Shown here one piece after another: positions 1 through 64,000 of a stretch of 64,000 bases of DNA. The notes under the pieces are model-generated. The model saw nothing but the letters and a program-made list of their open reading frames with translations. It was not told the DNA's origin and searched no databases. Within the stretch, counting starts at the first letter, position 1; every line of letters begins with the position of its first letter. The stretch lies in the NCBI RefSeq assembly GCF_000526335.1, contig NZ_JAFW01000001.1, forward strand, positions 4,030,001-4,094,000, read 5' to 3'. Source of the stretch: Arthrobacter sp. 31Y. Its GTDB lineage: Bacteria; Actinomycetota; Actinomycetes; Actinomycetales; Micrococcaceae. The position numbers and the translations under genes were made by a program.

Positions 1-1
1 G

Positions 2-355
2 GCAACAGGCGTGGATGCGCTTGCCGTAGCGGTTGGCTCATCCCATGCCATGACCGAACGCAGCGCGGCCCTGGACCTGCATCTCATTACCAGGCTGAAG
101 ACCGCTGTGGGAAAACCACTGGTCCTCCACGGCTCATCCGGTGTGTCAGATGACATGCTCATAGGCGCTATCCGGGCGGGTATGACTAAGATCAACGTAT
201 CCACACATTTGAACGGGTTCTTTACCCGCGCCGTCCGTGAGTACCTCGATGCCAACCCTGCAGTGGTGGATTCCCGGAAGTACATCAAGGCCGGCCGTGA
301 TGCCCTTGTGCTGGAGTCCGCACGTATGCTGACGCTGTTCGCCAAAGCGAACTAG
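2..355 (+). CDS. Class II fructose/tagatose-bisphosphate aldolase, C-terminal part (5' end outside window)
   Basis: The frame is open from the first bases and ends at 355, leaving the last 117 residues of a zinc-dependent ketose-bisphosphate aldolase (FbaA/GatY/KbaY family). Visible family motifs are TGVDALAVAVGSSHA at the start, the phosphate-binding LHGSSGVSDD segment and GMTKINVST near the middle. The enzyme cleaves a ketose 1,6-bisphosphate to DHAP and glyceraldehyde 3-phosphate in the cytosol. Substrate (fructose or tagatose) cannot be told from this part. The DeoR-type regulator begins 23 bp downstream in the same direction, so the pair probably belongs to a sugar or sugar-alcohol catabolic operon that starts before the window. 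Confidence 0.9.
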   Translation, partial: ATGVDALAVAVGSSHAMTERSAALDLHLITRLKTAVGKPLVLHGSSGVSDDMLIGAIRAGMTKINVSTHLNGFFTRAVREYLDANPAVVDSRKYIKAGRDALVLESARMLTLFAKAN

Positions 356-378
356 CTGGAACCCGCGAAAGGCTCGTC

Positions 379-1170
379 ATGACCCGCACCGATCGGCTGA
401 CCGCCATACTCGACCTCCTGGCCGAGTCGGGCCACGTGGAGGTCGAGGACATCGTGACCCGCCTCGGCGTGTCACCTGCCACGGCCCGCAGGGATCTTGA
501 CAGCCTGGCCAAGCAGCGGTTGCTGAGCCGCACGCGCGGAGGCGCCACCACTGGTTCAGTGGCCTACGACCTCCCCGGCCGCTACAACAGGGACGACCAC
601 GCCGTGGCCAAGCAGGAAATCGCCCTGGCAGCGTCTGCGCTGATCCGGCCTGGTGCCGTGATCGGACTCAGCGGTGGAACAACCAACACCGCCTTGGCTC
701 AGTTGCTGTCCACCCGAGAGGACCTCAACGCGCCGTCCCACACACCCACGCTGACCGTGGTCACCAATGCCATCAACATCGCCTCCCAGTTGGCGGTGCG
801 GCCGAACATCAAGATCATGGTCACCGGTGGAATCCTGAATCCGCGCTCCTATGAGCTGGTGGGACCCTACACTGACGTCATCATGCAGAAAGTTGCCTTG
901 GACATTGCGTTCATAGGCGTCAACGGCGTGGATCCCGATCTTGGCCCCACCATCACTGATGAAGGCGAAGCGATGGTCAACACCGTCATGGCACGCCGGG
1001 CCACGGAGTCCTATGTGGTGGCCGACTCCTCCAAGGTGGGCCGCCGCTCCTTCGCCGCCATGGCAGGCTACGATTTCAGGCACCTCATCACGGATTCCGG
1101 CATCAGCGCAGAGGACAAGGCGGCTTTCGAGGCCAAGGGCACCGAAGTCATCGTCGCACCCGCCAGCTAA
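379..1170 (+). CDS. DeoR/GlpR-family transcriptional regulator of sugar metabolism
   Basis: 263 residues, usual for the family. Residues 1-57 form the DeoR winged helix (recognition helix near SPATARRDLDSL at 32-43), and the rest is the DeoR C-terminal sensor domain with the phosphosugar-binding loop IGLSGGTTNT around 95-105 and FIGVNGVD around 178. Such proteins repress sugar catabolic operons and are released by a phosphorylated sugar. ATG at 379 has AAAGG about 7 bases upstream. It lies 23 bp after the aldolase gene, so it is probably the local, co-transcribed regulator of that pathway; the inducing sugar is unknown. Confidence 0.92.
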   Translation: MTRTDRLTAILDLLAESGHVEVEDIVTRLGVSPATARRDLDSLAKQRLLSRTRGGATTGSVAYDLPGRYNRDDHAVAKQEIALAASALIRPGAVIGLSGGTTNTALAQLLSTREDLNAPSHTPTLTVVTNAINIASQLAVRPNIKIMVTGGILNPRSYELVGPYTDVIMQKVALDIAFIGVNGVDPDLGPTITDEGEAMVNTVMARRATESYVVADSSKVGRRSFAAMAGYDFRHLITDSGISAEDKAAFEAKGTEVIVAPAS

Positions 1171-1212
1171 GGGTTTGCCAGCTCAGGGTTGGCCGGCTGG
1201 AAGGTTTGCCGG

Positions 1213-1905
1213 CTAGAACCGCATCCTCGGTGCGTGAAGCACCGAATCGTCCACATCCCTGGGCACCCACTGGCTGAACGGTAAGTCCAGACTGTACTGC
1301 TCGCCGTCGTTCCTGATCAGTGTCCGCAGTTCGGCGTTATCCGGGTTGTTGAGGGACTCGAAGTACTCCACAGTCCAGTGGAACCAGCGCATGCAGAACA
1401 GGCGCATGGTCAGTCCGTGGGTCACCAGCAGCGTATTCGGTGCATAGCTGGTCTTCTGCCAGTGCCGGTAGAGCGTCTCCATGAAGGAAGATACCCGGTC
1501 GTACACGTCCGAACCGGACTCGCCTTCACGGAACCGATAGAAGAAGTGTCCATAGAGGTTCCGCAGCTCCTTCTGATCCTCGATCTCCCCGGCGATCTGG
1601 AAGTTGGCCCAGTCCTGTTCGCGAAGCCTGGGTTCCTCAATCACCCGCTCGATCAGGGAACCGAGGTTCATGGCTTCGAGGGTCTGGTAGGCGCGCAGGT
1701 AAGGGGAGACGTAAACGCAGACCTGCTCTCCATCGAGCTTGCGTCGCAGGTTCTCCCCGGCAATTCTCGCCTGCTCCACGCCAAGGTCCGTCAGCGGGAT
1801 CCGGTAGTCCGGTACGCGGTTGTAGATGGAGGTGTCGGCATTCGCGGCAGACTGTCCATGCCGGATCATGAAGATTCTCTCAGGGGCGCCCATCCCACCA
1901 AGCAT
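1213..1905 (-). CDS. Histidine phosphatase superfamily (phosphoglycerate mutase-like) protein
   Basis: 230 residues. The RHGQ phosphohistidine motif is at residues 15-18 (nucleophile His16), the conserved PRLREQDWAN acid-containing block near 92-101 and the second catalytic His in VTHGLTMRL at 163. These residues define the branch-1 histidine phosphatases, which dephosphorylate small metabolites or phosphosugars through a phospho-His intermediate. The substrate cannot be predicted. A second ATG (1893) lies directly after GGTGGG, so the true start may be four codons later. It is convergent with the DeoR gene and divergent from the CPBP protease gene. Confidence 0.88.
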   Translation of the reverse strand: MLGGMGAPERIFMIRHGQSAANADTSIYNRVPDYRIPLTDLGVEQARIAGENLRRKLDGEQVCVYVSPYLRAYQTLEAMNLGSLIERVIEEPRLREQDWANFQIAGEIEDQKELRNLYGHFFYRFREGESGSDVYDRVSSFMETLYRHWQKTSYAPNTLLVTHGLTMRLFCMRWFHWTVEYFESLNNPDNAELRTLIRNDGEQYSLDLPFSQWVPRDVDDSVLHAPRMRF

Positions 1906-1982
1906 AGGGTGGCTGCCACGCGTGGTCCGGCAAGGTGCGCGGTTCCCGGCAAAGTGGCAGGTAGTAAGGGCAAGATAGGTAC

Positions 1983-2756
1983 ATGTTCCTTGCTTCCCGC
2001 AGACGGCTGCGAGCCGAAGTACTTATTGTGCTGGGTTTGTCCCTGGGCCAGTCGGCCGTCTACTCCGTAGTGCAGCTGCTGGACAAGATGTCGCGGGCAC
2101 CGTTGGCCGATGCTACGTCAACGCTGAACAGGTCCCAAAGCACCCGCGAATACTTTGACCTCACGTACCAGCTTCTGGACATTGTGTTCGCTCTGGTGCC
2201 TGTGGCCTTGGTGTTCTACTTCCTGTCCACCCAAGTACCCGGCGCCAAGGAGGGCGGCGGTGGCTCGGCGTTCGCCCGGCTGGGCTTCAACTTTGCCCGG
2301 CCCGGCAAGGACCTTCTCCAAGGGCTTGGCCTGGCCGCCGCGATCGGCATCCCCTCGCTGGGCCTGTATGCCGCGGGGCGGGCCCTGGGAATCACCACGG
2401 CGATTGTGCCCAGTGGCCTGGACGCTTACTGGTGGACTGTGCCTGTGCTGGTCCTCTCGGCCATGCGCCACGCAATCGTGGAAGAAGTGATCGTGGTGGG
2501 CTACCTCATGGACCGCTTCGGCAAGTTTGGGTGGAGCATGCCGGTAGCCATCGTGGTCAGCGCCTTGCTGCGGGGAAGCTACCACCTGTACCAAGGCTTC
2601 GGCCCGTTCATAGGGAATGTGGTCATGGGCCTGGTGTTCGCATGGATCTACACCAAGACCAAGCGGGTGATGCCCCTGGTAATTGCCCATGCAGTGCTGG
2701 ACATCGTGGCCTTCGTAGGATTCAGCCTGTTCGGCAAGGCAATAGGCCTCGGGTAG
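1983..2756 (+). CDS. CPBP-family intramembrane glutamic endopeptidase
   Basis: 257 residues with about six to seven hydrophobic segments. The CPBP (Abi/Rce1-like) signature is complete: paired glutamates in AIVEEVIVVGYLMDR (Glu167-Glu168), Arg197 and His201 in RGSYHLYQG, and His236 in IAHAVLD. Members are membrane-embedded proteases, some processing prenylated proteins or bacteriocin-related peptides. No substrate candidate lies next to it. The start at 1983 has an AAGATAGG-like ribosome site a few bases upstream. It is divergent from the histidine phosphatase gene and converges on the VOC-family gene across a strong hairpin at 2802-2853. Confidence 0.88.
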   Translation: MFLASRRRLRAEVLIVLGLSLGQSAVYSVVQLLDKMSRAPLADATSTLNRSQSTREYFDLTYQLLDIVFALVPVALVFYFLSTQVPGAKEGGGGSAFARLGFNFARPGKDLLQGLGLAAAIGIPSLGLYAAGRALGITTAIVPSGLDAYWWTVPVLVLSAMRHAIVEEVIVVGYLMDRFGKFGWSMPVAIVVSALLRGSYHLYQGFGPFIGNVVMGLVFAWIYTKTKRVMPLVIAHAVLDIVAFVGFSLFGKAIGLG

Positions 2757-2801
2757 CGGTGCTCGAATAGCGGCCTCGGATAAGCGGCCGGTTAAAAAGT
2801 A

Positions 2802-2853
2802 TTCGGCCGCCATCGGTGGGTGACGTCATTGGCACCCGCTGATGGCGGCCGAA
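2802..2853 (-). terminator. Strong hairpin terminator between convergent genes
   Basis: The 14-base ends TTCGGCCGCCATCG and its near-perfect complement pair, followed inward by GGGTG/CACCC. On the minus strand the stem is followed by TACTTTTTAA, the T-run expected of a Rho-independent terminator for the VOC gene. The plus side carries no T-run, so it may act only as a block for the protease transcript. Confidence 0.7.
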
Positions 2854-2893
2854 GCTTGGCCCGGACATGGTTGACCGGGGTTGGACGGAGCTC

Positions 2894-3532
2894 TTAGATG
2901 GTGACGGCTCCGGAGGCGGTTTCGAAGGTAACCGCCATGATGCCCGGAGTTCCGTGCGGGGCCATCCACTGGACAGCTACATCCTCGAGCGGCTTTTCCA
3001 CCGGCTCACCCAACCACTCGGTAACGCGTTCAGCCGAGCCAGCAATGGTGAGGCTGGACATCTTGACGTCGCTCTCGTAGATCCTGGACGGGTGCAGTGA
3101 GGGGTCGCCCTCCCACTTGAGCAGGTAAGGCACCTGGGGATCGGCGATCAAGCCGAGGATGCCAATCTGCTGCCACACCAGTTCGCGGCCATCGGGGAAC
3201 TTGCGGTTGCCCGGAACAGCTGCGCGGCCAAGGCGGTCCTCGAACGGGGCGAGGTCATCAACGGCGACGCACCAGCCCATCCAACCGCCACCGGCAGCCG
3301 AGCGTGCACGGACTGCTTGGCCAAAGGGTGCTTTGTCAGAAGCGGGGTGATCCAGAACCTCCACCACTTCCAGGTACTTGTTATCCGCAAGGGGAATGAT
3401 CATGTTCCGGGTGCCGAAGCGCGGGTGCACTCCGCCCCGGACAGCGTCCACTCCCAATGCCGCGGAAATTCGTTCGGTAGTGGCCAAAAGGCCATCTCGT
3501 TCACAGGCGTAAGAGACGTGATCCATGCGCAT
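2894..3532 (-). CDS. VOC (glyoxalase-like) domain protein
   Basis: The 212-residue product begins MRMDHVSYACERDGLLAT, typical of the glyoxalase-like domain family (PF13468-type VOC proteins) found widely in Actinobacteria. Features seen are the opening HVSYA strand, FGTRNMIIPL and YLEVVEVLDHP, and a second VOC-like half ending in VTFETASG. No catalytic activity is assigned to this family and metal ligands cannot be assigned with confidence. ATG at 3532 and ATG at 3526 are both possible; neither has a strong ribosome site. The open frame extends further upstream to 3661, but that stretch is not VOC-like and overlaps the promoter area. Confidence 0.72.
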   Translation of the reverse strand: MRMDHVSYACERDGLLATTERISAALGVDAVRGGVHPRFGTRNMIIPLADNKYLEVVEVLDHPASDKAPFGQAVRARSAAGGGWMGWCVAVDDLAPFEDRLGRAAVPGNRKFPDGRELVWQQIGILGLIADPQVPYLLKWEGDPSLHPSRIYESDVKMSSLTIAGSAERVTEWLGEPVEKPLEDVAVQWMAPHGTPGIMAVTFETASGAVTI

Positions 3533-3685
3533 GGCTTCATCTTGGCACTTTGTGATCGGGGTCTCAGCTAAGTCAAGCCTAACTAAGGTGGGATGTGCAT
3601 GACTTTCGCTATGAGCGTCATGGAAGGACGCGAAGAGACCTGTTGATTCCATCGGCGTCATAAAGCTGTCTTAGCTCCCGGACAG

Positions 3686-3695
3686 TTCCTAGACT
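3686..3695 (+). promoter_or_regulatory. Candidate promoter element shared by metY and metX
   Basis: The ten bases TTCCTAGACT occur here, 63 bp before the metY start, and again at 5218-5227 just before the metX riboswitch. TAGACT looks like an actinobacterial -10 hexamer. No convincing -35 box is seen at either site. Identical sequence in two functionally linked leaders is the main support. Confidence 0.4.
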
Positions 3696-3757
3696 GGCCC
3701 CAGCTCAGCTGCACCACATTGCCTGCCAATCCCATGCGCCACGAACAGGAGAACTCC

Positions 3758-5074
3758 ATGTCCCAAGGATGGTCTTTCGAAACCCGCCAGATCCATGCAG
3801 GTCAGGTGCCTGACTCCGCCACCGGAGCGCGCTCCCTGCCGATCTACCAGACCACGTCCTTCGTGTTCCCCAGTGCAGAGAGCGCTGCCAACCGTTTTGC
3901 CCTGGCCGAACTGGCGCCCATCTACACGCGCATCGGCAACCCGACGCAGGACGCCGTGGAGCAGCGGGTCGCGAGCCTCGAAGGCGGATTGGGCGCTCTC
4001 CTGCTCAGCTCCGGACAGGCGGCGGAGACGTTTGCCATCCTGAACATCGCCGAAGCCGGCGATCACCTTGTGGCCAGCCCCAGCCTCTACGGCGGCACCT
4101 ACAACCTTCTTGCACACACCCTGAAGAAGTTCGGCATCTCCGTCACTTTCGTGGAGGACCCGGACAACCTGGATCAGTGGCGTGACGCCGTCCAGCCGAA
4201 CACCAAGTTGTTCTTCGGCGAGGTTGTCTCCAACCCGCGCCAGGACGTCCTGGACATCGAGGGCATTGCACGCATCGCCCACGAGGCTGGCGTGCCCCTG
4301 ATCGTCGACAACACCCTTTCAACGCCGTACCTCATCCGTCCCATCGAGTGGGGCGCGGACATTGTGGTCCACTCTGCAACCAAGTATCTGGGCGGCCATG
4401 GGTCCGCGATCGCAGGTGTGATTGTGGATTCCGGCAACTTCGACTTCGGCAAAGACCCGGAGCGCTTCCCCGGCTTCAACACCCCGGACCCCAGCTACAA
4501 CGGGCTGGTTTATGCCCGGGATCTGGGCAAGGACGGTGCGCTGGGGGCCAACCTCTCCTACATCCTCAAGGCCCGTGTCCAGTTGCTCCGCGACCTCGGC
4601 TCGGCTGTGTCCCCGTTCAACGCCTTCCTCATTGCCCAGGGACTGGAGACACTAAGCCTGCGCGTGGAACGTCACGTTGCCAACGCAACCAAGGTGGCCG
4701 AATGGCTTGAAGGCCACGACGACGTCGAATCGGTCGCCTATGCGGGCCTGCCCTCCAGCCCCTGGTATGACCGTGGCCGGAAATACGGACCCAAGGGCAC
4801 AGGGGCAATCGTTGCCTTCAACATCAAGGGCGGAGTGGAAGCGGGCAAGCGTTTTGTGGACGGACTCGAGCTGCACTCGCACGTTGCCAACATCGGTGAC
4901 GTCCGCTCGCTGGTCATCCACCCGGCGTCGACGACGCACAGCCAGCTGACGGCGGAGCAGCAACTTGTTGCCGGCGTCAACCCGGGCCTGGTGCGCTTGT
5001 CCGTGGGCATCGAGCACGTGGATGACATCATCGCGGACCTAGAAGCCGGATTCCGGGCCGCCAAGGGCGCCTGA
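3758..5074 (+). CDS. metY: O-acetylhomoserine sulfhydrylase (Cys/Met metabolism PLP enzyme)
   Basis: The 438-residue product forms homocysteine from O-acetylhomoserine and sulfide using PLP, the direct sulfhydrylation route to methionine. The PLP lysine sits in HSATKYLGGHG (about Lys209), with the Tyr/Arg substrate motif YTRIGNPTQ near 56 and SSGQAAE near 85-91. Length and the GFNTPDPSYNGLVY insertion fit MetY rather than the shorter cystathionine gamma-synthase. ATG at 3758 is preferred over earlier in-frame ATGs at 3719 and 3734 because AGGAGA lies 6-8 bases before it. metX follows after a 295-bp leader with a SAM riboswitch, so the two may be only partly co-transcribed. Confidence 0.95.
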   Translation: MSQGWSFETRQIHAGQVPDSATGARSLPIYQTTSFVFPSAESAANRFALAELAPIYTRIGNPTQDAVEQRVASLEGGLGALLLSSGQAAETFAILNIAEAGDHLVASPSLYGGTYNLLAHTLKKFGISVTFVEDPDNLDQWRDAVQPNTKLFFGEVVSNPRQDVLDIEGIARIAHEAGVPLIVDNTLSTPYLIRPIEWGADIVVHSATKYLGGHGSAIAGVIVDSGNFDFGKDPERFPGFNTPDPSYNGLVYARDLGKDGALGANLSYILKARVQLLRDLGSAVSPFNAFLIAQGLETLSLRVERHVANATKVAEWLEGHDDVESVAYAGLPSSPWYDRGRKYGPKGTGAIVAFNIKGGVEAGKRFVDGLELHSHVANIGDVRSLVIHPASTTHSQLTAEQQLVAGVNPGLVRLSVGIEHVDDIIADLEAGFRAAKGA

Positions 5075-5217
5075 CGCCTCGCGCTCACAGCATTGACCCG
5101 GCTGCCGCCCGCGCCGACGATTATTCGCCGGGCGGCAGTTCCGGGTGCGTGTTCCTGAACGAAGAGACCTCAAACCGTCACACTGTTGTCACATTCTTCG
5201 CCATAACCCCCCTGTGT

Positions 5218-5227
5218 TTCCTAGACT
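5218..5227 (+). promoter_or_regulatory. Candidate -10 region of the metX leader
   Basis: TTCCTAGACT ends ten bases before the riboswitch and is identical to the element before metY. TAGACT at 5222-5227 would place transcription start around 5234-5237, exactly at the 5' edge of the folded SAM-IV aptamer. Confidence 0.45.
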
Positions 5228-5236
5228 CGTCGTATT

Positions 5237-5353
5237 AGGTCATGAGTGCCAGCACACAGCCCCGGCTTGCTGGCCGGCAACCCTCCTCCGCGGTGGGGTG
5301 CCCCGGGTGAAGACCTGGCCTGTTCGCACGCAAGGCGACGGGCAAGCGCGAGG
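5237..5353 (+). promoter_or_regulatory. SAM-IV riboswitch in the metX leader
   Basis: The stretch from AGGTCATGAGTGCCAGC through CCCCGGCTTGCTGGCCGG, CAACCCTCC, CGCGGTGGGGTGCCCCGGG and GCAAGCGCGAGG matches the SAM-IV aptamer as I remember it. The P1 strand GGTCA...TGACC-like pairing, the CCCCGG/CTTGCTGGCC helix and the pseudoknot-forming GCAAGCGCGAG tail are visible. SAM-IV elements occur mostly in Actinobacteria upstream of methionine genes. The metX ATG is only 16 bp after the element, so control is probably at translation initiation: SAM binding would hide the ribosome site. Short open frames through this stretch are not genes. Confidence 0.9.
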
Positions 5354-5369
5354 TTAAGGTGTCAAAGGA

Positions 5370-6491
5370 ATGACCATTACTGCTACAGCCCTTCCCAAAT
5401 CCGGCGAAGAAGACGGAACCGTCAAGTACGCCGGCATCGGCCCCCTGGAACTTGAAGCCGGCGGATTCCTGCCGGACGTCGTACTCGCTTACGAGACCTG
5501 GGGACAGCTCAACGCCGATGCCTCCAACGCGGTTCTCATCCAGCACGCACTCACTGGCAGTACTCATGTAGCCCGCGGAGCCACGGACGAGGAAGGATGG
5601 TGGGAGCAACTCGTTGGTCCGGGTGCCACCATCGATACCAACAAGTTCTTCGTCATCTCCATCAACATCGTGGGCGGATGTTACGGCAGCACCGGTCCAT
5701 CATCAGAAGCGCCGGACGGACGCCCGTGGGGCTCGCGTTTCCCACTGGTTACCCTGCGCGACAGCACAGAGGCCGAGTCGCGCCTCGCCGATGCCCTGGG
5801 AATCGATGCCTGGCACGCCGTCTTGGGCGGATCCATGGGCGGCGCACGCGCACTCGAGTGGGCTGTGACATTCCCCGGCAGGGTCAAACGCTGCGCCGTC
5901 ATTTCGGTGGGCGCCTACAGCACGGCCGAGCAGATTGCCTTTGCCCAAGCCCAAACCCTGGCCATCAGGCAGGACCCAAACTTCAACAACGGCGACTACT
6001 ACGGAGATGCCGCGCCCGAGCACGGCCTGGCTTTGGCACGGCGCATCGCCCACATCACGTACCGCTCGGCGTTGGAGCTGGATGTCCGCTTCGGCCGGCA
6101 AGCCCAGCACCAAGAGACTCCGCTGGCCGCCGCAGTGTTGGGCGGGCGCGGCCGATACCAAGTGGAAAGCTACCTGGACCACCAAGGAAGCAAACTGGTC
6201 CGCCGCTTTGACGCCAACAGCTACATCGCCATCACCGAGGCACTGATGTCCCACGACGTCACCAGGGGTCGCGGCTCGTTGGAAACGGCGCTTTCGGGTG
6301 CCACGGCAGAGTTCTTCGTGGCGGCCGTGGACAGCGACAGGCTCTACTTCCCGTCTCAGTCACGGGAACTTGCTGCCGCGCTCCCCGGCGAGGTGCCGGT
6401 TCATGTCATTGAGGCACCGATTGGCCATGATGGCTTCCTCACCGAAATCGGCCAGCTCTCGGCGCAGCTCCGTCAAGCATTTTTTGCCTAA
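5370..6491 (+). CDS. metX: Homoserine O-acetyltransferase
   Basis: The 373-residue alpha/beta-hydrolase-fold enzyme acetylates homoserine with acetyl-CoA, giving the substrate for MetY upstream. Nucleophile Ser155 is in LGGSMGGARALEW, the catalytic Asp lies in AAVDSDRLYFPS near 318 and the catalytic His353 in IGHDGFLTE, all at the usual family positions. The NFNNGDYY segment near 205 is also typical. Serine rather than acetyl specificity cannot be judged from these motifs, but pairing with metY supports acetylation. The start lies 16 bp after the SAM-IV riboswitch, so expression should fall when SAM is plentiful. Confidence 0.95.
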   Translation: MTITATALPKSGEEDGTVKYAGIGPLELEAGGFLPDVVLAYETWGQLNADASNAVLIQHALTGSTHVARGATDEEGWWEQLVGPGATIDTNKFFVISINIVGGCYGSTGPSSEAPDGRPWGSRFPLVTLRDSTEAESRLADALGIDAWHAVLGGSMGGARALEWAVTFPGRVKRCAVISVGAYSTAEQIAFAQAQTLAIRQDPNFNNGDYYGDAAPEHGLALARRIAHITYRSALELDVRFGRQAQHQETPLAAAVLGGRGRYQVESYLDHQGSKLVRRFDANSYIAITEALMSHDVTRGRGSLETALSGATAEFFVAAVDSDRLYFPSQSRELAAALPGEVPVHVIEAPIGHDGFLTEIGQLSAQLRQAFFA

Positions 6492-6494
6492 GCT

Positions 6495-7016
6495 TTAGCC
6501 GTTCATGATGTCGCCGCGCTGCCTCATGTAATCCTCCATGGCGATCTCGCCGTTGCTGAACTTCGCGTCCAGTTCTGCCAGCTTGCGCGCCCGGTATCCC
6601 TGCGGCTCAGAACCGCCCGCTGCGGGAAACGTGTTGGAGGATGACGGGCTCGACGGCGGCCCGGACTGCGGTGCGTCATCCACAGGGCGGACGGCACGCT
6701 CCGACGGGTAGCCCGGGTAACCCTGACCCGGATAGCCCTGACCCGGATAGCCCTGACCGGAGGAGCTCTGCGACGGGAAATTCTGCGACGGGTAATTTTG
6801 CGAGGGGTAACCCTGTCCCGGGTGATCCTGCCCCCGGTAATCCTGCGGCGGATAATTTTGCGGCGGGTAACCGGGGCCAGGCAGATTCTGCTGTGGGTAA
6901 CCGGGGCCGCGGAAGTTCTCGTTCTGGATCCGACGCGCCCGGGAGCGGTTGTACATGCGGATTCCGAGTGGAATCAGCCACGAGCAGACGATGATCCAGA
7001 AGATCAGATTGTTCAC
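6495..7016 (-). CDS. Membrane-anchored Gly/Tyr/Pro/Gln-repeat protein with SHOCT-like C-terminus
   Basis: 173 residues in three parts. Residues 3-20 form one hydrophobic segment, followed by a basic RSRARR stretch. Residues about 34-105 are low-complexity pentapeptide-like repeats (GYPxQ, NYPxQ, GYPGQ). The last 35 residues (ARKLAELDAKFSNGEIAMEDYMRQRGDIM) match the SHOCT-like pattern of two short helices with a K-L-x-L...G.I...E/DY..R core, a module thought to mediate oligomerisation. Function is unknown. It converges on metX with three bases between the two stop codons. The repeats could expand or contract by slippage. Confidence 0.8.
   Translation of the reverse strand: MNNLIFWIIVCSWLIPLGIRMYNRSRARRIQNENFRGPGYPQQNLPGPGYPPQNYPPQDYRGQDHPGQGYPSQNYPSQNFPSQSSSGQGYPGQGYPGQGYPGYPSERAVRPVDDAPQSGPPSSPSSSNTFPAAGGSEPQGYRARKLAELDAKFSNGEIAMEDYMRQRGDIMNG
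6711..6755 (-). repeat. 15-bp tandem repeat inside the SHOCT-like gene
   Basis: Two perfect copies of ACCCGGATAGCCCTG (6726-6740 and 6741-6755) follow a third, slightly diverged copy (6711-6725). The period equals five codons and encodes GYPGQ. Degenerate copies continue to about 6900. Confidence 0.85.
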
Positions 7017-7118
7017 AGTGCAGGCCTCCTAGGTCTCACCCCAGCTTAGTCCTGCCATCTGGGAGCGGCGTGTGACCCTGGTGCAGCCCGGCCGGGTCAT
7101 ACCCACAGGCCTGCCAAT

Positions 7119-8309
7119 TCACACCAGCTTGGTGTCCATGCCCAGGAACCTGCCGTAACGATCCACCTCGGCCCGCAGGGCGGACTGCTCCTCCGCAGTT
7201 GTCGGTCGGTTCATTCTGACATCCAGTTGGCATGCTCCGCCGGAGAATCCGTGACGCCACCATCCGGCCAAGCTGCCATCGAGCAGGACCACGTGCAGGG
7301 GTCCATTGTCCTCGGGGAAGTACGGCGCCGTTCCACCTAGGAAGTGCCGGGACTGTGAGTAGCCCATCACGTATTCGTCGTAGCACTGGATGAGGTCAAT
7401 GTGGGGGAGCCCAGGGTCCTCAACCGCCAAGGGGTGTCCGCTAAGGAGAGTCTCTACTTCCTCCGCAGCCACATGATACTCAAGCCCATCAAACTGAAGG
7501 GCGCCCAAGGTGCCGGGAGAGATGTCATGGGCAACCTGGATTCCACGCTTCACGTCCCTCATGGTCAACCCGGACCAGGCCGCACAGTCTTTGACCGTTG
7601 CGGGGCCCCGGCTGCTGAAGTATCGGAGCGCCAATTGTCCAAGAGCCTGTTCGCGGCCTTCGGGGGTTGGCGGCGTAAGAATCGAGCCGGGAACGCGTTC
7701 CTCGAAAAGGGCGTACGTCTGTTTCAGGGCACCGCCCGAGGATCGGACGGGGGACCCGCTGACCAGGACGCGGCTGATTTCGGCATGCATGAGGTGGTAG
7801 ACGAAGCCCAGGCCTTTGCTCGGGAAGCCTGCCTTTCCCAGGACCTCGGCCAGTTCCTCGCGTGTCTTGTGCGCACCGCCCGCCACGGCCGTTGCCAGGA
7901 TTTGGCCACTCCTGGCAGCAGCGTCCTCATCGATTCCTGTTTGGCGATACATGCCTTTGTTGCCTTGGTGGAGGCGATCTGCAGATAATCCCATCAACCA
8001 GCCGAGGTCGTCCCGGTGCACAAAGTGCCATGTGGGGCGCAGGATGTGCGTCCGCAGAATGGTTCCGTCAGCTACGGCGTGCTCAACATCTGAGGCCGTG
8101 ACCATGGATGAAGGGCTGGGGGAGCTTCTTTGCGCGAGCGTCCACCGCGCATAGGGAAACTCCTGCGATTGGACAGCCAGGAGGTTGCGGACCACCTCCC
8201 CGGGGCCTCCGGCGTAGGGAGCCCGTAACTGTTGCCGCCGGAGCCGCGTCCGACGAATAGTCTCCGCAGGTGCAGGACTACTCTCCGCAGGTGCCGGAAC
8301 GGGCGTCAC
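7119..8309 (-). CDS. Winged-helix DNA-binding domain protein (AlkZ/HTH_42-like)
   Basis: About 396 residues of the HTH_42 / AlkZ-like family, whose characterised members include DNA glycosylases that unhook interstrand crosslinks. Seen are the opening RRTRLRRQQL and VVRNLLAVQSQE (the Q-x-Q-x motif of AlkZ), ILRTHILRPTWHFVHRDDL, and the C-terminal GGxxLGGW-like barrel segment LAGWWRHGFSGG. The frame stays open to 8471, but GTG at 8309 sits one base after the SGNH gene stop, so coupled translation from there is the best guess; no clear ribosome site is seen. Whether it is a glycosylase or an uncharacterised relative is not decidable here. Confidence 0.78.
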   Translation of the reverse strand: MTPVPAPAESSPAPAETIRRTRLRRQQLRAPYAGGPGEVVRNLLAVQSQEFPYARWTLAQRSSPSPSSMVTASDVEHAVADGTILRTHILRPTWHFVHRDDLGWLMGLSADRLHQGNKGMYRQTGIDEDAAARSGQILATAVAGGAHKTREELAEVLGKAGFPSKGLGFVYHLMHAEISRVLVSGSPVRSSGGALKQTYALFEERVPGSILTPPTPEGREQALGQLALRYFSSRGPATVKDCAAWSGLTMRDVKRGIQVAHDISPGTLGALQFDGLEYHVAAEEVETLLSGHPLAVEDPGLPHIDLIQCYDEYVMGYSQSRHFLGGTAPYFPEDNGPLHVVLLDGSLAGWWRHGFSGGACQLDVRMNRPTTAEEQSALRAEVDRYGRFLGMDTKLV

Positions 8310-8310
8310 G

Positions 8311-9153
8311 TCAGCGGCGCGGCAGCAGAGTGCCGGTGGAGCCGAAGACGGGACCCGGCGTCGGACGCTTTGGTGTGATGCCATCGCCCGAGGACTGGTG
8401 CCGAAGCCGCCGGACCACCCACGGGACAAAGTACTCGCGGGCCCAGACGAGGTCGGATGACCTCGCCTCACGCCAGGTGCGGGGAGGCAGGGACTTGGGC
8501 ATCAGGGGCTCAAGCGTGTGGTGGACGTTCAGGGCCTCCAGCACCATCATGGCGATGGTGTGGTGGCCAAGGGGTGAGAAATGCAAGCGGTCCACGTCCC
8601 ACATCTGGGGGTCCGCCAGCTGCCGCAAGGACCACATGTCCGCGATGATGGCGTCGTGGCGTGCAGCCACTGTCCGGAGGTTCTCGTTGTAAATGGCAAC
8701 CTTGCCGCGGATACGCCCCAGGACTGATGCTGCCGTGTCCGGACCATTGAAAAGCACCACAGTGGCGCCGCCCGAGCTCAGCTCCGCTACCGCGGCGTCG
8801 AGCTTTTCGGCTAAGAGATCGGGATCGCCGCCAGGGCGGATGAGGTCATTACCGCCAGCTGAAATGGACACCAGGTCTGGCTGCAGTTCCAAGCAGGGGC
8901 CCACTTGTTCATCAATGATCTGCTGCAGCAGCCTGCCACGAATGGCAAGGTTGGCGTAGGCGAAGTCCTCCTGGCCGCGGCCCAACTCCTCGGCAACCCG
9001 ATCCGCCCAACCACGGTTTCCGCCGGGGTTCCGGGGCTCCGGGTCGCCGATGCCTTCTGTGAAGGAGTCACCCAATGCCACGTAGCGGGTCCATGGGTGC
9101 TTTTGAACGGGCTCGCCCGGCTTCAGTAAAGGATTGTTCTCACTCACGCTCAT
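8311..9153 (-). CDS. SGNH/GDSL-family hydrolase
   Basis: 280 residues with all four SGNH blocks: GDSFTEG with nucleophile Ser30, the Gly-containing second block near 72, GGND with Asn102, and DRLHFSPLGH carrying Asp188 and His191. This defines a serine esterase/lipase of the GDSL type, cytosolic because there is no signal peptide; natural substrate unknown. ATG at 9153 (MSVSENNP) is chosen because GCAGGAT lies just before it. The gene is divergent from a second alpha/beta-fold hydrolase gene, with a GTTA-N8-TAAC palindrome between them, and its stop is coupled to the AlkZ-like gene. Confidence 0.9.
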   Translation of the reverse strand: MSVSENNPLLKPGEPVQKHPWTRYVALGDSFTEGIGDPEPRNPGGNRGWADRVAEELGRGQEDFAYANLAIRGRLLQQIIDEQVGPCLELQPDLVSISAGGNDLIRPGGDPDLLAEKLDAAVAELSSGGATVVLFNGPDTAASVLGRIRGKVAIYNENLRTVAARHDAIIADMWSLRQLADPQMWDVDRLHFSPLGHHTIAMMVLEALNVHHTLEPLMPKSLPPRTWREARSSDLVWAREYFVPWVVRRLRHQSSGDGITPKRPTPGPVFGSTGTLLPRR

Positions 9154-9192
9154 ATCCTGCACCGTGACGTCGACCCTACGCCACCGTAGGTT

Positions 9193-9208
9193 GTTACTTG
9201 TGGGTAAC
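9193..9208. promoter_or_regulatory. GTTA-N8-TAAC inverted repeat between divergent hydrolase genes
   Basis: GTTACTTGTGGGTAAC, with GTTAC/GTAAC half-sites, lies 15 bp before the start at 9224 and 39 bp before the start at 9153. The same spaced repeat occurs at 31414, 56971 and 56997. It is probably an operator for a TetR-type repressor (inference). Confidence 0.5.
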
Positions 9209-9223
9209 TGCAAGAATGGATCC

Positions 9224-9874
9224 ATGACTGAAGCACCCGCCTTTCCAGCCCCCGTTGTCCTGTGGTCCCACGACGAAGCCGAGCGCGCAGGCAAGCCCCT
9301 CCTGGTCCTGCTGCACGGCTACGGCTCCAACGAGGACGATCTCTTCAGCTTGGCCGGGCTGCTTCCCGACGGCTTCGTAGTGGCTGCCCTTCGCGCGCCG
9401 ATGCCCATGGGGCCGGGCTTCACATGGTTCCCCCTGACGGCGTCCATCGAATACTCACTGGAAGCCGTGAAGCAAGCGGCCGAGTACGCCCTTGGATGGC
9501 TGGACACGGTCAAAGCGAACCACTCGTCAGTGACGTTGTTGGGCTTCTCCATGGGCATGGCCATGGCCACCACCATGCTCCGCTACCGTCCCGCGGACTT
9601 CGCCGCCGTCGTCGGGCTTTCCGGTTTTGTGATCGACGCCGGCGCTGACGCCGCCTTCCGGGACAATGAACTGGACGGATCGTTGCCCATGTTCTGGGGC
9701 CGTGACCAGCAGGATCCCGTCATCACCCAGGACAAGATCGAATACACCATGGGTTGGGTACGCAAGCACGTTGACCTCACCAAGGTGCTCTACACGGGGA
9801 TGTGGCACGGCATCAACCAGCAGGAGATCGGACACGTGGGCGAATTCCTCACCCACAAAGTCCTCACTGATTGA
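9224..9874 (+). CDS. Alpha/beta hydrolase, phospholipase/carboxylesterase family
   Basis: The 216-residue product has the nucleophile elbow LLGFSMGMA (Ser109), Asp164 in GRDQQDPV and His195 in MWHGINQQE, with HGYGSNEDDLFSLAGLLP forming the oxyanion region near 31. This is the small YpfH/phospholipase-carboxylesterase family, cytosolic esterases of broad specificity. ATG at 9224 (MTEAPAFP) is preferred over an upstream ATG because the hydrolase fold begins here. The last three bases and the stop codon lie inside a 24-bp-arm palindrome. Divergent from the GDSL hydrolase gene, with a shared presumed operator. Confidence 0.88.
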   Translation: MTEAPAFPAPVVLWSHDEAERAGKPLLVLLHGYGSNEDDLFSLAGLLPDGFVVAALRAPMPMGPGFTWFPLTASIEYSLEAVKQAAEYALGWLDTVKANHSSVTLLGFSMGMAMATTMLRYRPADFAAVVGLSGFVIDAGADAAFRDNELDGSLPMFWGRDQQDPVITQDKIEYTMGWVRKHVDLTKVLYTGMWHGINQQEIGHVGEFLTHKVLTD

Positions 9875-9936
9875 GTTTTTGTACAGATAACGCCCCCAAG
9901 AGCCGTTCTGGAGGGCGTTATCTGTACAAAATCTCA
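9872..9936. terminator. Long palindrome, probable two-way terminator
   Basis: TTTTGTACAGATAACGCCC (9877-9895) pairs perfectly with its complement at 9913-9931, and TGAG/CTCA extend the stem beyond one mismatch. The loop is 17 bases. T-runs flank both ends, so it can terminate both the esterase transcript and the convergent S4 gene. It fills nearly the whole gap and includes the esterase stop codon. Confidence 0.8.
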
Positions 9937-9941
9937 GTGCG

Positions 9942-10169
9942 TCAGGCGGCGATGATCCGGACCGTCTGACCGTTGACCGTGACGGTATCTCCGACGTGGA
10001 GCTGACGTCCGCGGCGGTCGTCAATTTCGTTGTTGACTTTAACCAGGCCGTTCTTGATGAGCTCCGTGGCTTCAACGCCGTCCTCCACCAGGTTGGCGAG
10101 CTTCAACAGCTGGCCCAGGCGGATCATGTCGTCGCGGATGGGGATCTCTTCAATTTCGGGGTTGCTCAT
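9942..10169 (-). CDS. Small S4-domain RNA-binding protein (YbcJ/YaaA type)
   Basis: 75 residues, essentially one S4 fold: IRLGQLLKLANLVEDG, ATELIKNGLVKVNNEID and RGRQLHVGDTVTV are the classic alpha-L motif segments found in ribosomal protein S4 and pseudouridine synthases. Stand-alone S4 proteins of this size bind structured RNA, often rRNA or tRNA; the exact partner is not known. No Shine-Dalgarno is evident before the ATG at 10169, so a leaderless or weakly translated mRNA is possible. Divergent from the YdcZ-type transporter gene, 23 bp away. Confidence 0.88.
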   Translation of the reverse strand: MSNPEIEEIPIRDDMIRLGQLLKLANLVEDGVEATELIKNGLVKVNNEIDDRRGRQLHVGDTVTVNGQTVRIIAA

Positions 10170-10192
10170 ACAGCAATGATGCCTGAAGTAGT

Positions 10193-11197
10193 GTGGTGAC
10201 GGTGCCGCAGCCTTCTCCCCGTCCCGCCCTCCCGCTGGTCATTGGCCTCCCTATTGCCGTAGCGACAGGCTTGGTCATCCCGCTTCAAGCAAGGATCAAC
10301 GGGGCCCTCGGCACCAAACTGGACGACGGCATCGCCGCGTCAGTGGTGAGCTTCACCACAGGGCTCCTGCTCATCAGCGCAATCTCTCTTGCCACGCCCA
10401 GGGGCAGGGCCGGCCTGCAACGGATCATTCCTGCTGTCAGGAACCGCAGTTTTCCGCGCTTCTACGTCATGGCCGGTGCCATCGGCGCGTTGTTCGTCTT
10501 TGCCCAATCGTTCACGGTCGCGCTGCTGGGTGTTGCGTTGTTCACGGTAGCGGCTGTCACCGGACAAACGCTCAGTGGCTTGCTGGTGGACCGCATGGGA
10601 ATTGGCCCGGGAGGTAAACGGGCCATCACGGGCGTCCGGATCTTGGGCAGCGTCCTGACGGTGGCCGCCGTCGCTTGGGCAGTTTCACCGCGGTTCGGTG
10701 GCGACGCCGACATCGCCTCGCTCGTCTTACCCATCCTCCTGCCATTGGCGGCCGGTTTCTTCATGAGCTTCCAGCAGGCAATGAATGGAACCGCAACAGT
10801 GCACTATGGGACGCCTATCGCGGCCACGCTGGTGAACTTCATAGCCGGGTCAGTCATTTTGTGGATCGCGTGGCTCATCAAGCTGGCCGTTGCGGGGCCG
10901 GGAAATCCGCTGCCCAGTGAGTGGTGGTACTACCTCGGCGGACCCATGGGCTGCCTCTTCATTGGACTGGCGGCACTGCTGGTCCGCAGCCTTGGCGTCC
11001 TGATCACGGGTTTGGGCATGATCGCCGGGCAGTTGGTGGGCTCATTGGTGCTCGACGTCGTGATCCCCAGTCCCGGCGCGGTGGTCGCCTTGCCCACGGT
11101 GCTGGGTACGGTGCTGACACTCGCCGCGATCATCGTGGCCACCTTGCCCTGGCCCAGGGGAGCTTTCGCACGAAGAGTCTCCTCCAAAGGCCGGTAG
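10193..11197 (+). CDS. DMT-superfamily inner-membrane transporter (YdcZ/DUF606 type)
   Basis: 334 residues with about ten hydrophobic segments in two halves. The start of each repeat carries the hallmark of the YdcZ family: QARINGALGTKLDD in the first half and FQQAMNGTATVHYG in the second. These are uncharacterised drug/metabolite-type exporters. GTG at 10193, 10196 and 10202 are all possible starts. No ligand can be inferred from the neighbourhood: an S4 gene diverges from it and glyS follows after about 150 bp. Confidence 0.85.
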   Translation: MVTVPQPSPRPALPLVIGLPIAVATGLVIPLQARINGALGTKLDDGIAASVVSFTTGLLLISAISLATPRGRAGLQRIIPAVRNRSFPRFYVMAGAIGALFVFAQSFTVALLGVALFTVAAVTGQTLSGLLVDRMGIGPGGKRAITGVRILGSVLTVAAVAWAVSPRFGGDADIASLVLPILLPLAAGFFMSFQQAMNGTATVHYGTPIAATLVNFIAGSVILWIAWLIKLAVAGPGNPLPSEWWYYLGGPMGCLFIGLAALLVRSLGVLITGLGMIAGQLVGSLVLDVVIPSPGAVVALPTVLGTVLTLAAIIVATLPWPRGAFARRVSSKGR

Positions 11198-11350
11198 GGT
11201 AGGAGGCGCAGTACTTTCACGTATCTTCGGGTATTTTCGAGTACTTACAACAATCTTTCCCCAGCACCCCGCCGGACAACCTCGTCCGGATTCCGGGGCA
11301 AACCACCGCGGACCGCACCCAGCGGCCCTGTAGAACAAATGGAGTTACCC

Positions 11351-12736
11351 ATGGCAGCAAAATCCGTCCTTGACCAGGTCATTTCCCTCTCCAAGCGGAG
11401 GGGCTTTGTCTTTCAGGCCGGTGAAATCTATGGTGGCTCCCGTTCGGCGTGGGATTACGGTCCCCTCGGTGCTGAGCTGAAGGAAAACATCAAGCGCCAG
11501 TGGTGGCAGAGCATGGTTCGCGGCCGCGAGGACGTTGTAGGCCTGGACTCTTCGGTCATCCTTCCCCGCCAGGTATGGGAGGCCTCCGGTCACGTGGACG
11601 TATTCTCCGACCCCCTGGTTGAATGCCTTTCCTGCCACAAGCGCTACCGCGCCGACCACCTCGAAGAAGAGTACGAGGAAAAGAAGGGCCGCCCGGCAGA
11701 AAACGGCCTCGCGGACATCGCCTGTGCAAACTGCGGCACCCGTGGCCAGTGGACCGAGCCCCAGGAATTCTCCGGCTTGCTCAAGACTTTCCTCGGCCCG
11801 GTGGCCAGCGACGAAGGCATGCACTACCTGCGTCCGGAAACTGCCCAGGGCATTTTTGTGAACTTCAACAATGTCCTCACCACCTCCCGGAAGAAGCCGC
11901 CGTTCGGCATTGGCCAGATCGGCAAGTCGTTCCGTAACGAGATCACGCCGGGCAACTTCATCTTCCGTACCCGCGAATTCGAGCAGATGGAAATGGAATT
12001 CTTCGTCGAGCCCGGCACCGACGAAGACTGGCACCAGTACTGGATGAAGGAGCGCATGTCCTGGTACACGGGCCTGGGCATCCGTGAAGACAACCTCCGA
12101 TTCTTCGAGCACCCGCTGGAGAAGCTGAGCCACTACTCCAAGGGCACCACGGACATCGAATACCGCTTCGGCTTCCAGGGCTCCGAGTGGGGCGAGCTTG
12201 AGGGCATCGCCAACCGTACGGACTTCGACCTCTCCACCCACGCCAAGGCCTCCGGCACGGACCTGAGCTACTTCAACCAGGCCACCAACGAGCGCTACAC
12301 CCCGTTCGTCATCGAACCTGCCGCCGGCCTGACCCGCTCCTTCATGGCCTTCCTGATCGACGCATACACCGAGGACGAGGCACCCAATGCCAAGGGCGGC
12401 GTCGATGTCCGCACCGTGCTGAAGCTGGATCCGCGCCTGGCCCCGGTCAAGGCTGCCGTCCTCCCGCTGAGCCGCAACGAGGACCTGTCCCCGAAGGCTA
12501 AGGCGCTGGGCGCCCAGCTGCGCAAGAACTGGAACATCGACTTCGACGACGCCGGTGCAATCGGCCGCCGCTACCGTCGCCAGGACGAAATCGGCACCCC
12601 GTTCTGCATCACCGTGGACTTCGACACCCTCGAAGACCAGGCCGTCACTATTCGTGAGCGCGACACCATGAGCCAGGAACGCGTGTCCCTGGACAAGGTT
12701 GAGGGCTACCTGGCAGCACACCTGATTGGCGCTTAG
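11351..12736 (+). CDS. glyS: Glycine--tRNA ligase (homodimeric alpha2 type)
   Basis: The 461-residue class II synthetase charges tRNA-Gly. It has the N-terminal [31 protein letters not shown] signature, motif 2 around [25 protein letters not shown], and the C-terminal anticodon-binding domain. Two CxxC pairs (CLSC and CANC, about residues 93-96 and 128-131) form a zinc-ribbon-like insertion seen in this type. ATG at 11351 (MAAKSVL) is preferred over the ATG at 11339 because GGAG lies 6 bases before it. The next gene starts two bases after the stop. Confidence 0.97.
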
Positions 12737-12738
12737 CC

Positions 12739-13701
12739 GTGGCTTTGGATTACCGCGAATGGAAGGAGGGCGACGACCTCGCCCTTCTGGAAATCTGGGG
12801 CGGCCCGGAGACCCTCCCCGCGGAACAGTTCCGTGCAGCTCTGGCGCCTTCCAGTAACCAGCCGTGGCGCCGGTGCATCGTTGCTGAAGACGTGGTGGAC
12901 GGTGTACGGATTCCCGTCGCCGCCGCTGTTGTCCACGAAGCTTCGCTGCACCCGGAACGGCTCTGGGCGTACGTTGAAGTTGCCAAGGACCACCGCCGCG
13001 AAGGCGTGGGTGCCACCCTGCTGACCATGCTGCGCCGGGAAGCCGGGAACTCGCCGTCGGGCGTTTCCAAACTGCGCAGCAAAGTGGAGCCGGATACCGC
13101 GGGTGCGGCCTTTGCTGCTGCCGCGGGACTGGCCCCCATTCAGCGCTCGCAGCTGGTGGTGGTGAAGCCGGAGCCCTTGTCTTTGCCGCGCTTCGGCGAC
13201 GGTTCCGAGGAAGCCGCTTCAGAGCGTGTGGAGGACCTGGCAACGGGTTCGGTGGAACTGAGCGATGTGGTGGGCAAGTACTACGCTCACGTCCACCACT
13301 GGGACAGCCCCGGGGAACTGAGCATTGCCACAGTGCAGCGCCTGTTCCTGCATGACCTGGCTGGTGCGCATGGGGCAATTGTGCTGCGCGCACCCAAGGC
13401 GAGTGCTTTCGGCCAAGGCGTACCTGCCAGCCGCAAGGGCAAGATCCAGGCGTTCGCCATCAGTTATGCCCAGGGCGACTCCGACGAGCCTTCGGATGTC
13501 TTCCTTGGACACGACCCCCTGCTGTCTGCCGAGGAAGCAGCGGGCGCGGTCCGGGACCTGCTGGCACTCATTGCCTACCAGCACCCGGTCCTGCTGGAAG
13601 TTGACGAGTCCATGACGGCGCTTCGCACGGTTCTTGATCCGCTGTTGGAATCCGGGAAGGCCCATGTTCGCGGCGCGGATACGTTGATTGTGAGCGACTG
13701 A
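12739..13701 (+). CDS. GNAT-family N-acetyltransferase
   Basis: 320 residues. The first GNAT domain shows the acetyl-CoA loop VEVAKDHRREGVGATLL (about residues 78-94, R-R-x-G-x-G-A pattern). The second half is longer and less conserved, consistent with a tandem GNAT with a degenerate second domain. The acetylated substrate is unknown. GTG at 12739 follows the glyS stop by two bases, so the two genes are almost certainly translated from one mRNA, which may indicate a translation-related role, though that is only context. A hairpin terminator follows. Confidence 0.82.
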   Translation: MALDYREWKEGDDLALLEIWGGPETLPAEQFRAALAPSSNQPWRRCIVAEDVVDGVRIPVAAAVVHEASLHPERLWAYVEVAKDHRREGVGATLLTMLRREAGNSPSGVSKLRSKVEPDTAGAAFAAAAGLAPIQRSQLVVVKPEPLSLPRFGDGSEEAASERVEDLATGSVELSDVVGKYYAHVHHWDSPGELSIATVQRLFLHDLAGAHGAIVLRAPKASAFGQGVPASRKGKIQAFAISYAQGDSDEPSDVFLGHDPLLSAEEAAGAVRDLLALIAYQHPVLLEVDESMTALRTVLDPLLESGKAHVRGADTLIVSD

Positions 13702-13721
13702 CCACTGTTTGTGCACGTCAG

Positions 13722-13765
13722 GATCCCGCGCTGCCCGCTAACCACGGGCGGCGCGGGATTCTTCG
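13722..13765 (+). terminator. Hairpin terminator after the glyS-GNAT operon
   Basis: GATCCCGCG and CTGCCCG pair with CGGGCG and GCGCGGGAT across a short loop, and TTCTTCGTT follows. The stem is strong but the T-run is interrupted. Confidence 0.6.
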
Positions 13766-13867
13766 TTGGGCCTGGATGCGTCCCAGTGGTTCCACGGAAT
13801 GTGAGTGTCGTCAGACGAGGGACATCTGCCATCCCGCGTAGGGTTAAGCCATGAGGTTTTGCTGCTG

Positions 13868-15343
13868 ATGGGCCACGGTCACTCCCACGGACATTCTGAA
13901 GAGTCCGATCCCACCCCGCAGGCGCTTGCGTCGCGGAAGAGGGCCAACTGGATTCTCGCGGCCATTCTTGTTCCGGTGGGCGTCCTGACGCTCGTGGCCA
14001 TGATGGTCCTGTGGCCCTCCGGCAGCCGGGAGGGAATCTCGTTCTCGAGTCCTTACCAGGCGGCTCCGGGGGTCACCTTCGATACCGGCCGGATCCAGAG
14101 CGTGGTGGTGGAAAGCTGCACGCAGACAGGCCAGTCCACGCCTGGCCAAACGGATCCCAACCAGAACAACCAGTCCGCCGGATCCCAGTGCACGTTCGCC
14201 TTTACGGAGCCGGATAAGGGTGGGGACGTGGTCAAGGTGGTCATCAACCCGGATGTCGCCATGTCCCACGGCGTGGACGTGGGGGACTCCATCCGGTACC
14301 TCAACCTGTCCGCCGTCCAAGGTGCAAATGCTGGAAGCGGTGCCCCGGCCTACGTTTTCGTGGACTTTGTCCGCAGCATCCCCATAGCCCTCCTGGCTGT
14401 TCTGTACGCAGCAGTAGTCATCGCGGTGGCGCGTTGGCGTGGCTTCCGGGCGCTCCTGGGCCTGGTGGGTGCGTACTTCGTCCTGGTCAGCTTTATTCTG
14501 CCGGGTTTGGTGGAAGGCAAGCCGCCGCTCCTGCTGGCTTTGGTGGGCTCCACGGTGATCATGATCGGGGTCCTGTATTTCGCGCATGGATTCTCGGCGC
14601 GGACATCCACTGCTTTGCTGGGCACTATTTTTGGGCTCAGCATTACCGCGCTCTTGGCGGCGTGGGCCACGGACGCCGCTAATTTGGCTGGTGTGGGGAA
14701 TCACGACGCCTCCACGTTGGTGAACATGTCACCGCAGATTTCCATTTCCGGGATCATCCTCTGCGGCCTGATTATTTCTGGGCTGGGCGTGCTCAACGAC
14801 GTCACCATTACTCAGTCCTCGGCAGTGTGGGAGCTCTACGAGCTGGCCCCCAATACCAGTGCCCGCAAGCTGTTCTCATCGGCCATGAGGATAGGCCGGG
14901 ACCACATCGCCTCAACGGTGTACACCATTGCTTTCGCCTACGCTGGTGCAGCCCTTCCGATCCTCATCATCGTGATGCTGTACGACCGGCCGCTCGCTGA
15001 AGCCCTGACCAGCGCCGAGCTGTCCGAGGAAGTCATCCGCACCTTGGTGGGCTCCATCGGTCTGGTCCTCGCGATTCCGGTGACCACGCTGATCGCCGTC
15101 CTGGTGGTCAAGGCCACGGGCATGAAGCGGCTCGCCTCATCGGGTGGATCGTCTGTTAGTGCCGATGACCTCGAGGACACCGGTTCGTTGGCGGCGGCGG
15201 CGGCCGTCGTGGGTTCCGGTCCGCAAGGTGATCACGACGGCGGAACTGTCACGGACGCTCCCGGCAAGCCTGCGCGGCCGGGCAGCCGCCGCGCCCAGCG
15301 CGAAGCGGAGCGGCGCGGAGACACGAGCGACGGCGCCCCCTGA
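13868..15343 (+). CDS. YibE/F-family polytopic membrane protein
   Basis: About 491 residues with the YibE/F family layout: a His-rich start (GHGHSHGHS), one transmembrane helix near 31-52, an extracellular domain to about 175, then seven or eight membrane helices between 185 and 440 and a charged cytosolic tail. The long run from SIPIALLAVLYAAVVIAVARWRGFRALLGL is diagnostic. Known members are required for some transport or spore functions, but no activity is proven. ATG at 13868 is preferred because the hydrophobic anchor then sits at the usual distance; an in-frame GTG at 13805 is an alternative. The His-rich start hints at metal binding (inference). Confidence 0.82.
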   Translation: MGHGHSHGHSEESDPTPQALASRKRANWILAAILVPVGVLTLVAMMVLWPSGSREGISFSSPYQAAPGVTFDTGRIQSVVVESCTQTGQSTPGQTDPNQNNQSAGSQCTFAFTEPDKGGDVVKVVINPDVAMSHGVDVGDSIRYLNLSAVQGANAGSGAPAYVFVDFVRSIPIALLAVLYAAVVIAVARWRGFRALLGLVGAYFVLVSFILPGLVEGKPPLLLALVGSTVIMIGVLYFAHGFSARTSTALLGTIFGLSITALLAAWATDAANLAGVGNHDASTLVNMSPQISISGIILCGLIISGLGVLNDVTITQSSAVWELYELAPNTSARKLFSSAMRIGRDHIASTVYTIAFAYAGAALPILIIVMLYDRPLAEALTSAELSEEVIRTLVGSIGLVLAIPVTTLIAVLVVKATGMKRLASSGGSSVSADDLEDTGSLAAAAAVVGSGPQGDHDGGTVTDAPGKPARPGSRRAQREAERRGDTSDGAP

Positions 15344-15476
15344 CACTGCGCCTGCTCTTGTTGGCCATGCCCGCCGTACTGCGTACATTTGGGTCAGCAA
15401 GCACGGTACACCCCGCTAACAAGCATGGGATTTGGCGAGCGTCCCCCGATTTGCCCACATTTGCAACAATAGATGG

Positions 15477-16658
15477 GTGACTGTAGTAGCAACGCCTCCC
15501 GCACCAAAGCTCGAGCTCCCGCCTTTGAAGCTCGGCGGGATCACCGTGGATACCCCCGTGATCCTTGCCCCCATGGCCGGCATTACCAACTCTGCCTTCC
15601 GCAGGCTCTGCCGTGAATACGGCGGCGGCATGTACGTGGCCGAGATGGTGACGTCGCGTGCCCTGGTGGAGCGGACGCCGGAATCGTTGCGGATCATCTC
15701 GCACGATGAGGACGAGAAGGTCCGCTCCGTGCAGCTCTACGGCGTGGATCCTGTGACCGTGGGTGCCGCGGTTCGTATGCTCGTTGACGAGGACCGTGCC
15801 GATCACATCGACCTTAACTTCGGCTGCCCCGTGCCTAAAGTCACCCGGCGTGGTGGCGGTTCGGCCCTGCCGTGGAAGATTGATCTCTTCACCTCAATCG
15901 TTCAAACGGCTGTCAAGGAAGCTTCCAAGGGTGGCATCCCGCTGACCATCAAGATGCGAAAAGGCATTGATGAGGATCACCTGACGTACCTCGACGCCGG
16001 CCGGATCGCCCGCGACGCCGGAGTGGCCGCCGTCGCCCTTCACGGCCGGACTGCCGCGCAGTTCTATTCCGGCCAGGCTGACTGGTCCGCCATTGCCCGC
16101 CTCCGCGAGGCCCTGCCGGATATCCCGGTGCTGGGCAACGGCGACATTTGGTCCGCGGAAGACGCGGTCCGCATGGTGCGCGAAACAGGAGTAGACGGCG
16201 TCGTGGTGGGCCGCGGCTGCCAGGGACGCCCCTGGCTCTTCGGCGACCTCCAGGCAGCCTTCGAAGGCAGCGACCAGCGGCACCGCCCCGGGCTCCGGGA
16301 AGTGGCTGAGGGCGTGTACCGCCACGCCGAGCTGATGGTGGAGACCTTTGGTAACGACGAATACAAGGCGCTGCGCGAAATCCGCAAGCACATGGCCTGG
16401 TACTTCAAGGGCTATGTGGTGGGCGGGGAACTCCGCGCCAAGCTGGCCACCGTCCCCACCCTTGAAGTGCTGCGCGAATACCTTGAGGAACTGGATATGG
16501 ACTCGCCCTACCCGGGAGTCGATTCCGAGGGTCCCCGCGGCCGTGCCGGCTCGCCCAAGAAGCCGGCCTTGCCCAAGGACTGGCTGGTGAGCCGTCAGCT
16601 GAACGCTGAACAGAGCGCGGATATCTCAGCCGCGGAGCTGGACGTTTCGGGCGGCTAG
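15477..16658 (+). CDS. dus: tRNA-dihydrouridine synthase (DusB-like)
   Basis: The protein reduces uridines in the tRNA D-arm using FMN. Seen are the FMN-barrel start ILAPMAGITNSAFRRL, the catalytic cysteine in LNFGCPVPKVTRRGGGS (about Cys117), HGRTAAQFYSGQADW and VVGRGCQGRPWLF. Length of about 393 residues and the C-terminal RKHMAWYFKG helix fit the bacterial DusB group; a C-terminal extension with a GRAGSPKKPALP linker is typical of actinobacterial forms. The start is uncertain: GTG at 15477 (MTVVATPPAP) is my choice, and a TTG at 15432 is possible. No strong ribosome site is seen for either. Confidence 0.9.
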   Translation: MTVVATPPAPKLELPPLKLGGITVDTPVILAPMAGITNSAFRRLCREYGGGMYVAEMVTSRALVERTPESLRIISHDEDEKVRSVQLYGVDPVTVGAAVRMLVDEDRADHIDLNFGCPVPKVTRRGGGSALPWKIDLFTSIVQTAVKEASKGGIPLTIKMRKGIDEDHLTYLDAGRIARDAGVAAVALHGRTAAQFYSGQADWSAIARLREALPDIPVLGNGDIWSAEDAVRMVRETGVDGVVVGRGCQGRPWLFGDLQAAFEGSDQRHRPGLREVAEGVYRHAELMVETFGNDEYKALREIRKHMAWYFKGYVVGGELRAKLATVPTLEVLREYLEELDMDSPYPGVDSEGPRGRAGSPKKPALPKDWLVSRQLNAEQSADISAAELDVSGG

Positions 16659-16722
16659 CCTCACACGTGTAAGACTGACTCAAGAAGCTCCACACCCCGG
16701 CGCTTGAAGGAGGCAGATACCC

Positions 16723-18039
16723 ATGGGAACCGAAGCGATACTTGGCCACGACGGGACGGCCCACGATTTTGTGCTGGCCATCCCCGGTTACGCCGAGGCA
16801 GATTCCGCGCGGTGGGTTGAAGAGCCGCGCAAGAGCAACTATCGCTCCGATTTTGAACGGGACCGTGCCAGGGTCCTGCACTCTTCGGCACTGCGCAGGC
16901 TCGGTGCGAAGACGCAGGTAGTAGCCCCGGACACGGATGACTTTGTCCGAACCAGGCTGACCCACAGCCTGGAAGTGGCACAAGTTGGCCGCGAACTGGG
17001 CCGCTCCCTCGGCTGTGATCCTGACGTGGTGGACACTGCGTGCCTGAGCCACGATCTCGGTCATCCGCCTTTCGGCCACAACGGTGAGTCCGCGCTGAAC
17101 GAAGTAGCGCACACCATTGGCGGCTTCGAAGGCAACGCCCAGACCCTGCGCCTGCTGACCAGGCTCGAACCCAAAGTGCTCGCCGAGGACGGCAGGCCTG
17201 CAGGACTCAACCTGACCCGCGCCAGCCTGGACGCCGCGTCCAAGTACCCGTGGTCCGCCGTCGATGCGCCTGTCATCCACGGCCACCGCACCAGCAAATT
17301 CGGTGCCTACGAGGATGATCTTCCCGTGTTCGAGTGGCTGCGTGAGGGCGCCCCCGGCAACCGCTCCTGCATCGAAGCGCAGGTCATGGACCTGGCGGAT
17401 GACATTTCGTATTCGGTCCACGACGTGGAGGACGCGATCGTCGCTGGCCATTTCCAGTTGAAGTGGATGGAGAACCCGGATCACCGCGCCCGTGTTGTGG
17501 GCTACACCAAGCAGTGGTACCTGCCGCACAACGATCCCGCTGACATTGATGCCGCTCTTGCCAGGCTTGAGGCCACCAAGGTGTGGGTCCGCGAAGCAGA
17601 TGGCAGCCGGAAATCCATGGCTGCCCTGAAGGACATGACCAGCCAACTGATCGGCCGGTTCTGCCAGAGTGCCATGGAAACAACCCGTGCTCATTTCGGC
17701 CCGGCCAACCTCACCCGATACGACGCCGAGCTCATGGTTCCCGAGGACACCGTCACCGAGATTGCGGTCCTCAAGGGCCTGGCCACCACGTTTGTGATCT
17801 CCACAGACCACCGCCAGCCGGTGTACGAGCGTCAACGCGAAGTGCTGCATGCGCTGGTTGGTGTTTTGAACGCCACCGGCGACCGTCACTTGGAGCCGAT
17901 GTTCGCCGCGGACTGGCGCGACGCCGTCGACGACGGTGCGCGGCTGCGCGTAGTGATCGACCAAGTTGCCTCGCTCACGGACGTCTCCGCTCTGGCAATG
18001 TATGAGCGGCTTGTGGGGAGCCTTCCCTCGCTCTGGTAA
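16723..18039 (+). CDS. dgt: Deoxyguanosinetriphosphate triphosphohydrolase-like HD protein
   Basis: 438 residues of the HD-domain dNTPase family that splits dNTPs into deoxynucleoside and triphosphate. Metal-binding residues are intact: His81 in RTRLTHSLEV, His110-Asp111 in CLSHDLGHPPFGHNG and Asp in DLADDISYSVHDVEDA near 220. AAGGAGG 8 bases before ATG 16723 is a near-ideal ribosome site. It sits just upstream of dnaG, an arrangement common in Actinobacteria, and may link dNTP pool control with replication (inference). Confidence 0.93.
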   Translation: MGTEAILGHDGTAHDFVLAIPGYAEADSARWVEEPRKSNYRSDFERDRARVLHSSALRRLGAKTQVVAPDTDDFVRTRLTHSLEVAQVGRELGRSLGCDPDVVDTACLSHDLGHPPFGHNGESALNEVAHTIGGFEGNAQTLRLLTRLEPKVLAEDGRPAGLNLTRASLDAASKYPWSAVDAPVIHGHRTSKFGAYEDDLPVFEWLREGAPGNRSCIEAQVMDLADDISYSVHDVEDAIVAGHFQLKWMENPDHRARVVGYTKQWYLPHNDPADIDAALARLEATKVWVREADGSRKSMAALKDMTSQLIGRFCQSAMETTRAHFGPANLTRYDAELMVPEDTVTEIAVLKGLATTFVISTDHRQPVYERQREVLHALVGVLNATGDRHLEPMFAADWRDAVDDGARLRVVIDQVASLTDVSALAMYERLVGSLPSLW

Positions 18040-18050
18040 ACCGCTTGGTC

Positions 18051-18085
18051 AACCCTCCCTGCGTTCCGTTAACGGCGGGGAGGGT
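18051..18085 (+). terminator. Hairpin between dgt and dnaG
   Basis: AACCCTCCC pairs with GGGAGGGTT across a loop that itself contains CGTT/AACG. There is no T-run and dnaG starts 26 bp later, so it may attenuate rather than end transcription. Confidence 0.4.
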
Positions 18086-18110
18086 TGGGGCAAGCGACTA
18101 GGATGGTCAC

Positions 18111-19994
18111 GTGGCTGGCCTGATCAAACGTGAAGATATCGACGAAGTACGCCAGCGCACGGATATCAAGGAAGTCGTTGACGGTTATGTCACCCTCAAG
18201 GGTGCCGGGCTGGGCAGTTTCAAGGGCCTGTGCCCCTTCCACGATGAACGTTCGCCCTCCTTCACTGTCCGCCCGCAAGTGGGCAGGTATCACTGCTTTG
18301 GTTGCGGCGAAGACGGGGACGCCATCTCCTTCGTCCAGAAGATGGACCACAGCTCCTTCCATGAGGCAGTGGAGAAGCTGGCCGCCAGAATCGGCTACGA
18401 GCTGCGCTACGAGGACGGCGGAACCGGTCCAAGCCGCGAGGAAGTGGGCAAGCGCCAGCGCCTGCTGGATGCCCACAAAATTGCCGATGAATTCTTCCGC
18501 GCCCAGCTGCTGACCCCCGCAGCGGCAGAGGGCCGCAACTTCCTGGACGGCCGCGGCTTTGACCGCGCTGCCGCCGAGCACTTTGGTGTGGGATACGCGC
18601 CACAGGGCTGGGATGCCCTCCTGAAGCACCTCCGCGGCCGGGGATTTACGGATGCTGAGTTGAAACTCACAGGCATGTTCTCCGAAGGAAACCGAGGAAT
18701 CTACGATCGCTTCCGCGGCAGGCTGATCTGGCCCATCCGGGACATCGCAGGCGACACCATCGGCTTCGGCGCACGCAAGCTCTACGAAGACGATCAGGGA
18801 CCCAAATACCTGAACACCCCTGAAACCACGCTGTACAAGAAATCCCAGGTCCTCTACGGGATCGACATCGCCAAGCGGAACATCGCCAAGGAACGGCAGC
18901 TGGTAGTGGTGGAGGGATACACGGACGTCATGGCCTGTCACCTTGCCGGGGTCACGACGGCGGTGGCCACCTGCGGCACAGCCTTCGGTACCGAGCACAT
19001 CAAGGTAGCCCGCCGGCTGCTCTCGGACGACGGCAGCGGGGGAGAGGTCATCTTTACCTTCGACGGCGACGCCGCCGGCCAGAAGGCTGCCCTGCGGGCT
19101 TTCGAAGAAGACCAGCGCTTCACCGCCCAAACGTACGTCGCCGTGGAACCCTCCGGGGCAGACCCCTGTGATCTTCGCCAACTCAAGGGTGACGCGGCGG
19201 TGCGCGAACTCATCAGCACCCGCAAGCCACTGTTCGAGTTCGCTATCCGGGCCACTCTTCGGCGGCACAACCTGGACACCGTGGAAGGCCGGGTGGCTGC
19301 CCTCCGGGAAGCCGCCCCGGTGGTGGCGCAGATCCGGGACTCCGCCACGAGGCCCGGATACACGCGCAACCTGGCCGGTTGGCTGGGAATGCCCATCGAA
19401 GAAGTCAGTGGTTACGTGGGGGCGGCGGCCAAGCGACCCGCTTCCGGGGGCGGCGCCGCCAGCCCCGCAGGCCCCACGGCGGCCACAGCAGCACCGGGGT
19501 CGAGCAGTCCTGTCTTCCAGCGGCCCGATCCCAGGGACCCCATAGCCGGTATGGAGCGCCAAGCGCTTGAAGTGGTTCTTCAGGAGCCGGGCGTGCTGGG
19601 CGGGGGAGCCTGGGAGCGTTTCGAAGCCTCGCAGTTCACCACGCCTGCTTACTCGGCCGTCCACACCGCCGTGCGGGCCGCTGGCCTGGCCCACTCGGAT
19701 GACCCTGTGGCGTGGGTGGAGCAGGTCCGTCAGGAAGTCCCCGAGCCCCTGCGGGCCTTGGTCTCGGAATTGGCGGTGACGCCCCTGCCGGCGAGCACTG
19801 CCGAGGCCATGCAGCGGTACTGCCGCGACATCCTGGCCCGTCTTTTCGAATTGCAGATCACCAGGATCAAGGCAGACAAGATGGGGCAGTTGCAGCGCTT
19901 GGACGCAGGGTCCAATCCGGAGGAGTTCCAGCGGCTGAACCGTGAGCTGATGCAACTCGAAATGGAGCGCAGGGCGCTCCGCTCGGATGGCTGA
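18111..19994 (+). CDS. dnaG: DNA primase
   Basis: The 627-residue primase makes RNA primers at the replication fork. The zinc-binding CHC2 motif is complete: Cys41-x2-His44 and Cys62-x2-Cys65 (CPFH and CFGC). The RNA-polymerase core includes the EGxxD toprim motif in VVVEGYTDVMA and DxD in FTFDGDAAGQKAA. The C-terminal helicase-binding domain is preceded by a Gly/Ala/Pro-rich linker near 440-465. GTG at 18111 is the start (MAGLIKREDI). Two tRNA-Asn genes follow in the same direction. Confidence 0.96.
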   Translation: MAGLIKREDIDEVRQRTDIKEVVDGYVTLKGAGLGSFKGLCPFHDERSPSFTVRPQVGRYHCFGCGEDGDAISFVQKMDHSSFHEAVEKLAARIGYELRYEDGGTGPSREEVGKRQRLLDAHKIADEFFRAQLLTPAAAEGRNFLDGRGFDRAAAEHFGVGYAPQGWDALLKHLRGRGFTDAELKLTGMFSEGNRGIYDRFRGRLIWPIRDIAGDTIGFGARKLYEDDQGPKYLNTPETTLYKKSQVLYGIDIAKRNIAKERQLVVVEGYTDVMACHLAGVTTAVATCGTAFGTEHIKVARRLLSDDGSGGEVIFTFDGDAAGQKAALRAFEEDQRFTAQTYVAVEPSGADPCDLRQLKGDAAVRELISTRKPLFEFAIRATLRRHNLDTVEGRVAALREAAPVVAQIRDSATRPGYTRNLAGWLGMPIEEVSGYVGAAAKRPASGGGAASPAGPTAATAAPGSSSPVFQRPDPRDPIAGMERQALEVVLQEPGVLGGGAWERFEASQFTTPAYSAVHTAVRAAGLAHSDDPVAWVEQVRQEVPEPLRALVSELAVTPLPASTAEAMQRYCRDILARLFELQITRIKADKMGQLQRLDAGSNPEEFQRLNRELMQLEMERRALRSDG

Positions 19995-20047
19995 TAGCGC
20001 CGATTTCACTTTCCGGCGGGCCCCTGTTAAGCTAGTAACCGCTTCAT

Positions 20048-20120
20048 TCCTCCGTAGCTCAATTGGCAGAGCATTCGACTGTTAATCGAAGGGTTACTGG
20101 TTCAAGTCCAGTCGGAGGAG
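20048..20120 (+). tRNA. tRNA-Asn (GTT), copy 1
   Basis: 73-base cloverleaf. Acceptor TCCTCCG pairs with CGGAGGA, discriminator G at 20120, D-arm GCTC/GAGC, anticodon stem TTCGA/TCGAA with anticodon GTT at 20081-20083, and T-arm with GGTTCAAGTCC. CCA is not encoded. It is followed at once by a terminator. Confidence 0.97.
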
Positions 20121-20125
20121 CGCGC

Positions 20126-20166
20126 AATACCCCCGTTTCGAACACTCGGAACGGGGGTATTTTTAT
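20126..20166 (+). terminator. Rho-independent terminator of tRNA-Asn copy 1
   Basis: ATACCCCCGTTTCG pairs with CGGAACGGGGGTAT (one G-T pair) over a six-base loop, followed by TTTTT. Confidence 0.9.
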
Positions 20167-20236
20167 ACCCCCGAGGGGTATGCGGTGCCGATTTCGCATT
20201 CCGGTAGAACCTTTGCTAAAGTCATAACCGCTTCAT

Positions 20237-20309
20237 TCCTCCGTAGCTCAATTGGCAGAGCATTCGACTGTTAATCGAAGGGTTACTGGTTCAAGTCCAG
20301 TCGGAGGAG
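20237..20309 (+). tRNA. tRNA-Asn (GTT), copy 2
   Basis: Identical in all 73 bases to copy 1, 189 bp downstream. Anticodon GTT at 20270-20272. Not only the tRNA but also its leader is duplicated: ACCGCTTCAT just before it is identical, and CGATTTC and ATTCCGG-type blocks upstream are similar in both copies, implying a tandem duplication of the promoter-tRNA unit. Confidence 0.97.
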
Positions 20310-20314
20310 CATCA

Positions 20315-20358
20315 GGACCCCGTACCGGCTTTAGGGCTGGTACGGGGTTCGTTTTTTT
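20315..20358 (+). terminator. Rho-independent terminator of tRNA-Asn copy 2
   Basis: GGACCCCGTACCGGC pairs with GCTGGTACGGGGTTC around TTTAGG, followed by TTTTTTT. It differs from the terminator of copy 1. Confidence 0.88.
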
Positions 20359-20370
20359 GCTGGAGTTTTC

Positions 20371-20778
20371 TTAGACGAAGTCCATCTCCACTTGCAGGAA
20401 GCGGGCGGCCTCAGCCACCGCGGCCAGGAACGAATCCTGCTCCGTAGGCGGAGTCCTGGGTTCCCGGGGATGCCATTCGTGGGGCGCCGAGTAGACGCGG
20501 GTGAAGCCGCCACCTGGTGGCGCGTAGAAGATGCCGAAGCGCTGGACCGGCCATTCCGGCGAGGTCTCCGGGGCGACCAGCAAAGCGGCGTCCGTCTCAG
20601 GGTTGTACCACTGGGCAATGGGACGTCGACGGTCATCGGTAAACAGCCCAGCGGCGTAGAGGGCGGCCGACTGGGGGCTGGTCACCGAGCACAGACGGTC
20701 CCACCACAGCGGCAGGATGCGTTCATCCCGACGCTGCCACGGTGCCGGAAGCGGCTGCAGCTCTTGCCAATGTGGCAC
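20371..20778 (-). CDS. Hypothetical protein, Arthrobacter-type
   Basis: 135 residues, no family I recognise. It is rich in Trp, Pro and Arg (LWWDRLCS, QWYNPETDAALLV, FGIFYAPPGGGFTRVYSAP, EWHP), with alternating aromatic strands that suggest a small beta-rich domain, and a C-terminal helix SFLAAVAEAARFLQVEMDF. No signal peptide or membrane segment. ATG at 20778 overlaps no neighbour. It is downstream of, and on the same strand as, the membrane hydrolase at 20821 (42 bp gap), so may be the last gene of that operon. Confidence 0.62.
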   Translation of the reverse strand: MPHWQELQPLPAPWQRRDERILPLWWDRLCSVTSPQSAALYAAGLFTDDRRRPIAQWYNPETDAALLVAPETSPEWPVQRFGIFYAPPGGGFTRVYSAPHEWHPREPRTPPTEQDSFLAAVAEAARFLQVEMDFV

Positions 20779-20820
20779 ACCTAACTTTATCGCCGGTCCG
20801 GGTCGTGCAAAAGGGCAGTG

Positions 20821-22104
20821 TTATCTGGAAAGGCCAAGCCTCGGGTAGAGCACTTCGAATCCTTTGGTCAGTCCCTCGTTCAGCGCTAGGCCCACGTGAC
20901 CGCCGTTGGGCACCTCGTAGTACGTCACAGTCATCCCTGCTTCCCGGGCGGCAGCGGATACTGCTTTGGCGGCAGCGACGTAGGTGGTGTCGTCTGAGCC
21001 CACCGTGAAGACTGCCGTTGTGTTGGGGAACTGCTTGCCCTTCATGATGTTGATGGGCTTTTGGGCGTCGTAGGCAGCCTGGTTGCCATTGAAGATCGCT
21101 GCAAGGTTGCCGGCTGGATCCTCCGCGCCGGGGAATTCCTCGCCTGAGATGTCCACCACGTTGCCCCACATCGTCGGGTATTTGACCGCGAAGGAAATGG
21201 CGCATTGTCCGCCGTTGGAGTAGCCGGCAATGGTCCAATGCTCGCGGTCCGGGAGGATGTTCAAGTTGGCTTTGGCCCAGTTAACAACGTCCTCGTTGAT
21301 GTACTTCTCCACGTTGCCGTATTTGGTGGTGTCGAGGCAGAGGGTGTCATCCTGGTCCGGGCCGATCTGGTCTGCGACGATCGCGATGGGGGCCAAGCCG
21401 TTGTTCTTTGCAGCGAACTCGTCCAGGGCAGCGGAAACGTATTGCGGATCAGGGAGTCCTGGCTGGCCCATCATGAGGACGAACAAGGGCAGCCTGGGCG
21501 GATTTGCCGTCAATGCGGCAGGTGGCAAGTAGATGCCCGCCGGCCTTGCAGTGAAACCGGACGCGGTGGCGGGAATGACTTGGGTACCTGCCCGGCCATT
21601 AGCCGGCATGTTGGCCGGGGGCTGCCAGCTCTGCCATAGGGGACCTGCCGGAACGGAGGCGTCAGGGTCCGGCTTGGCCAGTTGTATGGCGCCCTCCGTG
21701 GAAATTCCCAACGCCGAGCCCAGCGTCTTGTTCAGCCCGAACTCTGTATTGATGCCGAGCCCGGCCACCACGACGAACACGGGGATCGATACCGCGGCCA
21801 CCACCTTCCGCCACCGTGGGCTGTGCCCGAAACTAACTACGGCCAGACCCAGGGCAGCAAAGCAGGCAAGGGCCCAGAACCACACCCGCGGTGTCAGCCC
21901 CACATGGAAGACGTCCAGGACGTCCTCCACGAGCCACACGGTCAACCACCCGAACAGACCCGCCACCACAATCGCCGTGACCGCAGTGCGGGCCCAGCGC
22001 GCCGATGGCCTCAGGAACAGCAACAGGAAGAACCCGACGCCCACCGCTCCTGCGATCGTCATGACCAGGGGGCCGCTGATCTCGAGCTTCAGCAGGTCGT
22101 TCAT
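20821..22104 (-). CDS. Membrane-anchored alpha/beta hydrolase (esterase, antigen-85-like fold)
   Basis: 427 residues: four membrane helices at about 11-31, 40-60, 73-92 and 101-118, then an extracytoplasmic hydrolase domain. The nucleophile elbow is IAGYSNGGQCAI (Ser296), and the likely catalytic His is in NGGHVGLAL near 402; an Asp near VGSDDTTY could complete the triad. The fold resembles esterase D/mycolyltransferase proteins. The MprF-like gene ends 22 bp upstream on the same strand. Hydrolases that remove amino acids from aminoacyl lipids are known beside aminoacyl-phosphatidylglycerol synthases elsewhere, so a paired make/remove role is plausible (inference). Confidence 0.82.
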   Translation of the reverse strand: MNDLLKLEISGPLVMTIAGAVGVGFFLLLFLRPSARWARTAVTAIVVAGLFGWLTVWLVEDVLDVFHVGLTPRVWFWALACFAALGLAVVSFGHSPRWRKVVAAVSIPVFVVVAGLGINTEFGLNKTLGSALGISTEGAIQLAKPDPDASVPAGPLWQSWQPPANMPANGRAGTQVIPATASGFTARPAGIYLPPAALTANPPRLPLFVLMMGQPGLPDPQYVSAALDEFAAKNNGLAPIAIVADQIGPDQDDTLCLDTTKYGNVEKYINEDVVNWAKANLNILPDREHWTIAGYSNGGQCAISFAVKYPTMWGNVVDISGEEFPGAEDPAGNLAAIFNGNQAAYDAQKPINIMKGKQFPNTTAVFTVGSDDTTYVAAAKAVSAAAREAGMTVTYYEVPNGGHVGLALNEGLTKGFEVLYPRLGLSR

Positions 22105-22126
22105 GACCAGGCAGTCCGCTCGGTCA

Positions 22127-24625
22127 TCATGCGGCTGGCTCCTTGGCTACCATTTGCCGTAACAGCCCGGCGCTTTGCGTGGGGGACAGTCCCGGCAGGT
22201 AGGCCGACCCCACGGCGATGCCGATGGACGGCAGGGCCAACGGGTCCTGGTAGTACATGTACAGGGTCCGGTGTTCAGGCTGGAACCTTGATTTGAATGC
22301 GGCCAAGGATTTGAAGCCGTACATGGGTTCCAGAGCGTTCCCCAGAAGCGCCAGGACGCGGTCCAGGGTGCTCCGGTCTTCATCGCCGGCACCGCCTCCT
22401 GCATTGGCGAGCGGCGAGCCGGACAAGGAGATCTGAGGTACTTCTTCTTTGAAATGAGTCACGGCAGAGGCTATGAGGAACTCCATCACACCCTTGAACC
22501 CTGTGGTTCGGCGGCGCATGAAGTCCAAGGTCCACCCTGAGATGATCCCGTGACTGAAGACGGGGAGCCAACTGGTGACTCCATGGACCAAACCGTCGTC
22601 ATCCACGGCCACGCAGCAGAGCACCTCGGGATCTTTGAGCTCGTTCAAGCCACCCAAGGTAAAGCCCATCTCAGGAAGCGCTTTGTCAGCTACCCATTCT
22701 TCGGAGATTTCAGCCAGCTGAGCCCTGATCCCCGGAGGCATCTCAGGGTAGGGGTACCAGTGATCCTTGATGGAAAGCTTGTCTGCGCGGTTCAGGGCGG
22801 TCCGGACGTTCTGCCATTCCTTCCCCTTGAAGGTCATGGCCTGGACGTTGAGGAGTGTCTCTTCAGCCACCTCCAGTTTCCTGAAGCCATGGGGTAGCAA
22901 CGGGACATCCAGCTCTGCCGTTGCGGAATAGAAGCACGGGATCAGCCCCAGATTGGCGCAATGCTTGACGAAACCCGTAGCTGCATCGGCGTGGTGTTCA
23001 CTGGCGCCAAAAGGACCGGCAACGGTGAGGGCAACCCCATTGTGGACCTGATAGGCGATTCCAGCGTTCCTGTCCGGGGTGAACCAGTACTGGTTGTTGT
23101 CCCACAGCGCCATCCAGGACAACGTGCCGCCGCCATCGTGCAACAGCTCCCTGGTGTGCCCCAGATCCGCTGCGGGATCGGTGGCCAGCATCCTGAACCG
23201 ACGGAAGTTATTCAAGACAAGCACCAGAATGCAGAGCCAGATGATGTCCCCACCCAGGCCATACAGGACAGTGCTCAGCACACCTTGGGGGAGAGCAACC
23301 ACGAACGGGACTGGGAAAGGAACCAATATGTGGGTCAGCTGCCCGGCAAGGTCCAACAGCGTAGAGCGGCCCGGGTTGCCTTCAACGAACCAGAACACCA
23401 CATAGAGGACCACGGCCGCCACGGCGAGGATGAGCGAGGTCCGGCCGAGGACCCGGTACCCGGCGTCGCTGGATTCGACGCGGAACTTATGCCGGTTTAC
23501 CAGCAGCAGCGCAGCGATGATGATCGGGGCGAGGACCGCTGGGACCGCGTACAGCAGGAGGTACGCGAAGTCATCATCGCCTAAGGTGACCCCCGGATCT
23601 GTAACGTACTGGACGATGGACAGGACGGTGACGGCTGCCAGATACAGCTGGATAACAAGTGTCAGCCGGTACGCCAGCCGCCGGCCGCGCCTCAGTCCCT
23701 CGGCGCAGACAAGCAACAGCAGCACAGGAATCAGTGTCAGGATGGCCGCGCCGAAGCTCTGGACGCCCACGATGCTCTGCAGGGTCACACAGTTGTTGTC
23801 GTTGTTACACGCTTCCTGAACCTCATCGGCGTCGGGACTGGCCTGGAGCATGACCTCGGAAACTACGGAGAGGGGCCCGATTTCCCACGTTCCGGTCAGT
23901 TGAGTGAGCAAAGGTCCCACCGCGAACACACCCACCACGGTGCCCACCAGGAACCGTGTTTCGCGAAGGCTTGAGGAGTGCAGCGATCCCGCCCGTCGGC
24001 GCAGGGCCAGAGACTGGATGGCCCAACCCGCCAAAATGCCGATCACGGCCCCGGCCAGAGCCTGCAGGGTTTGGGCGACTCCAACAAATAGGGCAAACAT
24101 CAACGTGGCGGCCAGCAGCCACGTCCTTAGGCGGCGACGCCACAGGGCCTCAAGCGCCGCCGTCGAGCATCCCAACGCCGCAGCAGCGCCACCATAGGCA
24201 CCCACAACATATTCGCCGCCCAGGAAACTGAGCCATTGGTCGCTGGCGTCCGTTCCAAAAGTTACGAGCACCACAAGGACCAGCGCGCTGAGGGCGGAAC
24301 CGGCAACGAAGGCAGCCAGCGCCAGCCAAGGGCCCATGACGCGTTCGGCGATGCCCACGCCCACCAGGATCGCTGCTGCGCAGGCCAGGTAGTCGAGCAA
24401 GGAGGAGGCGAAGAACGCCGACGTGAAGATTGACCACCAAGGTCCTGGCTCCACCGCCAAACCAAGGCCCACTTGGTCCAGCAGGTCTTGGCCGGGACCG
24501 TTGATGAGGCTACCGGAGACGGCCCCCAGCACCCAGAGGAGCACCACCAGGGCCAGCGTCAATGGCAGCTTCCGCAGGGTTGCCAGGCCGCGCGTACTGC
24601 CACGAAATACAACAGCCGTGCTCAT
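22127..24625 (-). CDS. MprF-like aminoacyl-phosphatidylglycerol synthase with rhomboid-like membrane domain
   Basis: 832 residues. The last ~330 residues are a DUF2156/MprF synthase domain (GHTRELLHDGGGTLSWMAL, DRNAGIAYQVHNGVALTVAGPFG, FYSATAELDVPLLPHGFRKLEVAEETLL, KGKEWQNVRTALNRADKL, SGWTLDFMRRRTTGFKGVMEFLI) that transfers an amino acid, typically Lys or Ala, from tRNA to phosphatidylglycerol. The first ~210 residues resemble a rhomboid: FTSAFF then LLDYLACAAAI and GAYGGAAAALGC, but the expected His/Asn and GxSG serine are D78, C82 and Y144, so it should be proteolytically dead. More membrane helices follow to about 500. Such lipids lower surface charge and resist cationic peptides. Confidence 0.85.
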   Translation of the reverse strand: MSTAVVFRGSTRGLATLRKLPLTLALVVLLWVLGAVSGSLINGPGQDLLDQVGLGLAVEPGPWWSIFTSAFFASSLLDYLACAAAILVGVGIAERVMGPWLALAAFVAGSALSALVLVVLVTFGTDASDQWLSFLGGEYVVGAYGGAAAALGCSTAALEALWRRRLRTWLLAATLMFALFVGVAQTLQALAGAVIGILAGWAIQSLALRRRAGSLHSSSLRETRFLVGTVVGVFAVGPLLTQLTGTWEIGPLSVVSEVMLQASPDADEVQEACNNDNNCVTLQSIVGVQSFGAAILTLIPVLLLLVCAEGLRRGRRLAYRLTLVIQLYLAAVTVLSIVQYVTDPGVTLGDDDFAYLLLYAVPAVLAPIIIAALLLVNRHKFRVESSDAGYRVLGRTSLILAVAAVVLYVVFWFVEGNPGRSTLLDLAGQLTHILVPFPVPFVVALPQGVLSTVLYGLGGDIIWLCILVLVLNNFRRFRMLATDPAADLGHTRELLHDGGGTLSWMALWDNNQYWFTPDRNAGIAYQVHNGVALTVAGPFGASEHHADAATGFVKHCANLGLIPCFYSATAELDVPLLPHGFRKLEVAEETLLNVQAMTFKGKEWQNVRTALNRADKLSIKDHWYPYPEMPPGIRAQLAEISEEWVADKALPEMGFTLGGLNELKDPEVLCCVAVDDDGLVHGVTSWLPVFSHGIISGWTLDFMRRRTTGFKGVMEFLIASAVTHFKEEVPQISLSGSPLANAGGGAGDEDRSTLDRVLALLGNALEPMYGFKSLAAFKSRFQPEHRTLYMYYQDPLALPSIGIAVGSAYLPGLSPTQSAGLLRQMVAKEPAA

Positions 24626-24768
24626 GTGATGTCCCCTTCACCGGTTCAGCACCGGTTACCCCGGCTGGCCACCATTCTGCCCTGCGGTACGCAGTTAGGG
24701 GAGGGTTTGCAGATTCCCGACGCCGGCGGGTCGCCTGTGGGGGCGGCTTAGTCCCGCTTGCAGCTGGC

Positions 24769-24954
24769 CTAGTCCCGCTTCCAAGGGCCAGGATTCACGC
24801 GGTAGAGGATAGCAGCACCAATCACGGCGCCCAGAATGGCACCAAACAGCGCGCTGCCAGCGGCGCGACCTAGAAGGGCACCGGCGACGGCGCCGAGCAA
24901 GGCACCTAGGAAGAGGCCTCTGCCGTTGCGGTGCGGTTTGTTAGTCATGGTCAC
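24769..24954 (-). CDS. Small glycine-zipper membrane protein
   Basis: 61 residues: a short basic head, then GRGLFLGALLGAVAGALLGRAAGSA and LFGAILGAVIGAAILY, two hydrophobic helices with Gly every three to four residues, the glycine-zipper pattern of small oligomeric membrane proteins. Start at ATG 24954 or ATG 24948. No ribosome site stands out and function is unknown. It lies 17 bp after the transporter gene on the same strand, so it may share its transcript. Confidence 0.6.
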   Translation of the reverse strand: MTMTNKPHRNGRGLFLGALLGAVAGALLGRAAGSALFGAILGAVIGAAILYRVNPGPWKRD

Positions 24955-24971
24955 AGCCTACGGGGAGGGTT

Positions 24972-26201
24972 CTAATGAATGGAGGGAACCGACCGCGGCC
25001 GGACAACCAGCCATAGCGCGGCAATAGCGCCAGTGATGCAAGCGGCCATGACGGCGCCCATGGGTACGGCGGAGCTGACGCCGAGCCAGCCGACCACGGG
25101 CGGGACGATGCCGGCCATCATGAACTGGGATGCGCCCAGGAGCGACGCGGCGGTGCCTGCTTGGGCGCCGTGTTTGGCCAAGGACAGGACCTGAACACAA
25201 GGGAACATGAAGCCTGTTGCGCAGATGTAGAACCACAACGGGATAAGGATGCCCCACAGACCCACATGGAACAGGTCCAGAACGATGATCAGGGCCGCCA
25301 TGAGCACCATGAAGAGGGTTGCTCCGGCCACGATCCATTGCGGGGCCACCCGCCTGATGAGGCGCGAGCTGATCTGGACGCCTGCCACGATGCCCAGTGA
25401 GTTGATGCCGAACAGGATGCCGTATTCCTGCGGCGAAAAGCCGTAGACGTTTTGGAACAGGAAGGTGGAGGCCGAGAGGTAGGCGAACAAGCCACCGAAA
25501 TTCAGGCTTCCCACCAGCACCATGCCGACGAAGATCCGGTCCGTCAGGACAGTTTTGTAGCGTTGCCCCACGGTAACGGTGGACTTGCCCCGCTGCTCCG
25601 CCGGAAGCGTCTCCCGGATGAAGAAGATCGAGGCAAGGATCACCAGCAGGCCGTAGCCGGCCAGGAAGTAGAAAATGCCCGGCCAAGGGAAAGCCAGCAG
25701 CAACTGTGATCCGATGACGGGCGCGAGGATGGGGGCCAGGCCGTTGACCAGTGACATCCGCGAGAACATCCGGACCATGGAGTATCCGTGAAAGAGGTCC
25801 CTGACCATGGCCATCGCCACGACGCCGCCGCCGGCAGCACCGATTCCCATCAGTACACGGAACAAGGACAGCATTCCGATGTCAGTGGCCAGCGCTGCAC
25901 CGAGGGATGAGCCGATGTGCACGGCAGTGGCCAGGATCAGCGGTAGCCGACGCCCCACCTTGTCGCTGAAGGGTCCCACCAGCAGTTGGCCGAGCCCGAA
26001 GCCGACCGTTGTACCGGTTAAGGTGAGTTGGATGGCCGCCGCCGAGACATCAAAACTCTCTTCCAAAGCGGGGAACGCCGGAAGATAGAGGTCGATGGTG
26101 AACGGACCGAGGGCAGTCAGGGCACCCAACAGGAGAATGTAGACAAGTTTTTCGCGTCGGCTCAGAGAATCGCCCGGAGCAATGGGAGAGGTCACGATCA
26201 T
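24972..26201 (-). CDS. Bcr/CflA-type MFS drug efflux transporter
   Basis: 409 residues and twelve hydrophobic segments. The Bcr/CflA subfamily start is clear: LGALTALGPFTIDLYLPAFPALEESF. The MFS A-motif between helices 2 and 3 reads GPFSDKVGRRLPLI and the second-half opening is GILFGINSLGIVAG. Members export chloramphenicol-, bicyclomycin- or sulfonamide-like drugs with proton antiport; the substrate here is unknown. Divergent from the holin-like gene; TATCCTAT just upstream of the start at 26201 could be a -10 region. Confidence 0.9.
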   Translation of the reverse strand: MIVTSPIAPGDSLSRREKLVYILLLGALTALGPFTIDLYLPAFPALEESFDVSAAAIQLTLTGTTVGFGLGQLLVGPFSDKVGRRLPLILATAVHIGSSLGAALATDIGMLSLFRVLMGIGAAGGGVVAMAMVRDLFHGYSMVRMFSRMSLVNGLAPILAPVIGSQLLLAFPWPGIFYFLAGYGLLVILASIFFIRETLPAEQRGKSTVTVGQRYKTVLTDRIFVGMVLVGSLNFGGLFAYLSASTFLFQNVYGFSPQEYGILFGINSLGIVAGVQISSRLIRRVAPQWIVAGATLFMVLMAALIIVLDLFHVGLWGILIPLWFYICATGFMFPCVQVLSLAKHGAQAGTAASLLGASQFMMAGIVPPVVGWLGVSSAVPMGAVMAACITGAIAALWLVVRPRSVPSIH

Positions 26202-26373
26202 CTATCCTATGGCCCGGATCATATTTATTGGGCGTATGACGGGCGCGCCGGGGCCCGATCCCGAAAGTTCAGCAGGAACCTGAATGATAGCTTTGAGGAC
26301 AGGTGTCCGCGGGGATTGTTTTCCGCCGCGTTCGCCTTACACGATGCCCAGAGGAAGCAGTTAGGCGGAACCC

Positions 26374-27222
26374 ATGAGTGGACGTCACACAGGCCGGCCC
26401 AGTCAAGGGCCAGCCATTCGTAGTTTGCCGAAGACCCTCAAGCTCGTTGCAAGGCTGGCTCCGAGGCAACTCAACGACGAAATCGCCTTGGCGAAGGTTG
26501 AGCTCAAGCGCAAGGCCACACAGGTTGGCATCGCCGGAGCCTTCTTCGGAGTAGCGCTGGTCTTCCTGGCGCTCCTGGTCATTGCGCTGGTTGTTGCAGC
26601 GATCCTGGGTTTGGCCACTATCATGCCCGGCTGGCTTGCGGCCTTGGTGGTTGCCGCAATCTTCCTGGTGATCGTTGCAATCGCAGCCTTGATAGGAATA
26701 GCCAAGTTCAAGAAGGCCATGCCCTTGGTTCCTGAGGACACCATCCGGGGAATCAAGCATGATCTCGGAATTGCCAAGGAGGGCTCCGATTTCGATGAGT
26801 CCATCCTGGATCCCAACTCGCCCGCTGCCAAGGCCGCTAAGGCTGAAAAGGAAGCGGCCGCTGAGAAGGCCAAGGCTGAAAAGGCCGCCAAGGAAGCTGC
26901 CAAGGAAGCGGACGCCGTCAAGGCTCCCACCGAAGCTGAGCTTCGCTCGCGCCTGAAGCGCCGCCGCGAACACCTCACCGGTGTTCGTGACGAGCTCGGT
27001 GAACAGCTCGACGTCAAGAAGCAGGGCCAGGCGTTGCTCGAGGGTGCCAACGGAAAGTTCCAGGAGAGCAAGGAGTTCGCTGCCGCGAAATTTGCCGACC
27101 TCGGAGACTCTGTACCTGAGAGCCTCACCGAAAGGCTTGCCGCCCGGTGGAAGGACCTCGCAGCTTTCGCCACCGCTGCCGTGGTGTTCGTTGTTGCGCT
27201 GCGGAAGCTGCTGAAGAAGTAG
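26374..27222 (+). CDS. Phage-holin-superfamily (DUF1469-type) membrane protein
   Basis: 282 residues. Two membrane helices (about 50-75 and 85-109) follow a segment containing ARQLNDEIALAKVELKRKA, the pattern of the actinobacterial holin superfamily III/DUF1469 proteins. Residues 145-185 are an Ala/Lys/Glu-rich, coiled-coil-like helix (AAKAAKAEKEAAAEKAK), and a third hydrophobic helix near 263-277 (FATAAVVFVVAL) ends the protein. Despite the family name there is no phage context here. These are chromosomal membrane proteins probably tied to envelope stress. The CDP-alcohol transferase follows after 46 bp. Confidence 0.78.
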   Translation: MSGRHTGRPSQGPAIRSLPKTLKLVARLAPRQLNDEIALAKVELKRKATQVGIAGAFFGVALVFLALLVIALVVAAILGLATIMPGWLAALVVAAIFLVIVAIAALIGIAKFKKAMPLVPEDTIRGIKHDLGIAKEGSDFDESILDPNSPAAKAAKAEKEAAAEKAKAEKAAKEAAKEADAVKAPTEAELRSRLKRRREHLTGVRDELGEQLDVKKQGQALLEGANGKFQESKEFAAAKFADLGDSVPESLTERLAARWKDLAAFATAAVVFVVALRKLLKK

Positions 27223-27268
27223 AAGCCAGCGGCGCCATCAAACACTGAAGACAAGGAAGGGGGACAGG

Positions 27269-27892
27269 ATGAGATTGATCGGAGCTGGGTCGAACCCCGA
27301 CCGGCCGCAGGTTGATCACGACCTCATCTTCACTGTCCCCAACATCCTCACAGTCCTTCGCTTCATGGGCGTGCCGCTCTTTGTCTGGCTCGTCCTGTCC
27401 GAACAGGAGTATGGTTTCGCGGTTCTGGTGCTCGTCGTCATGGGCAGCACCGACTGGGTGGATGGCTATATTGCCCGACGCTTCGACCAGACGTCCAAGC
27501 TTGGCCGGATCCTCGATCCCATGGCCGACCGTGCCGCGCTGCTGGCTGTCGCCTTCACACTGGCGATTGCCGGCGTCGTGCAGTGGTGGTACCTGGCAGC
27601 ACTGCTGGTGCCGGACGCTGTCCTGGCCATTGCATCGTTGATCTACTTCCGAAGCCACCCGGACCTTCCGGTAAGCATCATAGGAAAGATCCGCACCGGG
27701 CTGCTGCTGATCGGTACGCCGTTGCTTGTCCTGTCCAAGCTGCCCATTGCTTTTACCGAGGTCTACTTCGTGGCCGCGTGGACGTTCCTGGGCCTAGGCC
27801 TGATCGGCCACTGGATAGCGGCATACAACTACTACTGGGCCATCCTGCGCAAAGGAAAAGAATTGAAGACCGACGACGGCGGACGAGGCTGA
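27269..27892 (+). CDS. CDP-alcohol phosphatidyltransferase family protein
   Basis: 207 residues with several membrane helices. The catalytic signature D-G-x2-A-R-x8-G-x3-D-x3-D is intact in DWVDGYIARRFDQ...GRILDPMADR (about 67-92). Enzymes of this family join a CDP-lipid and an alcohol; the short size and position make phosphatidylglycerol-phosphate synthase (PgsA) or a cardiolipin-synthase-like member likely, but specificity is not shown. GGGGGA lies before ATG 27269. The stop shares a base with the start of the next gene (TGATG). Confidence 0.88.
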   Translation: MRLIGAGSNPDRPQVDHDLIFTVPNILTVLRFMGVPLFVWLVLSEQEYGFAVLVLVVMGSTDWVDGYIARRFDQTSKLGRILDPMADRAALLAVAFTLAIAGVVQWWYLAALLVPDAVLAIASLIYFRSHPDLPVSIIGKIRTGLLLIGTPLLVLSKLPIAFTEVYFVAAWTFLGLGLIGHWIAAYNYYWAILRKGKELKTDDGGRG

Positions 27893-28809
27893 TGGTCTGG
27901 CTGGCGGTTTTTCTCGCGGTACTTGGTGCCTTCTTCCTTGCCATCGGCGCGCAGCGGCAGGGCAGTGCCGTGAAAGCCGATACGGGTGGCTTGGCGTTGA
28001 GCTCCAACGGGTTCCTGCGGCTGCTGCGTAATCCCCGCTGGATGCTCGGACTGTTGTTCCTTGCACTCGGAATGGTGATGAACGCGATCGCCCTGGTGTC
28101 CGCGCCCCTCACTGTGGTGCAGCCGATTGGCGCCATCGCGTTGGTCATCACCACGGTGGTCAACGCCAAGGACCAGGGCCTGAGCATCAACCGTGCAACC
28201 GTGGTGGCCATCAGCGCCTGTGTAACGGGATCGGCGCTGTTCGTGCTCCTTGCCGTCAATGTCACGCAGGAGAACCACCACGTCAATAGCGACGACGAAC
28301 TGACGATCGTTCTCCTCCTGGCGCTTGCCGTGGGCATTTTTGGAACACTGGCCGTCATGTTCAAACACCGGATGAGCGCCTTCATTTACATTCTGGGGGC
28401 AGGAGTCCTGTTCGGCTTTGTCGCTGTCCTGACCCGCATCATCGGCAAGCACTTGCTCGATCCCAATGGCCTGTTCCTGCTCAACGTCCAGTGGTACACG
28501 CTCGTGGCAATTGTGGCCGCCGGGGGACTGGGTTCTTGGTTTGTCCAGAGCGCCTATTCCGGTGGTCCGCCGGACCTGGTCATCGCCGGACTTACCGTGA
28601 TCGACCCCATGGTGGGCATCGCAATCGGCATTGTGATCCTTGGTGAGCTTCGTCCCGATGTCCACGCCGTGATGGCCATCGCCATGGCGGCGGCCGCTAC
28701 GCTTGCTATCGTGGGGGTTATTGCCCTGAGCCGGCACCATCCGGAAGTCACCAAACGCAAGAAGGACGCGAAGGCGGCTGCCAGCCGGAAGGCCCAAGGC
28801 AAAGCTTGA
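27892..28809 (+). CDS. EamA/NIPA-like DMT-family transporter
   Basis: 305 residues with nine to ten hydrophobic helices. Segments such as FFLAIGAQRQGSAVK, VSAPLTVVQPIGAIALVITTVVNA and the second-half VIAGLTVIDPMVGIAIGIVILGE fit DMT transporters related to NIPA/Mg transporters, with no proven substrate. ATG 27892 overlaps the preceding TGA by one base, so translation is coupled; longer open reading upstream is in a different frame of the previous gene. C-terminal tail is Lys/Ala-rich. Confidence 0.82.
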   Translation: MVWLAVFLAVLGAFFLAIGAQRQGSAVKADTGGLALSSNGFLRLLRNPRWMLGLLFLALGMVMNAIALVSAPLTVVQPIGAIALVITTVVNAKDQGLSINRATVVAISACVTGSALFVLLAVNVTQENHHVNSDDELTIVLLLALAVGIFGTLAVMFKHRMSAFIYILGAGVLFGFVAVLTRIIGKHLLDPNGLFLLNVQWYTLVAIVAAGGLGSWFVQSAYSGGPPDLVIAGLTVIDPMVGIAIGIVILGELRPDVHAVMAIAMAAAATLAIVGVIALSRHHPEVTKRKKDAKAAASRKAQGKA

Positions 28810-28904
28810 CCTTGCGCCCCCGCTATTGCGGACGGCAACCCGGCGACACCGCAGCACTGCCACAAGCAGTGCTGTCCGCACCGTGACCATCAGGAGTTCT
28901 CCAC

Positions 28905-30101
28905 GTGACCATTCCCGACACCAACAAACCCCTCACTCTGCTGATTGCCGCGGATACCTACCCGCCGCACGTCAACGGTGCTGCCCAGTTCGGCTACCGC
29001 CTGGCCAAGGGGATGACGGCACGCGGGCACAACGTCCACGTCCTGGCCTGCCGTCCGGACACGGGCAAGAGCTACACCGAGTTCCGCGATGAAGCCACCG
29101 TCCACCGGCTCCGCTCCCATGGCGTCTTCACCCACGAGTACTTCCGAATCTGCTTCCCGTGGGAAATCAAGAAGGAAATCAGCCTTCTTTTCGACAAAGT
29201 CCAACCGGACGTCGTTCACATCCAGAGCCACTACATGATCGGCGAGCACGTCCTCTACGAGGCTGTTAAGCGCGGTATCCGGATTGTGGCCACCAATCAC
29301 TTCATGCCCGAGAACCTCAACCCGTTCCTTCCGTTCCCGCGGTGGTTCAAGGACATTGTTGGCCGGATTTCATGGAAGGACATGGGCAAGGTCATGGGGC
29401 AGGCGGACGTGGTCACCACGCCGACGCCACTGGCTGCCAAGGCCATGCACCAGCACGCTTTCCTGCGTAAGGTCCTGCCTCTTTCCAATGGCATCGACTC
29501 ATCCGCTTACGAGCTGCAGCCCGGTGAAGTCATCGAGCCGCATGCCAACCCCACCGTCCTGTTTGTCGGCCGGCTTGCCGAAGAAAAGCACATCGACGTG
29601 TTGATTGATGCCGTGGCCAAGACCCCGCGCGAACTGAACGTGAACCTGGAAATCGTGGGCGGCGGCGAAGTCCGCACTGCCCTTGAAGCCCAGGTGGCGA
29701 AGCTCGGGCTGGGTGACCGGGTGAGGTTCCTCGGCCTGGCGAGCGACGAGGACCTGCGCGAGGCGTACATCAAGGCCGATATCTTCTGCATGCCAGGGAC
29801 GGCCGAGCTTCAGTCGCTGGTGACTTTGGAAGCCATGTCTGCTTCCACACCTGTGCTGCTGGCCAACGCCATGGCGCTGCCGCATTTGGTCCGTGACGGC
29901 GAGAACGGCTACCTTTTCACCCCCAATGACAGCGACGAGCTCGCGGGCAGGATCACCCAGCTGGTGGGGCTTCCCCAGGACGAGCTTGATGCAATGGGCA
30001 AGCTGAGCCGTGAGATGGTGGAGCCGCACAGCATCAATGGCACTCTTCAGACCTTTGAGGACCTCTACCGTGGCGCCACCTACGAGGACATGGTGGTGTG
30101 A
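28905..30101 (+). CDS. GT4-family glycosyltransferase (PimB/alpha-mannosyltransferase-like)
   Basis: 398 residues with the GT-B fold. The N-terminal half begins LLIAADTYPPHVNGAAQFGYRLAKGM, and the donor half carries VLFVGRLAEEKHIDVLIDAV, VGGGEVR, FLGLASDEDLREAYIKADIF and the E-x7-E motif region LVTLEAMSASTP. Family members add mannose or glucose to lipids or surface glycans using nucleotide sugars. GTG at 28905 has CAGGAG about 8 bases before it. tRNA-CAT follows on the same strand after 84 bp. Acceptor unknown. Confidence 0.88.
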   Translation: MTIPDTNKPLTLLIAADTYPPHVNGAAQFGYRLAKGMTARGHNVHVLACRPDTGKSYTEFRDEATVHRLRSHGVFTHEYFRICFPWEIKKEISLLFDKVQPDVVHIQSHYMIGEHVLYEAVKRGIRIVATNHFMPENLNPFLPFPRWFKDIVGRISWKDMGKVMGQADVVTTPTPLAAKAMHQHAFLRKVLPLSNGIDSSAYELQPGEVIEPHANPTVLFVGRLAEEKHIDVLIDAVAKTPRELNVNLEIVGGGEVRTALEAQVAKLGLGDRVRFLGLASDEDLREAYIKADIFCMPGTAELQSLVTLEAMSASTPVLLANAMALPHLVRDGENGYLFTPNDSDELAGRITQLVGLPQDELDAMGKLSREMVEPHSINGTLQTFEDLYRGATYEDMVV

Positions 30102-30185
30102 CAAAAGCACTCCCTGGCAGCTATTAGAATTGCTGGAGTGCTTTGCCCGGAACTGCTGCTTTGCGGTGGCCGGACCGGGCATCAA

Positions 30186-30259
30186 GGGGCTATAGCTCAG
30201 CTGGTTAGAGCGCGGGACTCATAATCCTAAGGTCCTCGGTTCAAGTCCGAGTAGCCCTA
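30186..30259 (+). tRNA. tRNA with CAT anticodon (elongator Met or Ile2)
   Basis: 74 bases. Acceptor GGGGCTA pairs with TAGCCCT (first pair G-T), discriminator A at 30259, D-arm GCTC/GAGC, anticodon CAT at 30220-30222 in loop CTCATAA, and T-arm CTCGG/CCGAG with GTTCAAG. CCA is not encoded. The anticodon stem CGGGA/TCCTA is imperfect, with a C-A at the top and a G-T pair. CAT could be methionine or, with C34 lysidinylation, isoleucine (AUA); the sequence alone does not settle it. Confidence 0.9.
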
Positions 30260-30263
30260 CATT

Positions 30264-30298
30264 TACCCCCGGAATCCATGGGATTCCGGGGGTTTCTT
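30264..30298 (+). terminator. Rho-independent terminator of the CAT-tRNA
   Basis: CCCCCGGAATCC (30266-30277) pairs perfectly with GGATTCCGGGGG (30281-30292) over loop ATG, followed by TTTCTT. Confidence 0.92.
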
Positions 30299-30457
30299 CG
30301 CGATCGGGCACGTGCTCGCGGACCCGCGCGGCCGAGGTGAATGCCGTCACCGGCCCTAAAATGTCCGTGGCCACTTGTAGCTTCAGATCCGGGTGGTCAT
30401 AGCGCCGGGGCTGTGATCACTCATTCCTAAGCCCCGGCGCGAATTGGGGGAATCCTT

Positions 30458-31315
30458 ATGGACTCGTCATCTGGCATCACCGGCTTGGTCAATGCTGCAC
30501 TGTGGATCGTGATCGTTGCTTGCGTTGTCCTTGTTTTGGTCATGGTGCTGAGCAGGCTTAATCGACGGCGTCTGCTCAGGGAAGCGACTGCCTACATCAA
30601 CAACAACGCGGACTGGGCCCACGGAGTTCAGGCGGAGCTTCTGGAAACTATCCAGTTCTACTCCGAAAATCAACGACAGCCAGTGAACATTGTCAGATTC
30701 TGGAAGGGCAGGAAGGTTTCACTTCCCGTTCAGACTGCACTTGTCGGCGAGCTTGTCGATGCTCGCGTTGTTGGCGTAGTCCCCGTTGAGCGCGGAAACG
30801 CGTTTCTGGATTTCATTGCGGACCTGTGGATCTCATACTTTTGCTGGCCGCCCCGGATCCTCATGCTCAGCGACCGTGACTGGCTGCTCATGGTCAACAG
30901 CAAAATGAACGGACGGGAAATCTTGATCGAGAGGCTCATAGTGAAGGTTGACAGTCACGACACCAACAACACCATCAACACGGGAGGTGGAGATCTTTCG
31001 GGCGTTGCCCAAGGCGGACGCGATGCATCGCTCAAAATGCGTGACATGAGAAATCCGCGAACGGGAGTCGACGCACGGCAACTTCGGGAATTGGTGCTTG
31101 CCATGCATCTGGACGCCGAGCGAGCATCCGATCCCGGAACCGCTGCCAAGATCAGTGCCCACGCGGTTCTCCTAGAGCAGGACATCGACGAACCCGAGTC
31201 CATTCAAGACCGAGAGAACCTTCTTGAGCGGATAGCAGGACTCGTGACCAAGTACGGCGACGCTATGGTGACGACAATGAGGGTTCTCGGAAGTATGGCC
31301 CCAGACCACGGTTGA
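30458..31315 (+). CDS. Orphan membrane-anchored protein with Gly-rich GGGD/GGRD motif
   Basis: 285 residues, no family recognised. One membrane helix at 11-31 followed by basic RLNRRR, so the body is cytosolic. Residues 50-165 form an alpha/beta domain (FWKGRKVSLPVQTALVGELVD, DFIADLWISYFCWPPRILMLSDRDW). Residues 174-191 carry INTGGGDLSGVAQGGRDASL, reminiscent of Gly-rich G-G-D-F-x-G-R-D turns seen in some bacterial STAND/conflict proteins (pattern memory only). Residues 205-281 look like paired amphipathic helices. Four 60-base lines I counted give 127 of 240 G+C (53%). It sits right after a tRNA, with no gene partner on its strand, suggesting an acquired islet. Confidence 0.72.
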   Translation: MDSSSGITGLVNAALWIVIVACVVLVLVMVLSRLNRRRLLREATAYINNNADWAHGVQAELLETIQFYSENQRQPVNIVRFWKGRKVSLPVQTALVGELVDARVVGVVPVERGNAFLDFIADLWISYFCWPPRILMLSDRDWLLMVNSKMNGREILIERLIVKVDSHDTNNTINTGGGDLSGVAQGGRDASLKMRDMRNPRTGVDARQLRELVLAMHLDAERASDPGTAAKISAHAVLLEQDIDEPESIQDRENLLERIAGLVTKYGDAMVTTMRVLGSMAPDHG

Positions 31316-31336
31316 ACCAAGTTGAACCAAAAGGAG

Positions 31337-31372
31337 GGAGCCGCGGCAAAGTCAATGGTCGTCCGCGGCTCC
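31337..31372 (+). terminator. Hairpin after the orphan gene
   Basis: GGAGCCGCGG pairs perfectly with CCGCGGCTCC across a 16-base loop; TTGCTT follows, so a weak terminator. Just before it the ten-base GTTGAACCAA is repeated twice in tandem (31311-31330). Confidence 0.55.
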
Positions 31373-31413
31373 TTGCTTGGAACACATTGCGGGACTACAC
31401 GCAGTTACGGTAT

Positions 31414-31429
31414 GTTACTGAGCAGTAAC
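31414..31429. promoter_or_regulatory. GTTA-N8-TAAC operator before the acyl-CoA dehydrogenase
   Basis: GTTACTGAGCAGTAAC is an inverted repeat of GTTACTG around AG; TA/TA extend it beyond one mismatch on each side. It lies 105 bp before the ATG at 31535. The same GTTA-N8-TAAC form recurs twice at the TetR/carboxylase promoter. Confidence 0.6.
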
Positions 31430-31534
31430 TTAGTACTTGCCGGTAACTTGGCTGCCTGTTTCCCATGCGTGCAGTGCAGTGCAGTTCGTCCGGACCTGAT
31501 GTGGTCGCAGGTGACCACCCTTGAAGGAGCGAAT

Positions 31535-32725
31535 ATGTCCAACGCTGCATTCGATGCCACCAACCTTCCGTATGCCGACGGCGACTTCTACGCATTTGAG
31601 CAGATGCTGACAGGGAAAGAGCAGGACCGCCTCGCGGAAGTCCGGGAATTCCTTGCCCGCGAAGTCAAGCCCATTGCCGTGGACTTCTGGAACCGTGGTG
31701 AGTTCCCGATGGACCTGATTCCCAAGCTTGGCGAACTGGATCTGGTCAGCCCCGTTCGTCGTCAGGGGTACTCCAACCTGTTCGCCGGCATGCTCCACGC
31801 TGAAGTGACACGCGCTGATGCCTCGATTGCCACGTTCATGGGCGTCCACGACGGCCTGTTCACAGGTTCGATCGAGGCCCTCGCATCGCAGGAACAGAAG
31901 GATGCCTGGCTGCCGGACATTTACTCCCTGAAAAAGATCGGCGCTTTCGGGCTGACCGAGCCCTTGGGTGGCTCGGACGTGGCGGGTGGAACGCGCACCA
32001 CCGCCAAGCGCGACGGCGACACCTGGATTCTCAACGGCGCCAAGCGCTGGATCGGCAACGCCACGTTTTCCGACTGGGTGGTCATCTACGCCAAGGATGT
32101 GGCCGACAACCAGGTCAAGGCCTTCATGGTGGACACCACCTTGCCGGGCTACTCGGCCACCAAGATTGAGAACAAGATCTCCCTGCGTACGGTGCAGAAT
32201 GCGGACATCGTTCTGGACAGCGTGGTGGTGCCCGACTTCTTCAAACTTGCCAACGGCAACAGCTTCCGCGATACCAACAAGGTCCTCAAGGTAACCCGCC
32301 TGGCAGTGGCCTGGCAGGCCGTTGGGCTGCAGATGGCGGCTTTTGATGTCGCCCGCCAGTACGCCGTGGAACGTCAGCAGTTCGGGCGGCCGTTGGCGGC
32401 TTTCCAACTGGTGCAAAATCAGCTGGTCCAGATCCTCGGCAACACTGTAGCTTCCATGGGCATGATGGTTCGTCTGGCCCAACTCGAAGACGCGGGTGTG
32501 GCGAAGGACGAGCAGTCGGCACTGGCCAAGGCGTTCACTACGGCACGCATGCGCGAAAGCGTTGCGCTGGGACGCAGCATCCTGGGTGGCAATGGAATCG
32601 TTACGGACTACGGGATGGCCAAGATCTTCTCCGATGCGGAGGCCATCTACTCCTACGAAGGCACACACGAAATCAATACCCTGGTGACCGGCCGGGCCAT
32701 TACCGGTGTTTCGGCCATCGTCTAG
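31535..32725 (+). CDS. Acyl-CoA dehydrogenase, glutaryl-CoA dehydrogenase-like
   Basis: 396 residues with the full acyl-CoA dehydrogenase fold. FAD/substrate segments are GAFGLTEPLGGSDVAGGTRT and LNGAKRWIGNATF, and the C-terminal catalytic base is in YEGTHEINTLVTGRAITG (Glu375), the glutaryl-CoA dehydrogenase-type sequence. It oxidises an acyl-CoA at the alpha-beta bond, passing electrons to ETF; substrate unproven. GAAGGAGC lies just before ATG 31535; upstream in-frame codons to 31322 run through the hairpin and operator and are not coding. No pathway partner is adjacent, but a shared operator hints at co-control with the 57-kb operon. Confidence 0.9.
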   Translation: MSNAAFDATNLPYADGDFYAFEQMLTGKEQDRLAEVREFLAREVKPIAVDFWNRGEFPMDLIPKLGELDLVSPVRRQGYSNLFAGMLHAEVTRADASIATFMGVHDGLFTGSIEALASQEQKDAWLPDIYSLKKIGAFGLTEPLGGSDVAGGTRTTAKRDGDTWILNGAKRWIGNATFSDWVVIYAKDVADNQVKAFMVDTTLPGYSATKIENKISLRTVQNADIVLDSVVVPDFFKLANGNSFRDTNKVLKVTRLAVAWQAVGLQMAAFDVARQYAVERQQFGRPLAAFQLVQNQLVQILGNTVASMGMMVRLAQLEDAGVAKDEQSALAKAFTTARMRESVALGRSILGGNGIVTDYGMAKIFSDAEAIYSYEGTHEINTLVTGRAITGVSAIV

Positions 32726-32747
32726 AACTTTCGCTCGCGGTGGGGCC

Positions 32748-33242
32748 TCAGAGGAGCGGCAGCAGGATGGACGGCCGCAGGTCTTCCACGAAGCCCAGCG
32801 GATTGACGTAGTCCTCGCCGCGCCGCACGCCCCAGTGCAGGCATGTAGCACTGCTGCAGTGGCCGGGTTCCATGCTTCCGACGACCTGACCCTTGCGCAC
32901 GGTGTCACCGGCCTTGAGTTCACTGGTCACCGGTTCGAAGCTGCTCTTGAGGCCATCGCCGTGATCGATGGTCAGTACGGGACGGTCAACCACGACGCCG
33001 GCAAACGCCACCACGCCATCGGACGGCGCGGCGACCGGAGCGCCGTCGGGCGTTGGTCCCAAATCCACACCCCGATGCCCGCTGAGCCACGGTTTGTCCG
33101 GCGGGTCGAACGTCCGCAGGACGGAAGGTTTGGGGGAGAGTGGCCAGCTCCACGATGCTGAGGCCGGTGCAGGGGTGCTAGCGCCGCCGGCAAGAATGGT
33201 GGCAGTAAGAAATGTGGTCAAGGTGAGCTTCGCAATGGTCAT
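32748..33242 (-). CDS. Secreted M23-family metallopeptidase
   Basis: 164 residues: signal peptide 1-29 (KLTLTTFLTATILAGGASTPAPASA, likely cleaved after an ASA motif), then an M23 domain. Zinc ligands His56 and Asp60 lie in SGHRGVDLG and His136 in CLHWG. The usual HxH has Cys134 in place of its first His, a variant I recall in many actinobacterial relatives, which may alter or weaken peptidoglycan cleavage. ATG at 33242 is chosen because it begins the signal peptide; the frame runs open further upstream. It is divergent from rpsB, a layout seen in other Actinobacteria. Confidence 0.85.
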   Translation of the reverse strand: MTIAKLTLTTFLTATILAGGASTPAPASASWSWPLSPKPSVLRTFDPPDKPWLSGHRGVDLGPTPDGAPVAAPSDGVVAFAGVVVDRPVLTIDHGDGLKSSFEPVTSELKAGDTVRKGQVVGSMEPGHCSSATCLHWGVRRGEDYVNPLGFVEDLRPSILLPLL

Positions 33243-33649
33243 GGAATCAGCTTTCCCGGACAACTCCCGCGACGCGATGGGCCGGGTGCCGTATGTGGAC
33301 AACGCCTGGGTTCCCGCGGTCAAACCGGCGGGGTCGCTGTAGTACACTTGGTGGAGCAGTTTGCTGTGCCCTCAAGCTTGTTCAGGAGCATGTCTCATTC
33401 AGATATGTGAGGGTCCCAGGCTGACTACGCGTATCCAGCCCTCCACCAGCGAAGCCTCATGGTTTTGTGCTGCGGGGGATTGCGCCTCTTGCGGTCCGGC
33501 CGAGCTTAGGTTCCATGCCGGATGAGAAGTGCAATGGATGCCAGGAGCCACGCCCATCCGGGCAAAGGCTAAACAACCGTCAACTATTGGCAGGGTAAGA
33601 GCAGCCCCTTGGGCTCTCTCATGAATGACCTGCCGGAAGGAGCGTCGGC
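33243..33649. promoter_or_regulatory. 407-bp divergent intergenic region, M23 peptidase / rpsB
   Basis: No gene is supported here. It must carry promoters for both neighbours. Seen are a TAGTACACT -10-like stretch near 33344 on the plus strand, an inverted repeat CCGGATG (33518-33524) / CATCCGG (33555-33561), and GGAAGGAGCG as the rpsB ribosome site just before 33650. A c-di-AMP riboswitch was considered for the peptidase leader but its consensus blocks are not recognisable. Confidence 0.5.
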
Positions 33650-34537
33650 ATGCCCGTCGTAACTATGCGCCAGCTGCTTGACAGCGGCGTCCACTTTGGA
33701 CACCAGACCCGTCGTTGGAACCCGAAGATGAAGCGCTTCATCTTCACGGAGCGCAACGGCATCTACATCATTGACCTCCAGCAGTCGCTGTCCTACATCG
33801 ACCGCGCCTACGAGTTCGTCAAGGCTACTGTCGCCCACGGCGGCACCGTCCTGTTCGTTGGCACCAAGAAGCAGGCTCAGGAAGCAATTGCCGAGCAGGC
33901 TACCCGCGTTGGCCAGCCGTACGTCAACCAGCGTTGGTTGGGCGGTATGCTCACCAACTTCCAGACCGTCGCCAAGCGTATCCAGCGCATGAAGGAACTC
34001 GAAGAGATCAACTTCGACGACGTCGCCGGTTCGGCTTACACCAAGAAGGAGCTCCTGCTCCTCAAGCGTGAACTCACCAAGCTTGAGTCCAACCTCGGTG
34101 GTATCCGCAACCTGACCAAGGCTCCCTCGGTTCTCTGGGTTGTTGACACCAAGAAGGAACACCTTGCTGTTGACGAAGCCAAGAAACTGAACATCCCGGT
34201 TGTGGCCATCCTGGACACCAACTGCGATCCCGACGAAGTCGACTTCCCGATCCCGGGTAACGACGACGCCATCCGCTCCGTCAACCTGCTCACCCGCGTT
34301 GTTGCCGACGCCGTAGCTGAGGGCCTCATCGCCCGCAACCAGCGCGCAACGGGCACCACCGAAGCTCCGGAAGAGCCGCTGGCTGAGTGGGAGCGCGAGC
34401 TCCTCGAAGGCAGCAAGGCTGAAGAAGCAGCGGCAACCGAGGCTCCGGCAGCAGAAGCTCCCGCAGCTGAGGCTCCCGTTGCTGAGGCTCCCGCAGCAAC
34501 TGAAGCTGCAGCCGGCGAAGCCGAAGAAGCCAAGTAA
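33650..34537 (+). CDS. rpsB: 30S ribosomal protein S2
   Basis: 295 residues beginning [32 protein letters not shown], unmistakable S2. Essential for the 30S head and for S1 binding. The C-terminal ~55 residues are an Ala/Glu/Pro-rich repeat tail ([18 protein letters not shown]) longer than in E. coli S2, as in other Actinobacteria. Strong GGAAGGAG ribosome site before ATG 33650. First gene of the rpsB-tsf-pyrH-frr-cdsA run; two hairpins separate it from tsf. Confidence 0.98.
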
Positions 34538-34551
34538 ATCTGGACCTTCCC

Positions 34552-34622
34552 TGACGCTGGAGACAGCGTCGGGGGCAACTGACAGGATGGCGGCTCACTC
34601 GGTGGGCTGCCGTCCTGTCAGT
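34552..34622 (+). terminator. Two consecutive hairpins between rpsB and tsf
   Basis: GACGCTG/CAGCGTC over GAGA (34554-34571), then ACTGACAGGATGGC (34578-34591) with GCCGTCCTGTCAGT (34609-34622). Neither has a T-run, so partial termination, mRNA processing or attenuation is more likely than full stop. Confidence 0.5.
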
Positions 34623-34659
34623 CCGTAAACACACAAAATTTCTAGACAGAGGGGTTCAC

Positions 34660-35496
34660 ATGGCGAACTACACTGCTGCTGACATCAAGGCCCTGCGCGA
34701 GCGCACTGGCGCCGGCATGATGGACGTCAAGAAGGCTCTTGACGAAGCCAACGGTGACGCCGAGAAGGCCATCGAGATCATCCGCATCAAGGGCCTCAAG
34801 GGCGCTACCAAGCGCGAAGGCCGTTCCACTGCTGAAGGCCTGGTTGCTGCCAAGGTCAACGGCGGCGTCGGCGTAATGATCGAGGTCAACTGCGAGACTG
34901 ACTTCGTTGCCAAGGCTGACAAGTTCATCCAGCTGGCTGACAAGGTTCTCAACGTTGCAGTCGAGTCCGGCGCAGCCGACCTCGAAACCCTGCTGGCCAC
35001 CGAGGTTGACGGCAAGCCGTTGTCCGAGGTTGTTGTCGAAGAGGGCGCAGTCCTCGGCGAGAAGGTTGTTGTCCGCCGTATCTCCCGCGTTGAGGGCACC
35101 ACGGTTGACGCCTACCTGCACAAGACGTCCAAGGACCTCCCGGCCCAGGTTGGCGTTCTGTTCGCTGTTGACGGTGAAGGCGAAGCCGCTTCCACCGCTG
35201 CACACGACATCGCTGTGCACGTTGCAGCCATGGCTCCGAACTACCTGACCCGTGACGACGTTCCGGCTGAACTGGTCGAGTCCGAGCGCCGCATCGCGGA
35301 AGAGACCGCAAAGGCTGAAGGCAAGCCCGAAGCTGCTCTTTCCAAGATTGTGGAAGGCCGCGTGACGGGCTTCTACAAGGGTGAAGTTCTGGTTGACCAG
35401 GCATTCGCCAAGGATTCCAAGAAGACTGTTGCACAGGTCCTCGAAGAAGCCGGCGTCAAGGCAACCGCAGTAACCCGTTTCCGCGTCGGAAACTAG
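34660..35496 (+). CDS. tsf: Translation elongation factor Ts
   Basis: The 278-residue GDP-exchange factor for EF-Tu. The TDVA-like N-domain reads ALRERTGAGMMDVKKALDEANGD with IEVNCETDFVAK in the core and the C-terminal coiled-coil helix AEETAKAEGKPEAALSKIVEGRVTGFYK, all classical. Start ATG 34660 has AGAGGGG before it. 122 bp separate it from rpsB and a UUCG-loop terminator follows. Confidence 0.98.
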   Translation: MANYTAADIKALRERTGAGMMDVKKALDEANGDAEKAIEIIRIKGLKGATKREGRSTAEGLVAAKVNGGVGVMIEVNCETDFVAKADKFIQLADKVLNVAVESGAADLETLLATEVDGKPLSEVVVEEGAVLGEKVVVRRISRVEGTTVDAYLHKTSKDLPAQVGVLFAVDGEGEAASTAAHDIAVHVAAMAPNYLTRDDVPAELVESERRIAEETAKAEGKPEAALSKIVEGRVTGFYKGEVLVDQAFAKDSKKTVAQVLEEAGVKATAVTRFRVGN

Positions 35497-35507
35497 TACT
35501 ACGTGAG

Positions 35508-35540
35508 AAGGGGTGGTCACTTCGGTGGCCGCCCCTTTTT
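35508..35540 (+). terminator. Rho-independent terminator after tsf
   Basis: AAGGGGTGGTCAC pairs over its whole 13 bp (two G-T pairs) with GTGGCCGCCCCTT around a TTCG tetraloop, followed by TTT. pyrH therefore probably has its own promoter. Confidence 0.92.
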
Positions 35541-35617
35541 CATGCACCCGTCCGGGTAGTACCTGCGCGGACCCACAGCACGATAATCTAGCCAGAGTCC
35601 ACCAACGGGAAGGCACC

Positions 35618-36355
35618 ATGGAAACCGTCAACACTGCTATCCAGCCCGAGAAGACCCGTCGACGTGTACTTCTGAAACTTTCCGGCGAGGTCATCGGCGG
35701 AGGCAAGCTCGGCGTCGATCCTGAGACAGTGCGCGCCATCGCCAAGCAGATCGCGGCCGCGGTCACCGAAGTAGAAGTGGCAATCGTTGTAGGCGGGGGT
35801 AACTTCTTCCGCGGCGCCGAACTGTCGCAAAGCGGTATGGACCGCTCCCGCGCCGATTACATGGGCATGCTGGGCACCGTGATGAACTGCCTGGCCCTGC
35901 AGGACTTCCTGGAGCAAGCCGGAGTGGAAACCCGCGTCCAGAGCGCCATCACCATGGGCCAGGTTGCAGAGGCCTACATTCCGCGCCGCGCCATCCGCCA
36001 CATGGAAAAGGGCCGCGTGGTCATTTTCGGTGCGGGTGCCGGGCTGCCCTACTTCTCTACGGACACCGTTGCGGCGCAGCGTGCCCTTGAAGTGCACGCA
36101 GACGTGGTCCTCATGGCCAAGAGCGGCGTGGACGGCGTCTACACCGCAGATCCCAAAAAGGACCCCCTGGCCGAAAAGCTGGATGTCCTCAGCTATGACG
36201 ACGCCCTGCGCCGTGACATCCGGGTGATGGACCAGACCGCAATGACCATGTGCAAGGACAACAGCCTGTCCATGGTGGTCTTCGGCATGGAGGGCGAGGG
36301 CAACGTTACCCGTGCCATCCTCGGCGAAACGCTGGGAACCCTGGTTACTCCCTAG
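35618..36355 (+). CDS. pyrH: UMP kinase
   Basis: The 245-residue amino-acid-kinase-fold enzyme phosphorylates UMP to UDP in pyrimidine synthesis. Visible motifs: [44 protein letters not shown] and [17 protein letters not shown] 35618 follows GGGAAGG; upstream in-frame codons from 35513 overlap the tsf terminator and are rejected. 101 bp before frr. Hexameric and normally UTP-inhibited. Confidence 0.97.
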
Positions 36356-36456
36356 CAAGGGCTAGGATATTTCTAGGACCGTCCGCCCCTGGTGGCGGAT
36401 CTTTACTGTGCATTGCCGCCTGAAGTTGGGCAGCAACTATTTCTGAGGAGAAACCC

Positions 36457-37014
36457 GTGATCGAAGAGACCTTGCTCGAAGCCGGCGAGAAGATGGACAA
36501 GGCGGTGGAGGTAGCCAAGGACGATTTCGCCTCGATCCGTACTGGCCGGGCCAACCCTGCCCTCTACAACAAGGTGATCGTCGAGTACTACGGCACACCT
36601 ACTCCGCTGCAGCAGCTGGCCTCCTTCGGTGTGCCGGATGCCCGCACCATCCTGATCACCCCTTACGACAAGACCGCATTGCGTGACATCGAGAAGGCCC
36701 TGAGCGACTCCGAGGTTGGCGCCAACCCGTCCAACGACGGCAACGTTATTCGCGTGACCATCCCGGAGCTCACCAAGGAGCGCCGCAAGGAGTACGTGAA
36801 GATCGTCAAGGGCAAGGGTGAGGACGCCAAGGTTTCCATCCGAAGCATCCGCCGCAAAGCCAAGGATTCCCTGGACAAGCTCGTCAAGGACGGCGAAGCC
36901 GGAGAAGATGAGGGTGCACGCGCTGAGAAGGAACTCGACGCCCTGACCAAGCAGCACGTTGACGGCATCGACGAGCTGCTCAAGCGCAAGGAAGCCGAGC
37001 TGCTCGAGGTCTGA
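36457..37014 (+). CDS. frr: Ribosome recycling factor
   Basis: 185 residues, a textbook [27 protein letters not shown], the hinge and the domain around [18 protein letters not shown], and C-terminal coiled coil. It splits post-termination ribosomes with EF-G. GTG start at 36457 with GAGGAG 7 bases earlier. Its TGA overlaps the ATG of cdsA by one base. Confidence 0.98.
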
Positions 37015-37949
37015 TGAACCAGGCTGAGCCGGCGCCCGCTGAGCGGGTCCCGACACGCGATACCCCTAAGCGCGCCAGACGCGTGCGGAAGAACCCTACA
37101 CCGAAGGCAGGCCGGAATCTTCCGGCCGCCATCGGCGTCGGGCTTGCCATGCTTTTGGCCGTTTTGGGCGGCTTGTTGTTCCTCCCGTTGGGATTCGTCC
37201 TCCTCACTACCGCCTTCGGGGTGTTGGGTGTTTGGGAGGTTTTCAGGGCGCTGGAGGCGCAGGGGACCCGGATGCCGATCGTTCCCGTGATGATCGGCAG
37301 CCTGGTGATGCCGGTATCGGCCTACTTCGGCGGGCTTGAAGGTTTGCTTTTCACTATGACGGCCAGCTCCGTGGCCGTCTTGCTGTGGCGCTCCATCGAG
37401 AGTGCCGCAGGAGCGCCGCGGAGCGTGTTTGCCGGTGTCTTTACGCTGGCATGGATTCCCTTCCTCATCAGCTTTGCATCGCTGTCCCTGCACACCACCA
37501 GCGGGCCCACTCCTGTGGGGTTCTGGCCGGACGGTATCCCCGAAGGCGCATGGCAGATTGCCTCCATGCTGTTGTTGGTGGTTTCCAATGACACGTTCGG
37601 GTACATCGTTGGCGCTTCGTTCGGGAAGCACCCCATGGCCCCCAAGATCAGCCCCAAGAAGTCGTGGGAAGGTTTCGCGGGATCCGTTGGCGGGGCCATG
37701 GTGATCGGCGTCCTTGCGTGTGTATTCCTGCTCGACAGGCCCTGGTGGGTGGGTCTTATCCTGGCCGTGGGCATGGTAGCCGCAGCAACCGCCGGAGACC
37801 TCGCGGAGTCCATGGTCAAGCGCGAACTTGGCGTCAAGGACATGAGCAGCATCCTGCCCGGCCACGGCGGCGTGATGGACCGCCTGGACTCCATCGTGTT
37901 CGCCGCCCCTGTAGCCTATGTTCTGTTCGCGCTGCTGAGCGGCGTCTGA
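37014..37949 (+). CDS. cdsA: Phosphatidate cytidylyltransferase
   Basis: The 311-residue membrane enzyme makes CDP-diacylglycerol, the precursor of phosphatidylglycerol and cardiolipin. Seven or eight helices; the family signature is in KISPKKSWEGFAGSVGG and the C-terminal GDLAESMVKRELGVKDMSSILPGHGGVMDRLDS with its catalytic Asp pairs. The first ~35 residues are a basic, Pro-rich cytosolic extension. Translational coupling with frr (TGATGA). CDP-DAG feeds the CDP-alcohol transferase encoded at 27.3 kb. Confidence 0.95.
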   Translation: MNQAEPAPAERVPTRDTPKRARRVRKNPTPKAGRNLPAAIGVGLAMLLAVLGGLLFLPLGFVLLTTAFGVLGVWEVFRALEAQGTRMPIVPVMIGSLVMPVSAYFGGLEGLLFTMTASSVAVLLWRSIESAAGAPRSVFAGVFTLAWIPFLISFASLSLHTTSGPTPVGFWPDGIPEGAWQIASMLLLVVSNDTFGYIVGASFGKHPMAPKISPKKSWEGFAGSVGGAMVIGVLACVFLLDRPWWVGLILAVGMVAAATAGDLAESMVKRELGVKDMSSILPGHGGVMDRLDSIVFAAPVAYVLFALLSGV

Positions 37950-37970
37950 CAACCCAATGAAGGAAAACTA

Positions 37971-38555
37971 GTGGCCTTGGATATTCGACGCCAGATTCCC
38001 GCAACGTTTGATCGCGTGGAGCGCAGCAAATACGGCTATAACGCCAAGCAAGTGGACGAGTTCCTCCAGCGCGCCCGGACATCGTTTGAGAACCCCGTAG
38101 GTACGGCGGACCAAGTGGCCAGCGTTGACGTCAGGGCCGTGGCTTTTGATCCCGTCAAAGGTGGTTATGACGCTCACAGCGTCGATGCCGCTCTGGACAG
38201 GTTGGAGGACGCGTTCGCACGGCGGGAGAGGGACGACCTCATCAGCCAGCAGGGCGAAGAAGCCTGGCTGCGGCAAATCGGCAAGCTCTCAGGCATACTC
38301 CGCGGCAGGCTTCACAGGCCCGACGGCGAACGGTTCCGCCGCCCGTCCGGTAAAAGGACCCGCAGCTACGACGTCCAGGACGTCGATGCCTTGTGCGATG
38401 AGCTCATCGGGTACCTCGAGCACGATCAAGCCCTGAGCGTGGACACCGTGCGCCGGGCTGTTTTCCGTGCCGCCAAGGGCGCCGACGGTTATGAAGAAGC
38501 CCAGGTGGACGCGTTCCTGGCCCGCGTTGTAGAGCTCATGGCAGCCATCGACTAA
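37971..38555 (+). CDS. DivIVA-motif repeat protein
   Basis: 194 residues starting at GTG 37971. Four similar motifs of the form F-x(n)-GY-x4-VD-x(4-5)L are visible: YGYNAKQVDEFL (21-32), GGYDAHSVDAAL (64-75), RSYDVQDVDALC (131-142) and DGYEEAQVDAFL (172-183). The motif is the start of the DivIVA domain, normally present once and followed by a long coiled coil; here no long coiled coil exists. DivIVA/Wag31-type proteins mark curved poles and organise growth; this short repeat protein may dock to such assemblies (inference). It lies 21 bp after cdsA in the same direction. Confidence 0.78.
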   Translation: MALDIRRQIPATFDRVERSKYGYNAKQVDEFLQRARTSFENPVGTADQVASVDVRAVAFDPVKGGYDAHSVDAALDRLEDAFARRERDDLISQQGEEAWLRQIGKLSGILRGRLHRPDGERFRRPSGKRTRSYDVQDVDALCDELIGYLEHDQALSVDTVRRAVFRAAKGADGYEEAQVDAFLARVVELMAAID

Positions 38556-38567
38556 ACCGCTCCTGCG

Positions 38568-39260
38568 CTAACGGGGCGTGGGAGAAACGGGCGGATTGTT
38601 CTTCCACACGTCCAGATAACGTCGGTGTCCGCGGACCATCGACGTGCCGAAAAAGGCCAGCGCGGCCACGGCCGCAATGGGTACAGCGGCAAGAGCGGGA
38701 AGCCCGGCGGTCAACATTGCCGAGCCGAGCAGCAAGGCAAGCAGGGCTGAGTTCACGAATCCCATGAACACCATGCTGCTTCCGGCCACTTGGCTGAAAT
38801 CGGTCCGACCGCCAAGGAAGTAGTAGGTTCGTTTGGCGCCTGGCTCATCATCGTGGTGGCCGGCCATAAGGTACGGACGGACCCCGGGGTCCAAATCAAG
38901 ATAAGCGGCCCGCAAGCGGTTCATTGCCAGGACATACATGAGGTCCTCCATGCCTACGCTCATCACCCGGATATGGGTGAGCAGGCCAACTACCAGATCG
39001 ATGCACAGAATGGTCAGCGCGAAGGCCCTGAAGGCATCTGAGAACTGGGTGGCGTTGCCTACCAGCGCCACACTCAGCAGGCTGGCGGACGTGAAGGTCA
39101 GGAACATGCTGATGCGGGTGAGGACTTCGCCTTGGGTGGTGCTCCTTGATGCCAGCAGGCTCCAGTGTTCCGTGGCCAGTATTTGCGCGCGGACGTTGGG
39201 GGACAACTCCGGTGTGGGCGACGGTGGTTCTGGACTGGCCGCACCCGGTTCCTCGGACAT
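38568..39260 (-). CDS. Uncharacterised four-helix membrane protein
   Basis: 230 residues. Pro-rich cytosolic head (1-24), helices at about 48-68, 78-97, 162-184 and 186-206. The middle cytosolic loop carries a conserved-looking SVGMEDLMYVLAMNRLRAAYLDLDPGVRPYLMAGHHDDEPG stretch; similar small membrane proteins occur in Actinobacteria with no assigned function. ATG 39260 or GTG 39275 may be the start. Convergent with the DivIVA-motif gene (12 bp apart); the symporter gene lies upstream on the same strand. Confidence 0.7.
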   Translation of the reverse strand: MSEEPGAASPEPPSPTPELSPNVRAQILATEHWSLLASRSTTQGEVLTRISMFLTFTSASLLSVALVGNATQFSDAFRAFALTILCIDLVVGLLTHIRVMSVGMEDLMYVLAMNRLRAAYLDLDPGVRPYLMAGHHDDEPGAKRTYYFLGGRTDFSQVAGSSMVFMGFVNSALLALLLGSAMLTAGLPALAAVPIAAVAALAFFGTSMVRGHRRYLDVWKNNPPVSPTPR

Positions 39261-39309
39261 GGCGCCATTGTCCACCCTGCCGGGGCAGCGGACAACGGTT
39301 TGCGGGCCA

Positions 39310-40776
39310 CTACCTCTCCGTCTCTACCGGCCTCTCAGGTACATGCAGGCGAGACATCACACGGTTTACTGAGGCCGGAACGCGGTTCTTGGTCATGATG
39401 GACACCGTCACGGTCGCCGCGAAGGCAGCAGGGACGCTCCACGCCGCAGGCTGAGCCAGCCACGCAGGCGCATTTCCGGGCCCCATGAGGGTGCCCGCCA
39501 CCATGGCGCCGCCGCAAAGGAAGGCCCCGGTCAGCATGCCCGCGATGGCGCCCGCATCGGTCAGTCCGCGCCACCAGATCCCCAGCAACAGCAGCGGACA
39601 AATAGTGGACGCAGTGAAGGCAAAGACCAAGCCTACGCTTCCGGCCAGCGCAAGGGTGTCGGTCATCAAAGCAAAACCCAAGGGCACGACGGCGGCGAGC
39701 ACCGCAGCGAGGCGGAAGCCCCTCACGCTTCCTCCGAAGAGGTCCTGGCTGATGACGCCGGACAACGAAACAACCAGCCCGCATGTGGTGGACAGGAAGG
39801 CAGCGAAGGCTCCGGCCACCACGAAGGCGGACAAAAGGTCGCCGGCCATGCCTCCCACAAGTTTGCCTGGCAGCAACAAGACCAGAGCATCGGCTTGCCC
39901 GGACTGTGCCAGCTCTGGTGCGAACATCCGCCCTAGGGCCCCGGAGAGTGTGGGAAAGAGATAGAAGACGGAGAGCAGTCCCAGCACAATCAACGTTGTC
40001 CGGCGGGCCGACTGGCCGTCAGGGTTGGTGTAGAACCTTACGAGGACATGGGGGAGGCCCAAGGTTCCGAAGAGCAACGCCACCAGGAGTGATATGTGTT
40101 GGTAGGCTCCGGCAGCACCTTGGCCGGTGGGATTGACGGGCAGGGGTGCCTGCGGCTGTGTGCCGTTGCCGGCTAGAACCAGCAGCACGAACACTACGGG
40201 CACTGCCAACGCGGTCAGTTTCAGCCAATACTGGAAAGCCTGAACGAAAGTGATGGAGCGCATGCCGCCTGCCGCCACTGTCAGGCACACAACCACCACT
40301 ACCGCCGTCGAGCCTACCCACGATGGCAGGCCCGTGGTGATCCGGATGGCGAGTGCTGCCCCGTGGAGTTGCGGCACAATGTACAGCCAGCCGACGGCCA
40401 CCACCATCAGGCTGGTGACCCGGCGGACCAGCTTGGAGTCCAGCCGCGCTTCGGTGAAATCCGGAATGGTGTAGGCGCCGGAACGACGCAGGGGAGCGGC
40501 CACGAAGAGCAGCAGCATGAGGTAGCCAGCGGTGTAACCCACGGGGAACCACAATGCGTCGGTTCCTGAAAGCAGGATCAGTCCTGCGACGCCCAGGAAG
40601 CTGGCGGCTGAAAGGTACTCGCCGCCGATTGCGGAAGCGTTCCACCAGGGCGGGACTGTTCTTGAGGCTACGTAGAAGTCACCAGTGGTCCGTGAGATGC
40701 GCAGGCCGTAGAAGCCGATGACCGCCGTCGCTAAGGAAACGGCCAGAAATGCGAAGAGGCCAACAGCAGGATTCAC
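39310..40776 (-). CDS. Sodium:solute symporter, ActP/MctP-like (copy 2)
   Basis: 488 residues with thirteen or so helices of the SSS family. The start (AVIGFYGLRISRTTGDFYVASRTVPPWWNASAIGGEYLSAASFLGVAGLI) matches acetate/monocarboxylate symporters, and the sodium-site region GxxRxVTSLMVVAVGWLYI... is present. Shorter than the classic ActP encoded at 43643 (538 residues). It is third in an operon after a LytTR regulator and a DUF485-like gene, each joined by 4-base overlaps (GTGA here). Substrate is probably a short monocarboxylate such as acetate or pyruvate (inference). Confidence 0.9.
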   Translation of the reverse strand: MNPAVGLFAFLAVSLATAVIGFYGLRISRTTGDFYVASRTVPPWWNASAIGGEYLSAASFLGVAGLILLSGTDALWFPVGYTAGYLMLLLFVAAPLRRSGAYTIPDFTEARLDSKLVRRVTSLMVVAVGWLYIVPQLHGAALAIRITTGLPSWVGSTAVVVVVCLTVAAGGMRSITFVQAFQYWLKLTALAVPVVFVLLVLAGNGTQPQAPLPVNPTGQGAAGAYQHISLLVALLFGTLGLPHVLVRFYTNPDGQSARRTTLIVLGLLSVFYLFPTLSGALGRMFAPELAQSGQADALVLLLPGKLVGGMAGDLLSAFVVAGAFAAFLSTTCGLVVSLSGVISQDLFGGSVRGFRLAAVLAAVVPLGFALMTDTLALAGSVGLVFAFTASTICPLLLLGIWWRGLTDAGAIAGMLTGAFLCGGAMVAGTLMGPGNAPAWLAQPAAWSVPAAFAATVTVSIMTKNRVPASVNRVMSRLHVPERPVETER

Positions 40777-41135
40777 TTGTCCTCCACAAGATCCCTGTAG
40801 CGAGCCTCATTGCGGGCCGCGGCACGGTTGTAGAGCCAAGCACTCAAACCAATCACCGGGTAAATGCCCACGCCGAGCACCAGCCAATCCAGCGGAATGC
40901 CGAAGATGCGGGTCTCTGCCACGCCGGGTCCGTAGACCAGGAACACAGCAAACACGGCGAGAATGATCAGGAATCCGCAGGCAACCACCAAGGCCAGCCG
41001 CAATTGGGACCGGATCAGGGACCGGATGAAGATCCGTCCGGCGTCGGAGTCCTCGGTTACTTCACGGGGATAAGGCGACCTGCCCGGTGCGGCCGTCGCG
41101 GATTGCCGGGGGCCCGTGACACGGATGCGAGTCAT
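40773..41135 (-). CDS. DUF485-like small membrane protein (symporter partner)
   Basis: 120 residues. Two helices (about 47-72 and 83-100, LALVVACGFLIILAVFAVFLVY and LDWLVLGVGIYPVIGLSAWLYNRAAARNEARY) fit the DUF485 fold found with ActP symporters. ATG 41135 overlaps the response-regulator stop (ATGA), and the stop overlaps the symporter start (GTGA). The N-terminal ~40 residues are Arg/Pro-rich and not conserved. Probably a small accessory subunit. Confidence 0.75.
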   Translation of the reverse strand: MTRIRVTGPRQSATAAPGRSPYPREVTEDSDAGRIFIRSLIRSQLRLALVVACGFLIILAVFAVFLVYGPGVAETRIFGIPLDWLVLGVGIYPVIGLSAWLYNRAAARNEARYRDLVEDK

Positions 41136-41851
41136 CCTTGCGGCCGGATGCGGGTGGTGTGCAGCTTGTCCCTGACCGATGGCAGGTGCCTGCGGCTGAT
41201 GGGCAGAACAGCGCCGGCCACCGCAACGCTCGGCCCCGTCGCGGAAAGCTTCACGTGCTGTACATGGTTCAGGGCTATCAAATACGAGCGATGGATGCGG
41301 ATAAACCCGGCGTCTGCCCACTTTTGTTCCAGATCGCTGAGGGGCACCCGGATCAGGTAGCTGGCTTCGGCGGTGTGCAGTCTGGCGTAGTCGCCCTGGG
41401 CCTGCACATAGGTGACGTCGTCGCGGCGGATCATGCGGGTGGTGCTGCCGAGGTCCACTGTGATCATCTCAGGTGCGGGAGTGCCGTCCTTGATGAGCTC
41501 ACTGATCCGGTCCACCGAACGCGTCAGCCGTTCCGCCCTGAGGGGTTTCAGCAGGTAGTCGACGGCGGCGAGGTCAAAGGCTTCGAGCGCGCAGTCTTCG
41601 TCGGCGGTGACGAACACGACGGCGGGCGGACGGCTGCTGCGGGAAATGGCGCGTGCAATGTCCAGGCCGGAGAGCGCCGGCATGTGGATATCGAGGAAGA
41701 CAGCGTCCACGGACTCTGTTTCCAAGGTCCGCAGCGCCTGGGCACCGGATGATGCCCGATGGATGGCGCCTATGCGCTCATCCCGGCCCAAAAGGAAGGC
41801 GAGCTCCTCCACGGCGGGCAGTTCGTCATCGGCGACGAGCACGTTGATCAT
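41132..41851 (-). CDS. LytTR-family response regulator
   Basis: 239 residues. Receiver domain with DD at 8-9, phospho-acceptor Asp54 in FLDIHMPALSG and Lys near 108 in YLLKPLRAERL. The LytTR DNA-binding domain spans about 130-232 (RRDDVTYVQAQGDYARLHT, FIRIHRSYLIALNHV). Such regulators bind direct repeats at promoters of carboxylate or surface genes. The kinase gene lies 22 bp upstream on the same strand; the two form one unit with the symporter genes downstream. Confidence 0.92.
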   Translation of the reverse strand: MINVLVADDELPAVEELAFLLGRDERIGAIHRASSGAQALRTLETESVDAVFLDIHMPALSGLDIARAISRSSRPPAVVFVTADEDCALEAFDLAAVDYLLKPLRAERLTRSVDRISELIKDGTPAPEMITVDLGSTTRMIRRDDVTYVQAQGDYARLHTAEASYLIRVPLSDLEQKWADAGFIRIHRSYLIALNHVQHVKLSATGPSVAVAGAVLPISRRHLPSVRDKLHTTRIRPQG

Positions 41852-41873
41852 GAGTAATAGACTAACGGCAGGC

Positions 41874-43070
41874 TCAGGCGTCGTGATCGGGCTGGGATTT
41901 GGGCACCCGCATGGTGATCATGGTCCCTTCGCCCGGCGCCGTGTCGATGACGAGCCCGTGCTCGTCGCCGTAGACCTGCCGCAGGCGGGCGTCCACATTG
42001 CGAAGTCCCACGTGATCGCCGTCCGTGTGTCCGGCGAGCACTGAGCGCAGATGCTCCGGGTCCATGCCCACGCCGTCGTCTTCGATGGTCACTTCGGCGA
42101 ACGCGCCGGAATCATTCGCGCAAATGGTGATGTGTCCCGGGCCTTCTTTGGCCTCCAAGCCGTGCCGGACGGCGTTCTCCACCAGCGGTTGAAGGCTGAG
42201 GAACGGGATGACGGTGCTGAGGACTTCGGGAGCGATCCGCAGGCTCACTTGGACCCGCTCGCCGAACCTTGCCCTTTCCAAAAGGAGATAGCGGTCTATG
42301 CAGCGAAGTTCTTCGGCCACGGTGGTGAAGTCCCCGTGCCGCCGGAACGAGTACCGGGTGAAATCAGCGAATTCCACCACGAGCTCCCTGGCCCGGGCCG
42401 GGTCAGTGTTGATGAACGAGGCAATGGCATTCAACGAGTTGTAGATGAAGTGCGGGCTGATCTGCGCACGGAGTGCCCGGACCTCAGCTTCCATCAGGAG
42501 GGTGCGCGATGATTCCAGCTCTGCCAGCTCCAGCTGCGCGGCAATCCAGTCGGCTACCTCGCTGGTGGCCCTCACCAGCCCCGCCCCGGCAGCAGGAGCC
42601 AGTGCGGCCACCGAACCAACCACACTGGATCCAGCCCGGATGGGTGCGATCACAGCGCTGAAATCGTGGTGTCCATGGTCGGAGGTGGCGGGATGACCGG
42701 CGCGGGGAACCACTACCGTGCGGCCCGTGTCCAGAACCTCCGCCGCGAGCCGCATCAGGGTTGGCCGGAGTTCCTCAGCGGCGCCGTCCCAGGCGAGCAC
42801 GGAGTCCGTGTCCGTGATGGCCAACGCGTCGCAGCCCAGCAGGACACGCAGTTGTTTGCTTGCCTTGGCTGCACCGGCGGGGTGGAGGCCACCGCGAAGG
42901 TGCTGCCCGGCGCGGGATGCCGCATGCAGCGTGTTGTACGTGGCTCGTTCGGCGTCCGTGCCCAGGTCGCGGAACGATCGGATCACCTTGAGGCCAACAC
43001 CCACCACGACGGCGACTGCCAGCACGATCACGGCGACCGCGGCTGCGGTGAAGAGCGGGGAATCGGGCAT
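41874..43070 (-). CDS. LytS-type sensor histidine kinase
   Basis: 398 residues. One membrane helix at 7-28, a GAF-like sensor domain at about 45-180, then the His_kinase domain (MEAEVRALRAQISPHFIYNSLNAIASF, phospho-His207) and HATPase_c with ENAVRHGLE and DDGVGMD. The multi-helix 5TM-LYT sensor of LytS/BtsS is replaced by the single helix plus GAF. LytS-type kinases in E. coli and Bacillus sense pyruvate; next to two carboxylate symporters, a carboxylate-sensing role is plausible (inference). ATG 43070 begins at the helix. Confidence 0.9.
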   Translation of the reverse strand: MPDSPLFTAAAVAVIVLAVAVVVGVGLKVIRSFRDLGTDAERATYNTLHAASRAGQHLRGGLHPAGAAKASKQLRVLLGCDALAITDTDSVLAWDGAAEELRPTLMRLAAEVLDTGRTVVVPRAGHPATSDHGHHDFSAVIAPIRAGSSVVGSVAALAPAAGAGLVRATSEVADWIAAQLELAELESSRTLLMEAEVRALRAQISPHFIYNSLNAIASFINTDPARARELVVEFADFTRYSFRRHGDFTTVAEELRCIDRYLLLERARFGERVQVSLRIAPEVLSTVIPFLSLQPLVENAVRHGLEAKEGPGHITICANDSGAFAEVTIEDDGVGMDPEHLRSVLAGHTDGDHVGLRNVDARLRQVYGDEHGLVIDTAPGEGTMITMRVPKSQPDHDA

Positions 43071-43265
43071 GAGGTTAGCGTAGCCGCACGTCCGCCCCTT
43101 GCCCCGATGTTCACGGGTAGCCACCGTTTGGCGCAGCATCACAACCGCTGAGCGACGGCAGTGAACGATTCTCTGGAACAGGACCGCAGCGCGTTCGATA
43201 GTGATTGCAGTCACATTGGCAAAGCGTGTGCAGCTGATGTGGACACATCACACTCAGGAGGAACC

Positions 43266-43646
43266 ATGGGTAATGAGGCCCAACCCCAGGACGCAACGGC
43301 GTCCGTGGACTTTCAGGAAGTCCAGCAAACGGAACGGTTCAAGACTCTGCGCAAGCGGCACCGCAGCTTTGTCTTCCCGATGGCCGTCGTATTCCTGCTC
43401 TGGTATTTCGCCTACGTTCTTCTGGCCGCCTACGCGGTGGAGTTCATGTCCACCAAGGTCTGGGGCAACATCAACGTCGGACTGATTCTTGGACTGCTTC
43501 AGTTCGTCACCACCTTCGGCATCACGGCCTGGTACGTGAGCTACTCCAACAGGAAGCTGGACCCCATCGCTGCTGAGATCCGCAACGAGATTGAGGGCCA
43601 CGAATTCGACAAGGACGGCAATGTGATCAGCGGGGTTAAGAAATGA
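43266..43646 (+). CDS. DUF485-family membrane protein (ActP partner)
   Basis: 126 residues, with the DUF485 signature FKTLRKRHRSFVFPMAVVFLLWYFAYVLLAAYAVEFM and second helix VGLILGLLQFVTTFGITAWYVSYSNRKLDPIA. GAGGAACC precedes ATG 43266. The stop overlaps the ActP start by four bases (ATGA), which is the usual yjcH-actP layout. Confidence 0.93.
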   Translation: MGNEAQPQDATASVDFQEVQQTERFKTLRKRHRSFVFPMAVVFLLWYFAYVLLAAYAVEFMSTKVWGNINVGLILGLLQFVTTFGITAWYVSYSNRKLDPIAAEIRNEIEGHEFDKDGNVISGVKK

Positions 43647-45259
43647 ACACCATGGTCCCGGCAGTCAACGTCGAAGCCCTGAAGGACACCACGCTGCTTA
43701 ATATGGGCATTTTTGCCCTTTTCGTGGCGGTCACCATGGTGATCGTTTTCCGGGCAAGCCGGAACAACAAAACAGCGGCAGACTACTACGCCGCCGGCCG
43801 GTCATTCACTGGCTCCCAGAATGGAACCGCCATTGCCGGCGACTACCTGTCCGCGGCCTCGTTCCTCGGCATCACCGGTGCCATAGCCATCAACGGTTAC
43901 GACGGTTTTCTCTACTCCATCGGCTTCCTGGTCGCTTGGCTCGTCGCGTTGCTGCTGGTGGCTGAACTGCTCCGCAACACGGGCAAGTTCACCATGGCCG
44001 ATGTCTTGTCCTTCCGACTCCGTCAGCGCCCTGTGCGAATTGCGGCAGCACTGTCCACACTGGCCGTTTGCTTCTTCTATCTCCTCGCCCAAATGGCTGG
44101 TGCAGGCAGTTTGATTTCGCTCCTGCTGGGCATCAGCGACTGGGGCGGACAAGCCCTGGTGATTATCGTCGTCGGCGCTTTGATGATCATGTACGTACTC
44201 ATCGGCGGCATGAAGGGCACCACCTGGGTGCAGATCATCAAAGCCATCCTGCTGATTGCCGGTGCCGCCGTCATGACGGCCATGGTGCTGGCGATCTACG
44301 GCTTCAACGTATCCAGCCTGCTGGGTTCGGCGGCCGAGGCCGCCAACAACCCGGCCGTCCTCAACCCGGGACTACAGTACGGCAAGACTGAAACGTCCAA
44401 GCTCGACTTCATGTCTTTGGGCCTGGCCCTGGTCCTCGGAACAGCAGCCCTGCCGCACGTCCTGATGCGCTTCTACACCGTGCCCACAGCCAAGGAAGCC
44501 CGCAAATCCGTTGTCTGGGCCATCTGGCTCATCGGCCTGTTCTACCTCTTCACCTTGGTACTGGGCTATGGGGCAGCAGCGCTGGTGGGCGCAGAAACCA
44601 TCAAATCCGCACCCGGCGGGGTGAACTCGGCAGCACCGTTGCTGGCATTCCATCTGGGCGGGCCGCTGCTCCTGGGCTTCATCTCGGCGGTAGCTTTCGC
44701 CACGATCCTGGCGGTGGTGGCTGGTCTGACCATTACGGCGGCGGCATCCTTCGCCCACGATATCTACGCGAACGTCATCTCCAAGGGCAAAGCCGATGCG
44801 GACACCGAGGTAAAGGTGGCCCGACGCACCGTCGTAGTGATCGGTGTCCTGGCCATCCTGGGCGGCATCTTCGCCAACGGCCAGAACGTTGCCTTCCTGG
44901 TGGCACTTGCCTTCGCCGTCGCGGCGTCTGCGAACCTGCCCACCATCGTGTACTCACTGTTCTGGAAGAAGTTCACCACCCAGGGCGCGGTGTGGAGCAT
45001 GTACGGTGGCCTGGCCGCGGCCATCCTGCTGATCACGTTTTCACCTGTAGTTTCGGGCGCCAAGACCTCCATGATCCCGGGAGCAAATTTTGCCCTCTTC
45101 CCGCTGAGCAACCCGGGCATTGTGTCCATCCCGCTGGCCTTCTTCCTCGGCTGGCTGGGAACGGTCCTGGACAAGCGGCGCGAAGATCCGGTCAAGCAGG
45201 CGGAGATGGAAGTGCGCTCGCTGACCGGTGTGGGAGCTGAGAAGGCGGTAGACCACTAG
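43643..45259 (+). CDS. actP: Cation/acetate symporter ActP
   Basis: 538 residues, thirteen-helix SSS transporter. ADYYAAGRSFTGSQNGTAIAGDYLSAASFLGITGAIAINGYDG is the ActP signature, followed by RPVRIAAALSTLAVCFFYLLAQMAGAG and LPHVLMRFYTVPTAKEARKS. Takes up acetate (also other short monocarboxylates in some members) with sodium or proton. Coupled to the DUF485 gene. A terminator follows. Divergent from the sensor kinase operon at 43070. Confidence 0.95.
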   Translation: MNTMVPAVNVEALKDTTLLNMGIFALFVAVTMVIVFRASRNNKTAADYYAAGRSFTGSQNGTAIAGDYLSAASFLGITGAIAINGYDGFLYSIGFLVAWLVALLLVAELLRNTGKFTMADVLSFRLRQRPVRIAAALSTLAVCFFYLLAQMAGAGSLISLLLGISDWGGQALVIIVVGALMIMYVLIGGMKGTTWVQIIKAILLIAGAAVMTAMVLAIYGFNVSSLLGSAAEAANNPAVLNPGLQYGKTETSKLDFMSLGLALVLGTAALPHVLMRFYTVPTAKEARKSVVWAIWLIGLFYLFTLVLGYGAAALVGAETIKSAPGGVNSAAPLLAFHLGGPLLLGFISAVAFATILAVVAGLTITAAASFAHDIYANVISKGKADADTEVKVARRTVVVIGVLAILGGIFANGQNVAFLVALAFAVAASANLPTIVYSLFWKKFTTQGAVWSMYGGLAAAILLITFSPVVSGAKTSMIPGANFALFPLSNPGIVSIPLAFFLGWLGTVLDKRREDPVKQAEMEVRSLTGVGAEKAVDH

Positions 45260-45283
45260 ATCCGCCACCACCACTCCATCACC

Positions 45284-45324
45284 AAAGGGCTCCTCCTGCG
45301 AAGAATTGCGGGAGGAGCCCTTTT
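45284..45324. terminator. Hairpin terminator between actP and the convergent PHP gene
   Basis: AAAGGGCTCCTCC pairs with GGAGGAGCCCTTT around TGCGAAGAATTGCG; T-runs occur on both strands, so it can serve both genes. Confidence 0.88.
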
Positions 45325-45333
45325 GTGGGGAAG

Positions 45334-46353
45334 CTACTTCTTCAGGCTCAACCACTCAGTCAACTGGTCCAGCGGCCAGGTGGTGACGATCCGTTCCTTG
45401 GGCACACCAAGGGCTTCGGCCCGCTCCGCACCGTACTGCAGGAAATCGAGCTGCCCGGGAGCGTGGGCGTCGCTGTCGATGCTGAACAGGCAGCCGGCGT
45501 CGAGAGCCATTTTGATGAGGTTGTCCGGCGGGTCCTGGCGTTCGGGCCGGGAGTTGATTTCGACGGCGACGCCCCACTCCGCACATTCCTTAAAGACTTT
45601 GGCGGCATCGAATTCGGACTCGGGCCGCGTCCCCCGCGAACCCTGGACCAAACGGCCTGTGCAATGCCCCAGGACGTTGGTGTGCGGATCACTGATGCCG
45701 CCCAACATTCGCGTGGTCATGGTCTTTTTGTCTGATCGAAGCTTCGAGTGGACGCTGGCCACCACAACATCCAGACGGTCCAGCATGTCCGGGGTCTGGT
45801 CCAGGGTGCCGTCTTCAAGTATGTCCACCTCGATTCCTTTGAGCAACCGGAAGCCATCCTGTGATGCGTTGATTTCGTCCACCACGCCCAGTTGCTTCTC
45901 CAGCCGTTCCACGCTGAGGCCATTGGCGATGGTGAGGTTGGGGGAGTGGTCCGTCAGTGCAAGATATTCGCGGCCGAGGGTGCGTGCGGCAGCAACCATG
46001 GCTTCGATGGGGGAGCCGCCGTCGGACCAGTTGCTGTGGCTGTGCAGGTCCCCGCGTAACTCTGCCCGCAGGGTGTCGCCACCGGAGGCCAGCGCTTTGG
46101 TGCCACGTTCACGCAAATCAACCAAATAGTCGGGAACCCGGCCTTCCAAGGCCTGGGTGATGACTTCGGCGCTGCGGTTTCCAACGCCTTTGAGGCTGGT
46201 GATGCGTCCTGAGTCCACCAGTTTCTTGACGTCTTCGGGCGAATGCTGCCGGGCGGCGTCGGCTGCTTTCCGGAACGCCTGGACCTTGAACGTGGGGGCC
46301 TGGCTTCGTTCGAGCCAGAAAGAGATTTCGTCGAGCGCCTCAAGGGGATCCAT
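45334..46353 (-). CDS. PHP-domain phosphoesterase (PolX C-terminal-like, with HhH domain)
   Basis: 339 residues. Residues 1-85 are helical with a helix-hairpin-helix region (SGRITSLKGVGNRSAEVITQALEG), as in the non-catalytic part of family X polymerases. Residues 100-339 form a PHP domain with metal ligands in DLHSHSNWSDG (102-112), LALTDHSPN, GIEVDIL, VASVHSKL, HCTGRLV, EINSRPER and FSIDSDAHAPG. Histidinol-phosphatase-type or exonuclease activity is possible. It resembles bacterial PolX without the polymerase palm. ATG 46353 is preferred to TTG 46374. Confidence 0.85.
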   Translation of the reverse strand: MDPLEALDEISFWLERSQAPTFKVQAFRKAADAARQHSPEDVKKLVDSGRITSLKGVGNRSAEVITQALEGRVPDYLVDLRERGTKALASGGDTLRAELRGDLHSHSNWSDGGSPIEAMVAAARTLGREYLALTDHSPNLTIANGLSVERLEKQLGVVDEINASQDGFRLLKGIEVDILEDGTLDQTPDMLDRLDVVVASVHSKLRSDKKTMTTRMLGGISDPHTNVLGHCTGRLVQGSRGTRPESEFDAAKVFKECAEWGVAVEINSRPERQDPPDNLIKMALDAGCLFSIDSDAHAPGQLDFLQYGAERAEALGVPKERIVTTWPLDQLTEWLSLKK

Positions 46354-46374
46354 GGCTCCATGATCCACGAACAA

Positions 46375-46412
46375 GGCGCACCATCAACAGTGGGCAGTGT
46401 TGATGGTGCGCC
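46375..46412 (-). terminator. Perfect 15-bp hairpin after the His-rich membrane gene
   Basis: GGCGCACCATCAACA and its exact complement (46398-46412) with an eight-base loop; TTGTT follows on the minus strand. Terminator for the gene ending at 46430, immediately before the PHP gene start. Confidence 0.8.
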
Positions 46413-46429
46413 GGTTCGGTCATCGCCAG

Positions 46430-47035
46430 CTAGTGGTGGTGACCCCGGTCCAGGGCGGGATTGGAGCCCTGGCCGTTTTCTCCGGAGGGCGACTGGCCGT
46501 GCTCTCCGTGCGGGACAGCATGCTGTCCAGCCATCGAGGCGGCCAGGCCGGGGGTTGCTACTGAAGCAACAACGACGGCGGCTCCGAACGCGGCTGCCAG
46601 AAGCCGCCCGGTCCTTGGCTGGCCGTGGGTGCCGCCGTCGCTGGTCTGGTGCTGCCGCTTCAGCCAGCCAGCCCCGGCAACTGCCATGAGCGTCAGGCCG
46701 AGAGCGGCAAAGTGACTCACATTCAGTGAGCGCTGGGTGCTGACCCCGGCCACCGTCACTGCAAGGTGTGCAGCAGCAGTCAGGGCGAACACAGGAAGTG
46801 CGTATCGAGCCAGGACCAGGGTGTTGCGGTGCAGCCCCCACAGCGACCAAGCCAAAAATGCCAGGCCACCTGCGAGTGTTGCCACACCGGCAACAACCAG
46901 GCCGGGTGTCACCGCTTCATTTCCTGTGAGATATCCGGCGGCAAGGGAAAGCTCCACCATCCCGGCGGCCATTGCTGCGAAGTACACGAACAGCAGGGTC
47001 GCTGCGCTGAGCGTGGGGTGATTTTTGCGTTCCAT
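46430..47035 (-). CDS. Uncharacterised membrane protein with His-rich tail
   Basis: 201 residues with five predicted helices (about 10-34, 43-67, 75-97, 106-124, 144-165) and a 35-residue tail rich in Gly, His, Ser and Asn ending DRGHHH. No family recognised. The tail might bind metal or be extracytoplasmic. Followed by the perfect hairpin at 46375. It lies 88 bp downstream of the DUF4383 gene on the same strand. Confidence 0.65.
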   Translation of the reverse strand: MERKNHPTLSAATLLFVYFAAMAAGMVELSLAAGYLTGNEAVTPGLVVAGVATLAGGLAFLAWSLWGLHRNTLVLARYALPVFALTAAAHLAVTVAGVSTQRSLNVSHFAALGLTLMAVAGAGWLKRQHQTSDGGTHGQPRTGRLLAAAFGAAVVVASVATPGLAASMAGQHAVPHGEHGQSPSGENGQGSNPALDRGHHH

Positions 47036-47123
47036 GGCTTTTCGCCGGCCTCTCGCTTGTCAAACGGTGATCAGATGCCTGCTCAGAGATTTCAGATTCT
47101 GTTCAGGGGCTTTCAGTTACTGA

Positions 47124-47531
47124 TCAGGCGCGGGCGGAAGCTACGGCGGCCTTGTCCTGGGACAGTGCGACGCCTAGCAGGACCACAGCGCTGGCAAGGT
47201 GAAGGACGTTGTCCGCGCCGTTGAGGGCGATGATGTTCAGCGAGGAACCCACCAGGAAGAGTCCAAGGATGCCCACCAGGAGGTAGACCCCACCCACAGT
47301 GGTGTTGACGCCCTTGGAGAGCGTGACGCTATTCATGCCGGCATAGAGCAGTGCAGCGCCAATGGCCAAGTGGATGATGTTGTGAAGCGGGTTCACGGCG
47401 AAGATGATGAGGTTGGCACCCTCAGTGGCGAAGAAGCCGATTCCCGAGGTGACAAAGAATCCGAGGACGCCTACCAAGAGGTAGACGGCTCCGAAGATGG
47501 TGGCGATCAGGCGATTGGGCGAAGTACGCAT
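47124..47531 (-). CDS. DUF4383 membrane protein
   Basis: 135 residues, four helices. The hallmark VNPLHNIIHLAIGAALLYAG and the repeat-like NIIALNGADNVLHLASAVVLLGVAL identify DUF4383, an actinobacterial family with no known activity. The two halves resemble each other, suggesting an internal duplication. The neighbouring small membrane genes are on the same strand. Confidence 0.85.
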   Translation of the reverse strand: MRTSPNRLIATIFGAVYLLVGVLGFFVTSGIGFFATEGANLIIFAVNPLHNIIHLAIGAALLYAGMNSVTLSKGVNTTVGGVYLLVGILGLFLVGSSLNIIALNGADNVLHLASAVVLLGVALSQDKAAVASARA

Positions 47532-47659
47532 GGTCCGGACCTTCCGATGATGGCCGGAAACCCCGGCCGTCCTGCTGAGCCCCGGTTGGGGCTCTCAGGC
47601 AGTGATTCGGACCATATGCGCAGGTGGATGGGTGTTGAGCGGAATTAATTCCCGAACCT

Positions 47660-48406
47660 CTAGGGGCGGAGACGGATACTGCTCATCTTGAGGTCATCGG
47701 TGCCCTCAAAGACGTACTGAAGGTTGATCGTCTTGCCGTCGCACTGCAACGTTCCCGCGAGGTTGGCCTTATTGTTTCCGTTTTCCGAGTTCACGTTGAC
47801 CGAGTTGTAGTTCGGCTTGCACGAGCTGTCCAGGTTCAGGCTGGCAATGCCGTCCAAGAACGACTGCTTGTCCAACTCGTCTTTCAGCGGCTGGCTCAAG
47901 TAGTTGTCATAGGCCTGCTCAGTCTGGCCGGACACCACCAGGTTGGTGAATTCGTCCGCCAGGGTCCTGGCTTTTGACGTCGCGTTCCCCACCAGGTTGA
48001 CGAGCAGCAGCACACCCACCACCGCCAGCACGATCACTCCCGCAACTATGCCGAGGACGATCCACAGAACTTTTCGGCTCTTTTTCGGTGGCTGCTGGCC
48101 GTAGGGGCCGGGTTGATACTGCCCAGGTTGGTTTTGGCCTTGGGCGTACGCATTCTGACCTTGTGGGTAGGGATTTTGGGCGTACGGGTCGGTGCCGGGC
48201 GCCGCGTACTGCGGGTTGCCTTGGGGAGAAGCGGTCGACGGCGGCTGTTGCCACTGCGGGGACGCGCCGGTCTGAGGGGGATACGGGGAGCCGGTTTGCG
48301 GCGGGTACCCGGGGCCGGGTGGAACCGGCGGCGGGTTCTGGCCCTGGTAGTTCGGCTCGGGCTGGTTGTTCGGCTCGGGCTGGCTGGGTTGTTGCGGGTT
48401 GCTCAC
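47660..48406 (-). CDS. Single-pass membrane protein with Pro/Gln/Tyr-rich head and small extracellular domain
   Basis: 248 residues from GTG 48406 (MSNPQQPSQ), chosen because AAAGGGG lies 8-13 bases before it; an upstream run-on to 48532 is not compositionally coherent. Residues 1-108 are low-complexity P/Q/N/Y/G repeats, 110-118 are basic, 119-143 a membrane helix, and the C-terminal ~100 residues a secreted domain resembling DUF4878/lumazine-binding-like proteins (ADEFTNLVVSGQTEQAYDNYLSQPLKDELDK). Function unknown. It parallels the repeat architecture of the SHOCT-like protein at 6.5 kb. Confidence 0.75.
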   Translation of the reverse strand: MSNPQQPSQPEPNNQPEPNYQGQNPPPVPPGPGYPPQTGSPYPPQTGASPQWQQPPSTASPQGNPQYAAPGTDPYAQNPYPQGQNAYAQGQNQPGQYQPGPYGQQPPKKSRKVLWIVLGIVAGVIVLAVVGVLLLVNLVGNATSKARTLADEFTNLVVSGQTEQAYDNYLSQPLKDELDKQSFLDGIASLNLDSSCKPNYNSVNVNSENGNNKANLAGTLQCDGKTINLQYVFEGTDDLKMSSIRLRP

Positions 48407-48554
48407 GGTAGTGCCCCTTTCGGTAGCCTTCGGCAGCGCCACCACATGGCCGGGGTCCTCTGGCCGGCCCCCGATGCGTCCTCTTGCATCAAATCCTATG
48501 CGGGTGCGGCGGGCAAGTACTGCACGCCCCATTACTCCAGGTGGATGGCGATTT

Positions 48555-49025
48555 TCACTCGCCGGAGCGTCTTCCCAGCAGCGGTTGCACCCGGTACGGG
48601 ATCATCTCCCGCATTGCCAGCGCCGTATCTGTCCGTTCCACTCCGTCGCAGCCGAGGATCTTTCCGTTAATGCGGTAGAGGTCCTCTGCGTCCAAGGCAA
48701 CCACGCGCAAGAGCAGGTCCGCGGAGCCGGTCAGGCCGAATCCTTCAAGGATTTCCGGAATGTCGGCAAGGTCTTCGGAGAGCGAGGCCAGTTTTTGCTG
48801 TTGCACATGGACAGTAATGAAGGCCGTGAGCGGGTACCCCAGTGCTGCGGGATTGATGCGCCGCTCGAAGGAGAGGAACGCGTGTTTCTTTTCAAGCTGC
48901 GCCATGCGGGCTTGGACGGTATTCCTGGACAGGCCGAGCTTCTGAGCCAGGGCCACTACGGTCCCTCGGGGATCTTTGGCCATGGCCGAAAGGAGCCGGG
49001 TGTCAGTGCCATCCAAGGGTTGCAT
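48555..49025 (-). CDS. Lrp/AsnC-family transcriptional regulator
   Basis: 156 residues. HTH at about 5-50 (DTRLLSAMAKDPRGTVVALAQKLGLSRNTVQARMAQLEKK) and the RAM ligand-binding domain after 65 (TAFITVHVQQQKLASLSEDLADIPEILEGFGLTGSADLLLRVVALD). ATG 49025 begins at the HTH. It is divergent from the E1 alpha gene, and Lrp-type BkdR regulators activate branched-chain keto-acid dehydrogenase genes in response to leucine-type amino acids, so that is the likely role (inference). Confidence 0.9.
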   Translation of the reverse strand: MQPLDGTDTRLLSAMAKDPRGTVVALAQKLGLSRNTVQARMAQLEKKHAFLSFERRINPAALGYPLTAFITVHVQQQKLASLSEDLADIPEILEGFGLTGSADLLLRVVALDAEDLYRINGKILGCDGVERTDTALAMREMIPYRVQPLLGRRSGE

Positions 49026-49220
49026 AATGCGCAAGATTAGCACGGTCGGGGAGGCCGATACAGGGCAAAATGATCAATCTTTGAAGTGGTAGTTGTACCC
49101 CCTGACACTTGTGAGTAGGGTCACAGTTAACTTCGGCGAAGGTGCCGGAGGGCCGGTCTGCGGCAGGATCACAAGTCCCGCCAGCGCCGACGAAAACGAG
49201 CCGGAAGGTTGCGATCACCT

Positions 49221-50390
49221 GTGTTGACGGATCAGGCGGGCAAGGGAGTGCACAACCACACTCCGGGCCCAGGACATAGTGCACAAATTCCCTTGAGGAC
49301 TGGCGGAGATCTGCTCCAGTTGGTGTCGCCGGAGGGCGAACGCATCAGCCATCCCGAATTCGATATCTGGGTCAAGGACATCGGCGATGAGCACCTGTGC
49401 TCCTTGTATGAGGACATGACAGTCATTCGCCGTATCGATGCGGAGGCTACGGCCCTCCAGCGGCAGGGAGAGCTCGCATTGTGGCCCCCGTTGCTGGGTC
49501 AGGAGGCGGCTCAGATCGGCTCAAGCCGCTCACTCCGGGATGATGACTTCGTCTTTCCCAGCTACCGCGAAAGCGGAGTGGCCTATGTTCGTGGCGCGCA
49601 TCTTTCTGAGATTGCCCGCGTGTGGCGCGGCAACGCCTCCTATGGTTGGGATCCCCTGCGCATCAACCTGGCGACGCCCCAGATCATCATTGGTTCCCAG
49701 AGCCTGCACGCCACGGGCTATGCCATGGGTGTGCAACTGGATGGTGCCAACACCGCGGTACTTGCCTACTTTGGCGATGGCGCCACGAGTGAAGGCGACG
49801 TCAACGAGGCCATGGTGTTTGCTGCGAGCTACCAGGCTCCCGTGGTGTTCTTCTGCCAGAACAACCACTGGGCAATTTCCGAGCCCGTCCGCGTACAGTC
49901 CCACGTCCAGCTTGCTGACAGGCCAAGCGGCTTCGGTATTCCCAGCATGCGGGTTGATGGCAATGATGTCCTGGCCGTCATGGCTGCGACCCGTGTGGCC
50001 TTGGACCGCGCCCGCAAGGGTGGAGGACCTACCTTTATTGAGGCTGTTACTTACCGCATGGGACCGCACACTACCGCCGATGACCCCACCCGATACCGTG
50101 ACCCCATCGAGTTGGAGGACTGGGCCGCCAAGGACCCCATTCTGAGGCTGCGAAAACTGCTCGAAGCCAAGGGCCTGCTGACTGAAGACGTGGAAGCCCG
50201 GGTGAAATCAAAGGCGGATGCTGTGGCCGCCGAACTTCGGGCCAGCTGCATCGATATGCCGGACCCGCAGCCGCTGGATGTCTTCAATCATGTGTACAGC
50301 ACTCCCAATTCCTGGATTGAACGCCAGAAGGACCACTACTCGCGCTATTTGAACAGCTTCAACCAGCCCGTCGAGGAAGGTGCACTCTGA
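49221..50390 (+). CDS. 2-oxo acid dehydrogenase E1 component, alpha subunit (branched-chain or pyruvate type)
   Basis: 389 residues from GTG 49221; TTG 49209 is an alternative. The TPP motif is GDGATSEGDVNEAMVFAASYQAPVVFFCQNNHW and the phosphoregulatory-like loop MGPHTTADDPTRYRD also matches E1 alpha. It decarboxylates a branched-chain 2-oxo acid or pyruvate and acylates lipoate with E1 beta. Stop and the E1 beta start overlap (TGATG). No E3 gene is in the operon; a shared lipoamide dehydrogenase elsewhere is expected. Lrp-regulator adjacency favours branched-chain substrate, without excluding pyruvate. Confidence 0.9.
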   Translation: MLTDQAGKGVHNHTPGPGHSAQIPLRTGGDLLQLVSPEGERISHPEFDIWVKDIGDEHLCSLYEDMTVIRRIDAEATALQRQGELALWPPLLGQEAAQIGSSRSLRDDDFVFPSYRESGVAYVRGAHLSEIARVWRGNASYGWDPLRINLATPQIIIGSQSLHATGYAMGVQLDGANTAVLAYFGDGATSEGDVNEAMVFAASYQAPVVFFCQNNHWAISEPVRVQSHVQLADRPSGFGIPSMRVDGNDVLAVMAATRVALDRARKGGGPTFIEAVTYRMGPHTTADDPTRYRDPIELEDWAAKDPILRLRKLLEAKGLLTEDVEARVKSKADAVAAELRASCIDMPDPQPLDVFNHVYSTPNSWIERQKDHYSRYLNSFNQPVEEGAL

Positions 50391-51400
50391 TGTCCAAGCT
50401 CACTTTTGCCCGGGCCATCAATGCCGGCCTCCGGAAGTCCCTCGAAAATGACCCCAAAGTGGTCCTCATGGGAGAAGACATTGGCTCCCTCGGTGGCGTC
50501 TTCCGCGTCACGGATGGGCTACAGAAAGACTTCGGCAAACACAGGGTGATCGATTCGCCACTGGCTGAGTCGGGCATCATCGGCACCGCAGTAGGGTTGG
50601 CCTACCGCGGTTACCGCCCGGTGTGCGAGATCCAGTTCGATGGGTTCATCTACCCGGCGTTCGACCAGATCGTCAGCCAGGTAGCGAAGATGCATTACCG
50701 GACCCAGGGGCGGGTCAAGATGCCCATCACTATTCGTGTTCCTTTCGGTGGCGGCATCGGGTCCCCGGAACATCACTCCGAATCGCCCGAGGCATATTTC
50801 ACGCACACCTCCGGCCTCCGGGTGGTGGCTGTGTCCAACCCGCAGGATGCCTACACCATGATCCAGCAGGCCATCGCGTCCGATGATCCCGTCCTTTACT
50901 TTGAGCCCAAGCGGCGTTATCACGACAAGGGCGACGTGGATGAGACCCTGGACCTCTCCACCGCCCTTCCCCTGGATAAAGCTGCCGTGGTCACCGCAGG
51001 TTCTGATGTCACGTTGGTTGCCTACGGACCGCTGGTCAAGACTGCCAAAGATGCTGCCATGGCCGCGGCCGACGAAGGCATTTCGGTGGAAGTCATCGAT
51101 CTGCGCTCGCTGGCTCCGGTGGACTACCCCGTAGTGGAAGCTTCTGTCCGTAAGACCGGACGCCTGGTCATCACCCACGAGGCCGGCCAATCCGGAGGCC
51201 TTGGCGCTGAAATCGCCGCCAGCATTACTGAACGCTGCTTCCATTACTTGGAGTCCGCCCCGGTCCGCATCACCGGTTTCGACGTTCCGTATCCATACTC
51301 GAAGCTCGAAATGCACCACCTGCCCGATCTGGACAGGATTCTCGACGGCGTGGACCGCGCCCTGGGCCGGCGCAACTCCCTGAGCGGACTGGAAGGATGA
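50390..51400 (+). CDS. 2-oxo acid dehydrogenase E1 component, beta subunit
   Basis: 336 residues. VVLMGEDIGSLGGVFRVTDGLQKDFG and RVIDSPLAESGIIGTAVGLAYRGYRPVCEIQFDGF are typical E1 beta, with the C-terminal VDYPVVEASVRKTGRLVITHEAGQSGGLGAEIAA. It forms the alpha2beta2 E1 enzyme with the preceding gene. Coupled at both ends: TGATG upstream, and an ATGA overlap with the E2 gene downstream. Confidence 0.93.
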   Translation: MSKLTFARAINAGLRKSLENDPKVVLMGEDIGSLGGVFRVTDGLQKDFGKHRVIDSPLAESGIIGTAVGLAYRGYRPVCEIQFDGFIYPAFDQIVSQVAKMHYRTQGRVKMPITIRVPFGGGIGSPEHHSESPEAYFTHTSGLRVVAVSNPQDAYTMIQQAIASDDPVLYFEPKRRYHDKGDVDETLDLSTALPLDKAAVVTAGSDVTLVAYGPLVKTAKDAAMAAADEGISVEVIDLRSLAPVDYPVVEASVRKTGRLVITHEAGQSGGLGAEIAASITERCFHYLESAPVRITGFDVPYPYSKLEMHHLPDLDRILDGVDRALGRRNSLSGLEG

Positions 51401-52857
51401 CCGCCACCATGATTAAGGAATTCAGGCTGCCGGACCTTGGCGAAGGCCTGACCGAATCGGAAATCCTGAGTTGGAAGGTAGCGGTGGGGGACACCGTCAC
51501 GTTGAACCAGGTCATCGCTGAGGTTGAAACCGCCAAGGCCGTTGTTGAGTTACCCTCTCCCTTCGCAGGAGTGGTGGCTGAACTTCATGAGCAGCCTGGC
51601 ACGGTGGTTGAGGTTGGCAAGCCGATCGTCTCCTTCGAGGTTGACGACGCCGGGTCCTCCAACGGTGGCGGTGTACCGGACACGCGTGACCGGTCTGCTG
51701 CTGGGCCCGCCGGAAACCAGTCCGCCGGAAACCAGTCCACTGGCGACAGGGCCGCCGTCGAAACATCTACCAAGGGTTCGCCGGCAACTGCCGACGCTCA
51801 AGCTGTGGGGGCTCCCGCGAAACGTGAGCCGAACCTGGTGGGGTACGGCGCCGTCGTCGAGCATTCCGGCCGCCCCACCCGCCGGGCCCGCGGCCAGGTC
51901 CGGGACGCGAAGTCCGCACCCCCGGGGGCTCCGGTGGTTAGCGAGCCTGCGGTGGCTCGTCAGGCAGAGGCCGAGAACTCTGAGCGTCCGCGCTCAACCC
52001 CGCCCGTGCGCAAACTTGCGCGCGATCTTGGCATTGAACTTGAACTCGTCGCAGGTACTGGACCTGGCGGGCTCATTACCCGCGAGGATGTCCAGAACTT
52101 TTCCGGTGCAACAGAAGCTCCTTCCGAGACTCAGGTTTCTGTTGCCGCGCAGAGCGAGCGGGAAACCCGCACTCCCATCAAGGGTGTCCGCAAGTTCACG
52201 GCCGCAGCGATGGTGCAGAGTGCGTTCACTGCCCCGCACGTCACGGAATTCCTCACGGTAGACGTCACGGCAACCATGGAATTGCTGGCAAGGCTCAAAG
52301 GCAACAAGGCGTTCGACGGCTACAAGCTGACACCGCTGACCATTGCGTCCAAAGCTGTCCTGGTGGCGCTCCGGAACAACCCATCTCTGAACTCACGGTG
52401 GGATGAGGCCAGCCAGGAGATTGTCCAGTTCAACTACGTGAATCTGGGCATCGCTGCCGCCACACCCCGAGGCCTGACCGTTCCGAACATCAAGGACGCG
52501 GACATGCTGACGCTGCGGGAGCTTTCCACGGCGCTGACCGAACTCACGGACACCGCGCGTGCAGGCAAGACGTCGCCGTCGGAGTTGTCCGGTGGCACCA
52601 TCTCAATCACCAACATCGGCGTGTTTGGCATAGACGCCGGGACTCCCATCCTGAATCCGGGCGAGGCCGCTATCGTGGCTTTGGGCGCTGTGCGGAAGGC
52701 TCCATGGGTGGTGAATGACCAGCTCGCCGTCCGGCAGGTCATGTCCCTCAGCCTGTCCTTCGACCACCGCTTGGTGGATGGCGAGCAGGGATCCCGATTC
52801 CTTGCCGACCTCGGCGCTATCCTTGCTGACCCCGCCATGGTGATGACCATGATCTAG
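51397..52857 (+). CDS. Dihydrolipoamide acyltransferase, E2 component
   Basis: 486 residues: lipoyl domain at 5-82 with lipoylated Lys47 in EVETAKAVVE, a long Ser/Ala/Pro linker at about 85-200, subunit-binding domain (VRKLARDLGIELELVAGTGPGGLITREDV) at about 205-240, and the acyltransferase core ending in catalytic SFDHRLVDGEQGSRF. A single lipoyl domain fits branched-chain or simple pyruvate E2. Last gene of the three-gene operon; a long-loop inverted repeat follows. Confidence 0.93.
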   Translation: MTATMIKEFRLPDLGEGLTESEILSWKVAVGDTVTLNQVIAEVETAKAVVELPSPFAGVVAELHEQPGTVVEVGKPIVSFEVDDAGSSNGGGVPDTRDRSAAGPAGNQSAGNQSTGDRAAVETSTKGSPATADAQAVGAPAKREPNLVGYGAVVEHSGRPTRRARGQVRDAKSAPPGAPVVSEPAVARQAEAENSERPRSTPPVRKLARDLGIELELVAGTGPGGLITREDVQNFSGATEAPSETQVSVAAQSERETRTPIKGVRKFTAAAMVQSAFTAPHVTEFLTVDVTATMELLARLKGNKAFDGYKLTPLTIASKAVLVALRNNPSLNSRWDEASQEIVQFNYVNLGIAAATPRGLTVPNIKDADMLTLRELSTALTELTDTARAGKTSPSELSGGTISITNIGVFGIDAGTPILNPGEAAIVALGAVRKAPWVVNDQLAVRQVMSLSLSFDHRLVDGEQGSRFLADLGAILADPAMVMTMI

Positions 52858-52875
52858 GTGCAACTGAAGCTGCGC

Positions 52876-52928
52876 CGGCCCACCCCTTTACGAGTGCTTG
52901 CAGGAAACTGCAGCTAAGGGGTGGGCCG
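52876..52928. terminator. Inverted repeat after the dehydrogenase operon
   Basis: CGGCCCACCCCTT (52876-52888) pairs exactly with AAGGGGTGGGCCG (52916-52928) across a 27-base loop containing CTGCAG. No T-run is present on either strand. It sits between convergent genes. Confidence 0.55.
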
Positions 52929-52956
52929 TCGCGCGTTAAGCCAGCGTCAGCCCGTC

Positions 52957-53829
52957 TCAGTCCTCGGTTGGCGTAGTGCGGTTGGAGTGGACGGTGCGCC
53001 AGCTGTGCTCCGGCTCAAAACCCAGCAGTCTGCGCGCCTTATCAATGGACAGCATGGTTTCGTGCTCGCCCAATTCCTTAAGGACCTCGACGCCGGGGAA
53101 GACTTCCGCAGCCAACCCGGCGCTGCTTCGACTCATTACGGTATCGGCGGCCGCGATGATAAAGGCCTCAAATCCCGGTTCGCTGTGTTCCAAGGCCCTG
53201 ACGACTGCCAGCGCACCGTCCCGGGCATCGATGTAGCCCCAAAGATTCCATTTCCGGAGGGTTGCGTCATTGTCGAAGGACGGGAAGGCATCGTAGTCCT
53301 CGGGGTCCATGACGTTGGAGAAGCGCAAGGCTGTGATGCTCAGTTCAGGATCCCATCGCGTGAGCTGGATAGCCATCTGCTCCTCGAGGTGCTTGACCAG
53401 CGAGTAGGTGCTTTCCGGGCGGGCGGCGTACTCCTCATCTACCGGAATATAGGGAGGATCGATCTCGAAGGGTAGACCCAGCACGGTCTCGCTGGAGGCA
53501 TAGACCACCTTCTTGATGCCGGCCCTTCGTGCTGCCTGGAACACGTTGTAGGTGGACACCATGTTGTTCTCGAAGATGGCCGCATCGGGGGCCAGCCCCG
53601 GCGCCGGGATGGCGGCCAGGTGAACAATCGCGTCCAAGCCGTGGTGTTGGTCGTCCAGGCCCAGGATGACATCCAGGACCTGTCCGTAGTTGCGGAGGTC
53701 CACGTTGACGTAGCCCTTGCCGCGGGTACCGGCGCGGTCGATGTTGAGCACCTGGTGGCCATCCTGCGTGAGTCGCCGGACCACGCTCCTGCCCAGTTTC
53801 CCGCTTCCGCCCGTGACGGCAATCCTCAT
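52957..53829 (-). CDS. NAD(P)-dependent SDR-family epimerase/dehydratase
   Basis: 290 residues of the extended short-chain dehydrogenase type. Rossmann TGGSGKLGRSVVRRL at 6-20, VHLAAIP near 70, catalytic YSLVK with upstream ASSETV. Typically a sugar-nucleotide epimerase or reductase; substrate unknown. GAGGAGC lies 4-10 bases before ATG 53829, so this is a confident start. The next gene upstream on the plus side of the map is unrelated. Confidence 0.9.
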   Translation of the reverse strand: MRIAVTGGSGKLGRSVVRRLTQDGHQVLNIDRAGTRGKGYVNVDLRNYGQVLDVILGLDDQHHGLDAIVHLAAIPAPGLAPDAAIFENNMVSTYNVFQAARRAGIKKVVYASSETVLGLPFEIDPPYIPVDEEYAARPESTYSLVKHLEEQMAIQLTRWDPELSITALRFSNVMDPEDYDAFPSFDNDATLRKWNLWGYIDARDGALAVVRALEHSEPGFEAFIIAAADTVMSRSSAGLAAEVFPGVEVLKELGEHETMLSIDKARRLLGFEPEHSWRTVHSNRTTPTED

Positions 53830-54129
53830 GGTGTGCTCCTCGATAGTGGCTGGTCTCTGCCCGGCTGCGGCGCTCATTCAGCTGCTCTGATTGTTCAGTA
53901 CGGGTTCGATTTTTAGCCTAGGTGGCGCGCCGGCAGAAAACAGCCCCTGAAGCTGGCCCTGAGAGTCCTAGGAAGACACGAACGAGCCAAAGGACTTTGC
54001 GCGCGCCACCTTTACCAGGGTGTCGTCGAGGATCTCACTGGGTCATTACCTGGCCGTGCACCCGGGGCGCAGCACATCACCACGCGGGGATAAGCGTCCC
54101 AGCCCCACCCAACCCGTTAGTGGGCGTGT
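53830..54129. other. Intergenic region before the SDR gene
   Basis: 300 bp without a supported gene. It holds the SDR promoter, two CCTAGG sites and an inverted pair AGGTGGCGCGC (53920-53930) / GCGCGCCACCT (54001-54011) with a 70-base gap. No conserved element is recognised. Confidence 0.4.
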
Positions 54130-56148
54130 TTATGTTCTTTGGGGTGTGTGGTGGTGGTTGCGTCGGGGTGTTTGGTGGGGGTCGATGTGGGGTGGGGGGA
54201 TGAACCAGGGGACGCCGGTTTTCATGTTGATGCGCCATTGTTCTTTGTGGATGAGGTGGTGGTGGTGGCTGCAGAGCAGGGTGCCGTTGTCTGTTGATGT
54301 GGTGCCGCCGTGGGACCAGTAGGTGGTGTGGTGGGCTTCGCACCAGGGTGCGGGCATGGTGCAGTCGGGGAAGGTGCAGCCTTGGTCGCGGGCGGTGATG
54401 GCTTTGCGGATGTGGGGTGGGAAGATCCGGGTGGTGCGGCCGATGTCCAGGACGCGGGAGTCGCTGCCGAGTAGGACGGGGAGGATGTCGGCGTCGCAGG
54501 CGATTTTGCGGATGGTGTTCGGGTGGATCGGACCGGTGAACGTCGCTGTGCCCGTCCCTAAACCTGCACCTGCATCTGTCCCTGTCGCTGTATCTGTGCC
54601 GCGCTGTTTGTGCTGGCTGGCCTGGTTGTGGCTGCTTACTTGTCCGAGGAGTTCTTGGTAGCCGATGGTGATGGCGAGTTGGGGTCGGTAACCGCCGTTG
54701 GAGGGCAGCTTCGCGGTGGTCAACGCGACGCTGCAGGCACCGACGAGGCCGTTGAGGAGTTTCTGTGCCCGGGTGCGCAGGTCCAGGTCCAGGTCCGGAC
54801 CGCTTGATCCGGGCTGGGGTCCCGTACCGCCGGGTTCCGCGCTGCTCCCGGTCCCGGCGGTGCTGGTGCCCGGTGTGGTTGTGTCCGTGCCGTTGCCGGT
54901 CCCGGTGTCTGGGGTCGTGGTGGTGGTGAGTCGGGGGTTGGTGGCGGTGTTCATGACGGTGGTGAGGGTTTCGTATTGTTCGTCGGTGGCGAAGATTTCG
55001 ATGTGGTGGAGTCCGTAGCGGCGCCGTTTGCGCAGGAACGCGCCTTGGTGCTGGCGGAGAACTTCTTCGGAAGGTTCGGCGCCGTTCTGGTCGATGGAGT
55101 CGATCCAGCGTTTGGTCATGGTGGTGACGAAGTCAGGGTCGGTCTCCACCGCGGTGGTGGTCAGGGAGTGTTCCATCCGGGTGATGGTGTCCTCGCCGGT
55201 GAGGTGCCGGACTTTGTCCAGGGCGGTACTGATGATCGTCGCCGACAGGGAAGGCACCAACGCGGAGCCGACAGCCTGGGCTAGGGTTTCGCGGCGGGCT
55301 GGGATCTCTTGGCCGGTCATTCCTGCCTGGGGGAGGACGTTCGTGGCGAGGGCGAGCCGTCGCCGGGCTTCACCGATACCGATCCGCAACCGTGCCCGAA
55401 GGAACTGCGCCGCGTCCCGATACCCATCATCCAGAACACTGGCCGTGGACCCGGCACCCCATTCCGCTGAGCCCGTCCCTGTGCCCGTGGTGGAACGGTC
55501 GCCGTCCACGTTGGAAACTAACGCCATGTCCGTTCCCGGCACCGGGTCAGTCCAGCCCGTCCGCCACTCCGGTGCTGCTGCCGAGGACCCCGGACCGGCT
55601 TGCTGTGCTTCTTTCCGGGCCCGTTCCACAGCCTGAGCCGCGACCACCTGCAAATACTCCACCGACCGGGACATCTCCTCGACCCTGCCCGCAAAATCAG
55701 CAGCCTCAACAAACCCCAACAACCGGGCCTCGGCGGTGGCGGACAAGCGTGCGGAGTCCAGAAGAGCGGCGCCGGCTTCAAGCAGCGCCGTCAGCTCCGG
55801 CCCGGCAGCCAAGAGGTGTTCGGGTCTCGGAAGCTGCCCGACCGAACGTGGGCTTGGCTGAGCAGGCTCAGAGCTATAGCGGGTCCGGGCTTCGCGCGAT
55901 GGGTCGGGCGTCGATCCTGGATGGCCGGCTGCGGCGTCTCGCTTCGGGGCGCCTGTGCGGCCAGTACTGTTGAGCAGCCCAGCGCCATGGAAATGTGCGA
56001 TCACAGTGATGTGCGCCGTCGAATCGGTGCGCCCAGCCTTGACCAAGTGCGGCATGCTCACAACGCGCTGTGACCTTACCGCAGCCAGGGCAGCAACGGC
56101 AGGGGAGAATTCCGCCCATGATGCCGTCGACTGACCCAGTTTCTCCAT
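54130..56148 (-). CDS. DUF222/13E12-type HNH endonuclease protein
   Basis: 672 residues. The N-terminal ~450 residues are the DUF222 domain common in Actinobacteria; residues about 400-440 hold a low-complexity T/G/S/D run (PDTGTGNGTDTTTPGTST). The C-terminal HNH domain is intact: CTFPDC, WCEAHHTTYWSHGG, then N and LLCSHHHHLIH. The tail is Pro/His-rich. These genes are often in several copies; their role (possibly DNA defence or a selfish element) is unproven. Ordinary codon composition, no terminal repeats seen. ATG 56148 lacks a clear ribosome site. Confidence 0.85.
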   Translation of the reverse strand: MEKLGQSTASWAEFSPAVAALAAVRSQRVVSMPHLVKAGRTDSTAHITVIAHFHGAGLLNSTGRTGAPKRDAAAGHPGSTPDPSREARTRYSSEPAQPSPRSVGQLPRPEHLLAAGPELTALLEAGAALLDSARLSATAEARLLGFVEAADFAGRVEEMSRSVEYLQVVAAQAVERARKEAQQAGPGSSAAAPEWRTGWTDPVPGTDMALVSNVDGDRSTTGTGTGSAEWGAGSTASVLDDGYRDAAQFLRARLRIGIGEARRRLALATNVLPQAGMTGQEIPARRETLAQAVGSALVPSLSATIISTALDKVRHLTGEDTITRMEHSLTTTAVETDPDFVTTMTKRWIDSIDQNGAEPSEEVLRQHQGAFLRKRRRYGLHHIEIFATDEQYETLTTVMNTATNPRLTTTTTPDTGTGNGTDTTTPGTSTAGTGSSAEPGGTGPQPGSSGPDLDLDLRTRAQKLLNGLVGACSVALTTAKLPSNGGYRPQLAITIGYQELLGQVSSHNQASQHKQRGTDTATGTDAGAGLGTGTATFTGPIHPNTIRKIACDADILPVLLGSDSRVLDIGRTTRIFPPHIRKAITARDQGCTFPDCTMPAPWCEAHHTTYWSHGGTTSTDNGTLLCSHHHHLIHKEQWRINMKTGVPWFIPPPHIDPHQTPRRNHHHTPQRT

Positions 56149-56218
56149 GAATAAATCATTTCACCGGGGTCTGACATTTTTAGCGGAACCTTGAACTGTG
56201 GCCCTACGCGCCGGAAAA

Positions 56219-56851
56219 TCAGGCCGAAGTCAGCGCCGCCAGAGCCATCTGTTCCAGGATGGGGCGGGCTGACTTCACGGCGATCTTCCTGCCGTGGTGG
56301 CGCACCGAGTGTGGCGTGGAGTTGATCAGACCAAAGGCTGCGTGTGCCCGGACACGTAACCCGGGAACATCTGCATCGGTGTGAATCCGTGCCAGGACGT
56401 CCACCCAGGTTTCGACGTAGCCGCGCTGCAGTGACCTGACTTCTGCTTGGTCGGCTTCGCCGAGGCTGCCAAAGTCCCTGTCCTGGACACGGATGACGTC
56501 GGGATTGCTGAGGGCGAAGTCAACCTGGAACCGGATCAGACCTTTCAGCGCCGACAGTGGGTCATCCGATACCGATACCACCCGCAGTCCGCCCTCCAGC
56601 AAGTCGCGGCTGACGCTGAGGAGAAGTTCGCCGAGGACCGCTTGCTTGCCGGGAAAGTGACGGTAGACGGCGGGTCCGCTGACGCCGGCCGCTGCTCCCA
56701 GATCTTCAAGGGACACTCGGGTGAAGCCGTTCTCGGCAAACAGCCCGGCCGCTGCGGACAACAAAGCCAGTCGGCGGAGTTCCTTTGCCTGGCCGCGTTG
56801 AGTGGCAGCGGCGCGGGTGCCATTGATGCTTGCTTCCTGACCTTCGGTCAT
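56219..56851 (-). CDS. TetR-family transcriptional repressor
   Basis: 210 residues. The HTH ([48 protein letters not shown]) spans about 28-75; the C-terminal sensor includes [22 protein letters not shown]. It is divergent from the carboxylase operon with two GTTA-N8-TAAC repeats between them, so it is the prime candidate for repressing that operon and itself. In mycobacteria the TetR-type regulator BkaR controls the equivalent branched-chain operon; equivalence here is inference from context. Ligand probably an acyl-CoA. Confidence 0.9.
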
Positions 56852-56970
56852 GTTTTCCTCCTTGGCCAGTCACCATCACGGTCCCAGGCCAGTAAAAGTC
56901 CAGCCCCAGCCACAATCAGAGTCCAGCCCCAGCCGCAGTCCTTCCGGGACCGCCTGTGCTGGACATCACA

Positions 56971-57012
56971 GTTAATAAAGACTAACCTAAATTTCAGTTA
57001 CGTGGCACTAAC
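56971..57012. promoter_or_regulatory. Paired GTTA-N8-TAAC operators in the TetR/carboxylase promoter
   Basis: GTTAATAAAGACTAAC (56971-56986) and GTTACGTGGCACTAAC (56997-57012) have half-sites GTTA and TAAC with 8-bp spacers, 26 bp apart centre to centre. They lie between the TetR gene (start 56851) and the carboxylase gene (start 57050). The second overlaps the area just before the carboxylase start. Confidence 0.6.
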
Positions 57013-57049
57013 CGAAATGGCCTGTGGCCGGGAAATGGAACAGGGGTCA

Positions 57050-58660
57050 ATGGAGACAATTTCCAGTCTGATGGGAACCGCGGGCGGCGCCTTCGAAGCT
57101 AACCAAGACGCGCAGCTGGCCTTGGTGGAGGAACTCAGGCAGCGCCTGGCGACGGCGGCCCTGGGCGGACCGGCAAAGTCGCGGGAGCGGCACATCGCCC
57201 GCGGGAAACTCTTGCCGCGTGAACGGATCGACTATCTGCTGGATGGCGGCAGCCCGTTCCTTGAGATCGCTCCTTTGGCTGCCAATGGCATGTACAGCGA
57301 CGAGTCCCCGGGCGCCGGGGTGATTGCAGGCATTGGTCTGGTCCATGGCCGCCATGTTTTGGTCATCTCCAACGACGCCACCGTCAAGGGCGGTACCTAC
57401 TATCCCATGACCGTGAAGAAGCACCTCCGGGCCCAGGAAATCGCCCTGGAGAACAAGCTCCCCTGTATCTACCTCGTGGATTCGGGCGGGGCGTTCCTGC
57501 CCAAGCAGGACGAGGTCTTCCCGGACAGGGAGCACTTCGGCCGGATCTTCTACAACCAAGCCAAAATGTCCGCAGCCAAGATCCCGCAAATCGCCTCCGT
57601 CATGGGATCGTGCACGGCCGGCGGCGCCTATGTACCGGCCATGAGCGATGAGACGGTCATTGTCCGGAATCAGGGCACCATCTTCCTAGGCGGCCCGCCC
57701 CTGGTCAAAGCAGCCATTGGCGAGATTGTCAGCGCGGAGGAGCTGGGCGGCGGCGACGTCCATTCAAGGATTTCCGGAGTCACGGACCACCTGGCTGAGA
57801 ACGACCAGCACGCGCTGGAGATCGTTCGCGACATTGTGGCGACGTTGCCGAAGCCGGCGCAGCCGGTCTGGGACGTGTCCGACGTCGTCCTGCCGCCCGT
57901 CGTCGATCCTGCGGAGATCTACGGTGTGGTTCCCACGGACGTCAACGCCCAATACGACGTCCGCGAAGTCATTGCCAGACTGGTTGACGGTTCCCAATTC
58001 CACGAGTTCAAGAAGAACTACGGCACCACCTTGGTGACGGGATTCGCGCACCTGCATGGCCATCCAGTGGGCATCGTGGCCAACAACGGCGTCCTCTTCA
58101 GCGAATCTTCGCTCAAAGGCGCGCACTTCATTGAGCTCTGCGATCAGCGCGGCATTCCGCTGATCTTCCTGCAGAACCTCTCAGGCTTCATGGTGGGCAA
58201 AGACGTCGAGCAGGGTGGCATCGCCAAAAACGGCGCAAAAATGGTCACCGCGGTGGCTACAGCCCGGGTTCCCAAACTGACCGTCGTCATAGGTGGCTCG
58301 TTCGGCGCCGGCAACTACTCCATGTGCGGGCGGGCGTACTCGCCGCGGTTCCTGTGGATGTGGCCGGCATCCCGCATCTCCGTGATGGGCGGAAACCAGG
58401 CCTCCAGCGTTCTGGCCACGGTCAAAAGGGACCAATACGAGGCAGCCGGACAGGAATGGTCGGCCGAGGACGAAGAAGCGTTCAAGGCTCCCATCAGGCA
58501 GCAGTACGAAGACCAGGGAAGCCCGTATTACTCGACCGCCCGGCTGTGGGACGACGGCATTATTGATCCCGCCGATACACGGCGCGTCCTGGGCATGGCC
58601 CTGGAGGTCGTCTCCCGCCAACAACTGCCCGAGACCTCCTTCGGTCTCTTCAGGATGTGA
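57050..58660 (+). CDS. Acyl-CoA carboxylase beta subunit (methylcrotonoyl-CoA carboxylase carboxyltransferase)
   Basis: 536 residues of the carboxyltransferase superfamily. [51 protein letters not shown] and [39 protein letters not shown], and the C-terminal [16 protein letters not shown], all match MCC beta/AccD1. Works with the biotin-carrying alpha subunit next door to make 3-methylglutaconyl-CoA from 3-methylcrotonyl-CoA in leucine breakdown. AGGGG precedes ATG 57050; in-frame ATGs at 57017 and 57035 are less likely. Its GTGA/TGACC junction with the alpha gene gives coupling. Confidence 0.92.
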
Positions 58661-58662
58661 CC

Positions 58663-60831
58663 ATGACCTTGCCAACTACAACCACAGGCCCGGCAAGACC
58701 GGTGGTGGAAGCCCGAACCTTCAAGGCCGTCCTCGTAGCAAATCGCGGAGAGATTGCCTGCCGCGTCATCCGGACCCTGAAAGAGATGGGCATCCGCTCA
58801 ATCGCCGTGTACTCGGATGCCGACAAGAATGCCAAGCATGTGGCCCTCGCCGATACCGCCGTCGCCATCGGTGGCACTGCACCCGCGGAGAGCTATTTGA
58901 AGATCGACGCCATCATCGACGCGTGTCGTCGTAGCGGCGCGGAGGCAGTCCACCCGGGCTACGGCTTCCTGTCAGAGAATGTGGAGTTCGCCAAGGCACT
59001 GGACGCTGCTGGCATCACCTTCATTGGGCCCGGAATTGGAGCCATCGAAGTCATGGGCGACAAAATCCGTTCCAAGAACCACGTGATGGCCTACGACGTC
59101 CCCTGCGTTCCAGGAATCGCGCAAGCAGGCCTCAGCGATCAGGAACTGATCCAGGCCGCACAGGGTGTCGGTTTCCCTTTGCTGATCAAGCCGTCCGCAG
59201 GTGGTGGTGGTAAAGGCATGCACGTGGTGGAGAGGCCGGAGGACATGGCCTCCACGCTCGTCACGGCCAGGCGCGTTGCAGCGTCTGCTTTTGGCGACGA
59301 CACTCTTTTCCTTGAGCGGCTCATCCGCGCCCCCCGCCACATCGAGGTTCAGGTCTTGGCGGACAACCACGGCAACGTGATCCACCTCGGCGAGCGCGAG
59401 TGTTCCCTCCAGCGGCGCCACCAGAAGGTGATCGAAGAAGCTCCGTCTGCCCTTTTTGAATCATTGCCCAATGGTGCGGAGGAGCGGGCGCGGATTGGCG
59501 AGGCTGCCTGCAACGCGGCCCGTTCGGTTAACTACAGTGGCGCGGGAACCGTGGAATTCCTGGTCTCTGACGAACATCCCGACGAGTTCTTCTTCATGGA
59601 GATGAACACCCGGCTTCAGGTGGAGCACCCTGTCACGGAAATGGTCACGGGCGTCGACCTCGTTGAATGGCAGGTGCGGATCGCCGCCGGTGAGGTTCTC
59701 ACCGTGGCGCAGTCCGACGTCGTACTTAAAGGCCACGCCGTGGAGGCGCGTGTCTACGCCGAGGTGCCCGAGCGTAACTTCATGCCGTCCATGGGGCGAA
59801 TCGTGGCGCTCGCTGAGCAGGGCGCACCTGATGCAGCCGTTTCGGGGCAGCAACCGGCGCATGCGAAGGTGCGGATCGATTCGGCCATGCGCGAGAACCT
59901 GGAGATCACGGGGGACTACGACCCCATGCTGGCCAAGGTCATCGCGTGGGGTGAAGACCGGGTTTCGGCGCTGAATACGCTTGACGCTGCGCTGGGCCGC
60001 TACACCTTGCTCGGCGTGGACACGAATGTGGAGTACCTGCGGTTGTTGATCAACGATCCCGAGGTCACAGCCGGGCACCTCGATACGGGGCTGATCGAGC
60101 GCAGGCTGCCGTCCATGACGTTCCGGCATGTTGGTTCTGCTGAGTTGATTGCCGCCGCCCTCACCCTCTGGCTTGATCGCACAGGTTCGGCGATTGCCGG
60201 CCACGCGTGGAAAACCGCCGACTCCTGGCGCGCCGGCGGACGCGGCGCGTGGACAGCCACCTTTGGTGTACCTGGCGCAGGGATTGTCACGGTGTCAATT
60301 ACCGAGGAGAACGGCAACGTCAGGGCAAGCATCGACGGCGGGAGTCCGGTCCACGTCAGGGTGGCGGATCGCGGCAACAACAGGATCATGGTGGAGTTCG
60401 ACGGCGGCCCGGTCACCTTCGCGGTTGGCGCGGCGGCGGGCGGCAACAGCGTCCACGAACTTTTTGTGGGCAACGACGGCTGGTGCTGCAGGCTTGAGGT
60501 CCTGAACCGGGCCGAGCGGCTGCGGCGGATGCTCGCCGGGATCCAACGCGACGAGGGGGCGGCGGACCCGGAGGTTCGTTCACCGATGCCCGGAACGGTG
60601 GTCTCCGTGTCCGTAGCCGACGGAGACACCGTGGAGGAAGGACAGGCGCTCCTTGCTGTGGAGGCCATGAAGATGGAGCACCAACTGGTGGCGTCCGTTG
60701 CCGGAACCGTTCATCTCACCAGCAAACCGGGCGACCTTGTCAAAGCAGACCAGGTGCTCGCCACCATTCACGTAGACACAGACAGCACCAGCACAGGCAG
60801 CAAGAACACAGACGAGGAAGTCCAGCCATGA
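58663..60831 (+). CDS. Acyl-CoA carboxylase biotin carboxylase/biotin carrier subunit (MCC alpha)
   Basis: 722 residues. Biotin carboxylase (AFKAVLVANRGEIACRVIRT-type start; ATP-grasp GGGGKGMHVVERPEDM; ERDCSLQRR-like ECSLQRRHQKVIEEAPS; EMNTRLQVEHPVTE), then a linker and the C-terminal biotin carrier with biotinylated Lys670 in VEAMKMEHQLV. AGGA 7 bases before ATG 58663 supports that start; GTG 58657 overlaps the beta stop. The substrate is set by the beta partner. The stop overlaps the dehydrogenase start (ATGA). Confidence 0.93.
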   Translation: MTLPTTTTGPARPVVEARTFKAVLVANRGEIACRVIRTLKEMGIRSIAVYSDADKNAKHVALADTAVAIGGTAPAESYLKIDAIIDACRRSGAEAVHPGYGFLSENVEFAKALDAAGITFIGPGIGAIEVMGDKIRSKNHVMAYDVPCVPGIAQAGLSDQELIQAAQGVGFPLLIKPSAGGGGKGMHVVERPEDMASTLVTARRVAASAFGDDTLFLERLIRAPRHIEVQVLADNHGNVIHLGERECSLQRRHQKVIEEAPSALFESLPNGAEERARIGEAACNAARSVNYSGAGTVEFLVSDEHPDEFFFMEMNTRLQVEHPVTEMVTGVDLVEWQVRIAAGEVLTVAQSDVVLKGHAVEARVYAEVPERNFMPSMGRIVALAEQGAPDAAVSGQQPAHAKVRIDSAMRENLEITGDYDPMLAKVIAWGEDRVSALNTLDAALGRYTLLGVDTNVEYLRLLINDPEVTAGHLDTGLIERRLPSMTFRHVGSAELIAAALTLWLDRTGSAIAGHAWKTADSWRAGGRGAWTATFGVPGAGIVTVSITEENGNVRASIDGGSPVHVRVADRGNNRIMVEFDGGPVTFAVGAAAGGNSVHELFVGNDGWCCRLEVLNRAERLRRMLAGIQRDEGAADPEVRSPMPGTVVSVSVADGDTVEEGQALLAVEAMKMEHQLVASVAGTVHLTSKPGDLVKADQVLATIHVDTDSTSTGSKNTDEEVQP

Positions 60832-61991
60832 GCACGTTTGAACTAAATGAGGAGTATCAGGACCTTAGCGACTCCGTCCGCGAGTTCGCTGACGAAGTGG
60901 TGGCACCCGTCTCCGCCAAGCACGACGAAGAGCACAGTTTTCCCTACGAGGTTGTGAAGCAGATGGGGGAGATGGGCTTGTTCGGCCTGCCGTTCCCCGA
61001 AGAGTTTGGTGGCATGGGCGGGGACTATTTTGCCCTTGCTCTGGCCTTGGAACAGCTCGGGCGAGTGGACCAGTCGGTAGCCATCACCCTCGAAGCCGGT
61101 GTCTCGCTGGGCGCCATGCCCGTATACCGCTTCGGAACGGATGCGCAGAAAGAGGAGTGGCTGCCGCAGTTGGCGTCCGGACGGTCCTTGGCTGGTTTCG
61201 GCCTGACGGAGCGTGAGGCAGGTTCGGATGCGGGCGGCACCAAGACCAACGCCCATCTGGAAAACGGCGAATGGGTGATCAACGGCAACAAAGAGTTCAT
61301 CACCAACTCAGGTACGGACATCACCACCCTGGTGACGGTCACGGCCGTGACGGGCCAGAAGGAAAACGCGGACGGCAGCACCAAAAAGGAGATCTCCACC
61401 ATCCTGGTGCCTACTGACACGCCCGGGTTCACCGCGGAAAAGCCGTACAACAAGGTGGGATGGAACGCGTCCGATACCCACCCGCTCACCCTGGACAATG
61501 TCCGCGTTCCGGAAGCAAACCTCCTGGGGGAGCGGGGCCGTGGTTATGCGAACTTCCTCTCCATTTTGGACGAGGGCCGCATCGCCATCGCTGCCTTGGC
61601 CACGGGCGCAGCCCAGGGGTGCGTGGACTTGTCCGTGAAGTATGCCAAGGAACGCAGCGCGTTTGGGCAGAACATCGGCAAGTACCAAGCCATCCAGTTC
61701 AAGATCGCGCGGATGCAGGCAAGGGCCCACACTGCCCGCCTCGCGTACTACGACGCCGCTTCCAGGATGCTGGCAGGCACGCCGTTCAAGACCGAAGCGG
61801 CCATCGCTAAGATGGTCGCAGGCGAGGCAGCCATGGACAACGCGCGGGACGCCACCCAGGTGTTCGGCGGCTATGGCTTCATCAACGAATTCACGGTGGC
61901 ACGCCATTACCGTGACTCCAAGATCCTTGAAATCGGGGAGGGCACCACGGAGGTGCAGTTGATGCTCATCGCCCGCGAGCTGGGTCTGTAA
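60828..61991 (+). CDS. Acyl-CoA dehydrogenase (isovaleryl-CoA dehydrogenase-like)
   Basis: 387 residues. [21 protein letters not shown] and [16 protein letters not shown] give the FAD/substrate region; [29 protein letters not shown] ends with the short-chain-type catalytic Glu371. Fits oxidation of isovaleryl-CoA (leucine) to 3-methylcrotonyl-CoA, the substrate of the carboxylase. Begins ATGA-overlapped with the alpha subunit gene. Related by fold, not by close motif, to the enzyme at 31.5 kb. Confidence 0.92.
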
Positions 61992-62011
61992 CCGTAGGGG
62001 AAGGATCAAGG

Positions 62012-62800
62012 ATGATTGACAAGGTTGTTGCCAGCGCCGCGGAAGCGGTGAAGGACATCCCGGACGGTGCCTCATTGGCCGTAGGAGGTTTTGGTTTATG
62101 CGGCATCCCTGTTTCGCTGATCGATGCCCTCTACCAGCAGGGCACCACGGATCTTGAGACGGTCAGCAACAACTGCGGCGTGGACGACTGGGGCCTTGGC
62201 ATTCTCCTCAAGGATGGTCGTATCCGGCGGACTATCAGCTCTTACGTCGGCGAGAACAAGGAATTCGCCCGGCAGTACCTTTCGGGGGAGCTGGAAGTAG
62301 TTCTCACCCCGCAGGGCACCCTGGCCGAGAAGCTCCGCGCTGGAGGTGCCGGTATCCCGGCGTTCTTCACCAAAGCCGGTGTAGGTACTCAGGTGTCCGA
62401 AGGCGGACTTCCGCAAAAGTACGACGCCGACGGGAACGTTGCGATTGCCTCCTCGCCTAAGGAGGTGCGCACTTTCAACGACGCGGACTACGTGCTGGAA
62501 GAGTCCCTGACACCTGATTTCGGCTTGGTCCATGCCTGGAAAGGTGACAGGCACGGGAACTTGGTCTTCCACGCGACGGCGATGAACTTCAATCCCCTGT
62601 GTGCCATGGCGGCCCGGACCACCATTGCCGAAGTGGAGGAGTTGGTGGAACCCGGCGAGCTGGACCCTGAGCATATCCACACGCCGGGGATCTTCGTTCA
62701 AAGGGTGGTGGTTGCAACGTCCAGCGAGAAGCGGATAGAGAAGCGGACCGTGGCCCTGACCCCCAATACTGAAGCAGACCAGTCAGGAGCGGAACGATGA
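62012..62800 (+). CDS. 3-oxoacid CoA-transferase subunit A
   Basis: 262 residues. [67 protein letters not shown] match ScoA-type subunits. Together with subunit B it moves CoA between succinate and acetoacetate (or a related acid), giving acetoacetyl-CoA from the leucine end product. Downstream gene overlaps its stop by four bases (ATGA at 62797). Confidence 0.93.
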
Positions 62801-63549
62801 CCGACAACACGTACCAGGACATCCCGCCCCGTCCCGAAGCCGTCCGGCACGAGTACCGCCGCGCCGACGTCGAGCATCACGACTCCAAAGGCTGGACCCG
62901 CAACGAACTTGCCGCCCGTGTTGCGCAGGAGCTGAGCAACGGGCAGTACGTGAACCTTGGAATCGGTATGCCCACGCTGATCCCCAACTACATTCCGGAC
63001 GGCGTGGAGGTCATTCTTCACTCTGAGAACGGAATCCTCGGCGTGGGTCCTTACCCGGCTGAGGACAAGATTGATCCGGATCTCATCAACGCGGGCAAGG
63101 AGACGGTCACCACCAATGCCGGGGCCGCGTTCTTTGATTCGGCGGCGTCCTTCGGCATGATCCGCGGCGGGCATGTGGACGTAGCCGTTTTGGGTGCCAT
63201 GGAGGTGGCTGTGAATGGTGATCTGGCCAACTGGATGATTCCCGGCAAGATGGTCAAAGGCATGGGTGGCGCCATGGACCTCGTGTTTGGTGCCAAGAAA
63301 GTCATTGTCATGATGGAACATGTGGACCGCAGCGGCAGGCCGAAGATCGTCCAGGACTGCACGCTCCCGCTCACAGGTAAAGGTTGCGTGGACCGCATCA
63401 TCACTGACCTCGCTGTCATCGACGTCGTCAAGGATGATGGCGAACCGCGTTTGGTCCTCCGCGAACTGGCCCCCAACGTCACCCTCGACGACGTCGTGGC
63501 GGCCACGGGCGCGGACCTGTTCGAAGAAGACCAGGAACTGACCGTATGA
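62797..63549 (+). CDS. 3-oxoacid CoA-transferase subunit B
   Basis: 250 residues. The catalytic glutamate is Glu77 in [35 protein letters not shown] and [15 protein letters not shown] follow. The first ~32 residues are an extra, charged extension beyond the usual ~215-residue subunit B core, beginning [20 protein letters not shown]. Coupled to subunit A and, by another ATGA, to the MaoC gene. Confidence 0.92.
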
Positions 63550-64000
63550 CGCGGGTTGTGGAGCAGCGCGGACTCTATTTCGATGAGCTCGAAGAGGGCG
63601 TGATTTACGCGCACAAGCCTGGCCGCACCGTCACGGAGACGGATAATGTCCTCTTCACCACCATGACCATGAACACCCAGGCGCTGCATCTGGACGCGGC
63701 CTGGAGTTCCGGGCAGCCATTCGGGCAGCGGCTCATGAATTCAATGTTCACCTTGTCCACCATGGTGGGGCAGTCCGTGACGCAGCTGACGCAGGGCACC
63801 ATCATCGCGCAGTTGGGCCTGACGGATGTCACTTTTCCGCACCCGCTCTATCACGGCGATACCCTGTACACGGAAACAGTGATCACGGGTAAACGGCTGT
63901 CGTCTTCGCGGCCCGGCCAAGGCGTGGTGACCATGCAGCACACCGGCCACAACCAGGACGGGACAGTGGTGGCCTTGGCAACCCGGACCTGCCTGATGTG
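63546..64000 (+). CDS. MaoC-family dehydratase, N-terminal part (3' end outside window)
   Basis: About 151 residues remain in frame to the window end. [62 protein letters not shown] and [16 protein letters not shown] match the hot-dog-fold MaoC-like hydratases. In the mycobacterial equivalent cluster the MaoC gene (Rv2499c) follows fadE19 and is linked to an acyl-CoA lyase (Rv2498c) used in leucine and itaconate breakdown; a similar next gene is expected just past 64000. ATG 63546 overlaps the previous stop. Confidence 0.88.

Follow-up and report, generated by a model that had tools for sequence, protein, structure and literature searches.

Tandem GTTA-N8-TAAC palindromes as candidate operators of a BkaR/AccR-type TetR repressor at the carboxylase promoter of Arthrobacter sp. 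31Y

In Arthrobacter sp. 31Y, a gene for a TetR-family protein and an operon that starts with an acyl-CoA carboxylase gene are transcribed divergently, and the region between them carries two inverted repeats of the form GTTA-N8-TAAC in tandem. Which protein reads these repeats, and what would it control? The question is addressed here for the 64-kb stretch of the genome that contains the locus (the window) and for the corresponding loci of related bacteria. The favoured answer, to which a probability of roughly 95% is given, is that both repeats (O1 and O2) are the operators of the divergent repressor, a protein of the BkaR/AccR/PccD type that would block the promoter of the carboxylase operon as well as its own gene, and that would be released by acyl-CoA intermediates of leucine breakdown. 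The features of the locus are the following.

56219..56851, minus strand: TetR-family repressor gene of the BkaR/AccR/PccD type (SACE_7040 family), 210 aa; Pfam TetR_N and TetR_C_24, NF050111
56960..56965, plus strand: putative -35 hexamer (TGGACA) for the carboxylase operon, separated from O1 by 5 bp
56971..56986, plus strand: candidate operator O1, GTTAATAAAGACTAAC, exact GTTA-N8-TAAC, within the putative -35/-10 spacer and overlapping the -10
56983..56988, plus strand: putative -10 hexamer TAACCT, 17 bp after TGGACA, its first four bases being the right arm of O1
56997..57012, plus strand: candidate operator O2, GTTACGTGGCACTAAC, exact GTTA-N8-TAAC with one degenerate half, at or just after the predicted transcription start
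57050..58660, plus strand: acyl-CoA carboxylase carboxyltransferase subunit (AccD1/methylcrotonyl-CoA carboxylase beta type), start ATGGAGAC; Pfam Carboxyl_trans, E 1.3e-157
58657..60831, plus strand: biotin carboxylase/carrier subunit with a BT_MCC_alpha domain (AccA1 type); Pfam
60828..61991, plus strand: acyl-CoA dehydrogenase (Pfam), presumably of the isovaleryl-CoA dehydrogenase/FadE19 type from its operon position
62012..62800, plus strand: 3-oxoacid CoA-transferase subunit A (scoA), TIGR02429 over the cut-off
62797..63549, plus strand: 3-oxoacid CoA-transferase subunit B (scoB), TIGR02428 over the cut-off

The genes from the carboxyltransferase to scoB overlap or nearly abut, and by eye the ORFs beyond scoB look MaoC-like and citE-like. 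This gene set resembles that of mycobacteria. Divergence of the TetR gene from an accD1-accA1-acyl-CoA dehydrogenase operon is a trait of the repressor family and is found here from the ORFs and the Pfam matches. A 672-aa ORF with an end that looks HNH-endonuclease-like by eye lies downstream of the TetR gene (54130-56148, minus strand). Beyond the TetR gene, bkd-type genes occupy 49209-52857, with pyruvate dehydrogenase E1 alpha as the best curated match. No BkaR site is claimed at this bkd-type operon (49209), since the only match, at 49126, has 2 mismatches and the window holds 10 such matches versus 5.8 by chance.

The TetR protein is a member of the NCBIfam family NF050111 (SACE_7040), with a score of 263.1 bits and a curated cut-off of 250. 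Its best solved chains are 4g12 and 6yj2 (E 8.8e-51) and 6yl2, and 100 of the 200 query residues aligned to 4g12 are identical. The entry 4G12 is Fad35R of M. tuberculosis (PMC4418694), which is the name given by another group to BkaR (PMC3920632). The genome holds a sole close homolog, the protein at 56219 itself, and the next best match has an E value of 1.8e-9. Over the best segment, its identity to the counterparts at the 16 top-ranking named loci, labelled Paenarthrobacter or Arthrobacter, is 83-96%.

The arrangement of the repeats was correctly described in the initial annotation: they lie in tandem at 56971-56986 and 56997-57012, 26 bp apart from start to start and separated by a gap of 8 bp, between the TetR gene (56219-56851, minus) and the carboxylase gene (57050-58660, plus). 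Its count by eye of four matches in the window is also exact (56971, 56997, 9193 and 31414), and its expectation of about 0.26 per 64 kb is close to the 0.28 obtained from the base composition. Dinucleotide-preserving shuffles of the window give a mean of 0.03 matches, and 0 of 100 shuffles reach 4. On the other hand, the whole-genome scan that it had proposed reveals no enrichment of the bare pattern, with 15 places in 5.08 Mb versus 22 for the reversed control pattern. By simple arithmetic, about 0.002 pairs at most 50 bp apart are expected from 15 sites in 5.08 Mb. It is the tandem pairing of O1 and O2, and not the genome-wide count of the motif, that is exceptional. Since the bare motif is not over-represented in the genome, the evidence must come from position and conservation.

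As to position, a heuristic ORF call places 8 of the 15 genome sites outside any retained ORF, 5 of the 15 at most 100 bases from the start of a retained ORF (starts as listed, not individually confirmed), and O1 and O2 in an upstream extension of the carboxylase ORF. By these listed starts, the motif thus tends to lie near gene starts. The stretch between the operators and the TetR start also contains two copies of AGTCCAGCCCCAGCC (56897-56911 and 56920-56934).

Conservation was followed in two sets of loci, many of which are close relatives, so that the counts do not represent independent events. The named set comprises the best 80 of 138 relatives, scanned over 450 bp upstream of the TetR match. 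Two exact copies occur in 74 loci (68 at 26 bp and 6 at 25 bp), one copy in 5 and none in 1, and GTTA-N8-TAAC is absent from the other 464,374 bp of the 80 loci. The class-wide set was drawn from 296 sampled genomes and comprises 130 loci: 111 matches listed over the cut-off, the window's own excluded, and 19 of the 38 listed below it; L108 and L125 apparently belong to the named set as well. Within 500 bp upstream, 112 of these loci carry at least one exact copy and 80 carry at least two, with 192 copies in 67,424 bp of upstream DNA versus 10 in 387,879 bp elsewhere. Another 18 of the 130 are without an exact site in the stretch scanned, two of them with a divergent carboxylase. Counted from the tblastn match, a site is present in 111 of the 130 loci, that is, in 91 of the 93 in which the carboxylase is found divergent from the TetR gene and in 20 of the 37 others, a group that includes short flanks in which a carboxylase may be missed.

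The recognition helix reads YRHF in 80 of the 80 named loci, and YRHF or YKHF in all 112 class loci with a site. The same residues occur in 16 of the 18 siteless class loci, so the recognition helix does not explain the losses of the site. The sole siteless named locus (L036) has no carboxylase in the flank examined. In the same genome, the carboxylase promoter at another locus (L242, protein 94% identical) keeps GTTAATAGCCACTAAC within TGGACA...TAACCT. In this single case, the operator stayed with the carboxylase promoter and not with the TetR gene.

The class sites also define the inner bases of the motif. Both halves follow GTTARY-N4-RYTAAC in 172 of the 192 copies and only one half does so in 20; there is no copy in which neither half does. 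O1 follows this RY rule in both halves and O2 in one, with CG instead of RY. The refined form GTTAC-N6-GTAAC put forward in the initial annotation is therefore wrong, as none of the 192 sites breaks the rule in both halves. When one mismatch is allowed, the RY form is not enriched in the genome (12 versus 38 in the control), nor is the published mycobacterial core (24 versus 28), and enrichment was rejected for both.

The motif can be compared with those of the characterised orthologs. In the mycobacterial species tested, the bkaR promoter region contains two copies of the core GTTA(N)T(N4)A(N)TAAC; purified BkaR gives gel shifts, binds as a dimer and holds one of its two sites less tightly than the other; and BkaR autoregulates, with accD1 onward derepressed in a deletion mutant of M. 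smegmatis (PMC3920632). In S. avermitilis, AccR acts on GTTAA-N6-TTAAC to repress accD1A1-hmgL-fadE4 (review PMC10933834), and its reported ligands are methylcrotonyl-CoA, propionyl-CoA and acetyl-CoA (PMC8546615), which lends the ligands suggested in the initial annotation some indirect support. For Fad35R, by contrast, tetracycline and palmitoyl-CoA are reported to reduce binding (PMC4418694). BkaR, AccR and PccD are related to each other in PMC11596240. O1 matches every fixed base of the mycobacterial core, and O2 follows it in part, with one mismatch. Neither site is strictly of the AccR form, O1 being GTTAA-N6-CTAAC and O2 GTTAC-N6-CTAAC.

The locus shares with BkaR (Rv2506/MSMEG_4718, Fad35R) the TetR subfamily, the divergence from an accD1-type operon, the two GTTA-N8-TAAC palindromes in the shared promoter region and the kinds of genes downstream. 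It differs in the host, here of the Arthrobacter group, and in the bkd-type genes, which are found beyond the TetR gene (49209-52857), whereas the M. smegmatis bkdABC genes are cotranscribed with the accD1 operon (PMC3920632). The spacing differs too: the sites are 26 bp apart here and 25 bp apart in 12 of the 17 pairs of family f10, taken as mycobacteria from the site sequences. AccR, likewise a TetR repressor, targets accD1A1-hmgL-fadE4 and has a 16-nt palindrome containing GTTA-N8-TAAC; in family f25, taken as Streptomyces-like, the pairs are 27-31 bp apart (25 of 25), in contrast to the 26 bp here. For PccD (Saccharopolyspora erythraea/Mycolicibacterium), the emphasis is on propionyl-CoA carboxylation, and a review table gives S. 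erythraea PccD a motif with another sequence (PMC10933834). O1, O2 and the TetR gene are almost certainly an orthologous copy of a known repressor-operator pair, and this kind of switch is already known from BkaR and AccR. A limited search of open-licence full texts found no title reporting a BkaR-type system in Arthrobacter. Taken with the family membership, the same published operator at the same kind of place and the class-wide conservation together with the gene arrangement support the proposal of the initial annotation that O1 and O2 are the operator of the TetR protein at 56219.

The promoter itself suggests how repression might work. It was aligned in the 68 loci with 26-bp spacing, anchored on O1 and chosen for exact arms, so that the invariance of the arms is by construction. 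TGGAC is present in 68 of 68 loci and the final A of the putative -35 in 63; the final T of the putative -10 is found in 68 and the preceding C in 62. The start ATGGAGAC (57050) lies at most 200 bases from O1 in 67 of the 68. A strict consensus promoter scan reported no promoter here; the predicted TGGACA-N17-TAACCT, with a -10 of the form TAN3T, fits a housekeeping promoter. On this prediction, O1 would cover the spacer together with part of the -10, and transcription would be expected to start at about the position of O2.

Judged from the sequence, each 16-bp site would be occupied by one repressor dimer, as the mycobacterial protein is a dimer. The bound repressor would block RNA polymerase, at O1 between the -35 and the -10 and at O2 over the start region. 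Repression of its own gene, shown in mycobacteria, is also expected here, given that the TetR gene and the operon share the intergenic region that holds both sites. A build-up of short-chain acyl-CoA intermediates of leucine breakdown (ligands of this kind are reported only for AccR of S. avermitilis) would release the repressor, and the accD-accA-acyl-CoA dehydrogenase-scoAB genes and those downstream would be expressed.

The two sites need not contribute equally. O2 may be weak, given its one degenerate half, a trait shared with 20 of the 192 class sites. It could be supposed that O1 alone is the functional operator and that O2 is a weak or decaying copy, which is in keeping with the non-RY half of O2 in the window and with the less tightly bound site of mycobacterial BkaR (PMC3920632). 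In one genome (G296), moreover, the accD promoter has lost its TetR neighbour and keeps O1 without an exact O2. This reading is nevertheless unlikely, since both copies are exact in 74 of the 80 named loci and, in the 5 single-copy loci, it is O2 that is exact, and O1 is missing one arm base in 4 of them and an arm in L099. The arm invariance of the 68 aligned loci is no evidence against it, because these loci were chosen for exact arms.

Far less probable is that another DNA-binding protein uses O1 and O2 and that the neighbouring TetR gene is incidental. The argument in its favour is that further GTTA-N8-TAAC sites, in the window and in the genome, carry a C at position 5 and probably serve another regulator, so that the protein cannot be named from the outer bases alone. 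The sites at O1 and O2, on the other hand, go with a carboxylase divergent from the TetR gene (91/93 versus 20/37 class loci), the same motif is bound by the mycobacterial ortholog (PMC3920632), and the genome has only one close TetR homolog. A chance origin of the inverted repeats in a promoter region can be practically dismissed: the motif is no commoner in the genome than its control (15 versus 22), but 79 of the 80 named and 112 of the 130 class loci keep a site, and the rest of these loci yields 0 copies in 464 kb and 10 in 388 kb, respectively.

The sites with C at position 5 form a second type of palindrome, GTTACY-N4-RGTAAC, with 7 exact places in the genome: 9193-9208 and 31414-31429 of the window, and 1028257, 1115210, 3828450, 3954169 and 4384387 of G000:C1. 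An acyl-CoA dehydrogenase ORF has the site at 31414 at its 5' end, and further sites of this type adjoin a thiolase, a carboxyltransferase with a divergent short-chain dehydrogenase, a thioesterase-like gene and an HlyIII/undecaprenyl diphosphate synthase-like pair, so that 4 of the 7 adjoin genes of the acyl-CoA type (acyl-CoA dehydrogenase, thiolase, carboxyltransferase, thioesterase-like). With 1 mismatch, this form is not over-represented in the genome (17 versus 37 in the control), and none of the 192 class BkaR sites has it. It looks like the operator of another regulator. A single regulator for all four window sites was rejected, as 9193 and 31414 (GTTAC...GTAAC) fall outside the RY rule in both halves and 0 of the 192 class sites do so.

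Exact GTTARY-N4-RYTAAC occurs in three places in the genome: O1, 3192369 and 3244243. The last (G000:C1:3244243-3244258, L005) lies between a LysR gene and a short ORF, with a histidine-phosphatase-like gene behind the short ORF. The site at G000:C1:3192369-3192384 (L004, L253) starts 44 bp upstream of a short-chain dehydrogenase gene, which is followed by an acyl-CoA dehydrogenase gene; the short-chain dehydrogenase is related to 3-hydroxyacyl-CoA dehydrogenase type II (HSD10-like). Of 61 genomes searched in the genus, the 30 best loci, that of the strain itself included, all carry a single exact copy within 300 bp upstream, and there is no copy elsewhere in these loci (105,793 bp).

For the family's other genera, the analysis covered 60 of the 94 genomes that gave a strong match to the dehydrogenase. 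A BkaR-type hit was defined by E below about 1e-50, many such hits being under the family cut-off, and the negatives have E above 1e-18. GTTA-N8-TAAC lies upstream of the dehydrogenase in 18 of the 49 genomes with a BkaR-type hit (11 with RY in both halves, 7 in one half) and in 0 of the 11 without, which are all such negatives in the sample. The Fisher p of 0.024 assumes independent genomes, which they are not, and by genus the same comparison is weak (7/21 versus 0/4). As 31 of the 49 genomes with a BkaR-type hit are without the site, the HSD10-like target is not universal.

Pair spacing, for its part, varies with lineage: 25-26 bp in 14 of the 17 pairs of f10, 25 bp (17) or 28 bp (4) in the 21 pairs of f23, and 27-31 bp in all 25 of f25. 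Such shifts (25-26, 28 and 27-31 bp) change the relative helical face of the operators. Since both 25-26 and 27-31 bp seem to be tolerated, the two dimers may not depend on a fixed helical phase. It is somewhat probable that the BkaR-type repressor of the Arthrobacter group also controls the HSD10-like dehydrogenase/acyl-CoA dehydrogenase pair, coupling leucine breakdown to a second acyl-CoA route, possibly that of isoleucine, and that the tandem operators tolerate lineage-specific spacing. In the limited search, neither the HSD10-like extra target nor the tandem architecture across the class, with the RY rule and a spacing that depends on lineage, turned up in print.

Published work on the orthologs allows the operator and the likely class of inducer to be named for an uncharacterised TetR gene of the Arthrobacter group. 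With the form GTTARY-N4-RYTAAC, the sites of the BkaR-type regulator can be told from look-alikes, and one specific pair of genes stands out as a candidate further target. Much of the class shares a single conserved operator design.
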